Positions 1 through 64,000 of a stretch of 64,000 nucleotides of DNA are shown in pieces; the stretch's first letter is position 1; every line of letters begins with the position of its first letter. Made by a program: the position numbers and the translations under genes. The DNA comes from Clostridiaceae bacterium (lineage in GTDB: Bacteria; Bacillota; Clostridia; DSM-8532), in contig JAAYLX010000041.1 of the NCBI GenBank assembly GCA_012521705.1, positions 1 to 64,000 of the forward strand, written 5' to 3'. The notes beneath the pieces are model-generated. The model was not told the DNA's origin and did no database searches. It saw only the letters and a program-made list of their open reading frames with translations.

Positions 1-21
1 AAATGTCCGGAAAAGTGTTGA

Positions 22-639
22 CTTCCCACCTTTGTTTCTGCAAATAAATTTACTACCGCAGCCAATGCTATTCTCCTGCAATATACCGCCCCAGTGTATG
101 TGGCTTTGTTCGGGAGCTGGCTTCTGAAGGAAAAAACAAGCATGCTTGACTGGGCAACCATTGCGGTGGTATTCGGCGGGATGATGCTGTTTTTTGTTGA
201 CAGCCTTGATACCAAAGGCCTTTTGGGAAATATTTTTGCAGTAATAAGCGGCGTAGGTTTTGGCTTGTTTCCCGTATTTATGAGGATGCAGAAAGACGGC
301 TCACCCATCGAATCGGTCATTTTGGGAAATATCATAACGGCCGCGGTGGGGCTGCCATTTATTCTAAGAACAACACCCAGCAGTACAGAATGGGTATATC
401 TTATAGTGCTGGGCATTGTACAGCTTGGAATTCCCTATATCCTTTACAGCATTGCAATAAAGAATGCAACAGCTATAGAAGCGTGTCTGATAACTGTTAT
501 CGAGCCGATTTTAAATCCGGTTTGGGTCCTTGTTTTTCTTGGAGAGACTCCCGGCATTTTCAGCATAATAGGCGGCCTGATAGTAGTGGTTGCCGTTACA
601 CTCCGCTGCATCTTAGGCTCTATTTCTTATCAGGAGTGA
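22..639 (+). CDS. DMT/EamA-family transporter, 5'-truncated, probably frameshifted
   Basis: Carboxy-terminal part of a drug/metabolite transporter: hydrophobic helices throughout, and the family-like stretch ANKFTTAANAILLQYTAP just before the first GTG (94). EamA proteins are usually about 290-300 aa with ten membrane helices and export or import small metabolites; roughly two thirds is present. The reading frame is closed by a TGA at 19-21, although recognisable family sequence already begins near base 40. Frame 3 before that point reads SGKVLT, which would fit the upstream part, so a frameshift near 27-36 is likely, but the window edge prevents proof. The 3' end overlaps the convergent hydrogenase-like gene by 20 bp. 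The substrate cannot be told. Confidence 0.7.
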   Translation, partial: LPTFVSANKFTTAANAILLQYTAPVYVALFGSWLLKEKTSMLDWATIAVVFGGMMLFFVDSLDTKGLLGNIFAVISGVGFGLFPVFMRMQKDGSPIESVILGNIITAAVGLPFILRTTPSSTEWVYLIVLGIVQLGIPYILYSIAIKNATAIEACLITVIEPILNPVWVLVFLGETPGIFSIIGGLIVVVAVTLRCILGSISYQE

Positions 640-1894
640 CCGAAAAGTCGCGGATAAATATATTGTCCCTTTCAAGGAGATCTTCAACGGTATTGAAACC
701 CAGTTCATTCAGTAACTCTATTACATGGGGATTGTCTATAGGTGTCGGGTAACTGGCAAGTTCACCATACTGGTCCACATATTTTGTACCTTCTTCAAAT
801 GGAATAAGCGCTTTCGGACCACCGACGCATCCTCCCACACAGCCCATGCCTTCTATAAAGTTGGCTGTAATGTTGCCCTCTGTTATCTCCTTAAGCAATT
901 CCTTGCATTTTCTTGCTCCATCTGCCTGGGTGGCTTTCAATGGAACCTTTCTGTTAGGGGATATCCTGTCCAGAGTAGTCTGAACCGCTCTGCTCACACC
1001 TCCGGTCCTTGCGTATATGCGGCCTGCCGTCGAGGAGTGGTCTCGTTCATCTTCAGGCATATCGGCAAGATTAATTCCCGCAACCTCAAAAAGCTCCTGA
1101 ACTTCCTGGAATGTAAGGACATAGTCCACTGCGTCGCTGATGTCAGGCTCTTTGGCCTCTGCTTTTTTGGCTATGCACGGACCTATGAAAACTGTTACAG
1201 CATCAGGCTTGATACGCTTAATTGCCCTTCCGCAGGCTACCATTGGGGAGACCGAAGGAGGCATGTGAGGTACCAGTTGATTATATATTTTCTTTATCAT
1301 GGCGACCCAGATGGGACAGCAGCAGCTCGTCAGCACAAAATCCTTGTCGTCATGTATCGTCCTGTCAAATTCCAAAGCTTCCTTCAAAGTAAGAATATCT
1401 GCAAAAAGCGCAACTTCAACCATTCCGTAGAATCCCAGCCGCTTGAAAGCCGAACGAAGTTTTCCGGCGGTAACGTCCATTGTAAACTGACCGTTGAAAG
1501 CAGGGGCTATCATGGCATAAACCGGAACTTCCCTATTGTTGATTGTCTCAAGAATAGGAAGCAGATCTTTTCTTTCAACAAGGGAGCCGCTTTTGCAAGC
1601 CATAATGCAGTCTTCGCACCCGACGCAAACTGAACTGTCAACTACTATCTTTCCGTTCTCGTCCCTTTTGATGGCTGAAAACAGACATGCCACCTGGCAG
1701 GATGTTGGTTCTTCCTCACAATGGCCGCATTCGTCAAGATTAAGGACAGCAGGGTATTTTTCGGGGTGAAGCAAATATTCCAGTTGCTGTTCGCTGTACT
1801 CCTCACTGCTTTTTATTTTTTCTATTTCTTCATTAAGGGATTTATTTAAAGACGCCCTGACCAATCTGTTGTACATTTCTCTGAAAGTTTCCAT
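620..1894 (-). CDS. [FeFe]-hydrogenase-like protein with N-terminal ferredoxin domain
   Basis: A 424-aa protein. Two [4Fe-4S] motifs lie near the N-terminus: Cys56/59/66/70 and Cys90/93/96/100. The H-cluster motifs follow: TSCCCPIW (Cys191-193), FIGPCIAKK (Cys240) and EGMGCVGGCVGGP (Cys352, Cys356). These correspond to the L1, L2 and L3 signatures of iron hydrogenases, so the protein should bind a 2Fe subcluster and either make or sense H2. The TSCCCP and GGCVGGP variants resemble the less studied group B-type enzymes rather than the standard TSCCP/MPC/MACPGGC catalytic form; that assignment is from memory. No NuoE/NuoF-like partners or maturases are nearby, so it stands alone. A GGAG ribosome site precedes the ATG at 1894. 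Confidence 0.85.
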   Translation of the reverse strand: METFREMYNRLVRASLNKSLNEEIEKIKSSEEYSEQQLEYLLHPEKYPAVLNLDECGHCEEEPTSCQVACLFSAIKRDENGKIVVDSSVCVGCEDCIMACKSGSLVERKDLLPILETINNREVPVYAMIAPAFNGQFTMDVTAGKLRSAFKRLGFYGMVEVALFADILTLKEALEFDRTIHDDKDFVLTSCCCPIWVAMIKKIYNQLVPHMPPSVSPMVACGRAIKRIKPDAVTVFIGPCIAKKAEAKEPDISDAVDYVLTFQEVQELFEVAGINLADMPEDERDHSSTAGRIYARTGGVSRAVQTTLDRISPNRKVPLKATQADGARKCKELLKEITEGNITANFIEGMGCVGGCVGGPKALIPFEEGTKYVDQYGELASYPTPIDNPHVIELLNELGFNTVEDLLERDNIFIRDFSVTPDKK

Positions 1895-2171
1895 GGCAGA
1901 CTCCTTTCATTCGACTTTTAAAAATTTATTTTTTTATTTAATTTTTGAAAACTGAAACTTTAATATTATGGCTTTTACCAGGGTTTATTAAAAGATTAAT
2001 TCCCTATATTTTTCCCACTGTTATAAAAAAAGTAACAGTTATATCCGGGTTTAAAAATTATATGATTTTATTTATAAAAATAAGGAGAGGTTATGTGGCG
2101 TATAATAATTCAGGAAATGAGTTTATTAAGAGCCATATTTATTACAGATGGCAAGGAAATATAACATGATG

Positions 2172-2177
2172 TATAAT
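2172..2177 (+). promoter_or_regulatory. Candidate -10 element (TATAAT) for the acyl-CoA synthetase
   Basis: A perfect TATAAT sits 69 bases before the preferred start at 2246. No good -35 is visible 17 bases upstream. The AT-rich gap 1895-2188 otherwise holds nothing I can support. Confidence 0.4.
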
Positions 2178-2245
2178 TAGAATGCTTAATGGAAGATTTT
2201 ACTTATAAAAAATATAAAATATACGGAAAGAGGGACAATCTTAAG

Positions 2246-3961
2246 ATGAAATATGAGAATCTGTACAAGGTAAGACCTATAAAAGACCTGAAAGACATGT
2301 TGAACTCAAGCACCGAGCTTTATGGTGATAAAGCCGCTTTTCTGAGCAAACCCAAAGGAAAAAGCGAGTATGAGCCCATTACTTATAAACAATACAAATC
2401 CGATGTGGAGGCCTTTGGAACGGCGTTGACAGATCTTGGCCTTAAAGGCAGCAAGATTGCCCTTATAGGCGAAAACCGCTATGAATGGAGTGTATCCTAC
2501 CTTTCAATCGTAAATGGTACAGGAATTGTGGTGCCCCTGGACAAAGAGCTTCCTGTAAATGAGATTGAAAACCTCATAGTCCGTTCGAAAGCAAAAGCGA
2601 TAATTTATTCCGGAAATATCAGCGAAAAAATAGAGCCGCTCTTTAAGAAAAATACCGCCATAGAATATTTTATTGGTATGGACGTGGACAGCAGTGACAG
2701 CAAAACCCTTTCATTCAAAGCCCTGCTTGAAAAAGGCCACGAACTTGTGAAGGCAGGAAACCGAGATTTCATTGATGCAGAAATTGATCCCGATGTTATG
2801 AATATGCTTCTCTTTACATCAGGCACCACCGACACTTCCAAGGCCGTAATGCTCTCCCATAAAAATATCTGCGAAAATCTTATGAATATGTGCTCAATGT
2901 TGTATATAGATGAAAAGGATACTTTCCTGTCCATTCTTCCCATCCATCATACTTATGAATGTACCTGCGGATTTCTCTGCCAGATTTACCGCGGATGCAC
3001 AATCGCCTATTGCGAAGGCCTCAGGCATATAGTCAAAAATCTCAAGGAATCCAAATGTACAATTATGCTTGGAGTACCGCTTATTTTTGAAGCAATGTAC
3101 AGACAGATAATGAACCAGGCAATCAAACAAAAAGGGAAGGCTGCTGTAAAATTTGCTCTTGGGCTCAGCAATGCATTAAGGAAGGTCAATATTGATATAA
3201 GGCGCAAATTGTTCAAACAAATACATGATTCTTTAGGCGGACATATAAGACTGTTTATTAGCGGCGCCGCAGGAATAGATCCACAAATAGCAAGAGGCTT
3301 CAGGGATCTTGGAATACCATTGGTACAGGGATACGGTCTTACCGAGTGCGCACCCATAGTGGCGCTTAATCGCGACTGCAACTATAAGGATGATGCTGCA
3401 GGACTTCCCCTTCCAAACCTTGAGGTGGAAATTCATGAGCCTGATGCTGACGGCATAGGTGAAATCAAATGTAAAGGACCAAGCATCATGCTGGGGTATT
3501 ATGAAGATCCTGAAGCTACAGCCGCGGTAATCAAAGATGGATGGTTCTATACAGGGGACAGTGGATATATAGATGAAGACGGATTTGTGCATATTACAGG
3601 CCGCAAAAAGAATGTCATTGTGACAGGGAACGGAAAGAATGTTTTCCCCGAAGAAATTGAGCAACTGCTTGACAGAAGTCCGTATATCAAAGAGTCTCTT
3701 GTTTACGGCAGGGGTGAGAGTGACGGCGATACGGTAGTATGTGCCAAAATTGTTCCCGATCGTGAAAAGATAGAAGAAGATATAAAGGAGAACGTTATTC
3801 CTGAGTCTTCGGTTGAAGAGATAATCAATAATGAAATTAAAAAAGTTAACAAACAGCTTGTGATATACAAACACATAAAAGACTTTTCCATTCAGGACGA
3901 GGAGTTCAAAAAGACTACAACCAGGAAAATTAAGCGTCATGAAGAGCTTAAAAACCAGTGA
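2246..3961 (+). CDS. AMP-dependent long-chain acyl-CoA synthetase/ligase
   Basis: An ANL-superfamily enzyme of 571 aa from the chosen start. It should activate a carboxylic acid, probably a fatty acid, with ATP and join it to CoA at the membrane or in the cytoplasm. Visible motifs are the P-loop-like LLFTSGTTDTSK (A3), YGLTECAP (A5), and GWFYTGDSGYIDEDG followed by TGRKKNVIVTGNGKNVFPEEIE (A7/A8). The P-loop reads TSGTTDTSK where TSGTTGxPK is usual, so glycine and proline are replaced. ATG 2246 is preferred because GGAAAGAGGG lies about 11 bases upstream; the in-frame ATG at 2189 has no ribosome site and is just after a -10 box. It appears to be a single-gene unit. The substrate is unknown. 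Confidence 0.85.
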   Translation: MKYENLYKVRPIKDLKDMLNSSTELYGDKAAFLSKPKGKSEYEPITYKQYKSDVEAFGTALTDLGLKGSKIALIGENRYEWSVSYLSIVNGTGIVVPLDKELPVNEIENLIVRSKAKAIIYSGNISEKIEPLFKKNTAIEYFIGMDVDSSDSKTLSFKALLEKGHELVKAGNRDFIDAEIDPDVMNMLLFTSGTTDTSKAVMLSHKNICENLMNMCSMLYIDEKDTFLSILPIHHTYECTCGFLCQIYRGCTIAYCEGLRHIVKNLKESKCTIMLGVPLIFEAMYRQIMNQAIKQKGKAAVKFALGLSNALRKVNIDIRRKLFKQIHDSLGGHIRLFISGAAGIDPQIARGFRDLGIPLVQGYGLTECAPIVALNRDCNYKDDAAGLPLPNLEVEIHEPDADGIGEIKCKGPSIMLGYYEDPEATAAVIKDGWFYTGDSGYIDEDGFVHITGRKKNVIVTGNGKNVFPEEIEQLLDRSPYIKESLVYGRGESDGDTVVCAKIVPDREKIEEDIKENVIPESSVEEIINNEIKKVNKQLVIYKHIKDFSIQDEEFKKTTTRKIKRHEELKNQ

Positions 3962-4043
3962 TATATTAAGCTGAGAAAAAATATTATTTGTGAAGCAGCT
4001 TTGTTAAATTTAAGTTAAGTCTTCGCATTTTACGTTTTTTGTC

Positions 4044-4072
4044 TTTTGATGGCGAATAGTGTCTGCTATAAT
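4044..4072 (+). promoter_or_regulatory. Extended -10 promoter for the phosphate transporter operon
   Basis: TGCTATAAT (TATAAT at 4067-4072) matches an extended -10. The -35 is weak (TTTTGA, 4044-4049, 17-base spacing), which is common with extended -10 promoters. It is about 75 bases upstream of the transporter ATG. Confidence 0.6.
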
Positions 4073-4148
4073 GTAAAATGTTTGTAATGGAATGGTTATA
4101 TTTGGATCTTTGAAGATACTTTTTTGAATTTAATGAGAGGGGAAGCCT

Positions 4149-5144
4149 ATGGTCGCTCTGTACTTTGTTTTACTGTTAGTCTGCGCGTCGGTTTTTGTAA
4201 ACGGTTGGACAGATGCCCCCAATGCTATTGCAACAGTGGTTTCTACAAGGGTTTTGAGCCCGAAAGCCGCAATTATCCTCGCAACGATTTTTAACCTCGC
4301 GGGAGTTTTTATGATGGGAACTGCAGTTGCAAATACCACTGCTAACATCATATCCATAGGAACTGGCAGGGATGCACTGGTTACACTTGCCGCTGCTCAG
4401 CTCTCAATAGTAGTTTGGGCTGTATCAGCATGGAGATTTGGAATACCCACCAGCGAAAGCCATGCCCTTATAGCCGGTCTTATGGGAGCGGGCATATCCT
4501 TTAAGGGTATAGAGGCTTTTAATTGGGAAGAATTCAAAAAGGTTCTGATCGGACTTGGAGTTGCTACAGTTCTTGGATTTATTGCAGGTTATTTTTTTAC
4601 AAAATTAATAGTTATACTATTCAGAAGAGCCAACAGGCGCAAGTCAAATGCCTTTTTCTCCTGGGGACAGGTCGCATCGGCAGCTTCCATGGCCTTTAAC
4701 CATGGCGCCCAGGACGGACAAAAATTCATGGGAGTATTTGCCCTGGCATTAACAGTGGGCGGAATTTTCCCCTACAGTGACAGCCTTGTTATTCCGGCGT
4801 GGGTGAAATTGCTTGTCGCGCTTCTTATGGCTGTCGGTACATCAATTGGCGGCTACAGGATAATAAAAACAATGGGCATGGATATGGTAAGACTTGAAAA
4901 ATATCAGGGCTTCGCTGCAGAAGTTGGAGCTTCAGCCTGTATGACGGGCGCAACATTATTGGGTATTCCTTTGAGCACCACAAATGCCAAGGGAACTGCA
5001 ATGATGGGAGCCGGCGCAGCAAGGAGATTCTCGGATGTAAACTGGGGTATCGTGAAGGAAATGCTGATTGCATGGGCGTTAACATTTCCGGCTTGCCTGT
5101 TATTAGGTTATGGCATGGCGAAACTGTTTAATTTTATTTTCTGA
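4149..5144 (+). CDS. pit: PiT-family inorganic phosphate transporter
   Basis: A 331-aa integral membrane protein of the PiT (PHO4) family, which imports phosphate with a cation. The N-terminal signature NGWTDAPNAIATVVSTRVLSP (family GxNDxxNAxxT motif) is at about residues 18-38, and the C-terminal half repeats the pattern with GASACMTGATLLGIPLSTTNA. The length is typical of the short bacterial forms. A GAGAGGGG ribosome site precedes ATG 4149. The next gene, 18 bases downstream, encodes a DUF47 protein, the usual partner of PiT transporters, so the two form an operon. The family normally works as low-affinity phosphate uptake. Confidence 0.93.
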   Translation: MVALYFVLLLVCASVFVNGWTDAPNAIATVVSTRVLSPKAAIILATIFNLAGVFMMGTAVANTTANIISIGTGRDALVTLAAAQLSIVVWAVSAWRFGIPTSESHALIAGLMGAGISFKGIEAFNWEEFKKVLIGLGVATVLGFIAGYFFTKLIVILFRRANRRKSNAFFSWGQVASAASMAFNHGAQDGQKFMGVFALALTVGGIFPYSDSLVIPAWVKLLVALLMAVGTSIGGYRIIKTMGMDMVRLEKYQGFAAEVGASACMTGATLLGIPLSTTNAKGTAMMGAGAARRFSDVNWGIVKEMLIAWALTFPACLLLGYGMAKLFNFIF

Positions 5145-5162
5145 TGCAGGGAGGAGTTTGTA

Positions 5163-5789
5163 ATGAGTTTTTTTAGTGGAAAGGATAAAGACTGGTTTGA
5201 TTTGTTTGTAACTTCAATTTCTTATTCAACCAGAGCTGCACGTGTTCTGCAAAAAGCTTTTGAGGACGGGCTTATAGATTTTGAGGAAATCCAGAAGATT
5301 AAAGCCATAGAACATGAGGCCGACGTACATGTTCACCGTTGTCTGAAACTGGTGGAGGAAGCCTTTATAACACCTATTGACAGATCAGATCTGATTGAGA
5401 TAGTAAGTGAAATTGAGAACATTACCGACTGCATAGACTCCATAGGAAATCACACCTACATGACCTGCATCAAACAGGTAAATGAGGACGCGCTGAATCT
5501 TATGCAACTGCTCGTGGAAGCGTGCGCCAAACTTGAGGAACTTATGAAGAACCTCAATAATTACAAGAAGAATCAAAAAGTTATAAATAATTATATAATC
5601 GAGATTAACCGTATTGAGGAAATGGGCGACAAGACCTATCTCAACGCAATGCGGACGCTCTTTGAGTTTGAAACAGACGCAAAGAAAATCATTACCTACC
5701 AGCTCCTCTATGAAAAGCTGGAGATAGCCCTTGATAAATGCGAGGACGTAGCTGACGCTATCCATAAAGTTATTATTTCAGGATCCTGA
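5163..5789 (+). CDS. DUF47/PhoU-like phosphate transport accessory protein
   Basis: A 208-aa soluble, all-helical, acidic protein of the DUF47 (PhoU-like, TIGR00153) family. It carries conserved helix features such as EHEADVHVHR and EIENITDCIDSIGNHTY, which provide acidic residues for metal-bound PhoU folds, and it ends with the typical CEDVADAIHKVIISGS. Proteins of this family are encoded beside PiT transporters and are thought to control their activity. The gene starts 18 bases after the transporter behind a GGAGG site and ends just before a terminator, so the operon is these two genes. Confidence 0.9.
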   Translation: MSFFSGKDKDWFDLFVTSISYSTRAARVLQKAFEDGLIDFEEIQKIKAIEHEADVHVHRCLKLVEEAFITPIDRSDLIEIVSEIENITDCIDSIGNHTYMTCIKQVNEDALNLMQLLVEACAKLEELMKNLNNYKKNQKVINNYIIEINRIEEMGDKTYLNAMRTLFEFETDAKKIITYQLLYEKLEIALDKCEDVADAIHKVIISGS

Positions 5790-5833
5790 TAAAAAATATT
5801 GGGCCACCGATGGCCAGAGCTACATGCATGGAA

Positions 5834-5871
5834 AGGTTGTCTTAAGAATTTATATGAGACAGCCTTTTTTT
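5834..5871 (+). terminator. Intrinsic terminator of the phosphate transporter operon
   Basis: Stem AGGTTGTCT / AGACAGCCT (one G-U pair) followed by a run of seven T. Confidence 0.85.
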
Positions 5872-5928
5872 ATATTCTTTTTCAGGAAATAAAACTGGTC
5901 TGTATCAAGAATTAACTTTAACAGAAAA

Positions 5929-6276
5929 GTGCAAGCGGAAAAGTCTTTTACGCGTCCTCGGCTCAGGAAGTTGTTTCGTGCAAAGGCTCTGCCTATTGAA
6001 CAATCCGCAGGTGAAGGTTAAAAGTTGTTGGCGATCGGCGCTTGCTTTTATGATAGATGTTTAAGTGCAAATGGCTCTGCCTTTTGAACAATCCGCAGGC
6101 GAAGGTAAAAAGCTGTTGGCGAAATGCGAAGTTCGATTGGGGGTCCGTCGACAGGATGTCGACTGAGCGGCGCTTGCCCGGATGGCAAGTTCGCCCGCGT
6201 ACCCCAAGAGAAAGAGCATTGAGACTTACAGCTTTCCTGAGCCGAGGACGTGAAAAAAGGCAGAACTTTTGCACGT
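5929..6276. repeat. GC-rich composite inverted/direct repeat element, noncoding
   Basis: This intergenic stretch is built from repeats. A perfect 17-bp inverted repeat (5953-5969 with 6234-6250, core CCTCGGCTCAGGAA) encloses about 260 bases. Outer imperfect arms around GTGCAA (5929 on the plus strand, 6269-6274 inverted) extend the pairing. Inside are two diverged direct copies of a module of about 65 bases, 5979-6045 and 6065-6125, both containing TGAACAATCCGCAGG. The central part, 6130-6210, is far more GC-rich than its surroundings and holds small hairpins such as GTCGAC...GTCGAC and CTTGCC...GGCAAG. Short open frames exist on both strands but lack ribosome sites. It resembles a multi-copy mobile or structured element; I do not recognise a named family. 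Confidence 0.6.
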
Positions 6277-6288
6277 TTTCGAGAGTTT

Positions 6289-6325
6289 AAAAAAGGCAAA
6301 GCTTTTGTTAGTAAAAGACTTTGCC
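6289..6325 (-). terminator. Intrinsic terminator of the DUF5692 gene
   Basis: On the minus strand, stem GGCAAAG...CTTTGCC with inner AAAA/TTTT pairing, followed by six T (A6 at 6289-6294 on the plus strand). Confidence 0.75.
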
Positions 6326-6372
6326 ATTTTCCACTTTATTTTTGGTAAACCGAACTTCGGATGAAGCTATTT

Positions 6373-7350
6373 TTAAGCGCGTGCCATCGCCTTTTTGTAG
6401 TCGGCTGTGTCGGTAAATATTTCATTGGTATACGGGTTCTTCTTAAGTTTAGCTGCTCTGCGGAATACAACTATAACCAGTATGAGATTTGCAACAAACG
6501 CAAGTATGCTTATCACTGTCATAGGCACGAAATTGTTGGCATATTGTACACTCTTTACTGCAAATATGCCCTCATCCTGGAAGAGCGGGAATACCTGTGC
6601 AAACATGCACCAGATGGCCAGGGTGTGGGCGCGGTTAGCCAGCCATGCACCTTTATTCCAGAAGAATGCCGCAATTGTCGGAGCAAGGAGCAATGCGACT
6701 CCGCAGTACCATGAGTGTGTAGGCAGGCAGTTGTAGGTGTACGCGAAATTCCAGATATCATATGCTACGATATATATCCAGATCATATCAGGCCACAGCA
6801 TGTCTCTTTTGTCCCTGGAAACATATATGCCGGTCCAGCCTGTAATACCAATGATGTTGAGTATGCCGGCAAGTCCGTTTAAGACATTGTGCCATCCTCC
6901 ATAGAGCTCAACTCCTTCGGAGGAAACCCACCAGCTGTACCAGCCGTTTATGGCTGATTCGAAATCGCTGCATACAGCAATGAGTATGTTAATGGATAGA
7001 ATCGCATAAGGGAAGTAAACGAACCATCTCTGTTTGCCAACCCACCATTTGTAGCGGATAAGCATAAATCCGATACAGCCAGCCAATGCCGCGTAGAGCT
7101 TGGCATAATGGAACCAGCCATTCATGTTTGTGTAGGTTGGATTCTTTAATGCCCATTCGGCACCGTTGGCAACCCCGATAGCAATAGCTATAAAGTAAAT
7201 CGTAAGTATTGAGGGAATGACAAATAAGAAGGTAATACCTCCGATTTTTGAGCGTCTTGTAAGCTCATTGGCAATTATAAGACAGCCCAATACAAGAAAG
7301 AGACCAAACCATTGATACGGCGCATTTTCGCCATAAACCAGGAATAACAT
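6373..7350 (-). CDS. DUF5692 family multi-pass membrane protein
   Basis: A 325-aa protein with about eight to nine hydrophobic helices and an unusually high tryptophan and tyrosine content, for example NGWYSWWVSSEG, DMIWIYIVAYDIWNFAYTYNC and TGWTGIYVSRDKRDMLWPDMIW. I recognise it as DUF5692, a family without a known function. The last 25 residues are charged and cytoplasmic-looking. A GGAGGG site precedes the ATG at 7350. It has its own promoter and terminator and no operon partner, so context gives no clue beyond a membrane location. Confidence 0.75.
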   Translation of the reverse strand: MLFLVYGENAPYQWFGLFLVLGCLIIANELTRRSKIGGITFLFVIPSILTIYFIAIAIGVANGAEWALKNPTYTNMNGWFHYAKLYAALAGCIGFMLIRYKWWVGKQRWFVYFPYAILSINILIAVCSDFESAINGWYSWWVSSEGVELYGGWHNVLNGLAGILNIIGITGWTGIYVSRDKRDMLWPDMIWIYIVAYDIWNFAYTYNCLPTHSWYCGVALLLAPTIAAFFWNKGAWLANRAHTLAIWCMFAQVFPLFQDEGIFAVKSVQYANNFVPMTVISILAFVANLILVIVVFRRAAKLKKNPYTNEIFTDTADYKKAMARA

Positions 7351-7458
7351 AATGACCCTCCAAAATGTATATATTCATCAAAGAGAGGAGCACCCCTCCC
7401 TTGACAGACCACCTGACGCTCTTGACAAGACATTACTTTAAAATGTTATTTTTTTATC

Positions 7459-7499
7459 AATCTTAGTTTAAGATTAGCACTTCCCTTTTGATGTTTCAA
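7459..7499 (-). promoter_or_regulatory. SigmaA-type promoter of the DUF5692 gene with overlapping inverted repeat
   Basis: On the minus strand TTGAAA (7494-7499) is 17 bases from TAATCT (7471-7476). The inverted repeat AATCTTA-GTT-TAAGATT (7459-7475) covers the -10 and the start-site side, a good place for a repressor. The rest of the 378-base gap 7351-7728 holds the roughly 115-base leader of this gene and the upstream region of the peptidase; no other gene is supportable. Confidence 0.55.
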
Positions 7500-7728
7500 C
7501 TGTTATTTGTCCTATAATTGCCCTCATATTTCCTGTCATTTTAAGATATGCACCGAAAATCACCATAAATCACCGAATATTGAAATGGTAAACTCTGGAG
7601 GGGATGGACAGGGATGCATCAAGTAACTCGGCGGCAGAAAATATTTGAAAGCGTATCCAATATGTAGTAACATTATTTCATTATCAGATTTGCCAACCTT
7701 TAACAGGCCAGGAGAAAGGGGACCTTAA

Positions 7729-10146
7729 ATGTTAAAAATCAAACAAAGGGCACTTGGAATTATTGTATGCATCGCTATAATTGTAGGACAAGTATCTGCA
7801 TTTGCTTTGACCCCTGTCCGGGAATATGTGACAAGAGAGCAGGCTGTTGCCTTAATTCTTGATGCTGTTGGTTTGGGTGCTCTCAATGAAACACCTGATG
7901 ACTTAAGCCGTTTTTCTGACGCGAACGAGGTAAGCCCGGAATATGTAAAATCAGTCGGGATAGCAGTTTCAAACGGAATACTTGCCGGAGCAAACGGAAA
8001 TCTTTTGCCCAAACAGGATGTAACCCGACTGGAATTTGCCATGTTATTAAGCAGGTCAATCCGTGAACTTCCCGACTTGTACGATACACAGCAATACTCC
8101 GATGTTCCTGAGGCCGCTTTTGGAGATGTTAAAAGACTTGCAGGCGCGGGTCTTATGTTTGGTTACGGAGACGGAACATTTGGCATAAATGACTATTTGA
8201 CGGTATCACAACTTGAAGCGATTTTAGGGCGGGTAAAGAATCTGTCTTCAGTAAGACCCCAGGATGATTTTTACTATGCGCTTAATTATGACTGGCTTAC
8301 CAATACAAAATTGCCCTCGGGTTATCCGGGAATGACGTCATTTGATGATGCAGGTCTAAGCAATAATGAGAAGCTTAAGGCCATTGTAAAGGAAGTAACA
8401 GACAAGACCGGTTCCTGGCGTAAAGGGAGTAAAGAACAAAAATTAGCTGATTTTTATAGCACCATAGTTGACACAGAAAGCAGAAACAAGCAAGGTATTG
8501 AACCAATAAAACCTTATCTTGACAGAATAGAACAGGTGGACTCCGCTCAAAAGATGTTGTCACTCTTTGCAGACTTTGAGAATGAGATAGGAGTTAATCC
8601 TTTGTTTGGCTTTTCGCCAAGTGTGGATTTGAAGGACAGCAACCGGTACAGCCTTTACGGTTCGGGTATTTCACCGATTCTGCCAGCATCGTATCTTAAT
8701 ATGGACAATCTTCAGATAAATATGCTCTATGAATCTTTTATCGCCCAGTTGTTCATGTTGACCGGTGACAGCCAGGAAGTTTCTCAGGAAAAAGCGAAAA
8801 ACATCCTCGCCTTGGAGAAACTTTTGGCTCAGAATTCCATGACAAATGAGGAGAGCAGTAAAGTTGAGAATATTTATAACCCATATACCGTTGACCAGTT
8901 GGCGGATATGTTCCCGAATGTTGATTTAAATGCATATATGAAGGAATTGGGTTACAAAGACGTTAAAAGTGTTATTGTCGTTGATCCTAAGCTCATGCAA
9001 AAAACCGGGGAACTGGTATCCGACGAGAATCTGGATATTTTAAAGACCTATGCCATCTACCGGATTGTAATAAGTACAGCAAGCTATTTGTCCAAGGATC
9101 TTGAAAACGCCCTGACTGCGTTTAACAGCACTTTCCTTGGCATAAGCGGCTCATTAAGCGAAGAAGATATTGCCTTTAACCTTTTGAACTCGGTGATGGG
9201 CAGCTACCTTGGCAGAATTTATATTGAAAAATATTTCACTGAAAGCGCCAGGGAGGATGTAACAGACATTGTAAAAGAAATTATTTCAACCTATGAAAAA
9301 CGTATTCAGAAGCTTGACTGGATGAGTGAGACCACCAAAAAGACTGCTATATCAAAACTTAAGGCCTTAAAACTAAAGATAGGTTATCCTGATACCTGGG
9401 AGGATCCTCTCAAAAATATTGAAATCAGGTCCTATGAAGATAATGGATCGCTTCTTGGAAACATTTTCGCCATTACCAGGGCACAGACACAGGAAGCGAA
9501 GAGACTGCTCAGTAAAAAAGTGGATAAAGACTCATGGATTGTTCCGCCACATACCGTAAATGCATTTTATAACTCCACAAGCAATGAGATTATTTTCCCT
9601 GCAGGTATTCTCCAGGCGCCCTTCTATGATGAGAACGCATCAAGGGAGCAGAATTTGGGAGGTATAGGAACTATTATCGCCCACGAGATTACTCATGCAT
9701 TTGACAATAACGGAGCACAGTTCGATAAAAACGGGAATATGGTAAACTGGTGGACCAATGAAGATTATGCCGCTTTCAGGAGAAAATGCACGGATGTTAT
9801 AAATCTGTTTGACGGACTTGAAATAGCTCCGGGATGTATTGTCAGCGGTGAGCTTACCGTATCTGAGAATATAGCTGATATCGGTGCCATGGCATGCATC
9901 CTCGAGATAGCAGGACAAATGCCTGACGCTAATTATGAAGAGCTTTTTGAAAGCTACGCAAGGATATGGCGTTTTACAGGAACAAATCAGATTTATAAGC
10001 TTTTGACATTACAGGACGTGCATGCGCCCAACAAATTCAGGGTAAATCAGGTTTTGAGGAATTTCAAAGAATTCTATGAAACTTACGGTATTCAGCCTGA
10101 AGACAGGATGTATCTGTCCCCGGAAGAAAGAGTTACAGTCTGGTAA
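7729..10146 (+). CDS. Exported SLH-domain M13 (neprilysin/PepO-type) zinc metallopeptidase
   Basis: An 805-aa protein with a signal peptide (about residues 1-26), two to three S-layer homology-like segments (about 30-170, e.g. YVTREQAVALILDAVGL and LFGYGDGTFGINDYL-type text), then an M13 peptidase from about residue 175. Catalytic features are complete: HEITH (652-656), ENIAD (713-717, third zinc ligand) and the family C-terminal ending NKFRVNQVLRNFKEFYETYGI...DRMYL...VW. It should cut peptides outside the cell while held in the wall layer. The gene has a GAGAAAGGGG site and is followed by a strong terminator, so it is monocistronic. M13 enzymes with SLH anchors are less common than lipoprotein or soluble ones. 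Confidence 0.9.
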   Translation: MLKIKQRALGIIVCIAIIVGQVSAFALTPVREYVTREQAVALILDAVGLGALNETPDDLSRFSDANEVSPEYVKSVGIAVSNGILAGANGNLLPKQDVTRLEFAMLLSRSIRELPDLYDTQQYSDVPEAAFGDVKRLAGAGLMFGYGDGTFGINDYLTVSQLEAILGRVKNLSSVRPQDDFYYALNYDWLTNTKLPSGYPGMTSFDDAGLSNNEKLKAIVKEVTDKTGSWRKGSKEQKLADFYSTIVDTESRNKQGIEPIKPYLDRIEQVDSAQKMLSLFADFENEIGVNPLFGFSPSVDLKDSNRYSLYGSGISPILPASYLNMDNLQINMLYESFIAQLFMLTGDSQEVSQEKAKNILALEKLLAQNSMTNEESSKVENIYNPYTVDQLADMFPNVDLNAYMKELGYKDVKSVIVVDPKLMQKTGELVSDENLDILKTYAIYRIVISTASYLSKDLENALTAFNSTFLGISGSLSEEDIAFNLLNSVMGSYLGRIYIEKYFTESAREDVTDIVKEIISTYEKRIQKLDWMSETTKKTAISKLKALKLKIGYPDTWEDPLKNIEIRSYEDNGSLLGNIFAITRAQTQEAKRLLSKKVDKDSWIVPPHTVNAFYNSTSNEIIFPAGILQAPFYDENASREQNLGGIGTIIAHEITHAFDNNGAQFDKNGNMVNWWTNEDYAAFRRKCTDVINLFDGLEIAPGCIVSGELTVSENIADIGAMACILEIAGQMPDANYEELFESYARIWRFTGTNQIYKLLTLQDVHAPNKFRVNQVLRNFKEFYETYGIQPEDRMYLSPEERVTVW

Positions 10147-10187
10147 TGCTTGAAAAGGCTATTACCGACTTCTGAAAGAATAAAAAT

Positions 10188-10229
10188 GCCCCTTCCCAGG
10201 TCCAATATGGATTAGGGAAGGGGCTTTTT
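10188..10229. terminator. Strong terminator, probably bidirectional
   Basis: Ten-base-pair stem GCCCCTTCCC / GGGAAGGGGC with T5 on the plus side and A5 (10182-10186) on the other. It ends the peptidase gene and can also serve the convergent ketopantoate reductase gene. Confidence 0.9.
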
Positions 10230-10297
10230 GCTTATGATAAGATCTGATTCCCCTGAAGTTCTATTTGGTGAACAGTGCTATAAAAATATATCTATTC

Positions 10298-11209
10298 TCA
10301 ATAACGAGCTTCCATAACCTTGATTAAACGGTAAAGCATTTCATTGACAGGGGTTGCGATTCCATGCTTCTTTCCGAGATTTATCACTGCCAGGGCAAAA
10401 CTCTCCACTTCAGTTTTTCGATGGGCTTCTACATCCTGGAGCATGGAAGTTTTCCCGGATGGAGAAAGGGTATTTATAATTCTGAAAATCTCCGAAATAT
10501 CGGATTCATTGAGGTCAATCCCTTCTTTCTGGGCTAACGGCAATACTTCGCGGCTTGCCGATGCCAGAAGTTCGCGGGCCTCAGGTATAGTCTGATATAC
10601 GCCGTAGGGGGCTCCCATAACCGCAGAGGTCTGGTTAATTCCCACATTCATCATGAATTTCCACCACATTTCCCGGAGAATATCTTTCGGGATTTGATGG
10701 CTGATTCCTGCCCGGGAAAATAGATCGGCAACCGGTCCGGCTTTTCCTTTGGCTTCAGGATAGTGCTCCCCGAATACAATTTTGCCATGGGTTGAAAAAC
10801 GCACTTCTCCGTTTTCCCTTGTAGAATCAAGGCCGACACAAAAGCCATGGAGCACTTTTTCACGGCCGAACACGCTGCTTAAATCATTTTCGCTTGTGAT
10901 TCCGTTTAATAGGGAGAGGATAATTGTATTTTTCCCTACAAGGGGTTTGATTGTTTCTATTGCTTCCGGAAGGTGATGTCCTTTGGTTGCAATCAGGATG
11001 AACTCGGCTTCAGGGCTCTCTTTGTCCGGTACAACACAGTCAAAATAATATCTTGATCCGTTAATAAGAATTCCTGTGCTGTATTGTTTAAACCTGTTTT
11101 CATCAACCACTATTTTCACTGAATTCGGGTTCATTTTATGGAAAAGCGATGCATAGGTCGCACCCACTGCGCCAAGGCCGATTATGTGAACTGTTTTTAT
11201 CTCTGACAT
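10298..11209 (-). CDS. 2-dehydropantoate 2-reductase-like protein (ApbA/PanE family)
   Basis: A 303-aa protein starting with a Rossmann dinucleotide motif IIGLGAVGATYASLF (residues 9-23), with SLLNGITSEN and a C-terminal helical domain (WWKFMMNVGINQTSAVMGAPYG). This matches ketopantoate reductases, which use NADPH to make pantoate for CoA synthesis. Family members often act on other 2-oxo acids and no pantothenate genes are adjacent, so panE identity is not certain. A GAGGGG site lies 8 bases before the ATG at 11209. It is a single-gene unit. Confidence 0.85.
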   Translation of the reverse strand: MSEIKTVHIIGLGAVGATYASLFHKMNPNSVKIVVDENRFKQYSTGILINGSRYYFDCVVPDKESPEAEFILIATKGHHLPEAIETIKPLVGKNTIILSLLNGITSENDLSSVFGREKVLHGFCVGLDSTRENGEVRFSTHGKIVFGEHYPEAKGKAGPVADLFSRAGISHQIPKDILREMWWKFMMNVGINQTSAVMGAPYGVYQTIPEARELLASASREVLPLAQKEGIDLNESDISEIFRIINTLSPSGKTSMLQDVEAHRKTEVESFALAVINLGKKHGIATPVNEMLYRLIKVMEARY

Positions 11210-11351
11210 TGTATATTCCCCTCTAAAAGTATTATCGTTGACTTTTTGCTATTATACCATTTAAAATCATCATTGGGACAAATATATTTTGTAATTAGAT
11301 GAATATTTTCTTTTATTGGGTTATAATTGAAGAAAAATGGAGAGTTAAACT

Positions 11352-11459
11352 ATGACATTTGATAAAAATACAACAAGAATTATCGCATCAATTTTGGCGG
11401 GTGTTTTGGCTGTATCCATGATCCTCAGCATCGTACTTTCAGGTAATTATTCTTACTGA
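11352..11459 (+). CDS. 35-aa single-helix membrane peptide
   Basis: A short open frame with GGAGAG 7 bases before ATG and a TATAAT at 11322-11327. The product begins MTFDKNTTRIIASILAG and continues as one hydrophobic helix (about residues 9-30) with a short polar tail, NYSY. The basic-then-hydrophobic layout suggests a membrane peptide with its N-terminus inside. I do not recognise a family; small peptides of this shape are frequent in clostridia and often missed. It lies between divergent ketopantoate reductase and downstream glucosidase genes. Confidence 0.5.
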   Translation: MTFDKNTTRIIASILAGVLAVSMILSIVLSGNYSY

Positions 11460-11605
11460 TATGTATTTCATCCATACAGGCAAAACAGTTACCTTCATAT
11501 TCGCATAATAAGTGTTAACTAACAGATGCCCAACATTCCTTTGTGGGGTTTTTCTTTGTTAAGATTTGTAACAGCAAATACAGGCTTGGAAAGGATGATT
11601 TTAAG

Positions 11606-13252
11606 TTGAATAAAAAATGGTGGAAAGAAGCTGTTGTTTACCAGATTTATCCCCGCAGTTTCAAGGACAGCAATGGTGACGGAATAGGTGATCTCCGTGG
11701 AGTGATTGAGAAACTGGATTACTTGAAAGACCTCGGTATAGATGTAATCTGGCTCAATCCTATTTACTCTTCACCCAATGATGATAATGGATATGACATT
11801 TCCGATTATTACAGCATCATGTCTGAATTCGGCACAATGGAAGATTTCGACGAGCTTCTTGATGAAGCTCACAAACGTGGAATAAAGATTGTTATGGACC
11901 TCGTAGTTAATCATACATCCGATGAACATAAATGGTTTGTTGAGTCAAGGAGTTCCCGCGATAATCCTTACAGGGATTACTATATCTGGCGTGACGGTAA
12001 AAACGGCAAAGAACCCAACAACTGGGCTGGCGAGTTCACCCCCTCCGCCTGGGAATATGATGAGAAAACGGGCCAGTACTACCTTCACCTGTTTTCAAAA
12101 AAACAGCCCGATCTTAACTGGGAACATGAACCCGTTCGCAAGGCAGTTTATGAGATGATGCATTTCTGGTTTAAGAAGGGAATCGACGGCTTCCGCATGG
12201 ACGTCATAAACCTGATTAAGAAACCCGCAGGCCTTCCTGATTCAAAGCTTGCCCCCAATACACCCTATGGATATGTTTATGACGGAAAACTTTATGCAAA
12301 CAACCCCGGTTTACTTGATTTCCTGCAGGAGATGAACAGAAATGTGCTGTCCAAATACGACTGCATGACTGTGGGTGAAGCGGTACATATTACCCCTGAG
12401 ATTGCAGTGGATTACGTCAAAGAGGATAACAAAGCCCTTAATATGGTCTTTCATTTCGAAGTGATGGACCTTAAGGAGAATTTTGACCTGGTCCGTTTTA
12501 AGGAAATCCAGCAAAAATGGTATGACGGCATAATTCCTCATGGAGGCTGGAACAGCCAGTACCTGAACAATCATGACCAACCCAGACAGGTTTCCATATA
12601 TGGCAACGATAAAGAATACCGTGTATTGTCTGCCAAATTGCTGGGAACAATGATTCATACTCTTCCGGGCACACCTTACGTTTACCAGGGTGAAGAGATA
12701 GGAATGACCAATTGTGAGTTTGAATCCATAAAGGAATATAACGATATTCACGCCCGATTCAAATATGACCAGATGGTTAAAAAAGGGATGAGCGAAGAGG
12801 ATGCCTTAAAATGGCTAAATAAATACAGCAGGGAACATGGCCGCACACCCATGCAGTGGGATGATACTGAAAATGCGGGTTTTTCCACCGGAAAACCATG
12901 GCTCAAAGTAAATCCCAATTACAAAAACATAAATGTAAAGGCGGCGCTGGCCGATCCCAACAGTATATTCTACCACTACAAGAAGCTGATTTCTCTTCGG
13001 AAGAATAATGAAGTAATGGTATATGGCGACTTTAAAGATCTTCTTCCGGAACATCCACAGATTTATGCCTATACCAGAACCACAGCTTTTGCAAAATGGC
13101 TGATCCTTCTCAATTTCTCCGCGACTGAAATTGATGCTGAGCTTGATATCAATGCTGAGGGCAAGGTTGTGCTTTCCAACTATCCGGACTACAAGGGAAA
13201 AGGCAGAGTTGCACATTTAAGGCCCTATGAAGCAGTAATACTTGAATTGTAA
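11606..13252 (+). CDS. Alpha-glucosidase, oligo-1,6-glucosidase type (GH13)
   Basis: A cytoplasmic GH13 enzyme of 548 aa. The N-terminus KWWKEAVVYQIYPRSFKDSNGDGIGDL is typical. Catalytic residues are Asp199 (GFRMDVIN), Glu258 (TVGEAV) and Asp324 (NNHDQPR). Val200 just after the nucleophile is the residue linked to cleavage of alpha-1,6 bonds (isomaltose, panose) in the characterised oligo-1,6-glucosidases; maltases carry another residue there. The preferred start is TTG 11606 with AAAGGATG upstream, giving a product that begins at the conserved part; the in-frame ATG at 11543 would add 21 unconserved residues. No sugar transporter or regulator is adjacent. It may work on dextrins or intracellular glycogen products. 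Confidence 0.88.
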   Translation: MNKKWWKEAVVYQIYPRSFKDSNGDGIGDLRGVIEKLDYLKDLGIDVIWLNPIYSSPNDDNGYDISDYYSIMSEFGTMEDFDELLDEAHKRGIKIVMDLVVNHTSDEHKWFVESRSSRDNPYRDYYIWRDGKNGKEPNNWAGEFTPSAWEYDEKTGQYYLHLFSKKQPDLNWEHEPVRKAVYEMMHFWFKKGIDGFRMDVINLIKKPAGLPDSKLAPNTPYGYVYDGKLYANNPGLLDFLQEMNRNVLSKYDCMTVGEAVHITPEIAVDYVKEDNKALNMVFHFEVMDLKENFDLVRFKEIQQKWYDGIIPHGGWNSQYLNNHDQPRQVSIYGNDKEYRVLSAKLLGTMIHTLPGTPYVYQGEEIGMTNCEFESIKEYNDIHARFKYDQMVKKGMSEEDALKWLNKYSREHGRTPMQWDDTENAGFSTGKPWLKVNPNYKNINVKAALADPNSIFYHYKKLISLRKNNEVMVYGDFKDLLPEHPQIYAYTRTTAFAKWLILLNFSATEIDAELDINAEGKVVLSNYPDYKGKGRVAHLRPYEAVILEL

Positions 13253-13350
13253 ATCAGAAACACCCTATAAAGGGCAAATGCCTGGTCATCAATTTTCTAA
13301 GAACGAGAGTACTAAATTAAACTTTGATACGGGAATAAAACAGTCTGAAT

Positions 13351-13379
13351 ATGAGACAGGCAACCGCTGCCTGTCTCAT
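13351..13379. terminator. Hairpin between convergent genes, likely terminator
   Basis: Twelve-base-pair stem ATGAGACAGGCA / TGCCTGTCTCAT. The T-tract is poor on both sides, so it may act weakly in both directions. Confidence 0.5.
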
Positions 13380-13396
13380 TCTTATTCTCATCGCAG

Positions 13397-13588
13397 TCAA
13401 TCATCTGAAAAAGTAGTATGCCTTTTTCCGTCATATCTGATGGGATTAGCCTTTTCTTTCGTATGCTTTGCTTTTCCCTGAAGCTCGGGTACGGGGAAAG
13501 TTTCGTTTCTTTCAAAATGTTGTTTTTTGTTACTTTCAGTTCCGTGGGGCTCGCTTGGATCAGGCCGCCTCATTCCTTTTTTGGCCAT
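13397..13588 (-). CDS. Small basic hydrophilic protein, 63 aa
   Basis: The frame starts MAKKGMRRPDPSEP behind a GAAAGGAG site 8 bases upstream of the ATG, one of the best ribosome sites in this window. The product is rich in Lys, Glu, Pro and His, with a middle part VPELQGKAKHTKEKANPI that I believe recurs in small conserved clostridial proteins; I cannot name the function. No membrane segment or cysteine is present, and it is probably disordered. It lies divergently from the SPOCS gene and could be a spore- or stress-related small protein, which is only a guess. Confidence 0.55.
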   Translation of the reverse strand: MAKKGMRRPDPSEPHGTESNKKQHFERNETFPVPELQGKAKHTKEKANPIRYDGKRHTTFSDD

Positions 13589-13799
13589 AAATCACACTCC
13601 TTTCAAAAGAATAGTCTTTGACGTTTCCTCAAAAAGCATTCAAATACCCATAATGCGCTTTAACAGAGCCTTCATCAAAATTTTAAAAGAGGAATCCTCA
13701 GCAGTAACAACTTTGGACTAGCCGGAATAGTATGTATTGAGCTTGTTCGACAAAAAAGACAAGCTGCAAAAAACAATGGAATTAGAAAGGAGTGAAACA

Positions 13800-14471
13800 A
13801 TGAAAAAGAAGATCCTTCAGGTTCCTGTTGTTGTAGGAAAAGGTTCTGCACAGTTTTTCATTGAGAAGGACGTTAAAATTTCACCTCCCAGTCCGCCTAT
13901 CTATAAGATTGAAAAAATCGATAAGTGGGTGGAAGTATATGACTGCCACGTAATACCCGGCAAGGTGATATTTAACGCCTTCCTGTGGAAGAACATTGCT
14001 TATAAAACTGTGGAGGATGTACACGATGGAATCGTCAACGGACCTATCTTCCATGCTACCTTCAAGATTCCTTTCGGCGGTTTCGTAGAAATCGATCCGA
14101 TCGGATGCGACAAGGTTAAGGAAGGCGATAAAGCTGAATTGCTTGAGGCGTTCGTTGAGGGTGAAAAGGACTTCCTGCACGGTGAAACCTACTGCAAGGG
14201 CGTAAAGGTATTTGAGAAACTTCTCGAAAAAGACGTCGTCAAACTCGTCTTCAAGGTTGTAAGAACTGAACACATTCCCGTAGTCTGCGACGAAGAAGAC
14301 AAGAAAGACGACAAGAAAGACAAATGCGACAAGAAATATGACGACAAATATGATGACAAGAAAGAAGACAAGAAGGACTGGAGAGACGATGGTTACTACG
14401 ACAAGTACGATGACAAACGTTACGACTGTCGTGGTGACTACTACGCCAAGTGCCGTGGCTTCTATAAATAA
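13800..14471 (+). CDS. SPOCS (DUF3794) domain protein with Lys/Asp-rich tail
   Basis: A 223-aa protein. Residues about 10-160 match the SPOCS domain found in spore coat and cortex-related proteins of clostridia (KIEKIDKWVEVYDCHVIPGKVIFNA, then FHATFKIPFGGFVEIDPIGC). From about 165 to the end it is a low-complexity tail of Lys, Asp and Tyr with a few Cys (DKKDDKKDKCDKKYDDKYDD). The start is ATG 13800, with AGAAAGGAGTG just upstream; the longer frame from 13737 has no site. It is monocistronic with a strong terminator. A role at the spore surface or in a self-assembling layer is inferred from the domain only. Confidence 0.8.
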   Translation: MKKKILQVPVVVGKGSAQFFIEKDVKISPPSPPIYKIEKIDKWVEVYDCHVIPGKVIFNAFLWKNIAYKTVEDVHDGIVNGPIFHATFKIPFGGFVEIDPIGCDKVKEGDKAELLEAFVEGEKDFLHGETYCKGVKVFEKLLEKDVVKLVFKVVRTEHIPVVCDEEDKKDDKKDKCDKKYDDKYDDKKEDKKDWRDDGYYDKYDDKRYDCRGDYYAKCRGFYK

Positions 14472-14487
14472 TAATACTTCATTTTCA

Positions 14488-14515
14488 GGGCTGCGTTGAA
14501 CCGCAGCCCTTTTTT
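14488..14515 (+). terminator. Intrinsic terminator of the SPOCS gene
   Basis: Stem GGGCTGCG / CGCAGCCC, loop TTGAAC, then six T. Confidence 0.93.
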
Positions 14516-14725
14516 ATATTTCATATTAATTCTGAGAGAATTATATATGTGTTCTGTGTCTATGCTTTTAAGTACATTTGGAAACTTCATGATTTCTTTT
14601 AAGCACTTCTTAGCGCCTGAGAGGATGCGGCAGAAAGATTTAAGTAATATTCTATGTAATTAGTTGATTATTTTTCCAATATCTTATAAAATTTTTCCTG
14701 CTTTGGAGTTAATATATAAATAGGA

Positions 14726-14741
14726 TTGACCGGGTGGTCAA
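14726..14741. promoter_or_regulatory. Palindromic operator, probably for the operon's TetR protein
   Basis: TTGACC-GGGT-GGTCAA, perfect six-base arms, at the start of the efflux-type operon that encodes a TetR regulator as its second gene. A TATAAA -10-like box lies at 14715-14720, so a bound repressor would sit on the transcription start. This form resembles known TetR-family operators. Confidence 0.6.
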
Positions 14742-15747
14742 AATAACTGAAAAGAGTTCAGTGGTTAATATGAAAGACAAAAATACTATAGTTTCTGCAC
14801 AGATTAATGCTGCAAAATCCCAGCTTGAAAGCACTGACAAAAGCAATTACGCAAACCAGATAGAAGTGGCGGCTCTCCGGGTAGCACAGGCTGAAACAGC
14901 AAAAAATACTGCCCAACGTAACTTTGACAATGCAAAAATACTTTTTGATGCAGGAGTATTGAGCAATGAAGAATATCTCAACGCAAAGGATGCCTTAGAT
15001 GCCGCCGAGCTGACTCTGAAGGAAGCAAACCTCCTGCTTGAAGAAGCCAGAAAAGGAGCTCCTGCCCACGTTAAAAAAGCATATGCTTCCCAGCTTGAAC
15101 AGGCCGTTATCCTGAAGGAGACCATATTAAAAACAATGGAAAAGCAAAAGCTTCTATCTCCGGCAGACGGGGTTATACTTGAAGTATTCATTGAGGATAA
15201 CCAGATTGCCGCACCCGGGATTCCGGCGTTTGAAATAGGGGATACATCCGATCTTGAGATTGAGGCCAATATATTGTCCGAGGAAAGCTACAAGGTTGAA
15301 ACAGGCGATGAGGTTGAAATTACAGGAGATTTTCTGGAAGATTCGGTTTTGAAGGGCAGGATTTCAAAAATAGCTCCTGTTGCCAGGGACATTACTTCGA
15401 CCCTGGGAGTAAACCAAAAAAGAGTACAGGTTATAGTTGATTTAGATGACAGTACTTTATTGAAACCCAATTTTAATGTTAGTATTAAGATTGTTACCGA
15501 GGTCAGGGAAGATACAATTGCTGTTCCGGAAAGCGCGGTCTTTGATTATGAGGGAGAAACATGCGTATTTGTGGTGCAGGATGGGAAGGCGGCAATAAGA
15601 AGAATCACAAAAGGACTTGAGGGGGACCGGCTCATCGAGGTAACGGAAGGCCTGACCGAAGGGGAACTCATACTCGTAAAACCCGACAACAGCATTAAAG
15701 AGGGAGTTAGAATTATTTCGGAAGAAACTGTAACTCAGAAAGAATAG
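14734..15747 (+). CDS. HlyD/RND-type membrane fusion protein lacking its N-terminal part
   Basis: A 337-aa periplasmic-adaptor-like protein. It has a coiled-coil hairpin (about residues 20-140, e.g. RVAQAETAKNTAQRNFDNAK), the second half of the lipoyl domain (LLSPADGVILEVFIEDNQIAAPGIPAFEIG), and beta-barrel and membrane-proximal domains to the end (AVPESAVF, EGLTEGELILVKP). Missing are the N-terminal membrane anchor or signal and the first lipoyl half, normally 60-100 residues; the 210 bases upstream hold them in no frame. Without them export or anchoring is doubtful, so it may be a decayed gene. The start is uncertain: GTG 14734 lies inside the operator, and ATG 14770 is the alternative. It forms an operon with TetR and TolC-like genes. 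Confidence 0.7.
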   Translation: MVKITEKSSVVNMKDKNTIVSAQINAAKSQLESTDKSNYANQIEVAALRVAQAETAKNTAQRNFDNAKILFDAGVLSNEEYLNAKDALDAAELTLKEANLLLEEARKGAPAHVKKAYASQLEQAVILKETILKTMEKQKLLSPADGVILEVFIEDNQIAAPGIPAFEIGDTSDLEIEANILSEESYKVETGDEVEITGDFLEDSVLKGRISKIAPVARDITSTLGVNQKRVQVIVDLDDSTLLKPNFNVSIKIVTEVREDTIAVPESAVFDYEGETCVFVVQDGKAAIRRITKGLEGDRLIEVTEGLTEGELILVKPDNSIKEGVRIISEETVTQKE

Positions 15748-15778
15748 TTAAAATTATACGGGACACAGGTGAAGGGAT

Positions 15779-16420
15779 ATGAACCAGGTTTTTGAGAGTT
15801 TACCTCAGGATAAAAAACAAAAGATTATTGATGCCTGTATAGCGGAGTTTGCAGCAAACGGCTATGACAGAGCTTCCACGAATGCCATAGTGCAGAATGC
15901 AGGTATTTCTAAAGGCGCGCTTTTCTATTATTTTGGAAGCAAAAAGGACCTGTTTCTGTATATCTTCAACTATTCAATTGAAAAACTGATGAAATATTAT
16001 TATAAAGTTAAAGACATGCAGCCCGCGGACGCAATAGAAAGACTGACCTGGTACACCAAACTTAAGCTGAAAGTGTTCCTTAAGGAGCCAGTTATGTCCA
16101 AACTGATTGTCGATACAGTAACCAATATGCCAGAGGAACTGAGGGTTGAACTTGAAGACATGGTGAGAGGCATGTATGCGACCTACCTTCCAATGATGAT
16201 GGGAAATATAGATGACTCTAATTTCAGGGAGGGTGTGGACAAAAAAAGAGCAGTGGAGATTATCTCAATCTTTATCGACGGTTATACTGAAAAGTATCTG
16301 AAGGCAGCCAGAAAGCTTTCTTATGAGGCTGTGATAAACGATTTGGACAATATTATGGATGAATACTATAAATATCTTGAGATTTTGAAATATGGCATAT
16401 ACAAAAGTCCGCAGACCTGA
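15779..16420 (+). CDS. TetR/AcrR-family transcriptional regulator
   Basis: A 213-aa regulator. The N-terminal helix-turn-helix (about residues 10-58) has the family form KKQKIIDACIAEFAANGYDRAS followed by IVQNAGISKGALFYYFGSKKDL. The C-terminal ligand domain is helical and variable. It lies 31 bases after the membrane fusion gene and before the TolC-like gene, so it very likely represses its own operon through the palindrome at 14726-14741. A weak GAAGGG site precedes ATG 15779. The inducer is unknown. Confidence 0.9.
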   Translation: MNQVFESLPQDKKQKIIDACIAEFAANGYDRASTNAIVQNAGISKGALFYYFGSKKDLFLYIFNYSIEKLMKYYYKVKDMQPADAIERLTWYTKLKLKVFLKEPVMSKLIVDTVTNMPEELRVELEDMVRGMYATYLPMMMGNIDDSNFREGVDKKRAVEIISIFIDGYTEKYLKAARKLSYEAVINDLDNIMDEYYKYLEILKYGIYKSPQT

Positions 16421-16507
16421 CAGGTTTGTTGACAGAACCATCAAATAAACTTAGAATAACCGTAAATGACGGTAATTTGCTGGCAACAGCATCGGGAGGT
16501 TAGAACT

Positions 16508-17818
16508 ATGAAGAAGACAGCAATCATCCTATTATTAATCCTTACTCTGATTCCATTTAAAGTGAACGCAGCAAGCAATAAGAATAGCAATAAAAATCAG
16601 GATATACTTCAACATATCAATTTTGATGATATTGAAGAAGAAATATTGAAAAGAAATCCGACAGTGAAGATGAACGAAAACACTCTTGCTTCCCTGCGGG
16701 CAAATCTGGACATGCTTGAGGATAATGCAGAGGATGCTGAAGATGCACTGGATGGTTTTGATAATAACCCGGACATTAAAAGACAATTGGAGGCTGAAAT
16801 ACAAAGACTGGAACAGGAAAAGGCGGAACTTGCAACCACTTTGGTGTCTTATCCTGAGCTTCTTCCCGTCCTTGAATCCCAATACAATACTTTGATAGGA
16901 ATATACAGAAGCAATTTATTAAACCTCGAAGCCTCTTTAGGTTCCAGCAAAAATGCGCTTAAAAGCCAGTCCAAAATGCTGGATGAGAAGGTGGAGGACA
17001 TGGAAGATACCATAGACAAGTTTATCCAGCAGTCAAAAATGACTTCCATGCAACTTTCCTGGGCCGCCGAGAACCTGTATATAACCTATAATACACTTGA
17101 TATGCAGGAGGCAGAGCTGAGTAACAACCTGAAACTTCTTGAAAAACAGATTGAAATAGCAAAGATAAGGGAATCACTGGGCCTCGCTTCAAAAGTTGAT
17201 GTATTGAATGCCGAGATCAGCCTGCGTGAACTTCAAATCTCCCAGAAAGCTTTGAAAACTCAGAAAGAGGCAATAAAAGGCGAACTCAACCTTTTGTTCG
17301 GCCAGGCTTTTGATGAAGACCTTTTGATTGGCGCGGTGCCGGTTTTGGATGAAAGAGAATTATTAAATATTGATTACGATGCCGACCTTTCAACAGCGCT
17401 TAATAATAACTTTTCATTAAAACTTCAGGTTCTGGAGAGAAAGAGCAAAGACACTGCCCTTGAAAGAGCTGAAAAAGACAGCTCGCTGAGTGAGGAAGCC
17501 GCTGAATTCGACTATGAGAATGAAGAAATCAAACTTGGTGATTTAAGAAAACAGACAGCTCTGGCTTTTTACAAAATTTTCGAGGAACTTTTAAGCAAAA
17601 AACAGACATACGCCCTGGAGAATGCAAAATATGAGCTTGCTGAGACAATGAAAGAACAGGTGGAGCTTAAATACAGACTCGGAATGCTGTCTGATATTGG
17701 AAGGGAGACCGAACTTAACAACTATTTCAGCAAGATGATAAAAAAATATATTTCCGGTTATGAATTGACCCTTTCTTACCGAAAATATGAATGGATGAAA
17801 AGAGGGCTTACTTTGTAA
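16508..17818 (+). CDS. TolC-family efflux protein with signal peptide
   Basis: A 436-aa protein. ATG 16508 follows GGGAGG and begins a clear signal peptide (KKTAIILLLILTLIPFKVNAAS). The rest is long amphipathic coiled helices with the TolC/OEP repeat pattern: residues about 35-210, then the family-like IEIAKIRESLGLASKVDVLNAEISLRELQ near 215-245 and VELKYRLGMLSDIG near 390. TolC proteins form outer-membrane ducts in Gram-negative bacteria; clostridia that lack an outer membrane still carry relatives whose role is unclear. It is the last gene of the TetR operon. No RND or ABC pump gene follows; the next element is a T-box. Confidence 0.8.
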   Translation: MKKTAIILLLILTLIPFKVNAASNKNSNKNQDILQHINFDDIEEEILKRNPTVKMNENTLASLRANLDMLEDNAEDAEDALDGFDNNPDIKRQLEAEIQRLEQEKAELATTLVSYPELLPVLESQYNTLIGIYRSNLLNLEASLGSSKNALKSQSKMLDEKVEDMEDTIDKFIQQSKMTSMQLSWAAENLYITYNTLDMQEAELSNNLKLLEKQIEIAKIRESLGLASKVDVLNAEISLRELQISQKALKTQKEAIKGELNLLFGQAFDEDLLIGAVPVLDERELLNIDYDADLSTALNNNFSLKLQVLERKSKDTALERAEKDSSLSEEAAEFDYENEEIKLGDLRKQTALAFYKIFEELLSKKQTYALENAKYELAETMKEQVELKYRLGMLSDIGRETELNNYFSKMIKKYISGYELTLSYRKYEWMKRGLTL

Positions 17819-17831
17819 AATAAGATTGGAT

Positions 17832-17860
17832 TTGACATGAATTCACAAGTGTGATAGCAT
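17832..17860 (+). promoter_or_regulatory. Promoter of the T-box/thrS unit
   Basis: TTGACA (17832-17837), 17-base spacer, TAGCAT (17855-17860). It is positioned just ahead of the T-box leader. Confidence 0.75.
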
Positions 17861-17889
17861 AAATCTGTCTTTTAAATTATATGTAAAGG

Positions 17890-18121
17890 CATTGAAGGGG
17901 ACATGCAAAATCTCCACGAGCGCCAAGAGAGGAAATGGCCATGGGCTGGAAGCCATTACCGCGTATCAGGATTTTGAACCACCCCGGAGCCTGAAGGCTG
18001 AAACCAAGTAAGCTTTCACGTTGATTACGTTATAATCCCATTGAGTGACAGGCTTTGCCTGTAATCAAGGTGGAACCGTGTGAGTATCAACTCTCATCCT
18101 TGAATGGATGGGAGTTTTTTG
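17890..18121 (+). promoter_or_regulatory. T-box leader, threonine-specific
   Basis: The T-box sequence AAGGTGGAACCGTG is at 18067-18080, followed by a terminator (stem ACTCTCATCC / GGATGGGAGT, then T7, 18090-18120). In Stem I, GGGG (17897-17900) pairs with CCCC (17982-17985), and 17906-17912 (CAAAATC) with 17970-17976 (GATTTTG). The internal loop between these helices carries ACC at 17978-17980, a Thr codon followed by A, as expected for the specifier. A distal hairpin AATGGC/GCCATT completes the stem. Uncharged tRNA-Thr binding would block the terminator and switch on thrS. Confidence 0.92.
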
Positions 18122-18139
18122 TTAAAAGGAGTGGAAAAG

Positions 18140-20053
18140 ATGATAGAAATTACTCTGAAAGACGGAAGCAAAAAATCATTTGAAAAAGGAACAACCATTT
18201 TGGATATTGCTAAAAGTATAAGTGAAGGCCTTGCCAGGGCAGCTCTGGCAGGTGAGGTGGACGGCGAGGTAAAGGATTTGAATACGCCAATTAATAAAGA
18301 CTGCCAGCTCAATTTGCTGACTTTTGACAGCGAAGGCGGAAAACACACCTATTGGCACACAACCTCGCATATTATGGCTCAGGCAGTAAAGAGATTGTTC
18401 CCAAATGTGAAACTTGCAATAGGGCCTGCTATTGAAAACGGGTTCTACTATGATTTTGACATTGACAAACCCTTTACCCCTGATGACCTGAAGGTTATTG
18501 AAGAAGAAATGAAGAAAATCATAAAGGAGAATCTCCCCATAGAAAGGTTCATTCTTTCGAGGGAGGAAGCTCTGAAATTAATGAAAGATGAGCCTTACAA
18601 GATTGAGCTTATCAACGAGCTTCCGGAAGATGCTGAAATATCATTCTACAAACAGGGAGATTTTACTGATCTGTGTGCAGGACCCCATCTGCCTTCAACC
18701 GGCATGGTAAAGGCCGTAAAGCTTGTGCAGCAGGCCGGCGCTTACTGGAGGGGCAATGAAAATAACAAGATGCTCCAGCGCATATATGGCATATCCTTTC
18801 CCAAGGCTTCCCAGCTTGAAGAATATCTGAAAATGATTGAAGAAGCAGAGAAACGTGACCACAGACGCCTTGGCAAGGAACTGGGATTGTTCAGCTTTGA
18901 CGAGGAAGTAGGTCCCGGTCTTGTTCTGTGGCATCCAAAGGGCGCAAGAGTCAGAATGCGCATAGAAGATTTCTGGAGACAGGAACACATCAAGAACGGT
19001 TACGACATTGTATATACACCGCATATAGGCCGTGGCAAGCTTTGGGAGACTTCAGGACACCTTGGTTTCTACAAGGAAAGCATGTATTCTGCCATGGACG
19101 TTGACGGTCAGGACTTCTACGCAAAACCCATGAACTGCCCGTTCCATATAGCTATTTACAACAGCAGGCTCCATTCATACCGTGATCTGCCGTTAAGATG
19201 GGCGGAACTTGGAACTGTTTACCGCTATGAAAAGAGCGGGGTTCTCCACGGCCTTTTGAGGGTAAGAGGATTTACCCAGGACGATGCTCACTTGTTCTGC
19301 GCACCCGACCAGATGCCTGCAGAAATCCGCAGGGTATTGAGATTCTGTCTATATATGTTGAATTCATTCGGATTTGAAAATTATAAAATCTACCTGTCCA
19401 CAAAGCCAAAGGAGAAATATGTCGGGGATGAAAGCATGTGGGAGGCTGCAACTAATGCCCTTAAGGAAGCAGTTCTTGCCGAAGGCCTTGAATGCGATAT
19501 AGACGAAGGCGGTGGAGCTTTCTATGGTCCTAAGATTGATATAAAAATCAAGGATGCCTTAAACCGCGAATGGCAGTGCTCAACAATCCAGTTTGACTTT
19601 AATGAGCCAGAACGTTTCGACCTGACCTATGTCGCACCCGACGGAACCAGACAGCGCCCATACATGATTCACAGAGCGCTGTTGGGGTCAATTGAAAGAT
19701 TCTTTGGCGTGCTCCTTGAGCACTATGCGGGAGCTTTCCCCGTATGGCTTGCACCTGTTCAGGCAAGGATCCTGCCCATACTTGAAAGCCATCATGAGTA
19801 TGCAAACCAGATCGCGGAAAAACTCAGACTCCATGATGTTTACGTTGAAGTAGACACCAGAAACGAAAAAATAGGATATAAGATCCGTGAAGTTCAGATG
19901 GATAAAGTGCCATATATGCTGGTTATCGGCGACAAGGAAATGGAGAGCGGAACTGTTTCAGTAAGATCAAGAAAAGATGGGGATATTGGGTCCATGCCTG
20001 TGGACGAATTTGTTTCCAGGATTGTTGAAGAAATAAAAACCCATGCCAGATAA
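18140..20053 (+). CDS. thrS: Threonyl-tRNA synthetase
   Basis: A 637-aa class II synthetase that charges tRNA-Thr. Domains in order: TGS (1-62, starting IEITLKDGSKKSFEKGTTILDIA), N2 editing domain (about 65-225, with HTTSHIMAQAVK and DLCAGPHLPSTG), catalytic core (about 240-535, motif 2 RVRGFTQDDAHLF, motif 3 near HRALLGSIERFFGVLLEHYAG) and C-terminal anticodon-binding domain. Full length. ATG 18140 is chosen because AAAGGAGTGG precedes it; the longer frame begins inside the T-box terminator. Expression is controlled by the T-box directly upstream, with the matching Thr specifier. Confidence 0.97.
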   Translation: MIEITLKDGSKKSFEKGTTILDIAKSISEGLARAALAGEVDGEVKDLNTPINKDCQLNLLTFDSEGGKHTYWHTTSHIMAQAVKRLFPNVKLAIGPAIENGFYYDFDIDKPFTPDDLKVIEEEMKKIIKENLPIERFILSREEALKLMKDEPYKIELINELPEDAEISFYKQGDFTDLCAGPHLPSTGMVKAVKLVQQAGAYWRGNENNKMLQRIYGISFPKASQLEEYLKMIEEAEKRDHRRLGKELGLFSFDEEVGPGLVLWHPKGARVRMRIEDFWRQEHIKNGYDIVYTPHIGRGKLWETSGHLGFYKESMYSAMDVDGQDFYAKPMNCPFHIAIYNSRLHSYRDLPLRWAELGTVYRYEKSGVLHGLLRVRGFTQDDAHLFCAPDQMPAEIRRVLRFCLYMLNSFGFENYKIYLSTKPKEKYVGDESMWEAATNALKEAVLAEGLECDIDEGGGAFYGPKIDIKIKDALNREWQCSTIQFDFNEPERFDLTYVAPDGTRQRPYMIHRALLGSIERFFGVLLEHYAGAFPVWLAPVQARILPILESHHEYANQIAEKLRLHDVYVEVDTRNEKIGYKIREVQMDKVPYMLVIGDKEMESGTVSVRSRKDGDIGSMPVDEFVSRIVEEIKTHAR

Positions 20054-20133
20054 CATTTAATATCAGTAAATCCAATCCGGCAGAAGGAGGATTTCTTTCT
20101 GCCGCTGTCAAAATCATTCTTTCGTGATATAAT

Positions 20134-20163
20134 AACCCCTGATGGATATCGGGGGTTTTTTTT
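20134..20163 (+). terminator. Terminator between thrS and holA
   Basis: Stem AACCCC / GGGGTT followed by eight T that run right up to the holA ATG (20164). A second hairpin with an 8-bp stem (20078-20085 with 20097-20104) lies just upstream and has no T-tract. Confidence 0.75.
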
Positions 20164-21261
20164 ATGTCAGCAAAGAGCAATTACTCTAAGAATTATTCAA
20201 AAAGCGAGAACGCTGAAGTTATTGGTGTACTTAAACATCATATAGCTGAAAAAAAACCTGCCCGGGTTTACCTTTTCTTTGGCACCGAACCTTTCCTTAT
20301 TGACTATTACACCAGTGAAATCAAAAAAATCATCGTAGGCAAAGATACAAATGGCCTTAATCTTACTGTATTCGAAAACAAGGTTGACATAAAAAATATT
20401 ATTGACGCCTGTGACACATTTCCGGTTTTCGCAGATAAAAAACTGGTGCTGGTCAAAAACTCCCAATTGTTCAGGAAAGGAAAAGGAGCCAATGACAGTG
20501 ATGCGGTGTCAGGTGAAGAGGAGGAGTCCGGCAACAAAAACCAGGAAATTTTGAAAGACTATATCCCACAGATTCCTGAATCGACATGTCTTTTGTTTAT
20601 AGAGAACAATGTGGATAAAAGACTGAGCGTCTATAAATCAGTGGCAAAGCACGGCCTTGCCGCCGAGTTCAACCGGCTTCGATCCAGTGAACTGGTTCCC
20701 TGGGTAATGAAAGGGTTCAGATCTTTTAAAAAGACTGTATCTCCTGACGCAGCTCAATATCTGGTCGCTGCAAGTGAACCTGACATGTACACGTTGAAAA
20801 ATGAAATTCTCAAAATCTGTTCTTACGTAGGTAAAAGGAATGAAATTACACTGGATGATATTAAGACTCTTGCTACCCCCACTATAAAAAGCGTAATTTT
20901 CGACCTTCTTGATGCTGTCGCCCAGAGAAACTCAGCGCGGGCTTTGTGCCTGTTGGATGACATGCTGGCTATAAAAGAGCCCGAGCAGAAGATTTTAGCC
21001 ATGCTTGCCAAGCAGACAGGTGAACTTCTGAAAATGAAAATACTGCTGGATAAAGGAGCAAGCCAGACCCGGATTGAAGAATATTTCCAGGGCAAGCACC
21101 CCTATGCCCTAAAGATTATGATGCAGCAGGCAAGGGCTATGGATGAAAAGTATCTGAGAAATCTTTTGCATGCCTGCATGGAAGCAGATACGGGTTCGAA
21201 GAAAGGACTTATTGATTTAAAACTGGCTCTGGAGGTAATTTTGAGCAATATAAACAGTTAA
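20164..21261 (+). CDS. holA: DNA polymerase III delta subunit (clamp loader)
   Basis: A 365-aa HolA protein, which opens the beta sliding clamp as part of the clamp loader. The N-terminal AAA+-like region has RVYLFFGTEPFLIDYYTSEIKKII, PVFADKKLVLVKN and TCLLFIENNVDKR. The helical C-terminal collar includes KLAMLAKQ-type text (ILAMLAKQTGELLKMKILLDKG) and MDEKYLRNLLHACMEADTGSKKG. An insert of about 20 acidic residues (GANDSDAVSGEEEESGNK) at about 102-120 is not usual. The GGGGG and T-run of the preceding terminator lie directly before the ATG, so the ribosome site is within terminator DNA. Confidence 0.93.
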   Translation: MSAKSNYSKNYSKSENAEVIGVLKHHIAEKKPARVYLFFGTEPFLIDYYTSEIKKIIVGKDTNGLNLTVFENKVDIKNIIDACDTFPVFADKKLVLVKNSQLFRKGKGANDSDAVSGEEEESGNKNQEILKDYIPQIPESTCLLFIENNVDKRLSVYKSVAKHGLAAEFNRLRSSELVPWVMKGFRSFKKTVSPDAAQYLVAASEPDMYTLKNEILKICSYVGKRNEITLDDIKTLATPTIKSVIFDLLDAVAQRNSARALCLLDDMLAIKEPEQKILAMLAKQTGELLKMKILLDKGASQTRIEEYFQGKHPYALKIMMQQARAMDEKYLRNLLHACMEADTGSKKGLIDLKLALEVILSNINS

Positions 21262-21476
21262 CTGTATTTTAACACTATTACTATTTTTTTTGTAATGGAA
21301 ACGAAGTATTCTGTAATAGATATTCTCTTGCCGGGATCTGCGTAATTTATTCTGCAGTTCTGATTTTCAATTCAGGCAAGAAGGATAAATTAAATGAAGG
21401 AATATTGGCCAGTGTGTTTTAAATCTCTTTAATACAGGTAAAAATGAATTGGAGTCTTTTGGAAGAGGAGGCAGAC

Positions 21477-22172
21477 ATGCCTGGTAAAAAGTCCATTTAT
21501 CTTGTTGAAGATGAAAGCCATATACAGCAGCTCGTAAAATACAACCTGGAAGCAAATGGATACAGTGTAAGTACGTTTTTTAGCGGTGAGGAAATGCTTT
21601 CCCGGTGTGAAACAGATATTCCGGATATGTTTATACTGGATGTAATGCTTCCCGGCATAGATGGTTATGAAATTCTAAGGAGGATACGCCAGAATACAAA
21701 TCTAAAGGCACTTCCGGTCATTATGCTCACCGCAAAGGGCGAAGAGTTTGACAGGGTTCTGGGACTTGAACTTGGAGCTGATGATTACATAACCAAGCCA
21801 TTTTCAATAAGAGAGCTGATTGCCCGTGTCAAAGCGGTATTCAGACGCTCGGAACAACCTCAGGAAGTAAGCCAGTCAGTACTGTCCGCAGGTGGTATTA
21901 CAATTGATTCGGAACGGCATGAAGTCGTAAAGGACGGAAAGAAGATTGAGCTAACCCCAAAGGAATTTGAACTTTTGAAAATCCTGATGCAGAACCGGGG
22001 AAAAGTCATGTCCCGGGATGTGCTCCTCGAGAAAGTCTGGGGCTTTGATTATTACGGGGAAACAAGGACAGTGGACGTTCATATCAGGTATCTCCGCCAG
22101 AAAATCGAAAATGATGACAGCAAACCGGAATATATTGAAACAGTCAGAGGAATAGGATACCGGTTTATTTAA
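21477..22172 (+). CDS. OmpR/PhoB-family response regulator
   Basis: A 231-aa regulator. The receiver domain (1-120) has the acidic pair E11/D12, phosphoacceptor D55 (FILDVMLPG) and K105-region TKPFSIREL. The C-terminal winged-helix DNA-binding domain ends with RTVDVHIRYLRQKIENDD and TVRGIGYRF. ATG 21477 has an AGAGGAGG site; the upstream in-frame ATG 21444 does not. The likely partner kinase is encoded 2.3 kb downstream after cdaA and cdaR, an unusual interruption. It resembles PhoP/WalR-type regulators; the signal cannot be told. Confidence 0.9.
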   Translation: MPGKKSIYLVEDESHIQQLVKYNLEANGYSVSTFFSGEEMLSRCETDIPDMFILDVMLPGIDGYEILRRIRQNTNLKALPVIMLTAKGEEFDRVLGLELGADDYITKPFSIRELIARVKAVFRRSEQPQEVSQSVLSAGGITIDSERHEVVKDGKKIELTPKEFELLKILMQNRGKVMSRDVLLEKVWGFDYYGETRTVDVHIRYLRQKIENDDSKPEYIETVRGIGYRFI

Positions 22173-22174
22173 AC

Positions 22175-22207
22175 GCCCCAAAACCAGTGATTTCTATGGA
22201 CTGGGGC
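22175..22207 (+). terminator. Possible weak terminator after the response regulator
   Basis: Hairpin arms GCCCCA / TGGGGC with a 21-base loop and no T-tract. If it does not stop transcription, the regulator reads through into cdaA. Confidence 0.3.
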
Positions 22208-22340
22208 AATCTAATCTGTTAATATAAAAATGAATATTGCATTTTTATTACATTAAGTGTTAGTATATACAAACTCATTTGCAAAGGGAATATAATTTAC
22301 TTTAATAATAAATCCAGTTTATGGTTAAGGAGCTTGCTGA

Positions 22341-23222
22341 GTGCCTGTGAACAGAACTATAGGGGATGTGTTGGGTTATATAATGAGTTTTATGGGACTT
22401 GACGGCCCATTGGATATAATCAGGATGCTTATTGAAATATCCTTGGTTTCCTATGCCATTTATAAAGTTATCCAAATGGTGCGGGAAACCCGGGCAATTC
22501 AGCTCGTCAAAGGCCTTATTTTTATTCTTGTTTTCTCGTGGCTGTCCCAGGTTCTGGGCTTAAAAACCATTGCCTTTTTACTGAAAAGCACATTGCAGCT
22601 TTTCGGATTCTCTTTGATTGTCCTTTTCCAGCCTGAACTGAGAAGAGCGCTTGAAAAGCTTGGTAGCAGCGGTTTCCAGGACTTTATGATTCGCAAGAAT
22701 GAAGAGGAAAGAATAAAGACAACGGCCTCCATTGAAGCCATCGTCAAAGCCTGCACAAAGCTTTCTGAAGAATACATCGGTGCCCTTATCGTCATAGAGC
22801 GTGGAACCAAGATAGGGGAAATAATCAATACCGGTACTCCCATGGATGCCGCCTTGTCCAGTGAACTTCTTGTTAATATATTTGTCCCCAAAACCCCGTT
22901 ACATGACGGTGCGGTAATTATTCGTTCAAATATAATTAAGGCTGCGGCATGCTACCTTCCATTGACCCAGAATGCGGGACTGAGCCGGGAACTTGGTACA
23001 AGGCACAGAGCCGCTTTGGGAATAACAGAAATTTCGGATGCAATAGCCATAGTGGTTTCTGAAGAATCAGGCAAAATCTCCTATGCGCACAATGGCGGTT
23101 TAACAAGAAACCTTACTCCCGACCTTTTGAGAAAAGCCTTGTCCAAATTCTTGCTGGAGAATGAAAGCGACCGGAAGCTTTTTGCTTTTAGAAAGGTGAA
23201 ACGCAATGAACAAACTCAATGA
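22341..23222 (+). CDS. cdaA: Diadenylate cyclase CdaA
   Basis: A 293-aa membrane enzyme that makes c-di-AMP from two ATP. Three hydrophobic helices fill residues about 30-105, followed by the DAC (DisA_N) domain with both catalytic signatures, DGA (189-191, LHDGAVII) and RHR (221-223, GTRHRAALGITE). Full length. GTG 22341 follows AAGGAG at 8-base spacing. It overlaps cdaR by 17 bases, the usual cdaA-cdaR pairing; the usual third gene glmM is absent here. c-di-AMP controls potassium and osmolyte transport and wall homeostasis in Gram-positives. Confidence 0.96.
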   Translation: MPVNRTIGDVLGYIMSFMGLDGPLDIIRMLIEISLVSYAIYKVIQMVRETRAIQLVKGLIFILVFSWLSQVLGLKTIAFLLKSTLQLFGFSLIVLFQPELRRALEKLGSSGFQDFMIRKNEEERIKTTASIEAIVKACTKLSEEYIGALIVIERGTKIGEIINTGTPMDAALSSELLVNIFVPKTPLHDGAVIIRSNIIKAAACYLPLTQNAGLSRELGTRHRAALGITEISDAIAIVVSEESGKISYAHNGGLTRNLTPDLLRKALSKFLLENESDRKLFAFRKVKRNEQTQ

Positions 23223-24444
23223 ACTGTTTAAAAAGGATTCGGTCATAAAGATTATTTCAGTGCTCATTGCCGTGTTTATCTGGTTCCTCGTACTGGAGAT
23301 TGAAAACCCGTATGAGGAAAGAACCCTTTCTATTCCCCTGCAAAATAATATTGAGATGCTCAGGGTAAATAATTTGCAGATAACAGGAAACCAGCTTCCT
23401 ACCACTGTTGATGTAAAGATTAAGGGCAGAAGGTATAATGTATCATCTGTCTCTGTCAATGATTTCAGGGCATTTATTGACCTGTCGGAAATAACTACGG
23501 CAGGTTCCAGTGTCATAAAAATCGATATTCCGGAATATACGGGCAAGGAAGATATCTTGATTACTTCCATTAACCCCTCATCTGTCAAACTGGACTTTGA
23601 ACGGATAGTGGGCAAGCAGTACCCTGTTAATGTTGAGTTCAAGGGAAAACTGCCTGCCGGATATGAGCTTGTGAATCTGACTGTCGATCCGGGTAATATG
23701 ATTCTTGAAGAGCTGGAAAGCAGTATTTCCAGAGTAGACAAGGTGGTTGCCTATATCAATCTGGATGAAATAGGGGATAATACAGAAATTATTATGAGGG
23801 GAACTGCCATTGATACAAACGGTGAAATTGTAAAACAGTTTGAAGGCAAAATCCCTGTAATTGTCAGGTTCAATCTGGCCAAGCAACTCCCCGTTGCCGC
23901 CACTACAAGAGGGGTGCCCGAAAGCGATTATTATTTAAAGGAAGTACGCTTTACACCATCCAAAATAAGAGTATTAGGGCCAAGGAAAATCCTTGACGGA
24001 CTTAATGTGATTGAAGCTGAGCCCATCGATATTACTGGACTATCTTCAAACTTTAACACCCCTGTAACTCTCAAGCTTCCGGAGGGGGTCACAGTATTAA
24101 AGGAAGACCTGGAAAAACTTACTGCTGAAGTCGTAATAGAGAATCTTGCAATCCGCCGCATCAATATACCTGCAAGCCAGATCTCTATTTTCGGCAGCGA
24201 TATGTCTGGAAACAAAGTTTACAGAGTTTCTGACAGACCGGTATTAATTGCAATCAAAGGAAGACCGGATATCATTAATGCTGTCAAAACCACCGATATC
24301 AGCGCCTCCATCCAGGTAAGCGGTTTTGAAGAAGGGGAACATGAGGTTCCGCTCACTTTGAAGGTTCCTGACAATGTCATATTGATTGGTGAGTATACGG
24401 TGAATGTTATTATAGAAAAGGACACGGGAGCAACTTCGCCCTAA
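23206..24444 (+). CDS. cdaR: CdaA regulatory protein CdaR (YbbR domains)
   Basis: A 412-aa protein with one N-terminal membrane helix (about residues 14-30, IKIISVLIAVFIWFLVLE) and an extracytoplasmic part of about four beta-rich YbbR-like repeats (about 50-130, 135-220, 225-310, 320-405; e.g. LPTTVDVKIKGRRYNV and PVTLKLPEGVTVL). CdaR binds CdaA at the membrane and tunes c-di-AMP output. The start lies inside cdaA (17-base overlap), pointing to translational coupling. A normal member of its family. Confidence 0.93.
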   Translation: MNKLNELFKKDSVIKIISVLIAVFIWFLVLEIENPYEERTLSIPLQNNIEMLRVNNLQITGNQLPTTVDVKIKGRRYNVSSVSVNDFRAFIDLSEITTAGSSVIKIDIPEYTGKEDILITSINPSSVKLDFERIVGKQYPVNVEFKGKLPAGYELVNLTVDPGNMILEELESSISRVDKVVAYINLDEIGDNTEIIMRGTAIDTNGEIVKQFEGKIPVIVRFNLAKQLPVAATTRGVPESDYYLKEVRFTPSKIRVLGPRKILDGLNVIEAEPIDITGLSSNFNTPVTLKLPEGVTVLKEDLEKLTAEVVIENLAIRRINIPASQISIFGSDMSGNKVYRVSDRPVLIAIKGRPDIINAVKTTDISASIQVSGFEEGEHEVPLTLKVPDNVILIGEYTVNVIIEKDTGATSP

Positions 24445-24495
24445 TAACCTTTAAGTATATAAGGTCTTTTGTCTGTTTTTCCGGAAAGGTTTTAT

Positions 24496-26265
24496 ATGAG
24501 ACGTAGAATTGTAGTCCTTTATGTTTTCCTTGCAGTTATTGTTTCTTCTTTGGTGGCATACGTCACCTATCGCTATTCTTCCCAGATGTATATTAGTGAA
24601 GTCGAGAACAGCCTTAAAAATGAAGCTGTTTTATTGGCATATACCTTGAAGAACATGAACGGTTCAGGCATCAACGACGGAGATGTGAAAGAAATTGCAG
24701 CTCTGATGGATGCAAACAAGGCTGACAAGACGTATGAAAGAAGAATAACCCTGATAAGCAGGGAAGGCGATGTCATAGCTGATTCAAGCGCTCTTTCGGA
24801 CTCTATGGAAAACCACCTCGACCGTGTTGAAGTCAAAATGGCCCTTGAGAAGGGTCTTGGGACAGACATAAGAAAAAGCGAAACTACAAACAAAAATCTT
24901 ATTTATGTAGCATATTATTCAGAGGATATTGATTGTATAGTACGAATCTCCGCGACGGTTGAACATATCAATGAAATCCGCAATACCATACTTTTTTACG
25001 CGGTTATTGCGGTTTTGTTCGCCATGGTCATATCTTCCTACATTGCCCTTAAGCTTTCAAACTTTGTATTAAGGCCTATTTCAAGGCTTGTAAAAGAGTA
25101 CGGAGACAATAAAGAGGACAGGGAAAGCCGCGGGAGGGATAAAAAGGACGAAGTGTCCCAGCTTTCATACACCCTGAGCAGCCTCACCCAGAGCCTTGAA
25201 GATATTATCAAGGAACTGAAGGACAGAAATGCAAGGGTCAACACGATTATTAACAGCTTGAATAATGCCATTATTGCAGTGGATAAGTCCATGCATGTCA
25301 TTATGATTAATCCCGTTGCCAAAGCGATGTTTAATATTAATTACAAAAATGACCCTGTGGGAGTTCCTCTTGTGCATATCATCCGCAACAAGAGGATTAA
25401 TGATTTACTGATAAAGTCCATTACCGGCAATATGGTCCTGGATGACGAGATCCATCTTACTGAAAACGGAAAGCGAATTATATCGGTGCATGTATCTCCC
25501 ATATACCCCGATGAGGGGAACGAAAACAATGGAGGAGCCCTTGCTCTTATTACTGATATAACACAGGTTCGCAAGCTTGAAGAAATAAGGTCGGAGTTTG
25601 TATCCAACGTCACCCATGAGCTTAAAACTCCCTTGACTTCAATTCAGGGGTTTGTGGAAACATTGAAGAACGGCGCCTTATACGACAGCAATGTAGCCGT
25701 AAAGTTTCTGGATATAATAGAAATTGAGGCTGACAGGCTTCGCTCCCTTATTAATGACATATTGGAATTGTCTGAAATAGAGAACAAAAAGCAGGAGACC
25801 GATTTAAGCTATTTCAAATTGCATCCTCTGGTGGCTGAAATATCGGAAATGCTCTCAAATGCAGCCGAGGATAAAAATATCGATATTAAAATACAGGTAT
25901 CTCCGGAGATTGAACTCCGGGCAAACCGGGGACATGTAAAACAGCTTCTCATTAATTTAATGGATAATGCTATTAAATATAACAAAACAGGCGGGCAGGT
26001 AATTGTGTCTGCCCAGGTTTTCGGAAGCATTCTGGAAATCAGTGTGAAAGACACAGGCATAGGTATACCTGAAGAACATACCGACCGTATATTTGAAAGG
26101 TTCTACCGTGTTGACAAAGGCCGCTCGAGAGAAATGGGCGGAACAGGCCTTGGCCTTTCCATAGTAAAACACATTGTTCAGCTCTATAACGGGTCTGTAA
26201 GACTTGTTAGCCGGGAAGGGGAAGGCAGTGAATTTATAGTCACTCTTCCGGTTATTGCAGGTTAA
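24496..26265 (+). CDS. PhoR/WalK-type sensor histidine kinase
   Basis: A 589-aa membrane kinase. Order: TM1 (about 4-25), extracytoplasmic sensor (about 30-165), TM2 (about 168-190), HAMP (190-245), PAS (about 250-350), HisKA with phosphoacceptor His374 (FVSNVTHELKTPLTSIQGFVETL), and HATPase_c with N box DNAIKYNKTGG, G1 DTGIGIPEEH and G2 GTGLGLSIVKHI. ATG 24496 is preferred because GGAAAGG is 7 bases upstream; TTG 24469 is an alternative. It starts shortly after cdaR and probably pairs with the regulator at 21477. Its stop is 1 base from the end of the opposing Crp-type gene. Confidence 0.9.
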   Translation: MRRRIVVLYVFLAVIVSSLVAYVTYRYSSQMYISEVENSLKNEAVLLAYTLKNMNGSGINDGDVKEIAALMDANKADKTYERRITLISREGDVIADSSALSDSMENHLDRVEVKMALEKGLGTDIRKSETTNKNLIYVAYYSEDIDCIVRISATVEHINEIRNTILFYAVIAVLFAMVISSYIALKLSNFVLRPISRLVKEYGDNKEDRESRGRDKKDEVSQLSYTLSSLTQSLEDIIKELKDRNARVNTIINSLNNAIIAVDKSMHVIMINPVAKAMFNINYKNDPVGVPLVHIIRNKRINDLLIKSITGNMVLDDEIHLTENGKRIISVHVSPIYPDEGNENNGGALALITDITQVRKLEEIRSEFVSNVTHELKTPLTSIQGFVETLKNGALYDSNVAVKFLDIIEIEADRLRSLINDILELSEIENKKQETDLSYFKLHPLVAEISEMLSNAAEDKNIDIKIQVSPEIELRANRGHVKQLLINLMDNAIKYNKTGGQVIVSAQVFGSILEISVKDTGIGIPEEHTDRIFERFYRVDKGRSREMGGTGLGLSIVKHIVQLYNGSVRLVSREGEGSEFIVTLPVIAG

Positions 26266-26266
26266 T

Positions 26267-26920
26267 TTATCTTGAATGATAGGTAACTTTCCCCCGCTGC
26301 AAGGACACGATGCCGTTTGCCTCCATTTCTTTTAACAGACGGCTGACCACTTCTCTTGCGGTTCCGATTTCCGAAGCAATAATTTCGTGGGTGGAATATA
26401 AAGGATATGTGCCATTGGCTGTTTTGGTTATGAGATAATCCAAAAGCCTGTCGCTTGTTTTTTTGAAAGTAATGTTTTCGACCAGGTTCAATACCGAGTA
26501 GAATTTTGAAGCCATGGAAGAGAAAAGATATTTTTGCAGGGCAGGGATTTCAAAAAAGAATTTCCTGAATACTTCCGCGGGCATCACCACAACCTCGGAA
26601 GCCTGTTCAGCCCTGGCTGCAACAGGGAACGCAACTTCACCTGTTCCCAGAAAACAGGCTACGGTAAGGACACAGGTTTCTCCCCTGCCAATACGGTAGA
26701 GGGTGATTTCCCTGCCTTCTTCAGATAATTTGTAAATGCGGATTGCACCTGATAATACAAAAATCACATTTGAGCATTTTTCACTCTCATCCAGTAAGAT
26801 AGTATCAGGCGCTATTTTATTGTAGTACAGAGAATCTATGAATTTCTGTTTTTGGCTTCCCAAATCATATACAAAAGGAAAAGCCTTTGAAAACCTGATT
26901 ATTGTTTTTTGATCAAGCAT
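26267..26920 (-). CDS. Crp/Fnr-family transcriptional regulator
   Basis: A 217-aa regulator with an N-terminal cyclic-nucleotide-binding-fold domain (about 25-130, CSNVIFVLSGAIRIYKLSEEGREITLYRIGRGETCVLTVACFLG) and a C-terminal winged helix (STHEIIASEIGTAREVVSRLLKEMEANG). The cysteines present (Cys48, Cys92, Cys98) do not make the N-terminal four-cysteine cluster of Fnr, so oxygen sensing through such a cluster is unlikely. GAGG lies 9 bases before the ATG. Targets and effector are unknown. Confidence 0.88.
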   Translation of the reverse strand: MLDQKTIIRFSKAFPFVYDLGSQKQKFIDSLYYNKIAPDTILLDESEKCSNVIFVLSGAIRIYKLSEEGREITLYRIGRGETCVLTVACFLGTGEVAFPVAARAEQASEVVVMPAEVFRKFFFEIPALQKYLFSSMASKFYSVLNLVENITFKKTSDRLLDYLITKTANGTYPLYSTHEIIASEIGTAREVVSRLLKEMEANGIVSLQRGKVTYHSR

Positions 26921-26997
26921 AACCGCAACCTCAGTATGGTTTTTTATTATTATAGCATATTAATAAGAGTGTTCAGGCAGTATCCCGGGACATAAAA

Positions 26998-27029
26998 CAA
27001 AAAAAGCTGCCGGTTTTAGTACCGACAGC
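26998..27029 (-). terminator. Terminator of the thioredoxin gene
   Basis: On the minus strand, stem GCTGTCGGT / ACCGGCAGC (one mismatch), then a run of seven to eight T. Confidence 0.85.
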
Positions 27030-27054
27030 CTCTTATTATAAATCAGCTTAAAGC

Positions 27055-27363
27055 TTACAGAATCTTTTTAAAATCTTCCTTGCTTCGGAAGCCCACAACT
27101 TTGTTGGTAGCTTTGCCTTCTTTGAAAGCAATTACGGTGGGGATACTCATAACACCAAATTTGCTGGCCAATTCAGGTTCTTCGTCTACGTTAACCTTTA
27201 AAATCTTCACTTTGCCCTGCATTTCACTGGCGAGCTCATCCAATACGGGGGCAAGCATTCTGCAGGGGCCGCACCATGGTGCCCAGAAGTCAACTAAAAC
27301 CGGCAATTCGGAATTTGATATTTCAGCATCGAAATCATTTTTTGTTACATTTTTAATATCCAT
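27055..27363 (-). CDS. trxA: Thioredoxin
   Basis: A 102-aa thioredoxin with the active site WCGPC (Cys31, Cys34) and cis-proline loop MSIPT. It reduces protein disulfides in the cytoplasm with electrons from a thioredoxin reductase, whose gene is not in this window. ATG 27363 is chosen because AAAGGAG is upstream; the longer frame from TTG 27384 contains the ribosome site itself. It is monocistronic with its own terminator. Normal length. Confidence 0.95.
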   Translation of the reverse strand: MDIKNVTKNDFDAEISNSELPVLVDFWAPWCGPCRMLAPVLDELASEMQGKVKILKVNVDEEPELASKFGVMSIPTVIAFKEGKATNKVVGFRSKEDFKKIL

Positions 27364-27576
27364 ATAATTAACTCCTTTCAGCAAAATTCATTAATTCTGT
27401 CCGTAACTTTAATATAACGCATCAGAAACGCAATATTCAGTGATAAAGTTACAGATTTATTATATGGCCGCACAATAATTAACAGAAATATTTCTTTTCA
27501 TAAAAAGCCCTTTAATCTTTTTTAATTCTGTGAAATAATATTATCCGTCTTTAATAATACCACAATAAGGAGAACA

Positions 27577-28308
27577 ATGGAAATGAGTATAAGTAAAATA
27601 ATAAATACAATAATCTGCATTCTGCTTTTTGCAGGAATCTTAGCCGGATGTTCCGGAAAAACCGAAGAGGCTCCTCCCTCGCCCACACCTGTTACCATCG
27701 GGGAAGGGGATAACCAGATTACTTTTATTCCGGGATATCAATTTTACCCCCCTCAGAAAGGCGATAAAATCGCCATTATAAAAACCAGCATGGGCGATAT
27801 CAAAATCAAGCTGTTCCCCGAAAAAGCCCTCAAAGCTGTCGAGAACTTTACAACACTTGCTGAACAAGGATATTATGACAATCTCATTTTCCACCGGGTT
27901 ATTAATGATTTCATGATCCAGGGCGGAGATCCCAATGGCGATGGAACAGGCGGTGAAAGTAAATGGGGCGAACCTTTTGAGGACGAATTTGATGTCGATC
28001 TTCTGAATTACCGCGGCGCCCTTTCAATGGCCAATTCAGGTCCGGACACCAATGGCAGCCAGTTTTTCATAGTACAGAAAAAGAATATGGACGATGTGAT
28101 GGAATCTTTAAAAGCCACATATCCTGAGGAACTTGTGGAGTTGTATAAAAACGGCGGAACTCCCTGGCTTGACTTTGCCCACACAGTATTTGGCCAGGTT
28201 TATGAGGGCATGGATGTAGTGGATAAAATTGCTGGAGTAAAAACCGATGAAAATGACAAACCATTGGAAGATGTCATTATTAAGACCATAGAGATTAAAG
28301 AGTTTTAG
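27577..28308 (+). CDS. Lipoprotein cyclophilin-type peptidyl-prolyl isomerase
   Basis: A 243-aa protein with a lipoprotein signal (residues 1-25, lipobox LAGC, Cys25), a Pro/Ser/Thr linker and a cyclophilin domain from about residue 65 ([62 protein letters not shown]). It should isomerise proline bonds in exported proteins at the outer face of the membrane. AAGGAG is 5 bases before ATG 27577. A normal bacterial form with a small insert ([24 protein letters not shown]) before HTVFGQV. Confidence 0.93.
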
Positions 28309-28397
28309 TAAAAAATGGATTGTGAGAAAAGGTTTTGCCCTGATCTGACGGATAATGACAACAGGCGAAAATCTGATAATATGAATTAAATCAAGGA

Positions 28398-29207
28398 GTG
28401 AGAATAGAGTTTAACAGGATGACTTTTAAGAACAAGGGCAAGATGCTGCTTGCGGCAATACTCATAATAGCCGGCACATTGCTGTGCATGAATACTGTTA
28501 CTGCTTACCGCTATTTTACCGACTGGAATTTTGGCGTTGTCATGCCTGCCTTTATGGGTATATGCTGCTGGTTATATTCCCTTAAACTCATTTTTATTGA
28601 CGGTCCTCTGATCAAAAACCAGGGGCTGCGGACTGCCGTTATCCTGGCGGCAGTAGCCTTCCTGTTGTTTTTTGCAGTTGTAGAGATTCTGATTATTACC
28701 GATCCTATTATCCACGACTCTGACAATGCCGGAGAGGTTGATACAGTCATTGTTTTGGGATGTGGAATCTGGCCTGACGGCAGACCCACCCAGTCCCTGT
28801 CATCCAGGCTGGACAGAGCCCTTTCATATTATGAGGAGAACCCCCATGTAAATATTATTGTTTCAGGGGGACAGGGCCCCAACGAGCCTTTTCCTGAAGC
28901 CCTCACCATGAAAAAATATTTGATTGACCGGGGTGTTTCTGAAGAAAAAATCATAGTTGAGGATAAGTCCACAAGTACCCGTGAGAATTTTGAATTTTCC
29001 AGGGCATTGATGGACGAACCGGGAAATGAAATAATCAAGGTTGTTTTTGTCACCAATGAATTCCATGTTTTCAGGTCAAGAATCCTTGCAAAGCGTTTTG
29101 GCTTTGACGCCTACGCCTTATCTGCACCTACTCCGAGAGTAGTACTGTTCAACAGCTACTTAAGGGAATTCTTTGCCTTTGTAAAATCCATGCTTGTTGA
29201 TTACTGA
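28398..29207 (+). CDS. YdcF/DUF218-family membrane protein
   Basis: A 269-aa protein with three to four N-terminal helices (about 15-100) and a C-terminal DUF218 domain: DTVIVLGCGIWPDGRPTQSLSSRLDRA, SGGQGPNEPFPEALTMKKYL, EDKSTSTRENFEFS and VTNEFHVFRS. The family is linked to envelope polysaccharide handling (ElyC/SanA-like) but the reaction is unsettled. The start is uncertain: GTG 28398 is too close to AAGGAG and ATG 28419 too far, so initiation may be atypical. It lies 90 bases after the cyclophilin gene and may be transcribed with it. Confidence 0.8.
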   Translation: MRIEFNRMTFKNKGKMLLAAILIIAGTLLCMNTVTAYRYFTDWNFGVVMPAFMGICCWLYSLKLIFIDGPLIKNQGLRTAVILAAVAFLLFFAVVEILIITDPIIHDSDNAGEVDTVIVLGCGIWPDGRPTQSLSSRLDRALSYYEENPHVNIIVSGGQGPNEPFPEALTMKKYLIDRGVSEEKIIVEDKSTSTRENFEFSRALMDEPGNEIIKVVFVTNEFHVFRSRILAKRFGFDAYALSAPTPRVVLFNSYLREFFAFVKSMLVDY

Positions 29208-29224
29208 TTTGGATAATAATTTTT

Positions 29225-29761
29225 TTACTCTTTTTCTTTACCAAGAAGGACACCTATTACCTGGGGATAAATCTCCTTGGCATGTTTTTTCCAGTTTGCG
29301 CAGATGGAACGCGCATCTTCCCTGGAACCTACAGAAAGGCGAATGTCTATAAGAGGTTTAAAATCTTCCACTATCTTGCACTTAACTTCATATTCGTTCT
29401 CATTTTCAAGTGTGTACTCGGCAATAATCGAGGTTTCAAGACGAATAACAGAGCGTATTGCCTCAATGTTTTTCTCTATCCTTACCCTTATCCCGTACGG
29501 AACAAGATAATTGAACAGTTCAAGCATCTTGCGGCCTTCGGGAGCAAGGCTGTAATAATCAATATTCTCTTTTGTCTCAGTCGTTATGAGGTTATCCACC
29601 TGCATTTCATGGATGCTTTGCTGCAGGAGAAAATAGTTCATGTAACGGTTTTCCAGCATAATACGGGTGAGCTGCATATTGCTGACAGGTACTCTTACCT
29701 GGTCAAGGAAATATAAAAGCAAGACTTTATTTTCGGCTTTTTCGCGGCTTTCAATATCCAT
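29225..29761 (-). CDS. DUF4364 family protein
   Basis: A 178-aa soluble protein. The N-terminal part looks like a winged helix (KVLLLYFLDQVRVPVSNMQLTRIMLENRYMNYFLLQQSIHEM, DYYSLAPEGRKML) and the C-terminal half is a beta-rich domain. I recognise it as DUF4364, a clostridial family of probable DNA-binding proteins with unknown targets. ATG 29761 has AAGGAG at 9 bases; a TTG at 29767 is less likely. It converges on the DUF218 gene 17 bases away. Confidence 0.8.
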   Translation of the reverse strand: MDIESREKAENKVLLLYFLDQVRVPVSNMQLTRIMLENRYMNYFLLQQSIHEMQVDNLITTETKENIDYYSLAPEGRKMLELFNYLVPYGIRVRIEKNIEAIRSVIRLETSIIAEYTLENENEYEVKCKIVEDFKPLIDIRLSVGSREDARSICANWKKHAKEIYPQVIGVLLGKEKE

Positions 29762-29997
29762 GTCCAATTGCTCCTTGATGCAATTATTGAGGTTTTATGC
29801 AGACCAGAGATGTTGAAACGTAAAAATTCTCCCTAATTTTATCATAATTATGTACGACATGCCACGAGAAGGAGAAAAAATCTGAAATAGATCGTTCCGC
29901 CGGAAACCTGATGCATAAACCAAAGTATCTGTCTTCCGGGAAATTTATTAAAAAGTTAAATGGTTTAGTTCAAAATAAAATTTAAAGGGTATATATC

Positions 29998-30020
29998 TTA
30001 ATGTACCCCTTAATGTACCC
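29998..30020. repeat. Tandem 12-base repeat upstream of the nucleotidase gene
   Basis: TTAATGTACCC occurs twice with a 12-base period (29998-30008, 30010-30020), and GGGTA at 29988-29992 pairs inversely with either TACCC. It lies 25-47 bases before the ATG, so it may be a regulator site or leader structure. Confidence 0.5.
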
Positions 30021-30044
30021 AATGAAGTAAGGAGGAAAAAGAAA

Positions 30045-31673
30045 ATGAAAAGGGTAAAATTGTTGTCCTTGATTATGGTTTTCATCCTTGTCTTCTCCAT
30101 GGCGGCATTTGCAAGTGAGGCTTCAACTTCAAAAACTGTATATATTATTCACACCAATGACGTACATTCAAGAGTGACTGACAGCGCAGGCATGGGCTAT
30201 GCAAAAGTAGCCGGATTGGCAGCCAGCATTAAAACTGAAAAAGGTACAGAACCAATTCTCGTTGATGCAGGCGATGCTTTGCACGGACAGACAATTGCCA
30301 CCCTTGAGCAGGGAGAAAGCATAGTAAATATCATGAATAAAGTGGGCTACCATGTTATGACTCCCGGTAACCATGATTTCAACTATGGTAAAGACAGACT
30401 TATGGAACTGAAAGAAAAAGCAACCTTTGAAATAATCTCCGCAAACATAAAACGTGAAGACGGAACAACCTTACTGGCACCCTGGACAATTATCGAAAGG
30501 GATGGAGTAAAAATAGCATTCTTTGGTCTTTCAACACCTGAAACCGCATACAAAACCAATCCCAAGAATGTCACCGGACTTACTTTTGACGATCCGGTCA
30601 AGACCGCTGAGAACATGGTAAAAGAGCTTAGCGGAAAAGCCGATGTAATTGTTTGTGTTTCCCATCTGGGACTTGATGAATCCAGTGAAATCACAAGCAA
30701 ACTCGTCGCCGAAAGGGTTGAGGGAATTGACCTTATTATTGACGGTCACAGCCATACTCAACTGACAGAGCCCTTGAAGGTTGGAAACACCCTCATAGTC
30801 CAGACAGGCGAGTATCTGAACAATGTGGGTCTCGTTGAGATTAATCTGGACAGCAAAAACGCTGTTACCGGAATTAAGGCCGAACTTAAGAGTAAGGAAC
30901 AGGTGGCCGATATTTCCGCAGACGAGGGTGTAACCGCTGCTATTGAGAGTTATAATGAGTCCCAGAAGGCAATACTTGATGAAGTTATTGCTATAAGTGA
31001 CATTCACTTTGATGGTGAACGCCAAAATGTTAGGACCGGCCCAACAAACCTGGCATGCCTTATCACAACTGCCATGGTTGAAGCAACCGGCGCGGATTTG
31101 GCCATTACAAACGGAGGCGGAATAAGAGCCAGCATAGAGCCGGGAGAAATAACCCGCGGAGATATTGTAACCGTGCTTCCTTTTGGAAACTATATCGTGA
31201 CCAAGAAAATGAAGGGTTCGGACATACTGGCCGCCCTTGAACATGGTCTTTCACAATACCCGAATCCCAACGGCGGACACCCGCAGGTTGCAAATGTTGA
31301 ATATTTCTTTGATGCGACAAAACCTGCCGGTCAGCGCCTTGTCTACGTCAAGATAAAAGGCGAGAAATTGGATCCTGCCAAAGAATATATCGTTGCCACA
31401 AATGACTTTATGGCAGCAGGCGGGGATGGATATCCGTTCCAGGATCTGCCACTGGTAAATGAATTCCAGGCACTTGACGAGGCAGTAATAGAATATATTA
31501 CAAATCACCCTGAGAAGCTGAAATATACAACTTATGTAATTCAGCCGGGTGACGCTTTATGGAAGATTGCGAAAAAGACCGGACACTTCTGGCTTGAGAT
31601 TGCAAATATAAACAATCTGGAAAATCCGGACCTTATTTATGCAGGGGATAAGCTGTTAATACCCGCATGGTAA
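30045..31673 (+). CDS. Exported 5'-nucleotidase/UDP-sugar hydrolase with LysM domain
   Basis: A 542-aa protein: signal peptide (1-24), calcineurin-like metallophosphatase domain (IIHTNDVHSRV, VDAGDALHGQ, GNHDFNYG, VSHLGLDE, DGHSHTQ; about 30-270), C-terminal nucleotidase domain (about 310-490, ITNGGGIRASIEPGEITRGDIVTVLPFGN) and a single LysM (about 497-542, YVIQPGDALWKIAKKTGHF) that binds wall glycan. It should release phosphate from nucleotides at the cell surface. AAGGAGG precedes ATG 30045. Monocistronic with a long terminator. The LysM replaces the LPXTG-type or SLH anchors of relatives. Confidence 0.93.
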   Translation: MKRVKLLSLIMVFILVFSMAAFASEASTSKTVYIIHTNDVHSRVTDSAGMGYAKVAGLAASIKTEKGTEPILVDAGDALHGQTIATLEQGESIVNIMNKVGYHVMTPGNHDFNYGKDRLMELKEKATFEIISANIKREDGTTLLAPWTIIERDGVKIAFFGLSTPETAYKTNPKNVTGLTFDDPVKTAENMVKELSGKADVIVCVSHLGLDESSEITSKLVAERVEGIDLIIDGHSHTQLTEPLKVGNTLIVQTGEYLNNVGLVEINLDSKNAVTGIKAELKSKEQVADISADEGVTAAIESYNESQKAILDEVIAISDIHFDGERQNVRTGPTNLACLITTAMVEATGADLAITNGGGIRASIEPGEITRGDIVTVLPFGNYIVTKKMKGSDILAALEHGLSQYPNPNGGHPQVANVEYFFDATKPAGQRLVYVKIKGEKLDPAKEYIVATNDFMAAGGDGYPFQDLPLVNEFQALDEAVIEYITNHPEKLKYTTYVIQPGDALWKIAKKTGHFWLEIANINNLENPDLIYAGDKLLIPAW

Positions 31674-31715
31674 TATTAAACTGCAAAATCTGAATATTAA
31701 TTTGCAAATAATCAG

Positions 31716-31757
31716 AATGATAATAAGCACGGAACCTCCGTGCTTATTATCATTTTT
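31716..31757 (+). terminator. Strong terminator of the nucleotidase gene
   Basis: An 18-bp perfect stem ending GCACGGA/TCCGTGC, loop ACC, followed by T5. Confidence 0.93.
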
Positions 31758-31865
31758 GCAATTTTACATCATGCAAGTTGCATGGGGGGGGGGAAACTTG
31801 TGTTATTAGTGCTGAAACACTATTCATTTGGCCCTGAATGTGCCTAACTTCGTTCAATATGTATC

Positions 31866-31895
31866 TTGCCTGCAAACTTAACATTGGGTTATAAT
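31866..31895 (+). promoter_or_regulatory. Promoter of the aconitase operon
   Basis: TTGCCT (31866-31871), 18-base spacer, TATAAT (31890-31895), about 33 bases before the aconitase ATG. A ten-G homopolymer (31784-31793) lies 72 bases upstream. Confidence 0.6.
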
Positions 31896-31927
31896 CACAT
31901 AATAATACGATAAAGGGATGATGCAAA

Positions 31928-33844
31928 ATGGCAGGAACTATTACAGAAAAAATTCTGGCTAAACATATCGTGGAAGGCGAAGCCAAAATGGGTTGCGAGG
32001 TAGCGCTGAAAATAGACAATACCCTTACCCAGGATGCAACCGGTACCATGGCTTACTTGCAATTTGAGGCTATTGGTATAGACAGGGTCAAAACTCAGTT
32101 CAGTGTCAGTTTTGTTGATCATAATACATTACAGACAGACTTCAAAAATGCTGATGATCATAGATTTTTGGAATCTGTTGCAAAAAGGTACGGAATTTAC
32201 TTCTCCAAGCCTGGCAACGGTATCTGCCACCAACTGTTTCTTGAGCGTTTCGCCATACCCGGAAACACACTCATAGGTTCTGACAGCCATACTCCAACCG
32301 CAGGAGGTATAGGTTGCTTTGCCATGGGAGCCGGCGGCCTTGACGTTGCATGTGCAATGGCAGGCGAACCTTTCCGTATAAAATACCCTAAAATAGTTGG
32401 CATAAAGCTCACAGGCAAGCTTAACCCCTGGGTTTCAGCCAAGGACGTAATTCTTGAAGTCCTGAGCCGGGTTGACGTCAAGGGAAATGTGGGCAAGGTA
32501 TTTGAATACTTTGGCGATGGTGTAAAAACTCTCAGTGTTCCGGATCGTGCAACCATTACCAACATGGGTACCGAAACCGGATGTACAACAAGTATCTTCC
32601 CCAGCGATGAAGTTACAAGACAGTTTTTGATAGCTCAGGGCAGGGAGAAGGACTTTGTGCCTCTTGTTGCTGATGATGACGCAGTTTATGATGAAGTGAT
32701 TGAAATAGATTTATCAAGTGTGGAGCCAATGGTGGCCCTTCCTCACAGCCCCGGACTGGTCAAAAAAGTCAGGGAAGTAGGCCCCATAAAGGTGGACCAG
32801 GTTGCCATAGGTTCTTGCACCAACTCTTCTTTGAGAGATCTTAAAATAGTTGCAAGAATTCTTAAAGGCAAAACTATTTCAGATACACTGCACATGTTTA
32901 TCAGCCCGGGTTCAAGGCAGGTAGTCGAGCACCTTGTAAATGATGGTGAATATGTTGATCTGGTACGCGCAGGAGCGCGAATCATAGAAAATGCCTGCGG
33001 CCCTTGCATAGGCATGGGTTGTGCCCCGGCATCAGGCTCTGTTTCAGTTAGAACCTTCAACCGTAATTTCGAGGGAAGAAGCGGAACCAAGGACGCAAAA
33101 GTTTATCTCGCAAGTCCTGAAACAGCGGCAGCAACAGCGCTTACAGGCTATCTTACAGACCCGAGGGATCTGGGAGGGGATTCAACAATTGAGCTTCCCG
33201 AAAGGTTTATTGTAAATGACAATATGATTATAAAACCCCTGCCTGAAGAAGAGGCCAAGAAGGTTGAGATTGTCAGAGGTCCGAACATTAAGCCGCTGCC
33301 GACCTTTGACCCGTTGTCCGATACACTGAAAGGAAAGGCTTTGATAAAGGTGGGAGACAATATTACCACCGACCATATTATGCCCGCAGGCGCGAGGGTA
33401 CTTCCTTTCAGAAGCAATATTCCTGAGATCTCCAAATTTGTTTTTGAAGCGGTTGATCCTGACTTCTACAGAAAGGCAAGAGAATCGGGCGGAGGATTTA
33501 TCATTGGCGGTGAGAACTACGGCCAAGGCTCCAGCCGTGAGCACGCAGCGCTGGCCCCCAAATATCTTGGTGTAAAGGCTGTAGTTGTAAAAAGTTTTGC
33601 AAGGATACACCTGGCAAACCTCATTAATTTCGGTATTGTGCCTCTTACCTTCAGGAATCCTGAGGACTACGACAGGATAGATGAAGGCGACAACCTGGAA
33701 ATTGAGATAGGTGACTTGAAAGGTGCCTGTGTTCTTAAAAATGCTACAAAGAACATAACCATAGAACTTGAACACACCCTTTCAGAAAAAGATGCCGAGA
33801 TACTCAAATGCGGCGGAAAGCTTCCATGGTTAAAGAGCAGATGA
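31928..33844 (+). CDS. Aconitate hydratase, short (Aquifex-type) form
   Basis: A 638-aa aconitase that converts citrate to isocitrate through a [4Fe-4S] cluster. Cluster cysteines are visible in IGSCTNSS and CGPCIGMGC. The swivel domain lies at the C-terminus (about 480-638, GDNITTDHIMPAG, GENYGQGSSREHAALAP, SFARIHLANLINFGIVPL). It is shorter than the about 900-aa AcnA type and matches the putative Aquifex-type class. AAAGGG is 10 bases before ATG 31928. Isocitrate dehydrogenase follows after 24 bases, so the two enzymes act in series and are co-transcribed. Confidence 0.93.
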   Translation: MAGTITEKILAKHIVEGEAKMGCEVALKIDNTLTQDATGTMAYLQFEAIGIDRVKTQFSVSFVDHNTLQTDFKNADDHRFLESVAKRYGIYFSKPGNGICHQLFLERFAIPGNTLIGSDSHTPTAGGIGCFAMGAGGLDVACAMAGEPFRIKYPKIVGIKLTGKLNPWVSAKDVILEVLSRVDVKGNVGKVFEYFGDGVKTLSVPDRATITNMGTETGCTTSIFPSDEVTRQFLIAQGREKDFVPLVADDDAVYDEVIEIDLSSVEPMVALPHSPGLVKKVREVGPIKVDQVAIGSCTNSSLRDLKIVARILKGKTISDTLHMFISPGSRQVVEHLVNDGEYVDLVRAGARIIENACGPCIGMGCAPASGSVSVRTFNRNFEGRSGTKDAKVYLASPETAAATALTGYLTDPRDLGGDSTIELPERFIVNDNMIIKPLPEEEAKKVEIVRGPNIKPLPTFDPLSDTLKGKALIKVGDNITTDHIMPAGARVLPFRSNIPEISKFVFEAVDPDFYRKARESGGGFIIGGENYGQGSSREHAALAPKYLGVKAVVVKSFARIHLANLINFGIVPLTFRNPEDYDRIDEGDNLEIEIGDLKGACVLKNATKNITIELEHTLSEKDAEILKCGGKLPWLKSR

Positions 33845-33868
33845 ACTTTTGAGGAGGATATATAGAGG

Positions 33869-35077
33869 ATGGCAAAAATCAGAATGGTAACTCCACTGGT
33901 CGAGATGGACGGAGATGAGATGACCCGTGTCATCTGGCAATGGATAAAAGAATTATTAATTGAACCCTATGTAGACCTTAAAACAGAGTACTATGACCTT
34001 GGTCTTGAAAACAGGGACAAAACAGAAGACCAGGTTACAATCGACTCTGCCCTGGCAACCAAAAAATATGGTGTTGCGGTCAAATGTGCGACTATTACTC
34101 CCAACGCTGCAAGGGTTGAAGAGTATAATCTGAAAAAAATGTGGAAGAGCCCCAACGGAACCATCAGGGCGATTCTTGACGGTACGGTTTTCAGGGAACC
34201 CATACTTGTAAAGGGAATCACCCCCTTTGTGAGGTCATGGAAAAAGCCCATATCAATTGCGCGTCATGCCTACGGGGATGTATATAAAAATGTAGAGATG
34301 AGCATCAAAGGTAAGGGCAAGGCCGAATTGGTTTTCACCGACGAAGCCGGAAATGAGACCCGCAGTACCATCCATGAGTTTGATGGTGACGGGGTAATAA
34401 TGGGCATGCATAATACAAGAAAGTCCATTGAAAGTTTTGCAAGAGCCTGCTTTAACTATGCGATTGATAAAAAACAGGATTTGTGGTTTGCGACAAAGGA
34501 TACCATATCAAAAATTTATGACCACACTTTCAAGGATATTTTCAATGAAATCTATGAAGCCGAATACAAAGAAAAATTCAATGAACTTGGGATTGAGTAT
34601 TTCTATACCCTGATAGATGATGCGGTTGCACGTGTGGTTCGTTCTGAAGGCGGTTTTGTCTGGGCATGCAAGAACTACGATGGGGATGTTATGTCCGATA
34701 TGGTTGCCTCTGCCTTTGGTAGCCTTGCAATGATGACTTCAGTCCTGGTTTCTCCTGAAGGATATTACGAATACGAAGCTGCCCATGGCACAGTTCAGAG
34801 GCACTATTACAAACATCTCAAGGGACAGGAAACCTCCACCAACTCTGTGGCAACCATTTTCGCATGGACAGGCGCCCTGCGTAAGAGAGGGGAACTTGAC
34901 AATATCCCTGAGCTGTCCCGGTTTGCCGATAAACTGGAAGAGGCATGCCGTTCCACCATCGAGGGCGGTGTGATAACCGGAGACCTTGCCGCTTTATCTG
35001 AACTTGAAAATAAGAAGATAGTTAACTCCAGGGATTTCCTCCTGGAAATCAAGAAGAAACTGGACGAAATATTATGA
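33869..35077 (+). CDS. icd: NADP-type isocitrate dehydrogenase, eukaryote-like subfamily
   Basis: A 402-aa enzyme that oxidises isocitrate to 2-oxoglutarate. The N-terminus [24 protein letters not shown] and the motifs [31 protein letters not shown] and [13 protein letters not shown] are those of the subfamily II NADP-dependent enzymes typical of eukaryotes and some bacteria, rather than the E. coli type; cofactor use is inferred. GGAGG lies 11 bases upstream of ATG 33869. It follows aconitase in the operon, and its stop overlaps the start of the HAD gene by 4 bases (ATGA). Confidence 0.93.
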
Positions 35078-35877
35078 AATATAGTGGAATAGCACTTTTC
35101 GCAGATCTTGACGGAACACTTCTGGATGATAAAAGGCAGCTGTCGGATGAAAATCTGGCAGCTGTCAGATATTTCGTTGAAAATGGCGGAAGTTTTGCAG
35201 TGGCGACAGGACGCATGGAAAGATCCACTCTTATCAATTTTCCTGAGCTGACTGTCAACACTCCCTCCATCTTTTATAACGGAGCCCTTGTCTATGATAT
35301 CAACCGGAGGGAAGAACTATACCAGGTTTATATGCCTGAAGGCCTGGAACCTGTTTTCCAGCATATACTTGACAGCTTTCCCACCTGCGGACTGGAGGTA
35401 AATGCCAAAGGCGAGGCCTATGTTATCCGCTATAACGACAAAATAGATTTCCAGCTGAAAAGAGAAGGATTTAAAGGCATTATGTCAGGCTGGGATGAAG
35501 TCCCCAGGGAATGGTACAAGATTCTTATAGCAGATACCCGTCCAATTTTGACCGGGATAAAAGAGTATTTGAAAAACCTCAAAAGAACAGATATTAGCGT
35601 AACCTTTTCGGAAGAGGAACTCATTGACATAATGGCGAGCAGTGTTTCCAAGGGTGCTGCGCTTGAACGAATAAAGAAGGATAATTCGGACAAATGGCGC
35701 ATTGTTTTCTCAATAGGGGACAATGACAATGACCTTGACATGATCCGGACAGCAGATGTCGGAATTGCTGTTGGAAATGCAAGTGAAAAGGTAAAAGCGG
35801 CTGCAAAGTACATAGTTGCACATCATAATACACCATGCATGCCACAGGTATTGGATATTATCGGGAGATATTTATAA
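35074..35877 (+). CDS. HAD-superfamily (Cof-type) phosphatase
   Basis: A 267-aa hydrolase with motif [12 protein letters not shown] (Asp11, Asp13), motif II VATGRM, and C-terminal motifs KGAALERI and [24 protein letters not shown]. The cap domain is of the Cof (C2b) type. It should dephosphorylate a small phosphorylated metabolite, most likely a sugar phosphate or nucleotide; the substrate is unknown. The 4-base overlap with icd implies translational coupling, so it is the third gene of the aconitase operon, an uncommon companion there. Confidence 0.9.
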
Positions 35878-36298
35878 AATATATTTCTATACACTTAGAC
35901 CCTTATAATCTATCTCAGACATTTTTGAGCCATTGAATATTAATTAATCATCATAAAGCGTCTATAACTTTATTGAAAAATCAATTTGTCCCAATAATTT
36001 GCGAAGACCCTTTGATAAGTGGGTTTTCGCATTTTTTTACCGCAATTTGGATATGCACTCCCGTGCATATATATACAAAAGGGGGCAAAAGAATAGCTGT
36101 CCCATGGCGGAAGTTCCATTCATGCAAAATACACTTTTTAAAATTGCATATTGCAAATTTGTATAACTTAAATTAATGGATGCTGCAGCTCAATCTGCGC
36201 GAGGTTAAAGAAATATATGCAGAAATAAAACTATTATTGTATACTATCAAAAAATCTGTTATTATGAAATTTAATAAAAAGGGAATTGCAATTTGCTG
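35878..36298. other. Noncoding gap with a terminator and repeated ATATGCA/TGCATAT arms
   Basis: About 420 bases without a supportable gene. It contains a terminator (36001-36037), then a hairpin ATATGCAC-TCCC-GTGCATAT (36051-36070) and a further TGCATAT (36147-36153) that could pair with the first arm, with neighbouring CAATTT/AAATTTG extending it. ATTGTATACTAT (36236-36247) is a degenerate copy of the palindrome in the citrate synthase promoter. Confidence 0.5.
36001..36037 (+). terminator. Intrinsic terminator downstream of the HAD gene
   Basis: Stem GCGAAGACCC / GGGTTTTCGC (one G-U), loop TTTGATAAGT, then T7. It lies about 120 bases after the HAD stop. Confidence 0.8.
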
Positions 36299-36331
36299 TT
36301 GACTTGGTTATTTTTATTGTATACAATAAAA
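36299..36331 (+). promoter_or_regulatory. Citrate synthase promoter with a 20-bp palindromic operator
   Basis: TTGACT (36299-36304), 17-base spacer, TACAAT (36322-36327). The -10 is embedded in a perfect 20-bp palindrome (36312-36331) with core ATTGTATACAAT. A partial second copy is at 36236-36247. The TTGTATACAA core is like operators of GntR-family regulators. The leader to the ATG is about 150 bases. Confidence 0.7.
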
Positions 36332-36482
36332 CGAATTCCTGTTAGTATAAATATACATACACAATGCCTTTGTAGTTAACCGGATAAACTTTTTGGGAAT
36401 GCGTCTTAGCACCTAAAAGTTTTGAATATATTTCAGCCATTTTAATTGAACAAAAAAAGAATAAATACAGAGGGGTTTTTTT

Positions 36483-37850
36483 ATGTTCAAGGAAATGTCA
36501 CAGACAGCTATCAATAACTATTTTGATTCTGCAGGAGAAAAAGCCGAGATAAAAAACAGGTTCATGCCTGGAGTATACAGCAAGTACAATGTCAAAAGAG
36601 GCTTGAGAAATGAAGACGGTACCGGTGTACTGGTCGGCCTTACTGAAATAGGTGATGTTCATGCCTATGTTTATGAAGGAACTGAAAAAGTTCCCGTAGA
36701 AGGCCGCCTGTTCTACAGAGGTATTGATGTTTTTGAATTCTGCGAGGGATTTGTTTCCGAGGACAGGTTCGGCTTTGAAGAATGTGTGTATCTGCTTCTG
36801 TTCGGGGAACTTCCCGATAAACATGAACTTGAGAAATTCCAAAATGTTCTTGGTTCCCACAGGAAACTTTCCGATGACTTTGTAAGGGCCAATATCCTTA
36901 ACGCGCCCAGCCGTGACATAATGAACAAACTTGCAAGATTGGTTCTGGTATTGTATTCGTATGACAATAATCCGGATGAAACAAGTGTCAGGAATATGTT
37001 GAGACAAAGTGTTGATCTGATCTCCAAATTCCCCCTTATGGCAGCCTACGGATACCAGGCCAAATCCCATTACCTTGAAGGAAAAAGCCTTTACATACAT
37101 AATCCGAGTCCTGAGTTAAGCACCTCAGAAAATATACTCAAGCTTTTACGTCCCTCGGGGGAATATACCGATCTTGAAGCAAAAGTTCTGGACCTTGCTC
37201 TGGTACTCCATGCTGAGCACGGTGGCGGTAACAATTCGACTTTTGCCGCCCATGTTGTATCATCTTCCGGTACTGACATTTATTCAGCGTTGGCAGCCGC
37301 AATAGGAAGCCTCAAGGGTCCCAAGCACGGTGGAGCTAATGCAAAGGTAATCGGAATGATGGATGAGCTGAAATCCGAGGTAAAAGATTGGGGAAGCGAA
37401 AAGCAGATTCGCGATTATCTGACCAGGATTGTCAGAAAACAGGCATTTGACAGATCAGGACTAATTTACGGTGTTGGTCATGCAGTTTATACATTATCCG
37501 ACCCCAGGTGCGTCCTTCTTAAGAAACAGGCTGAAAGATTAGCCAAACAGGTAGGCAGGAATGATGAACTGGAGCTGTATAAAAATGTAGAGAAACTTGC
37601 CCCTGTTGTTTTCCGGGAAATAAAGGGTATTGATAAGCCCATGTGCGCCAATGTGGACTTCTATTCCGGCTTTGTCTATGATATGCTGGGAATCCCCAAG
37701 GAAATGAACACACCTATCTTCGCTATTGCCCGTGTTGCCGGATGGTGTGCCCATATTATTGAAGAACAGCTTAATGGCGGAAGAATAATCAGACCTGCAT
37801 ATAAAAACATCAAAGAATGTACCAAATATGTAAAAATGGCTGACAGATAG
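36483..37850 (+). CDS. gltA: Citrate synthase (Si-type)
   Basis: A 455-aa citrate/2-methylcitrate synthase that joins acetyl-CoA and oxaloacetate. Catalytic residues are His246 (HAEHGGGNNSTF), His282 (LKGPKHGGAN) and Asp392 (NVDFYSG). An N-terminal extension of about 50-60 residues before GTGVLVGLTEIGDVHAY makes it longer than the usual 370-430 aa. The ATG 36483 follows AGAGGGG. It has its own regulated promoter 150 bases upstream and lies after aconitase and isocitrate dehydrogenase, together giving the oxidative route to 2-oxoglutarate. No further TCA genes are here. Methylcitrate activity cannot be excluded. Confidence 0.93.
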   Translation: MFKEMSQTAINNYFDSAGEKAEIKNRFMPGVYSKYNVKRGLRNEDGTGVLVGLTEIGDVHAYVYEGTEKVPVEGRLFYRGIDVFEFCEGFVSEDRFGFEECVYLLLFGELPDKHELEKFQNVLGSHRKLSDDFVRANILNAPSRDIMNKLARLVLVLYSYDNNPDETSVRNMLRQSVDLISKFPLMAAYGYQAKSHYLEGKSLYIHNPSPELSTSENILKLLRPSGEYTDLEAKVLDLALVLHAEHGGGNNSTFAAHVVSSSGTDIYSALAAAIGSLKGPKHGGANAKVIGMMDELKSEVKDWGSEKQIRDYLTRIVRKQAFDRSGLIYGVGHAVYTLSDPRCVLLKKQAERLAKQVGRNDELELYKNVEKLAPVVFREIKGIDKPMCANVDFYSGFVYDMLGIPKEMNTPIFAIARVAGWCAHIIEEQLNGGRIIRPAYKNIKECTKYVKMADR

Positions 37851-38014
37851 GCATTTGCGCTCCATCTGTTAAGTGTTAATACCTGATGTAAAAAGCCGCA
37901 ATCTGTTATGGCATAAATGCAATGCTTTTTTAATTGTTTTATAATAATTTCCATCCCTCTTATGTGTTATAATCCTATCGGATAAAACAAGCTAAATATT
38001 ACCGAAGAGGGAAT

Positions 38015-39664
38015 ATGAGAAAGACAAGAGCTTTTATATCCATAGTCCTGACAGTGGCACTGCTGATGACTATGGTAATTCAGGTAAATGCTGAAGTAAG
38101 ATATGATTACGAACCTGAGGCCTGGCAGCTTTACAGACTGGGATTGTTTGCCGGTGCCTCAGTTCATACTTTTAACCCCGATCTTGGCGCCGCCTTGGAC
38201 CGCCAGGTGGGTACAACTCTGCTATTGAACTTTTTAGGCAAAAGAAAAGATGTGGAGAGACTCTCCGTTTCTGAGATCAATTCAATTCTGTCCCGATTTA
38301 AAGATGCAGGCGAGATATCATCATGGGCAAGGCCGTATATGGCCTATGCGGTTAAAACAGGGATGATAGTCGGAACCTCGCCAAATACCATAGGTCCTAA
38401 TAATTATCTTGATGGGTATTCCTTTGCAGCAATAATTTTAAGACATTTGGGCTATGTTGTTGACAGGGCGAATTTCACAAGGTCCCTCAAAATGCTTGTG
38501 GATGTGGGCGGGTTAAATCCTGGCGAAGATGTATCTTTCAACAAGTCCAGACTTATAAAAAATGATGGTATAGGAATTATTTATACATCCCTTTTTGCAA
38601 GGAGTGCCGATGGGGAGACACTTATAGAAAAACTGATCAACTCTGGTACTGTCTCGCTGGATAAAGCCATTGCCTACAAATTTGTTCGTTATGCCAATAC
38701 AGACAGAATTGAAGTTGTAAGAACAGAAAAAATCAAAAGGCCATCGGTCCATGATCTTTTATATTATGAAATTTATGAGGCTTTGATTAATGCACAGCCT
38801 CAATTAACCATTCCTGCTGCAGCCAGAGCTTACTCCGCCCAGGAAATCTTCAGAATTATTGAAAAGTGTCTTACGGACAATCCGGAAATTCTTTATTATT
38901 CGGGGTGCACTTATACTTACGATGGTACAATATCCTTCAGGTATCATTTGGATGCCCGCACAACTAAAGACCAGCAGAGAAAACTCAAACTGAAGGTTGA
39001 AGATATTGTCAGAAAGACCGTAACCCCGGACATGACAGAGTTCGAGAAGGAAAAAGCTCTCCATGATTATATTGTGAACAATTGCGATTATGACAAGTCG
39101 GAATACGACAGAATTCCTCCGTCGTCCTTCAATGCCTACGGAGCATTGTGCCTGGGTACCGCTGTTTGTGAGGGGTATGCGGAAGCGACAAAACTTTTGC
39201 TGAACAGGGCAGGTATAGATTGCTCAATAGTAATCGGCACTTCAAAAGGCGGAGGACATGCCTGGAATATAGTCAGAATAGACGGCGAGTATTATCATCT
39301 TGATACCACTTACAATGATCCCGTCTTCTCCAATGGGGACAGAATGTTGGTGTATCATTACTTCAACCTCACTGACAGGGAAATTGAAACTGACCACCAG
39401 TGGAAGAGAGCAGATTATCCGGTATGTGATTCCACAAAGTTTAATTACTATAGTTATAATTCTCTTATAGCAAAGGACCAGAATGAATTTGTAAAGCTTG
39501 TAACCCAGGCTGTTAACAGCGGTATAACTGATATCTCAATCAAGGTAGAGAATAAAAAGAACTTCAATTATCAGGCTGCGGTAAAAGAAGCCTGCAACAG
39601 GCTGTATATGAGCTGCATCGCTCTTTACAACCAGGAGATGGGAATTGTCGACCTTAGGTTTTAG
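38015..39664 (+). CDS. Exported SLH-like/transglutaminase-core protein
   Basis: A 549-aa protein with a signal peptide (1-27), an S-layer-homology-like helical region (about 30-215, e.g. DAGEISSWARPYMAYAVKTGMIVGTSPNTIGPNNYLDGYSFAAIILRHLG in pieces), a linker, and a transglutaminase-like domain (about 330-470). The triad is visible as Cys in GTAVCEGYAEATKLLL, His in GGGHAWNIVRI and Asp in YYHLDTTYNDP. It may cut or crosslink peptides at the surface. GAGG precedes ATG 38015 and a TATAAT lies at 37968-37973. The family is widespread in Firmicutes but its substrates are unknown. Monocistronic. Confidence 0.85.
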   Translation: MRKTRAFISIVLTVALLMTMVIQVNAEVRYDYEPEAWQLYRLGLFAGASVHTFNPDLGAALDRQVGTTLLLNFLGKRKDVERLSVSEINSILSRFKDAGEISSWARPYMAYAVKTGMIVGTSPNTIGPNNYLDGYSFAAIILRHLGYVVDRANFTRSLKMLVDVGGLNPGEDVSFNKSRLIKNDGIGIIYTSLFARSADGETLIEKLINSGTVSLDKAIAYKFVRYANTDRIEVVRTEKIKRPSVHDLLYYEIYEALINAQPQLTIPAAARAYSAQEIFRIIEKCLTDNPEILYYSGCTYTYDGTISFRYHLDARTTKDQQRKLKLKVEDIVRKTVTPDMTEFEKEKALHDYIVNNCDYDKSEYDRIPPSSFNAYGALCLGTAVCEGYAEATKLLLNRAGIDCSIVIGTSKGGGHAWNIVRIDGEYYHLDTTYNDPVFSNGDRMLVYHYFNLTDREIETDHQWKRADYPVCDSTKFNYYSYNSLIAKDQNEFVKLVTQAVNSGITDISIKVENKKNFNYQAAVKEACNRLYMSCIALYNQEMGIVDLRF

Positions 39665-39717
39665 ACGTCTTCCCATACCTTTCCATACCGCTTCTTACAC
39701 AATTTTGAAGGCTTTGC

Positions 39718-39745
39718 TTGATAAATCGCCGCTCTATGATAAAAT
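39718..39745 (+). promoter_or_regulatory. Promoter of smc
   Basis: TTGATA (39718-39723), 16-base spacer, TAAAAT (39740-39745), 43 bases before the TTG start. Confidence 0.6.
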
Positions 39746-39787
39746 AAAAACAATGCACTTTAATTAGAATTGTCAGAGGTGTTTTTT

Positions 39788-42700
39788 TTGCATCTGAAAT
39801 CCCTGGAAATACAAGGATTCAAATCTTTTGCAGATAAAATTGTACTTAATTTCAACAAGGGGCTGACGGCAGTCGTTGGCCCCAATGGAAGCGGAAAAAG
39901 CAACATTGCCGATGCCGTACGCTGGGTGTTGGGCGAACAAAGCGCCAAGACTCTCAGGGGAAGCAAAATGGAGGATGTTATTTTCGCAGGGACCCAGCAC
40001 CGCAAACCTGTGGGTTTTGCCTATGTCGCATTAACCATAGATAATTCTGATCACGAACTTCCAATCGAATTTGACGAGGTTACAGTTTCCAGACGTATTT
40101 ACCGTTCGGGTGAAAGTGAATACTGCCTGAATAAAACTCCATGCCGGCTTAAGGATATTCATGAATTGTTCATGAATACAGGCGTAGGCCGTGAGGGTTA
40201 TTCCATTATCGGTCAGGGACGTATTGACGAGATTTTAAGTACCCGTTCTGAAGACAGACGCCTGATTTTTGAAGAAGCTGCCGGTATAACCAAATACAAG
40301 GCCCGCAAAAAAGAAGCGGAGAGAAAGCTTGAAAACACCAAGCAGAATATTCTGCGCATAAATGACATTCTTTCAGAACTTGAAGCTCAGCTTGGCCCCT
40401 TGAAACAGCAGGCCGAAACCGCCCGCAAGTACATAGAACTGAGCAATGAGCTGAAAGGTATTGAAGTGAGCCTGTTTTTGGATACCATAGACAAGCTGAA
40501 AATCAGGATGGAGGAAGTTGAAACCCAGTCCAGGGACATAAAGGACCAGATAGACGAAGAAAATCGCAGGATTGAGAATATAAAAAACAACAACCGGAGC
40601 AAAAATGAACGCCTTGAACAAAGAAAATCCGAGCTTGAGGCACTTAAGAACGAGATTCACAGGATAGATACCGAAATAGAAAAAAGCGAAGGCCATATAA
40701 GGTTATGCGAAGAAAAGATCAATAACCTTATTACTGCCAACGAAAACTTCGGCAAGGACATTGTGTCCATTAAAGAGCGTGCAAACCAGATTGACATTGA
40801 AATAGATAAAAAGAAGAAACGCCTTGTCCAACTGGAACGGGATGAAGAGAACTTTTCAAGGCTTCTGGAGGAAGCAAACAGCAAACTCGCCGAAATCATG
40901 GCGCGCCTTGATGAGGGCGAGCGGCAAATTGAAGAGGCCAAACAGGCAATCATGGACAAGCAGGATGACCTGTCCGATACAAAAATCAGGCTCAACAATC
41001 TTAAAAATAATTCAGAAAATTGCCGCGACGTTCAAAAAAGGCTTAAGGAAGAAATACGCCAGTCCATTTTGGAACGTGACCGGGAGAGCATGAGAATAGA
41101 AGACCTTGAAAATTCTCTGAGGGAAACCCGGGAAAACATTAGAAAATCCAGAAATGTACTGGATGAATTGGAACAGAAAAAGGCCGAGACCCAAAAGAGT
41201 TATGATGAGCTTAAGCAGAAGCAGGACAGCATCAGGCAGGAATTGGGCTCAATGCAGTCAAAACTTAAATTCCTTAATGACATGGTAAACAGAATGGAAG
41301 GCTACAGCCATAGTGTCAAATCGGTTCTCAAAGCCTCAGACCAGCTGGGTAGCATTCATGGTGCCCTTGCTCAGCTCATAAACGTGGAAAAGAGATTTGA
41401 GACCGCCATTGAAGTAAGTCTGGCCGGAGCCCTCCAGAATGTAGTTACTGACGATGAGTATGCAGCAAAAAATGCCATAGATTATCTGAGAAAAAACAAT
41501 CTGGGCAGGGTTACCTTCCTTCCGATTACTTCTGTCAAGCCCCGTACCCTTGATGATGAGCTACTCTCACAAATAATGAGCATGAAGGGTTTTGAAGGTA
41601 TTGCTTCAGAAAAAGTAAGCTGCGATAAAAAATACAGGGATATTATTCTAAACTTACTCGGAAGGACTGTCATAGTAGACAACATGGATTCAGGCATCAG
41701 CATGGCAAGGCATTTTAATTATTCCTTCCGCATAGTAACTCTTGACGGAGGGATCCTCAATACTGGAGGTTCCATGACCGGTGGCAGCACCGGAAGCCAG
41801 TCAACCAGCCTGATTGGAAGAAATCGGGCCATAGGTGAACTGACAGATAAAATTAATGACCAGTCCAGGCAGCTCAAGGAAATTGACGTTAAAATAAATG
41901 ACTTTGAAGAAAAACTTAGAGAGATAAATGAGAATATTGAAAATGAAAATAAGAATCTCTCAAATCTGGAGCTTATAAGACTGAGGGATGAGACCAACAT
42001 TGCCCAGATTCAGGAGAATGTCCGTAAACTCTCTGCCAAAATCGAAATGCAGACACAGCAGGATATTGAATTGGACAAGCAGTTGGCTGAAATAAAGGAA
42101 GAAAGCGAAAAAGTAACCGGAATTATCAAGGATATTGAAGAAGAAATCCGGCTCCTTAAGGAAAAGATTCAGTCCCACCAGGTAAAGAACCGCGATGAAC
42201 AGCAAAAAAGGGACGAACTTCACACCGATATCAACGATTACCGTGTTTCAGTAAATTCAATTGCTGAAAGCAAGCAAAATGTAAATGAGCAGATAGTCCA
42301 GCTCACCCAGGAAAAGGCCGGTATTTTGGAGGGCCTCACCAGAAGGGAATCTGAAAAAGAGCGGAATATTGAGCGCATTAATAATTTGAAAGTTGAGATT
42401 GAGGGAACAAACGAAAAAATCAGCAAAATAAAAGAAGAAAAGACAGGCAAGGAACTCAAGGCTGAAGGGCTTTCCGAGGAAATCAAAGTTCTGGAAGATG
42501 AGTTAGCGGGAATGCTCGACAAGGTGACTGAACGAAATGATAACATTTTAAGGCTCCAGGAAGAGCAAGGTCGCCTTGAAGCAAGAAAAGCCAAGATGGA
42601 AAGCGAGCTTGAAACCATCCAGAACAGGATGTGGGATGAATACGGTCTTACGTATGGCAATGCTCTGGAATTAAGAACTGAGATTCAAAATGTAAGGGCA

Positions 42701-43360
42701 ACCCAGACCAGGATAAATGAGCTGAAAGAACAAATTCGTGAATTGGGGCCTGTAAATGTGGCCGCCATAGAAGACTATTCAAAAACCAGGGAACGTTTCA
42801 GCTTTATGAAGACCCAGCACGATGACCTGGTAGAGTCACAGGATAAACTGGAAAAAGTAATAGTCAATATTACACGGGTGATGAAAAAGCAGTTTATCGA
42901 GCAGTTTGCACTGATAAACAAGAACTTCAGTATTGTATTCAAAGAGCTGTTTAACGGAGGATATGCGGAGGTACAGCTTACAGACGCAGAAAACGTCCTG
43001 GAAAGCAATATTGATATTATTGTGCAGCCGCCCGGAAAGAAACTCCAGAACATGATGCTCCTGTCGGGCGGAGAAAGGGCTATGGTAGCCATTGCGCTGG
43101 TTTTTGCCATCCTGCGTATGAACCCGGCTCCATTCTATATTCTGGACGAAATTGAGGCTTCCCTGGATGATGCAAACGTCTACAGGTTTGCCGAATACAT
43201 AAAGAGGTACAAGGATGAACTCCAGTTTATAGTAATAACCCACCGTAAGGGTACCATGGAAGCGGCAGACATATTGTACGGCGTTACCATGCAGGAGCAT
43301 GGTATATCCAAGGTGGTATCCATGAAGATGGACAGCGATTACCAGGCAAGTGCGGTATAA
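39788..43360 (+). CDS. smc: Chromosome segregation protein SMC
   Basis: A 1190-aa condensin ATPase. Walker A is GPNGSGKSN (31-39), then long coiled coil (about 170-500), a hinge (about 510-670, with GSIHGALAQLINVEKRFETAIEVSLAGALQNVV and TGGSMTGGS), returning coil (about 680-1000), and the C-terminal head with signature LLSGGERAMVAIAL and Walker B FYILDEIEASLDD. It compacts and separates chromosomes with ScpA/ScpB. TTG 39788 is chosen because AGAGGTG is 7-8 bases upstream and the product then begins HLKSLEIQGFKSFADK as in the family. ftsY follows, a common Firmicute order; rnc is not upstream. Confidence 0.97.
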   Translation: MHLKSLEIQGFKSFADKIVLNFNKGLTAVVGPNGSGKSNIADAVRWVLGEQSAKTLRGSKMEDVIFAGTQHRKPVGFAYVALTIDNSDHELPIEFDEVTVSRRIYRSGESEYCLNKTPCRLKDIHELFMNTGVGREGYSIIGQGRIDEILSTRSEDRRLIFEEAAGITKYKARKKEAERKLENTKQNILRINDILSELEAQLGPLKQQAETARKYIELSNELKGIEVSLFLDTIDKLKIRMEEVETQSRDIKDQIDEENRRIENIKNNNRSKNERLEQRKSELEALKNEIHRIDTEIEKSEGHIRLCEEKINNLITANENFGKDIVSIKERANQIDIEIDKKKKRLVQLERDEENFSRLLEEANSKLAEIMARLDEGERQIEEAKQAIMDKQDDLSDTKIRLNNLKNNSENCRDVQKRLKEEIRQSILERDRESMRIEDLENSLRETRENIRKSRNVLDELEQKKAETQKSYDELKQKQDSIRQELGSMQSKLKFLNDMVNRMEGYSHSVKSVLKASDQLGSIHGALAQLINVEKRFETAIEVSLAGALQNVVTDDEYAAKNAIDYLRKNNLGRVTFLPITSVKPRTLDDELLSQIMSMKGFEGIASEKVSCDKKYRDIILNLLGRTVIVDNMDSGISMARHFNYSFRIVTLDGGILNTGGSMTGGSTGSQSTSLIGRNRAIGELTDKINDQSRQLKEIDVKINDFEEKLREINENIENENKNLSNLELIRLRDETNIAQIQENVRKLSAKIEMQTQQDIELDKQLAEIKEESEKVTGIIKDIEEEIRLLKEKIQSHQVKNRDEQQKRDELHTDINDYRVSVNSIAESKQNVNEQIVQLTQEKAGILEGLTRRESEKERNIERINNLKVEIEGTNEKISKIKEEKTGKELKAEGLSEEIKVLEDELAGMLDKVTERNDNILRLQEEQGRLEARKAKMESELETIQNRMWDEYGLTYGNALELRTEIQNVRATQTRINELKEQIRELGPVNVAAIEDYSKTRERFSFMKTQHDDLVESQDKLEKVIVNITRVMKKQFIEQFALINKNFSIVFKELFNGGYAEVQLTDAENVLESNIDIIVQPPGKKLQNMMLLSGGERAMVAIALVFAILRMNPAPFYILDEIEASLDDANVYRFAEYIKRYKDELQFIVITHRKGTMEAADILYGVTMQEHGISKVVSMKMDSDYQASAV

Positions 43361-43457
43361 ATAAAAACTAAAGGTGTATAAATACTAAGAAATGTGTTCT
43401 ATCGGGAATTTATGAATTGACCGTTACAAACAGCACATATTGGAGGATTAATAATAT

Positions 43458-44666
43458 ATGGCATGGTTTAATTGGGGAAAATCCAAAGACAAGAAAAAGG
43501 AAAAAGAGCAGATAATCCAGGAGCAGGAAGAATTCCAGGCCGATGTTGAGCAGGAATCTGAATGGGGCCAGCAGGAATCAGAGCTTGACAAGGAGGATCA
43601 GCCTGAATACGAACTTGAACAGGACATGACTGAACCCGAACAGGTTTCCCCGTCCCAATCTGAACTTGAAACTTTCAACGCCGGGTCCGAAGAGTCTGAG
43701 TCTGAAATATCAGAGGATGAAGCGGTTGAGGAAGAACTTCCAAAACAGAAGAAACCAAATCTATTTGACAGATTAAAAAGCGGCCTTAAGAAGACAAGGG
43801 ACTCAATAACCGACAAAATAGACCAGGTGCTGGTTTCATTCGGGAAAGTAGATGAGGACCTTTTTGAAGAATTGGAAGAAGCTTTGATAACTTCCGATAT
43901 GGGCATGGAAACCTCTCTGAGCATAATTTCAGAATTGAGGGAGAAAGTCAAAAAGGAAAAAATCACAAGCACTTCAGGCGTCAAACAGGCCATTATGGAT
44001 ATTATCGCTTCAAAACTTGAAGATGAAGATTCCGGTCTTAAGCTTAATACAAAACCGTCAGTCATAGTTATTATCGGAGTAAATGGCGTAGGAAAGACCA
44101 CCTCCATTGGTAAAATAGCATATTATCTTAAGGAACAGGGTAAAAAAGTGACTGTTGCTGCAGCCGACACATTCAGGGCTGCCGCCATAGACCAGCTTGA
44201 GATCTGGGCAAAGCGTGCAGGAGTAGGGATTATCAAGCATACTGAAGGGGCTGATCCTTCAGCGGTTATTTATGACGCTGTCCAGCACTGCAAATCAAAG
44301 GGTATCGATGTTCTTATATGCGATACAGCCGGCCGCCTTCATACAAAGAAGAACCTCATGGAGGAGCTGAAGAAAATCTTCCGCGTCATCCAGAGGGAAC
44401 TTCCGGATGCGGATATTGAGACCCTGCTGGTACTGGATGCTACTACAGGCCAGAACGCGGTTTCCCAGGCCAAGACTTTTTCAGAGGTCTCACAGCTTAC
44501 CGGTCTGGTACTGACAAAGCTTGACGGTACTGCCAAGGGCGGAATTATTGTTTCCATCAAGTCGGAACTCAATGTTCCGGTGAAATTTATCGGGGTTGGC
44601 GAGCAAATGTATGATCTGCAGCCATTTAACCCACATCTTTTTGTCAAGGCACTTTTCGACAACTGA
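43458..44666 (+). CDS. ftsY: Signal recognition particle receptor FtsY
   Basis: A 402-aa GTPase that receives SRP-ribosome complexes at the membrane. An acidic, Glu/Gln-rich N-terminal A domain (about 15-95) precedes the NG domain: G1 [23 protein letters not shown]3 [16 protein letters not shown] and G4 [15 protein letters not shown] lies upstream of ATG 43458. It follows smc by 97 bases and is probably in the same transcript. Normal for the family. Confidence 0.96.
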
Positions 44667-44762
44667 ATCTCTTAATTTTTCCTGGACTATGGTCATTTTG
44701 CTTAAATTTTGATTTGCAGCGGAGCAGTTTGTTAATTAAATGACAAATTTTTCTCTGCGCAC

Positions 44763-44791
44763 TTGACTTCACTTTAGTGAAGAGTTATTAT
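44763..44791 (+). promoter_or_regulatory. Promoter of the glycine riboswitch-serA unit
   Basis: TTGACT (44763-44768), 17-base spacer, TATTAT (44786-44791). The spacer contains CTTCAC-TTTA-GTGAAG (44767-44782), an inverted repeat that could be a repressor site or a weak terminator for ftsY. Confidence 0.7.
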
Positions 44792-44849
44792 TATTTTAAA
44801 TTTCTACCGAACTGACGAACTAACAGAACTGAATACTGTTTTCGGATGA

Positions 44850-45022
44850 CGGCTAAGGGAGAGCTGCTGAAATAAGCACACCGAAGGAGCAAATCTCTCA
44901 GGTAAACAGACCTTAGTCTGACGAACCTCTGGAGAGACCTTAAAAAGGCGCCGAAGGGGCAAATCCTGCATGGATGGCATATCCTGTAAGGATGATCTCT
45001 CAGGCAAAAGGACAGAGTGAAT
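44850..45022 (+). promoter_or_regulatory. Tandem glycine riboswitch (gcvT type)
   Basis: Two aptamers in a row. The first (about 44850-44945) has GGGAGAG, CACCGAAGGAGCAA and CTCTCAGGTAAA, with CTGGAGAGA near its end. The second (about 44946-45022) has GCGCCGAAGGGGCAA and CTCTCAGGCAAAAGGACAGAG. These are the conserved glycine aptamer blocks. A terminator follows and then serA, so high glycine probably stops serine/glycine synthesis. Confidence 0.92.
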
Positions 45023-45078
45023 TATTAGCATGTTAATCCATGCTTATTTGATTCATTTATTGAAAAGCTCTCATAGAG

Positions 45079-45109
45079 GTCAAACAAATATAAAAAGTTT
45101 GACTTTTTT
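45079..45109 (+). terminator. Riboswitch expression-platform terminator
   Basis: Stem GTCAAAC / GTTTGAC, loop AAATATAAAAA, followed by T6. It lies between the second aptamer and serA. Confidence 0.82.
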
Positions 45110-45226
45110 ATTTTCCATCTGGTTTTGTTTTTGATGTTTTGAGCCTATATAACGGCTCTGTCAAAGTAAATGGAATTTATATTGAGTTTACACCAATATA
45201 ACCTTGAAAGGACTGGAGGAAGTCTT

Positions 45227-46831
45227 ATGGCAAAAATAATTGTAACTGACAAAATGGCATCAAACGGTATTGACTATTTAAAGAGCAAGGGCTTCGAAGT
45301 TGACACCCCTTTTGGAATCTCCCATGAGGAACTGCTTGAAGTAATTGACCAATATGATGGTATTATCGTACGCAGCGCAACCAAAGTTAAAAAAGACGTA
45401 CTGGAACGCGGGAAAAATCTCAAAGTCGTAGGACGTGCCGGAAACGGTGTTGACAATATTGATGTTGAAGAATGTACCCGCAGGGGAATTACAGTTGTCA
45501 ATACCCCTGATGGAAATACAAACGCCGCTGCAGAATTGAGTGTCGCCCTTATTTATGCCGTCTTCAGAAATGTTCCCCAGGCATATCACGCTGCCAAGAA
45601 CAAGGACTTCAGAAGAAATAAATTCGTGGGCGAAGAACTCGAAGGTAAAGTTGCCGGTGTTATAGGACTTGGTAAAATCGGTTCCGTTGTTGCCAGAAAG
45701 CTTAAGGGAGCCGGAATGAAGGTTGTGGGTTATGACCCCTACATCACCGATGAGCGTGTTGCCGGATTAGGTGTAACTAGGGTAGAAACACTGGATGAAC
45801 TTTTGAAAATATCTGATGTAATTACCATACATATCCCCAAGACTCCTGAAAGCAAGAATCTGATCGGTGCGCGGGAGATTGCTTTATGCAAAAAAGGTGT
45901 ACGCATAGTAAACGTTGCCCGCGGCGGTATGATTGATGAAAAGGCGCTTTATGACGCCATTATCTCAGGACATGTGGCAGGAGCCGCCCTTGACGTACTT
46001 GAAGTTGAGCCTAACTTCACAAAAGCTCCTGAAGAACAGGATTTCTGGAATCCGTTGCTGGATTTGGATCAGGTAATCATCACACCTCATCTGGGCGCTT
46101 CTACAAAGGAAGCAACCCTGAACTGTTCATTGGGAGTTGCCCAAAATGTTGAAGCTGTTCTCAACGGCGAACTGATTGCCGCAGTCAACATGCCTCCTGT
46201 GGCCGGAGATATGGATGAACTCAAGCCTTACATAGACCTGGGAGAAAAACTGGGAGCTATTTATTATCAGGCTGAAAAGGAGAGAGTGCACAAGCTTGAA
46301 GTTATATACAGCGGTGACATTGTTGACAAGCCCACAAAGATGGTAACTCTTGCAATAGTTAAAGGATTCCTTTCTGCTGTAAGTGAAACCGAAGTCAATT
46401 ATGTTAACGCCACACTGAGACTTAAAGAGCTTGGAGTTGAACTGGTGGAAAGCAAGTCCAGCCAGCTTGAGAAATATACCAACCTTATAACCGTAAAATT
46501 CTACAGGAAGACCAATGCAATTTCCGTATCAGGAACAGTTTTTGCCAAAGATGCCATACGTATTGTTGACTTCTTCGGATACAAACTTGACTTTGAACCC
46601 ACAGCACATGTGATTGCCCTTCAGAATATTGACGTACCGGGCATCATAGGAAAAATCGGTACACTTTTGGGCGAGAAGAATATAAATATTGCTGCGATGC
46701 AGTGGGGCCGCAAGGAAAAAGGAACCAAGGCAGTATCATTTGTAAGTGTTGACAGCGAGATTTCCGATGAACTGCTTGATGAACTCAGAAAGATTGACGG
46801 TGTTTTAAAAGCTTCAAGACTTAACTTTTAA
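45227..46831 (+). CDS. serA: D-3-phosphoglycerate dehydrogenase
   Basis: A 534-aa long-form SerA, first enzyme of serine synthesis from 3-phosphoglycerate. The NAD-binding core has GVIGLGKIGSVVARKLKG (about 145-162), catalytic Arg region NVARGGMIDE and HLGASTKEA. An intervening (ASB) domain spans about 320-450 and a C-terminal ACT domain (about 460-534, HVIALQNIDVPGIIGKIGTLLGEKNINIAAM) allows feedback by serine. ATG 45227 follows CTGGAGGA; the longer frame from 45170 lacks a site. Expression is set by the glycine riboswitch upstream, so the pathway is sensed at both glycine and serine. Monocistronic. Confidence 0.95.
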   Translation: MAKIIVTDKMASNGIDYLKSKGFEVDTPFGISHEELLEVIDQYDGIIVRSATKVKKDVLERGKNLKVVGRAGNGVDNIDVEECTRRGITVVNTPDGNTNAAAELSVALIYAVFRNVPQAYHAAKNKDFRRNKFVGEELEGKVAGVIGLGKIGSVVARKLKGAGMKVVGYDPYITDERVAGLGVTRVETLDELLKISDVITIHIPKTPESKNLIGAREIALCKKGVRIVNVARGGMIDEKALYDAIISGHVAGAALDVLEVEPNFTKAPEEQDFWNPLLDLDQVIITPHLGASTKEATLNCSLGVAQNVEAVLNGELIAAVNMPPVAGDMDELKPYIDLGEKLGAIYYQAEKERVHKLEVIYSGDIVDKPTKMVTLAIVKGFLSAVSETEVNYVNATLRLKELGVELVESKSSQLEKYTNLITVKFYRKTNAISVSGTVFAKDAIRIVDFFGYKLDFEPTAHVIALQNIDVPGIIGKIGTLLGEKNINIAAMQWGRKEKGTKAVSFVSVDSEISDELLDELRKIDGVLKASRLNF

Positions 46832-46839
46832 CTGACACG

Positions 46840-46863
46840 AGGGGCGGATTATCCGCCCCTTTT
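46840..46863 (+). terminator. Terminator of serA
   Basis: Stem AGGGGCGGA / TCCGCCCCT, loop TTA, then T4. Confidence 0.9.
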
Positions 46864-46898
46864 CATTTTAAAACCATACAGTCAGATTATTGTCATAT

Positions 46899-46990
46899 TA
46901 TAAACCATCTTCTGTTTGATATACGGTTTACTCTGTTATAAACTATCTTCTGCCCAATAAGCGGCCTTTCCTTATATAATCAGTCTTCTC
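46899..46990. repeat. Three degenerate repeats with a 38-base period
   Basis: TATAAACCATCTTCTG (46899), TATAAACTATCTTCTG (46937) and TATAATCAGTCTTCTC (46975) begin units exactly 38 bases apart. The rest of the 348-base gap 46832-47180 is AT-rich with a TATAAT near 47132 that may serve rimO. Confidence 0.5.
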
Positions 46991-47180
46991 TTTTAAGAAC
47001 AATATTCCCTTTTGTGAAAGTCTTATCACTGCCCGAATAATTCAAGATTCTGATTAAGTATTTATTTTGCAAATACTGTATGTTTTTGGACTTTAATTAA
47101 ATATTCCACTTTCATAAAAAATAGGTTTATAATATAATTTATGCGATTATCTATTCAGCTTAAACGGAAGGAGTATTTTA

Positions 47181-48533
47181 TTGAATCAAAAAATAGGTCT
47201 GATTTCTTTGGGTTGCCCCAAAAATCTTGTAGACAGTGAAATAATGATGGGCATAATTAAGGACGAGGGCTTTGAGATAACTACAGACCTTCAAACAGCT
47301 CATATTATTATTGTAAATACCTGTGCATTTATAGGTGATGCCAAAGAAGAAGCAGTCACAACCATTCTTGATGCTGCACAGTACAAGAATGACGGAAATC
47401 TTGAATGCCTCATTGTGACAGGCTGTCTTGCGGAAAGATACAAAGAAGAGATTATTAAAGAGATTCCTGAGGTAGATATTGTAATTGGAACAGGAAGTAT
47501 CGGAAAATTGGCCGAAATAATAGAAAACCGCAGTAAGAACAACTTGCCACAGAGAATATATACCGATTTGCCTGACAAAGTGGATTATCTGGATTCCGAG
47601 AGACTTTTAAGTGATGACAAGCCTTACGCATACCTAAAGATTGCAGAAGGCTGTGACAACCATTGTACTTATTGCGTTATTCCAAGTTTGAGGGGCGCAT
47701 ACAGAAGCAGAACCATTGAGAGTATTGCAAAGGAAGCAAAATCACTGGCAAAGCAGAATAAGAAAGAAATAGTCCTTGTGGCACAGGATGTAACCAACTA
47801 CGGAACGGATAATTATGGTGAGAAGAAGCTTGTTGCCCTTATACAGGAATTAAGCAAAATTGAAGACATAGAGCGGATAAGGCTTCTTTATTGCTACCCC
47901 GAATTAATAGATGACTCTCTGATTAAAGAGATGCGCGATAATCCCAAACTGTGCAAGTACTTTGATATCCCAATCCAGCATATTTCGGACAAAGTGCTGA
48001 AAGCCATGGGCAGGAGGGGCACAAAGGAATACATCATTAACCTGATTAAAAAAATTCGTACAGAGATACCGGATGTTACTTTGAGGACCACGCTTATCGC
48101 AGGCTTTCCGGGTGAAACCGAAGAGGACTTTAAAGAACTGTGTGAGTTTGTTGAAGAAATGAAATTTGAGCACCTTGGAGTATTTGCTTATTCCAGGGAA
48201 GAAGGTACTCCGGCGGGAAAAATGAAAGGTCAATTGCCCAGGAAAGTCAAGCATGCCCGTAGAAACGCCATAATGGAAATACAGCAGCAGAATGTTGAGA
48301 AATATAATAGTTCACGTATTGGCAAAATATATGATACAATTATTGATGGAGTGGCGGATGATGGTATATTCTACATCGGGCGTTCCCAGGCCGAGGCTCC
48401 TGAGATAGACCCTGTAATATACCTTACGTCTTCCGAGCCTCTGGAAACCGGTGCGGTTGTGCCCGTTGTGATACACTGCGCAGACGGTTATGACCTTGTC
48501 GGAGAGGCAAGACTGGATAATCTGAATAAATGA
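47181..48533 (+). CDS. rimO: Ribosomal protein S12 methylthiotransferase RimO
   Basis: A 450-aa radical-SAM enzyme that adds a methylthio group to an Asp of ribosomal protein S12. N-terminal cluster cysteines are in LGCPKNLVDSE, NTCAFI and TGCLAERY. The radical-SAM motif is CDNHCTYC (about 155-162) and a C-terminal TRAM domain (about 385-448) closes the protein. The sequence SLGCPKNLVDSE separates RimO from MiaB. TTG 47181 has GGAAGGAG at 8-9 bases. It overlaps pgsA by 4 bases (ATGA). Confidence 0.95.
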   Translation: MNQKIGLISLGCPKNLVDSEIMMGIIKDEGFEITTDLQTAHIIIVNTCAFIGDAKEEAVTTILDAAQYKNDGNLECLIVTGCLAERYKEEIIKEIPEVDIVIGTGSIGKLAEIIENRSKNNLPQRIYTDLPDKVDYLDSERLLSDDKPYAYLKIAEGCDNHCTYCVIPSLRGAYRSRTIESIAKEAKSLAKQNKKEIVLVAQDVTNYGTDNYGEKKLVALIQELSKIEDIERIRLLYCYPELIDDSLIKEMRDNPKLCKYFDIPIQHISDKVLKAMGRRGTKEYIINLIKKIRTEIPDVTLRTTLIAGFPGETEEDFKELCEFVEEMKFEHLGVFAYSREEGTPAGKMKGQLPRKVKHARRNAIMEIQQQNVEKYNSSRIGKIYDTIIDGVADDGIFYIGRSQAEAPEIDPVIYLTSSEPLETGAVVPVVIHCADGYDLVGEARLDNLNK

Positions 48534-49165
48534 CCGGTGAGTTACAAAGTACCGGTAAAAATAATAATGAAGAATGGTGGCAATCAGTTATGAATCTCCC
48601 TAATAAAATTACTATGATCAGAATTATTGCAACACCTGTCTTCTTATTTTTTCTGGTTCCGGGATGGTTCGGACAATTCCTGGGACTGGACAATTGGGGA
48701 AGATATGCTGCAACAGTGATTTTTGTTTTGGCGGCCCTGACTGATATGATAGATGGGAAAATAGCGAGAAAGTACAAACTTGTGTCCGAACTGGGAAAAT
48801 TCCTTGACCCCATTGCTGACAAGCTCCTTGTTACATCAGCGCTTATCGCATTTTTATGGACTGACCCGGAAAAAATATCGGTATGGGCGGTATTTATTAT
48901 TGTAGCCCGGGAATTTATTGTTTCGGGGCTGAGGCTGGTTGCAGCGGCCCAGGGTGTGGTTATCGCGGCCGATAAACTGGGCAAGCTGAAGACTGTAGTT
49001 CAGATTGCTGCCATTGTGGTAATTTTGATAAATGATTTCCCTTTCTCGCTCATAACAACCATCTCTGTTGGAAAGATACTGATGGACCTGGCGGTAATCC
49101 TGACCATTGTTTCAGGAATAAATTACATGCAGAAAAATTTCAGGATATTAGTGCCCCAAAAGTAG
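48530..49165 (+). CDS. pgsA: CDP-diacylglycerol-glycerol-3-phosphate 3-phosphatidyltransferase
   Basis: A membrane enzyme (211 aa from ATG 48530) that makes phosphatidylglycerol phosphate. The CDP-alcohol phosphotransferase motif DMIDGKIARKYKLVSELGKFLDPIADK carries all required Asp and Gly. Four to five hydrophobic helices are seen. ATG 48530 overlaps the rimO stop, allowing coupling, but the family N-terminus MNLPNKITMIRI begins at ATG 48590, so the first 20 residues may not be translated. It is in an operon with rimO. Confidence 0.94.
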   Translation: MTGELQSTGKNNNEEWWQSVMNLPNKITMIRIIATPVFLFFLVPGWFGQFLGLDNWGRYAATVIFVLAALTDMIDGKIARKYKLVSELGKFLDPIADKLLVTSALIAFLWTDPEKISVWAVFIIVAREFIVSGLRLVAAAQGVVIAADKLGKLKTVVQIAAIVVILINDFPFSLITTISVGKILMDLAVILTIVSGINYMQKNFRILVPQK

Positions 49166-49203
49166 GACGATATATATCCCGTCCTCCTGATTTATCAATA
49201 ATC

Positions 49204-49232
49204 TTTACATGATTTACTTTCTATGCTAAAAT
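49204..49232 (+). promoter_or_regulatory. Promoter of rpsO
   Basis: TTTACA (49204-49209), 17-base spacer, TAAAAT (49227-49232). The predicted leader is about 80 bases. Confidence 0.65.
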
Positions 49233-49245
49233 ATTTAAGTCTTTG

Positions 49246-49300
49246 AACCGGATGCGCGGATATTGGTTGCTCCGGCCGTATTCTGGGCGTTCGGCAATTT
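49246..49300 (+). promoter_or_regulatory. Possible S15-binding leader of rpsO
   Basis: GC-rich against the AT-rich surroundings; CCGGA (49248-49252) can pair with TCCGG (49271-49275), and further G/C segments follow before GAAAGGAGTG. S15 controls its own mRNA in several bacteria, so this could be the target; I see no match to a specific known S15 leader class. Confidence 0.3.
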
Positions 49301-49320
49301 ATTGAAAGGAGTGTTTTTTT

Positions 49321-49584
49321 ATGGAAAAAACCAACAAACAGCAAATTATCGAAGCTTTTGCAACCCATGAAGGTGACACAGGTTCACCGGAAGTACAGGT
49401 TGCACTGTTGACCGACAGAATCAATCGTCTTACTGAGCACCTTAAAACTCACAAGAAAGACCACCACTCCCGTCGTGGACTTCTGAAAATGGTTGGTGCC
49501 AGAAGGAACATGTTAAATTATCTTATGAAGAAAGATATTAACAGATACCGCGAATTGATTGCAAAACTGGATCTCAGAAAATAA
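49321..49584 (+). CDS. rpsO: 30S ribosomal protein S15
   Basis: An 87-aa protein of normal length. Family signatures are [38 protein letters not shown] and [21 protein letters not shown]. It binds 16S rRNA early in 30S assembly. GAAAGGAGTG precedes ATG 49321. It is followed by a terminator and then pnp, the widely conserved rpsO-pnp order. Confidence 0.98.
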
Positions 49585-49589
49585 GTAGG

Positions 49590-49611
49590 AGGGCGGAGTT
49601 TCCGCCCTTTT
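49590..49611 (+). terminator. Terminator of rpsO
   Basis: Stem AGGGCGGA / TCCGCCCT, loop GTT, then T4. Probably leaky if pnp shares the rpsO promoter. Confidence 0.85.
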
Positions 49612-49718
49612 GGCTATTGGTAATAATTTATTCGGTGTTTTGGCTTTTCACCGTATTTATAAAAGCCTGAAAGGTTAAAATAAAAATAATTAATCAAATA
49701 AAAATAGCACCGATTCTG

Positions 49719-49798
49719 CGGGTCAAGTAAACAGAAGATCAGAGAAGAGGATTGCCATCCTTATGGGTTCCTGTTCCCTGACCTTTTGTCTTGACCCG
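49719..49798 (+). promoter_or_regulatory. Long stem-loop in the pnp leader
   Basis: An 80-base near-continuous hairpin: 49719-49727 pairs with 49790-49798 (CGGGTCAAG), 49731-49737 with 49783-49789, then TCAG, GAA, AGGA and a CCAT/ATGG tip, about 31 pairs in all with few mismatches. No T-tract follows, so it is not a terminator. A second small hairpin CCGGC/GCCGG comes next. In E. coli a pnp leader stem cut by RNase III drives autoregulation; a similar role here is inference. Confidence 0.7.
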
Positions 49799-49865
49799 GC
49801 GGTTATTGATGCCGGTTCATTTTGCCGGACAGTAACTTTCGGAGTCGGAGAAAAGGAGATGACGT

Positions 49866-51971
49866 ATGAAAAAAACATATAGTTTGGATGTTGCCGGACG
49901 CACTGTTACAGTGGAAACCGGACAATTGGCACAGCTTGCAAATGGTTCTGCCTTGGTTCGTTATGGTGATACTGTTGTGCTTTCCACCGTAACAGCATCT
50001 AAACAGCCCAGGGAAGGTATTGATTTCTTCCCCTTAAGTGTAGATTATGAAGAAAAACTTTATTCAGTCGGAAAAATTCCCGGCGGATTTATTAAACGTG
50101 AAGGCAAACCTACAGAGAAAGCTATTCTGACATCCCGTGTAATTGACAGACAGATGCGTCCAAGATTCCCCAAGGATCTTCGCAATGATGTCGTCATTGT
50201 AAATACAGTTCTTTCTGTTGAACAGGACAATTCTCCTGAGTTTGCCGCAATTCTTGGTACTGCGGTAGCACTTTGCATTTCCGATATTCCGTTCAATGGA
50301 CCTATAGCAGGCGTTATACTTGGACTTGTGGACGGCAAGGTTGTCATTAACCCGACAACTGAGCAAAGGGCAAAGAGTGATATGTATGTTACCCTTTCCG
50401 CAGACAGGGAAAAGATCGTCATGATTGAAGCCGGCGCCAATGAGGTTCCGGATGAAGTTATGTTCGAAGCCATAAAGGTCGGACATGAAGAGATTAAGCG
50501 CATTATTGATTTCATAGATGAAATTGTAAAAGACATAGGCAAACCCAAATTCGAATACGAGTCCAATGAAGTTCCTGAAGATATATGGAATGCCGTTTAT
50601 GAAATGGCTAAGGACGAAATGAAGGAAGCCATCCAGAATGCCGACAAGGAAATCCGTGAAGCGCAGGTGGATGCTGTTTGCCAGAAAGTTCAGGAAGCGC
50701 TTGCAGAGACTTTCCCGGAACAGAGTCTGAAAATTGGGGAAGCTTTGTATAAGCTCCAGAAAAAAATTGTAAGATCCATGATTTTAGATGAGCATAAGAG
50801 GGTTGACGGAAGATCCCTTATGGAAATCCGTCCTCTTTCTGCAGAGGTTGGACTCCTGCCGAGGACCCATGGTTCCGCCCTGTTCCAGCGCTGCCAGACT
50901 CAGGTATTGACCAATGTAACCTTAGGTCCTTTGAGCGATGTTCAGATGCTTGACGGGGTTGATCTTGAAGAGCAAAAACGCTATATACATCACTACAACT
51001 TCCCTTCATTCTCAGTTGGTGAAGCAAGAAGCTCAAGGGGACCCGGACGCCGTGAAATAGGCCATGGCGCATTGGCGGAAAGAGCTTTGGAGCCTGTTAT
51101 TCCAAGCGAAGAAGAATTCCCGTATGCAATCAGGCTCGTATCTGAAGTATTGATGTCCAATGGTTCCACATCCCAGGGAAGCGTTTGCGCAAGCACATTG
51201 GCACTTATGGATGCGGGTGTGCCCATTAAGGCTCCCGTTGCCGGTATCTCTTCCGGACTTGTAGTGGATGAGGAAAACCCCGACAGATTTGTGACATTTA
51301 TGGATATTCAGGGCATAGAAGACTTCTTTGGCGACATGGACTTCAAAGTGGCAGGAACCAAAAAAGGTATTACCGCCATCCAGGTTGACATAAAGGTTGA
51401 AGGACTGAGCTACGAGATTATTCGTCAGGCCTTTGAAATTACTAAAAAAGGCCGCTTTCAGATTCTTGACGAGTGTATGTTGCCGGTTATTTCCGAGCCG
51501 CGTAAGAGTCTTTCACCATACGCGCCCAAGATCTATCAGACCAAGATTGATGTTGATAAGATCCGTGAGGTTATTGGCCCCGGCGGAAAAGTCATCAATA
51601 AGATAATTGCCGAGACAGGTGTTAAAATTGACATTAGTGAAGATGGTTCTGTTTATGTCGCAACCACCGACGAGGCAAACGGCACCAAGGCTATCAAGAT
51701 AATTGAAGGTATTGCCGGTGAAGTTGAACCGGGTACCGTTTATACCGGAAAGGTGACAAGAATAATGAACTTTGGTGCATTTGTTGAGTTCCTCCCTGGT
51801 AAAGAAGGACTCGTCCATATTTCAAAACTTGACACCAAGCGTGTAAACAAGGTTGAGGACGTAGTTAACGTTGGCGATGAGATTGAAGTCAAGGTTCTTG
51901 ACATTGACAAGCAGGGAAGAATTAATCTTTCCAGAAAAGATGCCCTCGTTGACCAGGAAAAAGACCATTAA
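49866..51971 (+). CDS. pnp: Polyribonucleotide nucleotidyltransferase
   Basis: A 701-aa phosphorolytic 3'-5' exoribonuclease. Two RNase PH domains (about 10-225 and 310-540, the second with [30 protein letters not shown]), an all-helical linker, a KH domain ([20 protein letters not shown], about 555-615) and a C-terminal S1 domain ([31 protein letters not shown], about 620-690). Full length and intact. AAAGGAG is upstream of ATG 49866. It lies after rpsO with a structured leader that may set its level. Confidence 0.97.
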
Positions 51972-52027
51972 TAATGCAAAAGAGAAATTGAGACTTAAAA
52001 TTCCCAAATAATCAATGAAGTTTATCA

Positions 52028-52055
52028 AAGGCCAGGTTTTATAGCCTGGTCTTTT
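52028..52055 (+). terminator. Terminator of pnp
   Basis: Stem AGGCCAGG / CCTGGTCT (one G-U), then T5. Confidence 0.85.
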
Positions 52056-52114
52056 TGATTTCAGATGTTTATTTGCGCTGTAACATGGTAAAATCTTAAG
52101 GTGAGAGGTGTGTT

Positions 52115-53596
52115 ATGAATAATCTTAAGGTGTTGTTTGTTGCAGCCGAATGTGCCCCTTATATCAAAGTGGGCGGTCTAGGGGATGTGGCAGGGGAACT
52201 TCCTCTGAAACTCCATGAGATGGGCTTGGATGTATGTGTTGTCATACCCGGAAACCCGGATATAAATGCGCAGGCAATTTATAAAGGCGATTTTCCTGTC
52301 AAAATGGGGTACAGAACAGAAACGGGTATTCTCCGGGAAGTCTCGGGCAGCCCCGTTCCTGTCTGGGTTATAGATAATTACCATTATCTTGGCCGTACAG
52401 GGGTATATGGACACCATGATGACCCGGAACGCTTTGCCTTCTTCTGCCGGGCTGTTTATGAGATGATGAGGAAACTTGAACTCAAAACAGACATCCTTCA
52501 TCTTAATGACTGGCACACCGCACCCATAGCCATGCTTATACGGGAAAATGAAAGGGAATATCCTCCTCTTTCACAGACCGCGATAGTCTATACCATCCAT
52601 AACCTTGAATACCAGGGGATCAGCGGAAGAAATATTTTTGACCTGTTTGGGGTTAAGGATGTAGTTTTCAAGACCGACAAGGTTGAGTATTACGGTTGCT
52701 TCAATGCCATGAAATCAGGCATTAACTACGCAGATGTAATAAACAGCGTGAGCAAAACTTCAGCGCAGCAGATGCTGACCGATACATACGGTTTTGGACT
52801 GGATGGAGTTTTGAGAGTCCGCAAAGATTATCTGTACGGTATACTGAACGGAATCAACACCGACATCTGGAATCCTGAAACCGATAAAGAGATATACACA
52901 CCATACAATAAACACAATTTAGATGGCAAAAAGGAGAACAAGAAAAAACTTCAGAAGGAATTAGGCCTCAGGGTAAGTGATAAACCCATCTTTTCTGTTG
53001 TCAGCAGACTTGTTCCCAATAAAGGCCTCGACCTGATGGAGGAAGCCGCCAATGCCATTGTCAAAGAGGGAGGCCAATTCGTCCTTCTTGGCAGGGGAGA
53101 AAAGTTCTATGAAAATGCCTTTCTTGGATTGATGGAAAAGTTCCCTGGTTCGGTTGCGGTGAGACTTGAGTTCAACAATCAGCTTGCCCGCAGAATATAT
53201 GCGGGAAGTGATGTTTTCCTTATGCCTTCAAGGCACGAGCCATGCGGAATAAGCCAGCTCATTGCCATGAGATATGGAACAGTGCCGCTGGTCCACAGGA
53301 CGGGAGGGCTTGCCGATACCGTTACAGACGTGGGGAGAAGCAAGGTAAACAGCAATGGTTTCCATTTTACAGAGTATTCTTCTGGCTCGCTTATAAGGTG
53401 CATAAAGAGAGTATTTACACTATACAGGAAACCTGATGAATGGCAGAAACTTGTTTTCAGGGCAATGAGCAGGGATTCGTCCTGGGAGACGTCTGCCAGA
53501 GAATATTTGAAACTATATAAGAAAGCCATGGAAATAAACAAAAAGAGAAAAGAAACAGGAAGGAAGAGATTTATTGAGAAAAAAACAGAGGGCTGA
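52115..53596 (+). CDS. glgA: Glycogen synthase (ADP-glucose)
   Basis: A 493-aa GT5 glucosyltransferase that extends alpha-1,4-glucan with ADP-glucose. The N-terminal KVGGLGDVAGELP (Lys18 binds the nucleotide sugar), HLNDWHTAPI and YTIHNLEYQG are typical. The C-terminal domain has SRLVPNKGLDL and MPSRHEPCGISQL, and the last residues are basic. No glgC, glgB or glgP is nearby. The ATG 52115 follows GTGAGAGG. The end overlaps nth by 23 bases. Confidence 0.95.
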   Translation: MNNLKVLFVAAECAPYIKVGGLGDVAGELPLKLHEMGLDVCVVIPGNPDINAQAIYKGDFPVKMGYRTETGILREVSGSPVPVWVIDNYHYLGRTGVYGHHDDPERFAFFCRAVYEMMRKLELKTDILHLNDWHTAPIAMLIRENEREYPPLSQTAIVYTIHNLEYQGISGRNIFDLFGVKDVVFKTDKVEYYGCFNAMKSGINYADVINSVSKTSAQQMLTDTYGFGLDGVLRVRKDYLYGILNGINTDIWNPETDKEIYTPYNKHNLDGKKENKKKLQKELGLRVSDKPIFSVVSRLVPNKGLDLMEEAANAIVKEGGQFVLLGRGEKFYENAFLGLMEKFPGSVAVRLEFNNQLARRIYAGSDVFLMPSRHEPCGISQLIAMRYGTVPLVHRTGGLADTVTDVGRSKVNSNGFHFTEYSSGSLIRCIKRVFTLYRKPDEWQKLVFRAMSRDSSWETSAREYLKLYKKAMEINKKRKETGRKRFIEKKTEG

Positions 53597-54212
53597 AGCG
53601 GTACTTCAAGAGCTTACAAAACTCTATCCCGATGCAAAATGTTCACTTGATTTTACCAATCCTTTGGAACTTTTGATTGCGACTCAGCTTGCCGCCCAAT
53701 GCACCGACGCCCGTGTCAATATAGTCACAAAGGAACTTTTCAAAAAATACAAAACCTGTGAGGATTACGCGGGGGCAGATCTTTCTGAACTGGAAGAGGA
53801 TATAAAAGCGACAGGCTTTTTCAGAAACAAGGCTAAAAATATAAAAGGATGCTGTACAAAAATATTGACCGAATATGGCGGAAAAGTTCCTGATACCATG
53901 GAAGAACTTCTTACTCTTCCCGGAGTAGGCAGAAAAACCGCTAATGTTGTTCTGTCCACCATTTATGGCAAGCCTGGTGTGATTGTCGATACCCACTGTT
54001 CAAGACTTGCCAACAGAATAGGTCTTACAAAATCAGAAAATCCGGATATAATTGAAAGAGATCTGATGAAACTGGTACCAAAACCACATTGGGCGCAGTT
54101 TTCCCATTGCCTTGTTTTCCATGGGAGAGAGGTTTGTCACGCCAGAAAGCCCAAATGTGAAATTTGTACTATTTTGCCATATTGCGAATTTGGTAATAAA
54201 AAGATAAAATAA
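53574..54212 (+). CDS. nth: Endonuclease III
   Basis: A 212-aa DNA glycosylase/AP lyase for oxidised pyrimidines. Catalytic Lys121 lies in the helix-hairpin-helix LPGVGRKTANVV, and Asp139 in VDTHCSR. The [4Fe-4S] cysteines are Cys188, 195, 198 and 204 (C-x6-C-x2-C-x5-C). Start is TTG 53574, 23 bases inside glgA, with GGAAGAG upstream. Normal length. It is co-transcribed with glgA and probably the following genes. Confidence 0.96.
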   Translation: MRKKQRAEAVLQELTKLYPDAKCSLDFTNPLELLIATQLAAQCTDARVNIVTKELFKKYKTCEDYAGADLSELEEDIKATGFFRNKAKNIKGCCTKILTEYGGKVPDTMEELLTLPGVGRKTANVVLSTIYGKPGVIVDTHCSRLANRIGLTKSENPDIIERDLMKLVPKPHWAQFSHCLVFHGREVCHARKPKCEICTILPYCEFGNKKIK

Positions 54213-54237
54213 AGACAATTAATGTCGGGGGAAAGAA

Positions 54238-56316
54238 ATGCTGTTTGATGAGGGAAAAACTTTCGGTTCCATTCCGGAAGATTATGTCTTTGCGCTTGAT
54301 ATCGGGACCCGTACCATCATAGGTTTGGTTGGTATTCAAAAAGACAATCAGTTTCTGGTTCAGGCTGCCGAAGTTATAGAGCATGAAAGCCGGGCAATGA
54401 TGGACGGACAAATCCATAATATTGAAAAGGTCGCTCAAGGTGTCAGAAAGGTAAAAGAAGCACTGGAAAGCAGACTCGGTTATAAACTGACAAGAGTTTC
54501 CATAGCTGCTGCCGGAAGGGTTTTGAAAACTTGCAGGGTGACAGTTTCCAAGGATGTTGAGGAAGGGCAGGAAATTGACGAGCAGTTCATCAGCGCCCTT
54601 GAAATGGAAGGAATCCGTAAGGCGCAGCAGGAGATTGACACCGACACTTCTGACAAAGAAAGGGAGCAATACTATTGCGTAGGCTATAGTATTGTCAATT
54701 ACTTTCTGAACGATTACGTTATTTCAAGTCTCTCCGGTCACAGGGGAAATAAAGCAGGCGCTGAAATTCTTGCAACGTTTCTGCCTCAGACAGTGGTGGA
54801 CAGTTTGTATACTGTTGTTTCGAGGGCAGGACTGCAGGTTGATTATATGACTTTGGAGCCTATAGCCGCACTCAACCTTGCCATTCCGCAGGATCTCAGG
54901 CTGCTCAACCTTGCTTTGGTTGACATTGGCGCGGGAACTTCGGATATTGCTATCACGAGGTCAGGAACGGTTGTTGCCTATGCCATGGTTCCCATTGCGG
55001 GGGACGAGTTGACCGAGTGCATTGCCCAGCATTATCTTGTTGACTTTAACACTGCCGAAAAGATTAAGACCTCTTTAAGTACAAGTGACAAGGTTGTTTT
55101 CAAGGATATACTTGACAATGAGATTTGCGCAAGTTCGGAAGAAGTGCGTGTAATCATTGCCCCGGTTCTGGATAAACTGGCGAGGACCATAGTTGATAAA
55201 ATTGTAGAGTATAATGGAGGCAAAGCCCCCAACGCTGTATTTCTTGTCGGCGGCGGGAGTATGATAGGCGGCCTTTGTGATATAATTTCAGACCTTCTTG
55301 GACTTCCCAATTCAAGGGTTGCTGTCCGCAACCGCAGCATGGCGAAGAATATTGTACTTGAGGAAGACAAATTACACGGACCGGAAGGTATTACCCCCCT
55401 TGGAATTATGGTCACTTCCTTTATGGAAAACCGTCAGGATTTCTATACGGTAAAAGTAAACGGTTCAAAAGTCAGAGTATATAACTCCAGACAGATGACT
55501 GTTTCAGATGCTCTTATCCTGGCCGACATTAAACCCGAGGAATTGCTGTGCAGGTCAGGTGCCAGCCTTAAATTCTTTGTTGACGGCAAAGAAAGAATTA
55601 TTAGGGGAGGTTTCGGAAAACCTGCCGAGATTTATGTTAATAATAAAAAGTCACGGCTTAACAGCTTCATAGCTCCGGGCGATGACATAACGGTTATTCC
55701 CGCGGAAAACGGCGAGGACGGGAAAGCTGTTGCAAAAGAACTAATAGAGGAAGTTGTGCCCATTACTGTTGTTGAAGGGCAAAGTACTTACAAGGTTTTG
55801 CCCAGAATCTATATCAACGGCCGGGAAGTTCAGCCCGAAACACCCGTAAAAGAGGGTGACAGAGTCGAAATACTTAAGGAATACACTTTGGAAGATTTAT
55901 TGACAAAATTAAAAATAGATATCAAGTCTTACGATTTTGCTGTTAACGGCAAGCCCTATGGTGGGAAAGCTATTATAAGACCCGGCGACTATGTGACGGC
56001 TGAAATAAAGGCTTCCGTCAAACCCGAGGAAGAGATAAAACCTGTTAAAGATGATGTAAAGGATATTGGTTCTCTTCTTAAGGAAGTGGAACAGAATATA
56101 GCCAAACGGGACGGCATCACAGTTAAAGTAAACGGTCAACTGGTCAATATCCCGCCCAAGAATACTGATTATTTATTCCTGGACGTTTTTAACTATATTG
56201 ATTTCGATATCACAGCCGCCAAAGGGATTATACAACTCAGGATCAACGGCAAAAAAGCCAACTATACCGATATAATTAAATCCGGCGATTTAATCGATAT
56301 ATATTGGGAAGATTAG
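54238..56316 (+). CDS. Large FtsA-like actin-family protein with beta-grasp-like C-terminus
   Basis: A 692-aa protein. Residues about 15-395 are an actin-fold FtsA/PilM-like domain: phosphate 1 FALDIGTRTIIGLVG, a 1C/SHS2-type insert with VSIAAAGRVLKTCRV, phosphate 2 LVDIGAGTSDIAI and adenosine VFLVGGGSMIGGLCD. The remaining 300 residues hold three or four small repeats, each with a pattern like VKVNGSKVRVYN...GDDITVIP, IYINGREVQPETPVKEGDRVEIL and LRINGKKANYTDIIKSGDLIDIYWED, which look like ubiquitin-like beta-grasp modules. Canonical FtsA is about 410 aa. It is not the ftsAZ copy; no ftsZ is near. A role in cell division or envelope assembly is inferred. Confidence 0.75.
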   Translation: MLFDEGKTFGSIPEDYVFALDIGTRTIIGLVGIQKDNQFLVQAAEVIEHESRAMMDGQIHNIEKVAQGVRKVKEALESRLGYKLTRVSIAAAGRVLKTCRVTVSKDVEEGQEIDEQFISALEMEGIRKAQQEIDTDTSDKEREQYYCVGYSIVNYFLNDYVISSLSGHRGNKAGAEILATFLPQTVVDSLYTVVSRAGLQVDYMTLEPIAALNLAIPQDLRLLNLALVDIGAGTSDIAITRSGTVVAYAMVPIAGDELTECIAQHYLVDFNTAEKIKTSLSTSDKVVFKDILDNEICASSEEVRVIIAPVLDKLARTIVDKIVEYNGGKAPNAVFLVGGGSMIGGLCDIISDLLGLPNSRVAVRNRSMAKNIVLEEDKLHGPEGITPLGIMVTSFMENRQDFYTVKVNGSKVRVYNSRQMTVSDALILADIKPEELLCRSGASLKFFVDGKERIIRGGFGKPAEIYVNNKKSRLNSFIAPGDDITVIPAENGEDGKAVAKELIEEVVPITVVEGQSTYKVLPRIYINGREVQPETPVKEGDRVEILKEYTLEDLLTKLKIDIKSYDFAVNGKPYGGKAIIRPGDYVTAEIKASVKPEEEIKPVKDDVKDIGSLLKEVEQNIAKRDGITVKVNGQLVNIPPKNTDYLFLDVFNYIDFDITAAKGIIQLRINGKKANYTDIIKSGDLIDIYWED

Positions 56317-56341
56317 TCACCTGATTTTTTTGGAGGTAACA

Positions 56342-58063
56342 TTGAAACTATTAAAAGAGAATGCAGCAGAAGGCATGTTGGAGAACTTTATAAAGTACGA
56401 AAGTAACGTTACTAAAATAGTATGCCTGATGTTGGCAGCATTATATGTTAAGGATTTAGGCATAAGGATTTTTGTTGAGGGTCAGCGTTCTTTGAGTTTG
56501 ATAATCTTTGTTCAAGCATCTCTGATTCTTTTATACTTTCTTGTGAGCCGTTTTCAACATAAGTACCAGGATTCTGAAAAACCTGAAATTTCATCCGGCT
56601 ACAAAGTATTTAGAATAGTTGAAGTCACCTTATGCGCCTTATTTATAAGCACATTGTTTTATAGCGAATATTTTTATTTTGTCCCGATCCTGCCGATTGC
56701 ATTTGAATGCATAAAAAGTGGATATAGAAAGGCAAGGCCATATTTGCTGTTGGGATTGATATCCCAGCTGGTTACCCAGGCTCTGGCATCTCTATATCTT
56801 AAGCATGTAGTGTTTGAATCTGTCAGTATTTTGAGGCAGTCAATTATTATTACCTGCATGTATGTTTTGTACACCGGATTTATTTACATTTGCGGCATTG
56901 TACATAAGGAATATGTCCGAAGCGAGGCAGAAAACAATATTCTGATTGACCGTCTCGGCGATAAATACATCCAGCTTGAGCAGGCCAAAAAGGAAATCCA
57001 GGAACATTACGATAAAGTCAGGGAAACCAACAAGAAACTTGAGGAAACAAACGAGAAATTAACCGCAAGTATTGCGGAGTTCTATACTCTCCAGCAGATT
57101 TCCCAGGCCATTACCTCTATTTTTTATATGAATGAGCTTTTGAAGTTTGTTAACGACATAATAATGGGGGTAATGGGAGCCCTTCATTCAACCATAGCAC
57201 TGTGTTACGGACCATATAACAAACTGAAGGTACAGGTTTCCAGTATCTACGACAGAAAGGAACTGGCCATAGTATCCGACTATATCAATACCGATGTCTT
57301 AAAACCATGTACCACTGAAGGCAAATCCATGATTGACAACAATGTCAATCCTGAGTGTTATCCTTTTACAATAGGGCGTAATATTAAGTCATTGATCTGT
57401 GTTCCCTTCCTTGCAAAAGGAAACCCGCTGGGCGTGGTTTTGATAGAGCACAGTTTCAAAGATGCATTCAACAGTGAAAATGTCAGGCTTCTTGAGATTA
57501 TATGCCAGCAGGTTAGTATAGCTATTGAAAATGCCAGACTTTATCAGCAAATGCACGACCTGGCGACCATGGACGGACTGACAGGGGCATATAACCGACT
57601 GTACTTCCAGGACAAGATTCTTGAGGAATTTAACAGGGCAAAAGAAGAAGAATATGAACTTTCACTTATTATTTTCGATATAGACCACTTTAAGAAGTTC
57701 AATGACACCTACGGGCATCTGTTTGGCGACAAGGTCCTCAAATCCATATCGGCATATATTCAGAGAACCCTCAGAAAAGAGGATATTTTCGCCCGGTTCG
57801 GCGGGGAAGAGTTTGTCATACTTATGCCTCATACCTCCCTGCAGCAGGCAGTGGAAAAGGCCGAGGAAATAAGAAAAGGAATCGCAAGCCTGACCATTAC
57901 CGACAGAGTTGTGGAAGCTTCGGTAAATATCAGTTTGGGCGTATCATCAATACCACATACGGCCAATAATCCCAACGAGCTTGTAAGAACTGCCGATGAC
58001 GCCCTGTATGAAGCCAAAGAAAGCGGCAGAAACAATGTCAAAGTGGCAAAGCCGGTGAATTAA
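56342..58063 (+). CDS. Membrane diguanylate cyclase (GAF-GGDEF)
   Basis: A 573-aa protein with five to six N-terminal membrane helices (about 20-185), a coiled-coil linker (about 190-245, QLEQAKKEIQEHYDKVRETNKKLEETNEKL), a GAF domain (about 250-395) and a C-terminal GGDEF domain. The active-site loop is intact (GGEEF, 487-491), and RKED five residues before it is a product-inhibition I-site. It should make c-di-GMP from GTP with feedback control. TTG 56342 follows GGAGG at 5 bases. It is 25 bases after the FtsA-like gene, so the two are co-transcribed. No PilZ or EAL protein is adjacent. Confidence 0.92.
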   Translation: MKLLKENAAEGMLENFIKYESNVTKIVCLMLAALYVKDLGIRIFVEGQRSLSLIIFVQASLILLYFLVSRFQHKYQDSEKPEISSGYKVFRIVEVTLCALFISTLFYSEYFYFVPILPIAFECIKSGYRKARPYLLLGLISQLVTQALASLYLKHVVFESVSILRQSIIITCMYVLYTGFIYICGIVHKEYVRSEAENNILIDRLGDKYIQLEQAKKEIQEHYDKVRETNKKLEETNEKLTASIAEFYTLQQISQAITSIFYMNELLKFVNDIIMGVMGALHSTIALCYGPYNKLKVQVSSIYDRKELAIVSDYINTDVLKPCTTEGKSMIDNNVNPECYPFTIGRNIKSLICVPFLAKGNPLGVVLIEHSFKDAFNSENVRLLEIICQQVSIAIENARLYQQMHDLATMDGLTGAYNRLYFQDKILEEFNRAKEEEYELSLIIFDIDHFKKFNDTYGHLFGDKVLKSISAYIQRTLRKEDIFARFGGEEFVILMPHTSLQQAVEKAEEIRKGIASLTITDRVVEASVNISLGVSSIPHTANNPNELVRTADDALYEAKESGRNNVKVAKPVN

Positions 58064-58215
58064 AAGAATCCGGGGAAAATAAAAACTCCGGACAAATCTT
58101 GTAATTAAGATAAGTCCGAAGCAATAAAGGAATAATCATTATATTCAGATTTCATCATAATGTCTCCGTATAAGAAGTTCTGCTTTTTATCCGCAGTTAT
58201 GTTCCAACAATGAAG

Positions 58216-58701
58216 TTATGCGTTTGCAATAACTTCATTTTCATGTTTTTCTACAATTTCTTTAACCTGCTGTTCCTCGTCGGGAGTCAGAACCTTTTCC
58301 AGGTTCAGCATGAGTATCAGTTTTTCACCGAGCTTGGCAACTCCGGAAAGGAATCGTCTGTCGAAGCTTGTGAGAGTCTCCGGCGCTGGTTCAATATCTT
58401 CGTCAGGTACTTTCGCTATTTCAGACACGCTGTCCACAATAAAACCTAAAAGCATGCCGTTGGAATTGACAATCAAAATCTTGGTGCTTTCGTCATTTTC
58501 CTTATCGGGCATTTTGAAGCGCTTTCTCAGATTAAAAACTGTGAGCACCTTTCCCCTGAGATTCAACAACCCTTCTATGAACGGGGGTGTGTTGGGGACT
58601 TTAAATATCTCCTGCGGATTAATAATCTGAAATATATCTGTTATACTTATTCCAAAAGACTCATCGGCAATCTGGAATATTACAAGTTGCTGCAATGCCA
58701 T
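58216..58701 (-). CDS. cheW: CheW-family chemotaxis coupling protein
   Basis: A 161-aa CheW with the expected two SH3-like beta-barrel subdomains: QQLVIFQIADESFGISITDIFQII, PFIEGLLNLRGKVLTVFNLRKRF, KILIVNSNGMLLGFIVDSVSEIAKV and FLSGVAKLGEKLILMLNLEKVL. CheW links receptors to the CheA kinase. No cheA or receptor gene is near, so it is a stand-alone copy. GGAGGT lies 7 bases before the ATG at 58701. The next gene back on this strand, argJ, ends 77 bases upstream and is unrelated by function. Confidence 0.93.
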   Translation of the reverse strand: MALQQLVIFQIADESFGISITDIFQIINPQEIFKVPNTPPFIEGLLNLRGKVLTVFNLRKRFKMPDKENDESTKILIVNSNGMLLGFIVDSVSEIAKVPDEDIEPAPETLTSFDRRFLSGVAKLGEKLILMLNLEKVLTPDEEQQVKEIVEKHENEVIANA

Positions 58702-58778
58702 ATCAATACCTCCAACTCATTCTCAGATATAATTACCCTAAATTAGCACAGGAATAACATATAACTGTGAATTATTTG

Positions 58779-59975
58779 TCATGTTCTGTAGGAACCATTA
58801 ATTTTGACGTAATCATAGGTTAAATCACAAGTCCAGATTCTGTCGCTGACATTCCCCGCCTTGAAATCCAGAGTAATTACAACTTCTTTTTGCCGGAGAA
58901 TATTTAATGCTTTTTCTTCGTCAAAGTTGCATGCGATACCGTTATGGCATACCATAAGATCGCCCAGGAATATATCGGTTTTGTCAGGATCAAATTTTGC
59001 GCCCGAATAGCCTGCGGCAGTGAAAATTCTGCCCCAGTTGGCGTCGTTTCCGAAAATTGCTGTCTTTACCAGCGGTGATTTTGCAATGGCATTCAGGATA
59101 AGGTGTGCGCTTTCTCTGTCAGATAAGTTATTAACACGGATTTCAATGAGCTTTGTAGCGCCTTCCCCGTCTCCAGCCAGCATTTTTGCCAGGGTAACCG
59201 ATACTTCCTCCAACGCAAATACAAATGCGTCATAGTTGGCGTCTTCTTCTGTTATAGGATTATTTCCTGCCATTCCGTTGGCGAGAATGAGAACTTTATC
59301 GCAGACACTGGTGTCGCCATCAACAGAAATCCTGTTGAAAGACCTTTCGGCAACAGTCCTGAGAGCCTTGTCCAAAAGCTGCTGTGATATGGCTGCATCT
59401 GTGGTAATAACAGAAATCATGGTTGCCATATTCGGGTGAATCATACCCGAACCTTTTGCCATTCCGCCAATGGTAACAGTTTTGCCGTCAATCAAAAATG
59501 TTTTTGAAGCCTCTTTAGGGTAGGTATCGGTGGTCATAATCGCTTTTGCAGCTTCTGAACCTCCGTCCGGAGTCAAGTTTCCAAAAGCATTTTCCAAACC
59601 GTTTTTGATTTTTTCCAGGTCAAGGGGAAAACCGATTACTCCGGTGGAGCCCAGCATAACTTCTTCGGGGCTGCATCCTACAAGTGAGGCGGCCAACTCT
59701 GCCATGCGGGCGGCGTCTTTATCGCCCCGTTCGCCTACGCAGGCATTTGCACAGCCGCTGTTGATAACTACCGCTTTTGCAGAACCCTTTTTTATTTTAT
59801 CCATTGTCCATTTAAGGGAATGGCCTTTGACAATATTTGTTGTAAAAATTCCGGCTGCTGTTGCGGTTGTGTCGGAAACAATCAGAGCCAGATCCTTATT
59901 GTTGTTTTTCTTAAGTCCACAGGCAACTCCTGCGGCCTTGAAACCCATAGGGGCTGTAACTCCTGATTTTGACAT
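58779..59975 (-). CDS. argJ: Bifunctional ornithine/glutamate N-acetyltransferase ArgJ
   Basis: A 398-aa ArgJ that moves acetyl from N-acetylornithine to glutamate and may also use acetyl-CoA. The self-cleavage site is Thr185 (GSGMIHPNMATM), splitting it into alpha and beta chains. The N-terminus PMGFKAAGVACGLKK and the C-terminus CDLTYDYVKINGSYRT are typical. The preferred ATG is 59975 with GGAGG upstream rather than the ATG at 59990. No other arginine genes are adjacent. Full length. Confidence 0.94.
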   Translation of the reverse strand: MSKSGVTAPMGFKAAGVACGLKKNNNKDLALIVSDTTATAAGIFTTNIVKGHSLKWTMDKIKKGSAKAVVINSGCANACVGERGDKDAARMAELAASLVGCSPEEVMLGSTGVIGFPLDLEKIKNGLENAFGNLTPDGGSEAAKAIMTTDTYPKEASKTFLIDGKTVTIGGMAKGSGMIHPNMATMISVITTDAAISQQLLDKALRTVAERSFNRISVDGDTSVCDKVLILANGMAGNNPITEEDANYDAFVFALEEVSVTLAKMLAGDGEGATKLIEIRVNNLSDRESAHLILNAIAKSPLVKTAIFGNDANWGRIFTAAGYSGAKFDPDKTDIFLGDLMVCHNGIACNFDEEKALNILRQKEVVITLDFKAGNVSDRIWTCDLTYDYVKINGSYRT

Positions 59976-60058
59976 AATGCGCCTCCACATAATTTTCTTT
60001 ATTTTAAACCAATTGAAGTTTTGCTTGCAATAGGGTTTGAAATAAATACTCCACTGCT

Positions 60059-60086
60059 TTGATACTTCGCAGAAATAAGGTATAAT
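60059..60086 (+). promoter_or_regulatory. Promoter of the yerC-like/secA unit
   Basis: TTGATA (60059-60064), 16-base spacer, TATAAT (60081-60086). Confidence 0.65.
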
Positions 60087-60163
60087 AAGATTAATGTTTT
60101 AAATTATTTATGCCATACCCGTGAATTTTGTAAAAAATAAAAATACCAGCGAGGGTGATATTA

Positions 60164-60463
60164 GTGAATAGTAAACTGAAAGACAAATATACTGATCAAC
60201 TTTTTGAGGCCATACTTACTCTTGAAACAGTCGATGAATGTTACAGTTTCTTTGAGGATTTAGGGACAATTGCCGAAATAAAGGCTTTTGCCCAGAGATT
60301 TGCTGTTGCCAGCATGCTCACTGAAAAGAAAACTTACAGGGAAATCCACGAACAGACAGGAGCAAGCGAGGCAACAATAAGCAGGGTTAACAGGGCCTTG
60401 AATTATGGCGCGGATGGGTATAAACTTGCTCTTGAGCGCTTAAATAAAAGGAGTAAAGAATAA
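60164..60463 (+). CDS. TrpR-like YerC/YecD family DNA-binding protein
   Basis: A 99-aa protein with a TrpR-type helix-turn-helix (KTYREIHEQTGASEATISRVNRALNYGADGYKLAL) after EIKAFAQRFAVASMLTEKKT. This family (YerC/YecD) is widespread in Firmicutes and its regulon is not well defined. GTG 60164 with GAGGGTG about 8 bases upstream is chosen over GTG 60155. The stop is directly followed by the secA ATG, so the two are coupled. Whether it regulates secA is unknown. Confidence 0.85.
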   Translation: MNSKLKDKYTDQLFEAILTLETVDECYSFFEDLGTIAEIKAFAQRFAVASMLTEKKTYREIHEQTGASEATISRVNRALNYGADGYKLALERLNKRSKE

Positions 60464-63199
60464 ATGAAGCTTTTGGAGAAGATTTTTGGCAGTTATGCGG
60501 ACAAAGAATTAAAGAGGATTAAACCTATTGTTGATCATATAGAAAACCTGGGACCGGAAATTGCAAAACTGACCGACGCCCAGTTAAGACAAAAGACAGA
60601 TGAATTTAAAAAAAGACTCTCCCAGGGGGAGACTTTGGATGATATATTACCTGAGGCCTATGCGGTAGTTCGTGAAGCTGCAACCAGGGTCATAGGAGAA
60701 CGCCATTTCAGAGTCCAGCTCATAGGCGGCATAATTCTGCACCAGGGCCGTATCGCAGAAATGAAAACCGGTGAAGGTAAAACTTTGACGGCAACCCTGC
60801 CGTTGTATCTCAATGCCCTTACAGGCAAAGGAGCCCATTTGGTTACGGTCAATGACTATCTAGCAAAATACCAGGCCGAACTCATGGGTAAGATTTATAA
60901 TTTCCTTGGCCTGAGCGTGGGCGTAATCATTCACGGCCTGGATAACAACCAGAGAAAGGAAGCCTATGCCTGTGATATTACCTACGGAACCAACAACGAG
61001 TTCGGATTTGATTATTTGCGTGACAACATGGTGGTTTACAAGGACCACATGGTCCAGAGGGGACTTAATTACGCCATTGTTGACGAAGTTGACTCGATAT
61101 TGATAGATGAGGCAAGGACCCCGCTAATTATTTCTGGGCAGGGTGAAAAATCAACGGACCTGTACGAGAAAGTTGATGTATTCGTAAGAAGGCTTTCAAA
61201 AGCAATTTTTAAAGAGACAGATGACAAAGAATTCGCCGATGAAACCGATGCAGACTATATAGTAGATGAAAAGGCCCATACCGCGACATTGACAGCAAAG
61301 GGTGTTGAAAAGGCCGAAAAGTACTTCGGCGTTGAGAACCTTTCCGATATAGAAAACATGACTCTTTCACACCACATTAACCAGGCTCTGAAGGCCCATG
61401 GTCTGATGAGAAAAGATGTGGACTATGTGGTAAAGGACGATGAAGTAATTATTGTCGATGAGTTCACAGGAAGACTGATGTATGGAAGAAGATATTCCGA
61501 CGGTCTCCACCAGGCGATAGAAGCCAAGGAAGGCGTAAAAGTGGAACATGAGAGTAAAACCCTTGCCACTATAACCTTCCAGAACTATTTCAGAATGTAT
61601 AGCAAGCTTGCGGGTATGACAGGTACCGCGCTTACCGAGGAGCAGGAATTCAGGGCAATATACAACCTGGATGTTATTCCCATTCCTACAAACCTCCCCG
61701 TAATTCGTGTGGATCATGACGATGTGGTTTACAAAACCAAGAGAGGAAAGTTTAATGCAGTTCTTCAGGATATCATAGAGAGCAATAAAAAAGGCCAGCC
61801 TGTATTGGTTGGTACCATTTCCATTGAAACTTCCGAAATGCTGAGTAATCTTCTGAAGAAACACGGTATAAAACATAATGTCCTCAATGCCAAGTATCAT
61901 GAGAAAGAAGCTGAAATAGTCGCCCAGGCAGGGAAATATGGTGCGGTTACAATATCCACCAATATGGCCGGCCGTGGTACCGACATAAAACTTGGAGGTA
62001 ACCCCGAGTTTCTTGCCAAACAGGAGATGCGCAAGATGGGGATGGATGAGGCTCTTATTGCCGCCTCAGTGAGCTTCAATGAAACTGATGACGAAGAAAT
62101 ATTAAAGGCCAGGAAAATTTTCAAAGAGCTTCATGACAAGTTCAAAGTTGAAACCGACAGAGAGAAGGAGCTTGTAATAAAAGCCGGAGGCCTCAAGATA
62201 ATAGGTACCGAACGGCATGAATCCCGCCGTATCGACAACCAGTTGAGAGGACGTTCAGGAAGACAGGGAGACCCGGGCGAATCCCGCTTTTATATTTCTC
62301 TTGAAGATGACCTGATGCGTTTATTCGGTTCAGAGCGTATTGAACGCATGGTGGATGCACTTGGGCTTGAAGAGGACCAGCCTATTGAAGCAAAACTGCT
62401 TTCAAATGCTATTGAAAGCGCCCAGAAGAAGATAGAGGGCATTAACTTCCAGCGGCGCAAGAATGTCCTTGAGTACGACGATGTCATGAATAAACAGCGT
62501 GAAGTTATTTATTCACAGCGCGCCATGGTTTTGAATGATGAAAATATCAAGAGTTATATAGAAAAGATGATAGACAACATTTCCGGCAGCATAGTCAGCA
62601 TGTACTGCAGTGAGAGCGCAAATCCTGCAGACTGGGACATAAGTTCACTGGTCAATTATGCAGAGACCATTATGTTGCCCAAGGGAACCCTCAATGCAAA
62701 GGAAATCGGAAGTTCCATAAAAACTTCCCAGGAGCTGAGGGAACTGATACGCGACAAGGCCATGAGGCTGTACCAGCAAAAAGAGCAGGAATTCGGGGAA
62801 GAACTCATGCGCGAGCTTGAAAGGCGCATTCTGCTTAAAACTGTGGACGAGAAATGGATGGATCATATTGATAATATGGACCAGCTTAAATACGGTATTG
62901 GTCTTAGAGCTTACGGACAGCATGATCCTGTTGTTGAATACAAACGTGAAGGCTTTGAAATGTTTGATGAAATGATAAATAACATTCAGCAGGATACTGT
63001 TAAGATGCTTCTCCGTATCCAAAAAGAACATGTAACGGTTAAGCGTGAGCAAGTAGCAAAACCCACAGAGGCAAGCCATGGCGACAGCGGCCCGCAAAAA
63101 CCTGTAAAGCGGGATGCTGTAAAGGTAGGAAGAAATGATCCCTGCCCGTGCGGAAGCGGCAAGAAATACAAGAAGTGCTGCGGCGCCAACCAAGGTTGA
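60464..63199 (+). CDS. secA: Preprotein translocase ATPase SecA
   Basis: A 911-aa motor that drives proteins through SecYEG. Walker [12 protein letters not shown] (about 100-110), DEAD-like [19 protein letters not shown], preprotein-crosslinking domain (about 225-370), NBD2 with [15 protein letters not shown] and [15 protein letters not shown], the wing/scaffold helices, and a C-terminal zinc tail [13 protein letters not shown]. Longer than the Bacillus form (about 840 aa) because of a spaced linker before the zinc tail. AAAGGAG lies upstream and the ATG follows the previous stop with no gap. Single copy in this window. Confidence 0.97.
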
Positions 63200-63417
63200 A
63201 AGATTAATTTATTTGTTTTGTCATATTATTAAATTATTGATGTAAATTTACCGTTATAAATATATAGTGATATATATTTTGTTAAATCATGATAAAATAT
63301 AATTTGGATTGAACATTTTCACAATTTTATATATCTGGTTCAGCCTTGGTTTCATCTATGCCCAGCCTATGCCTTGTCTTGCCAATTATTTGATTTTACT
63401 TTTTCTGGAGGGTTAGT

Positions 63418-64000
63418 ATGTTTAGTATTAGTGAAGAACTGTCTAATTATCAACCCATCGACCTGGCTAACATCGAGAATAAAATCGGTGCCATACCGGA
63501 GGACATTAAAATGGCCACCGAATTATATAATAAAGCCCTTTCGGAGATGGGCAACAAAAACGAGGATATAGCGATAATCGCACTGAAAAAGGCAATTTCT
63601 CTGTATCCCGATTTTTATGAGGCCATGAACCTGTTGGGGCTCTGTTATTTAAGTCTCGGTGAAAGTGATAAAGCGAGGGAGCAGTTTTCCAGGGTTATCA
63701 AACTGGATGACAGCGGGTTGCGCGCCAACCGGTATCTCAACCAACTGGACGGAACTTCTGAAGATGATGTCAAAAAACCATCTAACACAAAAAGACGTTC
63801 AAAACCAGCATCCAACCTTCTTTCCAAAGTGGCGACCGGTCTGGCTCCAGAGTCAAAACCCAATTATTATTTGAAGTACATAGCCGGATTTGTCGCAGGC
63901 ATTCTTGTATTTCTCATTGTCTGGCTTCTATTGCCGGGAAATAAACCGCTTATTATAGATTTTTCAGGCTTGCTTGGTAAATCGGCCAAGTACCAGGCAA
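63418..64000 (+). CDS. TPR-containing membrane protein, 3' end beyond the window
   Basis: An open frame from ATG 63418 with CTGGAGGG 5 bases upstream runs to the window edge, 194 codons so far. Residues about 30-110 hold TPR repeats (ALKKAISLYPDFYEAMNLLGLCYLSLGESDKAREQFSRVI), then a Lys/Ser-rich linker and one membrane helix (YIAGFVAGILVFLIVWLLL, about 155-175). The TPR part is cytoplasmic in this layout and likely binds partner proteins. The function is unknown; the position after secA hints at nothing firm. Confidence 0.85.
   Translation, partial: MFSISEELSNYQPIDLANIENKIGAIPEDIKMATELYNKALSEMGNKNEDIAIIALKKAISLYPDFYEAMNLLGLCYLSLGESDKAREQFSRVIKLDDSGLRANRYLNQLDGTSEDDVKKPSNTKRRSKPASNLLSKVATGLAPESKPNYYLKYIAGFVAGILVFLIVWLLLPGNKPLIIDFSGLLGKSAKYQA

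Follow-up and report, generated by a model that had tools for sequence, protein, structure and literature searches.

A dispersed repeat of ~210 bp, one complete copy of which lies in the window (the whole 64,000-nt stretch of Clostridiaceae DNA analyzed here), carries a conserved structured RNA on its plus strand. Covariance models show this RNA to be a divergent, previously unrecognized branch of the superfamily of TwoAYGGAY, which has been an orphan RNA since 2010. The first-pass annotation of the locus had offered a choice between a small non-autonomous mobile element and a large structured RNA; both halves hold together, with a dispersed repeat bounded by terminal inverted repeats enclosing a covarying RNA interior. 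Superfamily members are also shown to have transposed in at least one genome, and the paired GGA loops of the RNA point to the regulator CsrA as a candidate partner.

The repeat unit and its copies

The annotation had delimited a single unit at 5929-6276 of the window. Several components were read correctly: the perfect 17-bp inverted repeat (CGTCCTCGGCTCAGGAA, 5953-5969; TTCCTGAGCCGAGGACG, 6234-6250) is present and extends in a repeat search to 5946-5969/6234-6257 (24 nt, 92%), the outer arms GTGCAA (5929-5934) and TTGCAC (6269-6274) are in place, and a direct module does occur in two copies (5982-6034 and 6070-6122, 91% identity), its length being 53 nt rather than the ~65 nt proposed. The span itself, however, is a composite. 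The actual repeating unit is the complete element of Table 1, and the upstream part (5929-6062) combines a right end in inverted orientation with a copy that is truncated, so that the 17-bp pair joins pieces of two copies.

Table 1. Features of the repeat locus in window coordinates
Feature	Position	Strand	Basis and details
Complete repeat element, ~210 bp	6065-6274	+	Aligned with 18 other full copies of the own genome
Left terminal inverted repeat, 20 bp, GTGCAAATGGCTCTGCCTTT	6065-6084	+	Pairs with 6255-6274
Right terminal inverted repeat, 20 bp, AAAAGGCAGAACTTTTGCAC	6255-6274	-	Partner of 6065-6084
Structured RNA core: bulged rod, tandem G.A internal loops, three-way junction head	6086-6253	+	RNAalifold consensus, own-genome copies
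RNA head: closing stem 6137-6142/6202-6207 and two hairpins	6137-6207	+	Consensus structure columns 74-144
Hairpin 1, GUCGAC-AGGAU-GUCGAC, GGA at 6154	6147-6163	+	Loop GGA in 36/38 aligned copies
Hairpin 2, CUUGCC-CGGAU-GGCAAG, GGA at 6180	6173-6189	+	Loop GGA in 38/38 aligned copies
Truncated second copy, left part, internal deletion past 6034	5978-6062	+	91% identity to 6065-6122 over 53-58 nt
Right-end module, inverted	5929-5969	-	92% complementary to 6234-6257

BLAST against the 2.25-Mb own genome, a check that the annotation had suggested, returned about 20 full or near full-length copies (E 1e-41 to 1e-107) together with dozens of fragments, the copies being at most 95% identical to one another. 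In the alignment of 19 full copies the mean column identity is 88%, and the complete element of the window scores 187.5 bits with R1, a covariance model of the RNA core, and 159 bits with R3, a bridging model between this branch and the Rfam family of TwoAYGGAY (RF01731). Two types of terminal repeat, GTGCAAAGGCTCTGCCTTT and GTGCAAGTGGCACAGTCTTT, switch jointly at both ends among these copies (permutation p<0.0005). Right-end modules of ~47 bp, inverted or tandem, and left-half relics lie beside many other own-genome copies. The annotation had named a single copy lacking homologs and covariation, or a conserved protein frame, as outcomes that would speak against it; the repeat is multi-copy, and no reading frame is open throughout all copies, which rules out a conserved protein. 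With its small size, 20-bp terminal inverted repeats and lack of a conserved protein, the repeat resembles a MITE in these respects.

The own-genome copies favor gene 3' ends (28/42 flanking gene ends, p 0.04), and some sit between convergent genes. Immediately to the left of several copies (L009, L010, L013, L014 and L021) lie decayed short forms, or hairpins that end in terminator-like T-runs, as if elements pile up beside terminators. In the window, the element sits past the apparent terminator of the upstream gene, a terminator-like hairpin read by eye at 5836-5876 (GGTTGTCTTAA..GAGACAGCCTTTTTTT); this hairpin resembles the outer ends of the elements in another species (G007, GGGCTGTCTCAAAA..TTTTGAGACAGCCC) and could be a relic or an insertion target that the two have in common. 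A second terminator-like hairpin, likewise read by eye (6289-6330, GGCAAAGCTTTTGTTAGTAAAAGACTTTGCC), with an A-run and a T-run on opposite sides, probably serves the minus-strand gene at 6373-7350. In a consensus scan no promoter stands out at the window element, and neither an intrinsic terminator nor a promoter inside it is supported; the right end has no directly adjoining U-tract in most copies. Elsewhere in the window, a T-box leader (17883-18104, plus strand, 103 bits) and a glycine riboswitch aptamer (44846-44923, plus strand, 60 bits) were detected, and an 805-aa ORF (7729-10146) appears by eye to join an S-layer-homology region to an M13-type metallopeptidase (HEITHAFD motif).

RNA fold and relation to TwoAYGGAY

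The sequence folds with a minimum energy 4.8 SD below shuffles on the plus strand and 5.4 SD below on the minus strand. Covariation among aligned copies, which the annotation had also proposed to examine, is strong and above shuffles. The RNAalifold consensus of the own-genome copies comprises 63 pairs, 15 of them with both sides changed, and 96% of cells are paired; double-change cells number 56 versus 19.6 in shuffled alignments, and the covariation exceeds that of every shuffle. On the tree of these copies, 18 compensatory double events are counted, compared with a mean of 1.3 and a maximum of 5 when the 3' columns are randomly re-paired. When all 38 copies from seven species are considered, the tree carries 70 compensatory events (mean 4.6 for re-paired columns), double changes occur in 40/56 pairs, and the covariation score is 0.507 versus 0.178 for shuffled and at most 0.078 for slid alignments. 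In addition, a structure prediction from 18 foreign copies alone independently found the identical architecture.

The details of the fold are conserved as well. Both GGA loops are kept in the 38-copy alignment while compensatory changes rewrite the stems of their hairpins, and the two GGA motifs are 26 nt apart in the window copy. The internal loops of the rod contain tandem G.A steps (GGC-GA-AAUGC / GCAUU-GA-GCC and UC-GA-UUGGGG / CCCCAA-GA-GA), which are nearly invariant at columns 58-59/158-159 and 72-73/145-146 of alignment A1. Conservation reaches 91% in the interior versus 62-77% at the ends. G.U pairs far outnumber A.C combinations (76 versus 16 cells), and selection therefore acts on the plus strand as RNA.

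With regard to classification, no Rfam family reaches threshold inside the element. The RF01731 model assigns the window copy 19.7 bits (E 2.5), far below its gathering cut-off of 43 bits, and with a limit of E 10 it matches none of 12 loci from this branch. The connection emerges from models built in the opposite direction. R2, a covariance model built from this branch only, was applied to 391 genomes of the class, and its single match outside the taxonomic family (G313) is recognized as RF01731 by the Rfam model itself (51.9 bits against a cut-off of 43). R2 recovers RF01731 members at 49.3 and 43.2 bits, the latter being a member within the same taxonomic family (L196) that scores 50.4 bits with RF01731. 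Furthermore, the bridging model R3 yields 24 matches in RF01731 loci left out of training (best E 3e-19). The two groups, joined by R2 and R3 in this taxonomic family and in distant ones, share a closing stem that bears two neighboring GGA-loop hairpins, tandem G.A steps in the rod below, a length of ~170 nt and a multi-copy occurrence in Clostridia; tandem GAs in the supporting stem have been reported for TwoAYGGAY (PMC4333381) and are present in this branch. They differ in sequence throughout and in their paired GGA loops, which are C[ANGGAN]G hexaloops in RF01731 and C[(A/C)GGAY]G pentaloops, one base shorter, here. Because RF01731 is blind to the branch and a one-base difference separates the loops, the repeat RNA is best described as a divergent branch of the superfamily rather than a member of RF01731, and the covariance models thereby replace the "unknown family" of the first-pass annotation. 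Rfam classes RF01731 as "Cis-reg". Beside one TwoAYGGAY copy, a CRISPR repeat array was observed (L183:1883-2798, minus strand).

The annotation had also supposed that the repeat recurs in related genomes. This is borne out by structure search but hardly by sequence, for which one other species alone was matched: in species without any BLAST match, R1 finds relatives at E 1e-10 to 1e-16. R1 scores in 8/32 genomes of the taxonomic family, from two genera, with at most 15 copies outside the own genome, a maximum that R2 raises to 19; most close relatives have no copy at all, and the species distribution is patchy. Exact-pattern scanning of a genome-contig collection gave no match to the own-branch motif and 48 stretches for a foreign-branch motif, nearly all from Clostridiaceae or Bacillota MAGs. 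In viral contigs, a 19-base pattern has 12 exact matches and the second motif none.

Mobility and competing explanations

Direct evidence of transposition comes from the complete genome G068, in which six RF01731 copies show near identity across ~280 bp, with ends CTGYRATTCGTAATAT and ATATTACGAATYGCAG. Outside these ends, at equal offsets, four of the six copies are flanked by exact direct repeats (GTACATAAAA, ATCATATAA, ATCCATAA and AGTTTTGCAT). These are target-site duplications of ~8-10 bp, and TwoAYGGAY therefore sits inside transposed elements in this genome. Mobility is thus seen in a relative only and not for the own-genome copies, at whose ends no target duplication is visible; nor were consistent duplications found in G007, G046/G047, G226, G382, G243, G362, G137 or G203. 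A search of the own genome for inward terminal-repeat pairs 0.8-3 kb apart, with at most one mismatch, gave no hit, an absence that is weak evidence since the assembly consists of 59 contigs. Given the limited identity between copies, the lack of target duplications and the lack of a longer transposon with the same ends, mobility of the own-genome copies is inferred from relatives and from dispersal.

The outer ends vary by species: GTGCAAAGGC.. occurs here and the type noted above for G007 also in G011, while copies in G046 and G047 are bordered by TGTCATTGCGAG..-type repeats. Elements of different species thus enclose the same interior in outer ends that are unrelated. In the flanks of G046/G047 loci (L095, L097, L102, L108, L110 and L117), the RNA was observed inside a TGTCATTGCGAG..GCAATCTC palindromic repeat, which is a second dispersed repeat. 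Like bacterial MITEs and intergenic repeats of the RU/ERIC, BOX and REPIN types, the elements are short and non-coding, have inverted terminal repeats, and are present in tens of intergenic, modular and nested copies. They differ in that no transposase or autonomous partner was found, that target duplications were seen in G068 only, and that a conserved RNA fold forms the shared interior of elements with unrelated ends.

The repeat could be no more than a MITE: a selfish DNA transposon, non-autonomous, with a whole-length hairpin that is relevant only as DNA, in a single-stranded intermediate or for transposase recognition, and with a functionless RNA. The terminal inverted repeats, the dispersal and patchy species distribution, the target duplications of G068, the nested and tandem end modules, and the bias toward gene 3' ends, which is expected from selection against promoter hits, all suit this account. 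It is nevertheless regarded as rather unlikely, given an interior better conserved than the ends, two nearly invariant GGA loops, the same interior within unrelated ends, and an excess of G.U over A.C that is stronger than expected from pairing at the DNA level.

Alternatively, the structured RNA might serve another partner, such as a different GGA-loop-binding protein or the ribosome, or act as a 3' end stabilizer or bidirectional terminator. Positions at the 3' side of genes or between convergent ones, the rod with its tandem G.A loops, and a loop unlike the canonical CsrA hexaloop would be in keeping with such roles, whereas a terminator sits poorly with the missing U-tracts, with the separate terminator-like hairpins already beside both genes in the window, and with conserved GGA loops that it does not need; this group of explanations is considered improbable.

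The origin of the pairing itself may be asked of the five copies in G226 (L221-L225), whose basal stems share 33% identity between copies while each is closely self-paired (-59 kcal/mol with its own partner versus -24 with mismatched partners). Since each of these stems pairs with its own partner, pairing persists even after sequence replacement, which reflects either strong RNA selection or palindrome-making replication. That pairing is kept up merely mechanically, by quasi-palindrome correction in which template switching copies one arm to the other and creates covariation without selection, would accommodate these wholesale-replaced yet nearly perfectly paired stems and the joint switch of terminal-repeat types, but it is highly implausible, as it leaves unexplained the G.U excess, the conserved asymmetric loops, the G.A bulges, and the compensatory changes in small apical hairpins with fixed loops.

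Candidate CsrA sites and their implications

The reading favored here, with modest confidence, is that of a dispersed element bounded by inverted repeats whose structured-RNA payload presents CsrA-type hairpins and would thereby act on CsrA as a decoy or serve as a target tethered to it. Paired GGA motifs in hairpin loops are a hallmark of CsrA sites, and the repeat possesses such a pair. Some of the RF01731 loops match the CsrA SELEX consensus RUACARGGAUGU (PMC7652899), and RMfam motif matches have predicted CsrA binding for TwoAYGGAY (PMC4333381); in a literature search, TwoAYGGAY was tied to CsrA as a prediction only, and no paper linking it to mobile elements was found.

The own genome contains a flgL-fliW-csrA operon. 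In flagellin leaders of these Clostridia (L248-L255), a GGA-loop hairpin is followed by a GGA-containing Shine-Dalgarno sequence, an arrangement known from Bacillus subtilis. Judged from these sequences, a CsrA-FliW-flagellin control circuit is likely to operate in these Clostridia. CsrA is present in 37/43 carriers of either RNA branch versus 88/348 other genomes (p 8e-15); six carriers have no detected CsrA, three of which are <90% complete. Every genome with CsrA also has flagellin, which is found in 40/43 RNA carriers, and when flagellin-containing genomes alone are compared, the association between RNA and CsrA disappears (p 0.40). The co-occurrence therefore fits CsrA and a motile lifestyle equally, and after this flagellin control it was dropped as proof of CsrA function.

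On the favored CsrA reading, the element would have spread by non-autonomous transposition, with a transposase supplied in trans, and its transcripts would most likely arise where transcription reads through into the intergenic region. Each transcribed RNA could then present its paired CsrA-type hairpins, at the spacing described above, to one CsrA dimer, and the copies might jointly imitate the GGA hairpin of the flagellin leader, either as decoys that draw CsrA away or as its tethered targets. Such a role would resemble that of the sponge RNAs CsrB, RsmY and RsmZ, which offer CsrA whole arrays of GGA-loop hairpins; the counterpart here would be ~20 copies of two hairpins each. The sRNAs of the CsrB type, known from Gammaproteobacteria (PMC4333381), carry their many hairpins within a single gene, whereas the candidate sites here are spread over dispersed two-hairpin elements. 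A more far-reaching proposal, put forward tentatively and as possible rather than probable, is that of a mobile CsrA sponge: transposable protein-free elements, with TwoAYGGAY as payload, would spread candidate CsrA-binding hairpins, and their copy number would help to set CsrA activity, flagellin synthesis and lifestyle.

TwoAYGGAY and its unrecognized branch are now tied to dispersed inverted-repeat elements that have clearly transposed in one genome, and the covariation, along with the copy-level evidence, indicates selection on the paired GGA hairpins at the RNA level. The automatic cis-regulatory annotation of TwoAYGGAY-type RNAs may consequently be wrong for many copies. If CsrA binds them, the repeats would be dispersed, and in relatives transposed, decoys of a global regulator, which suggests that such decoys can spread in the fashion of mobile elements; the idea of a CsrA sponge in Gram-positive bacteria thereby becomes directly testable.
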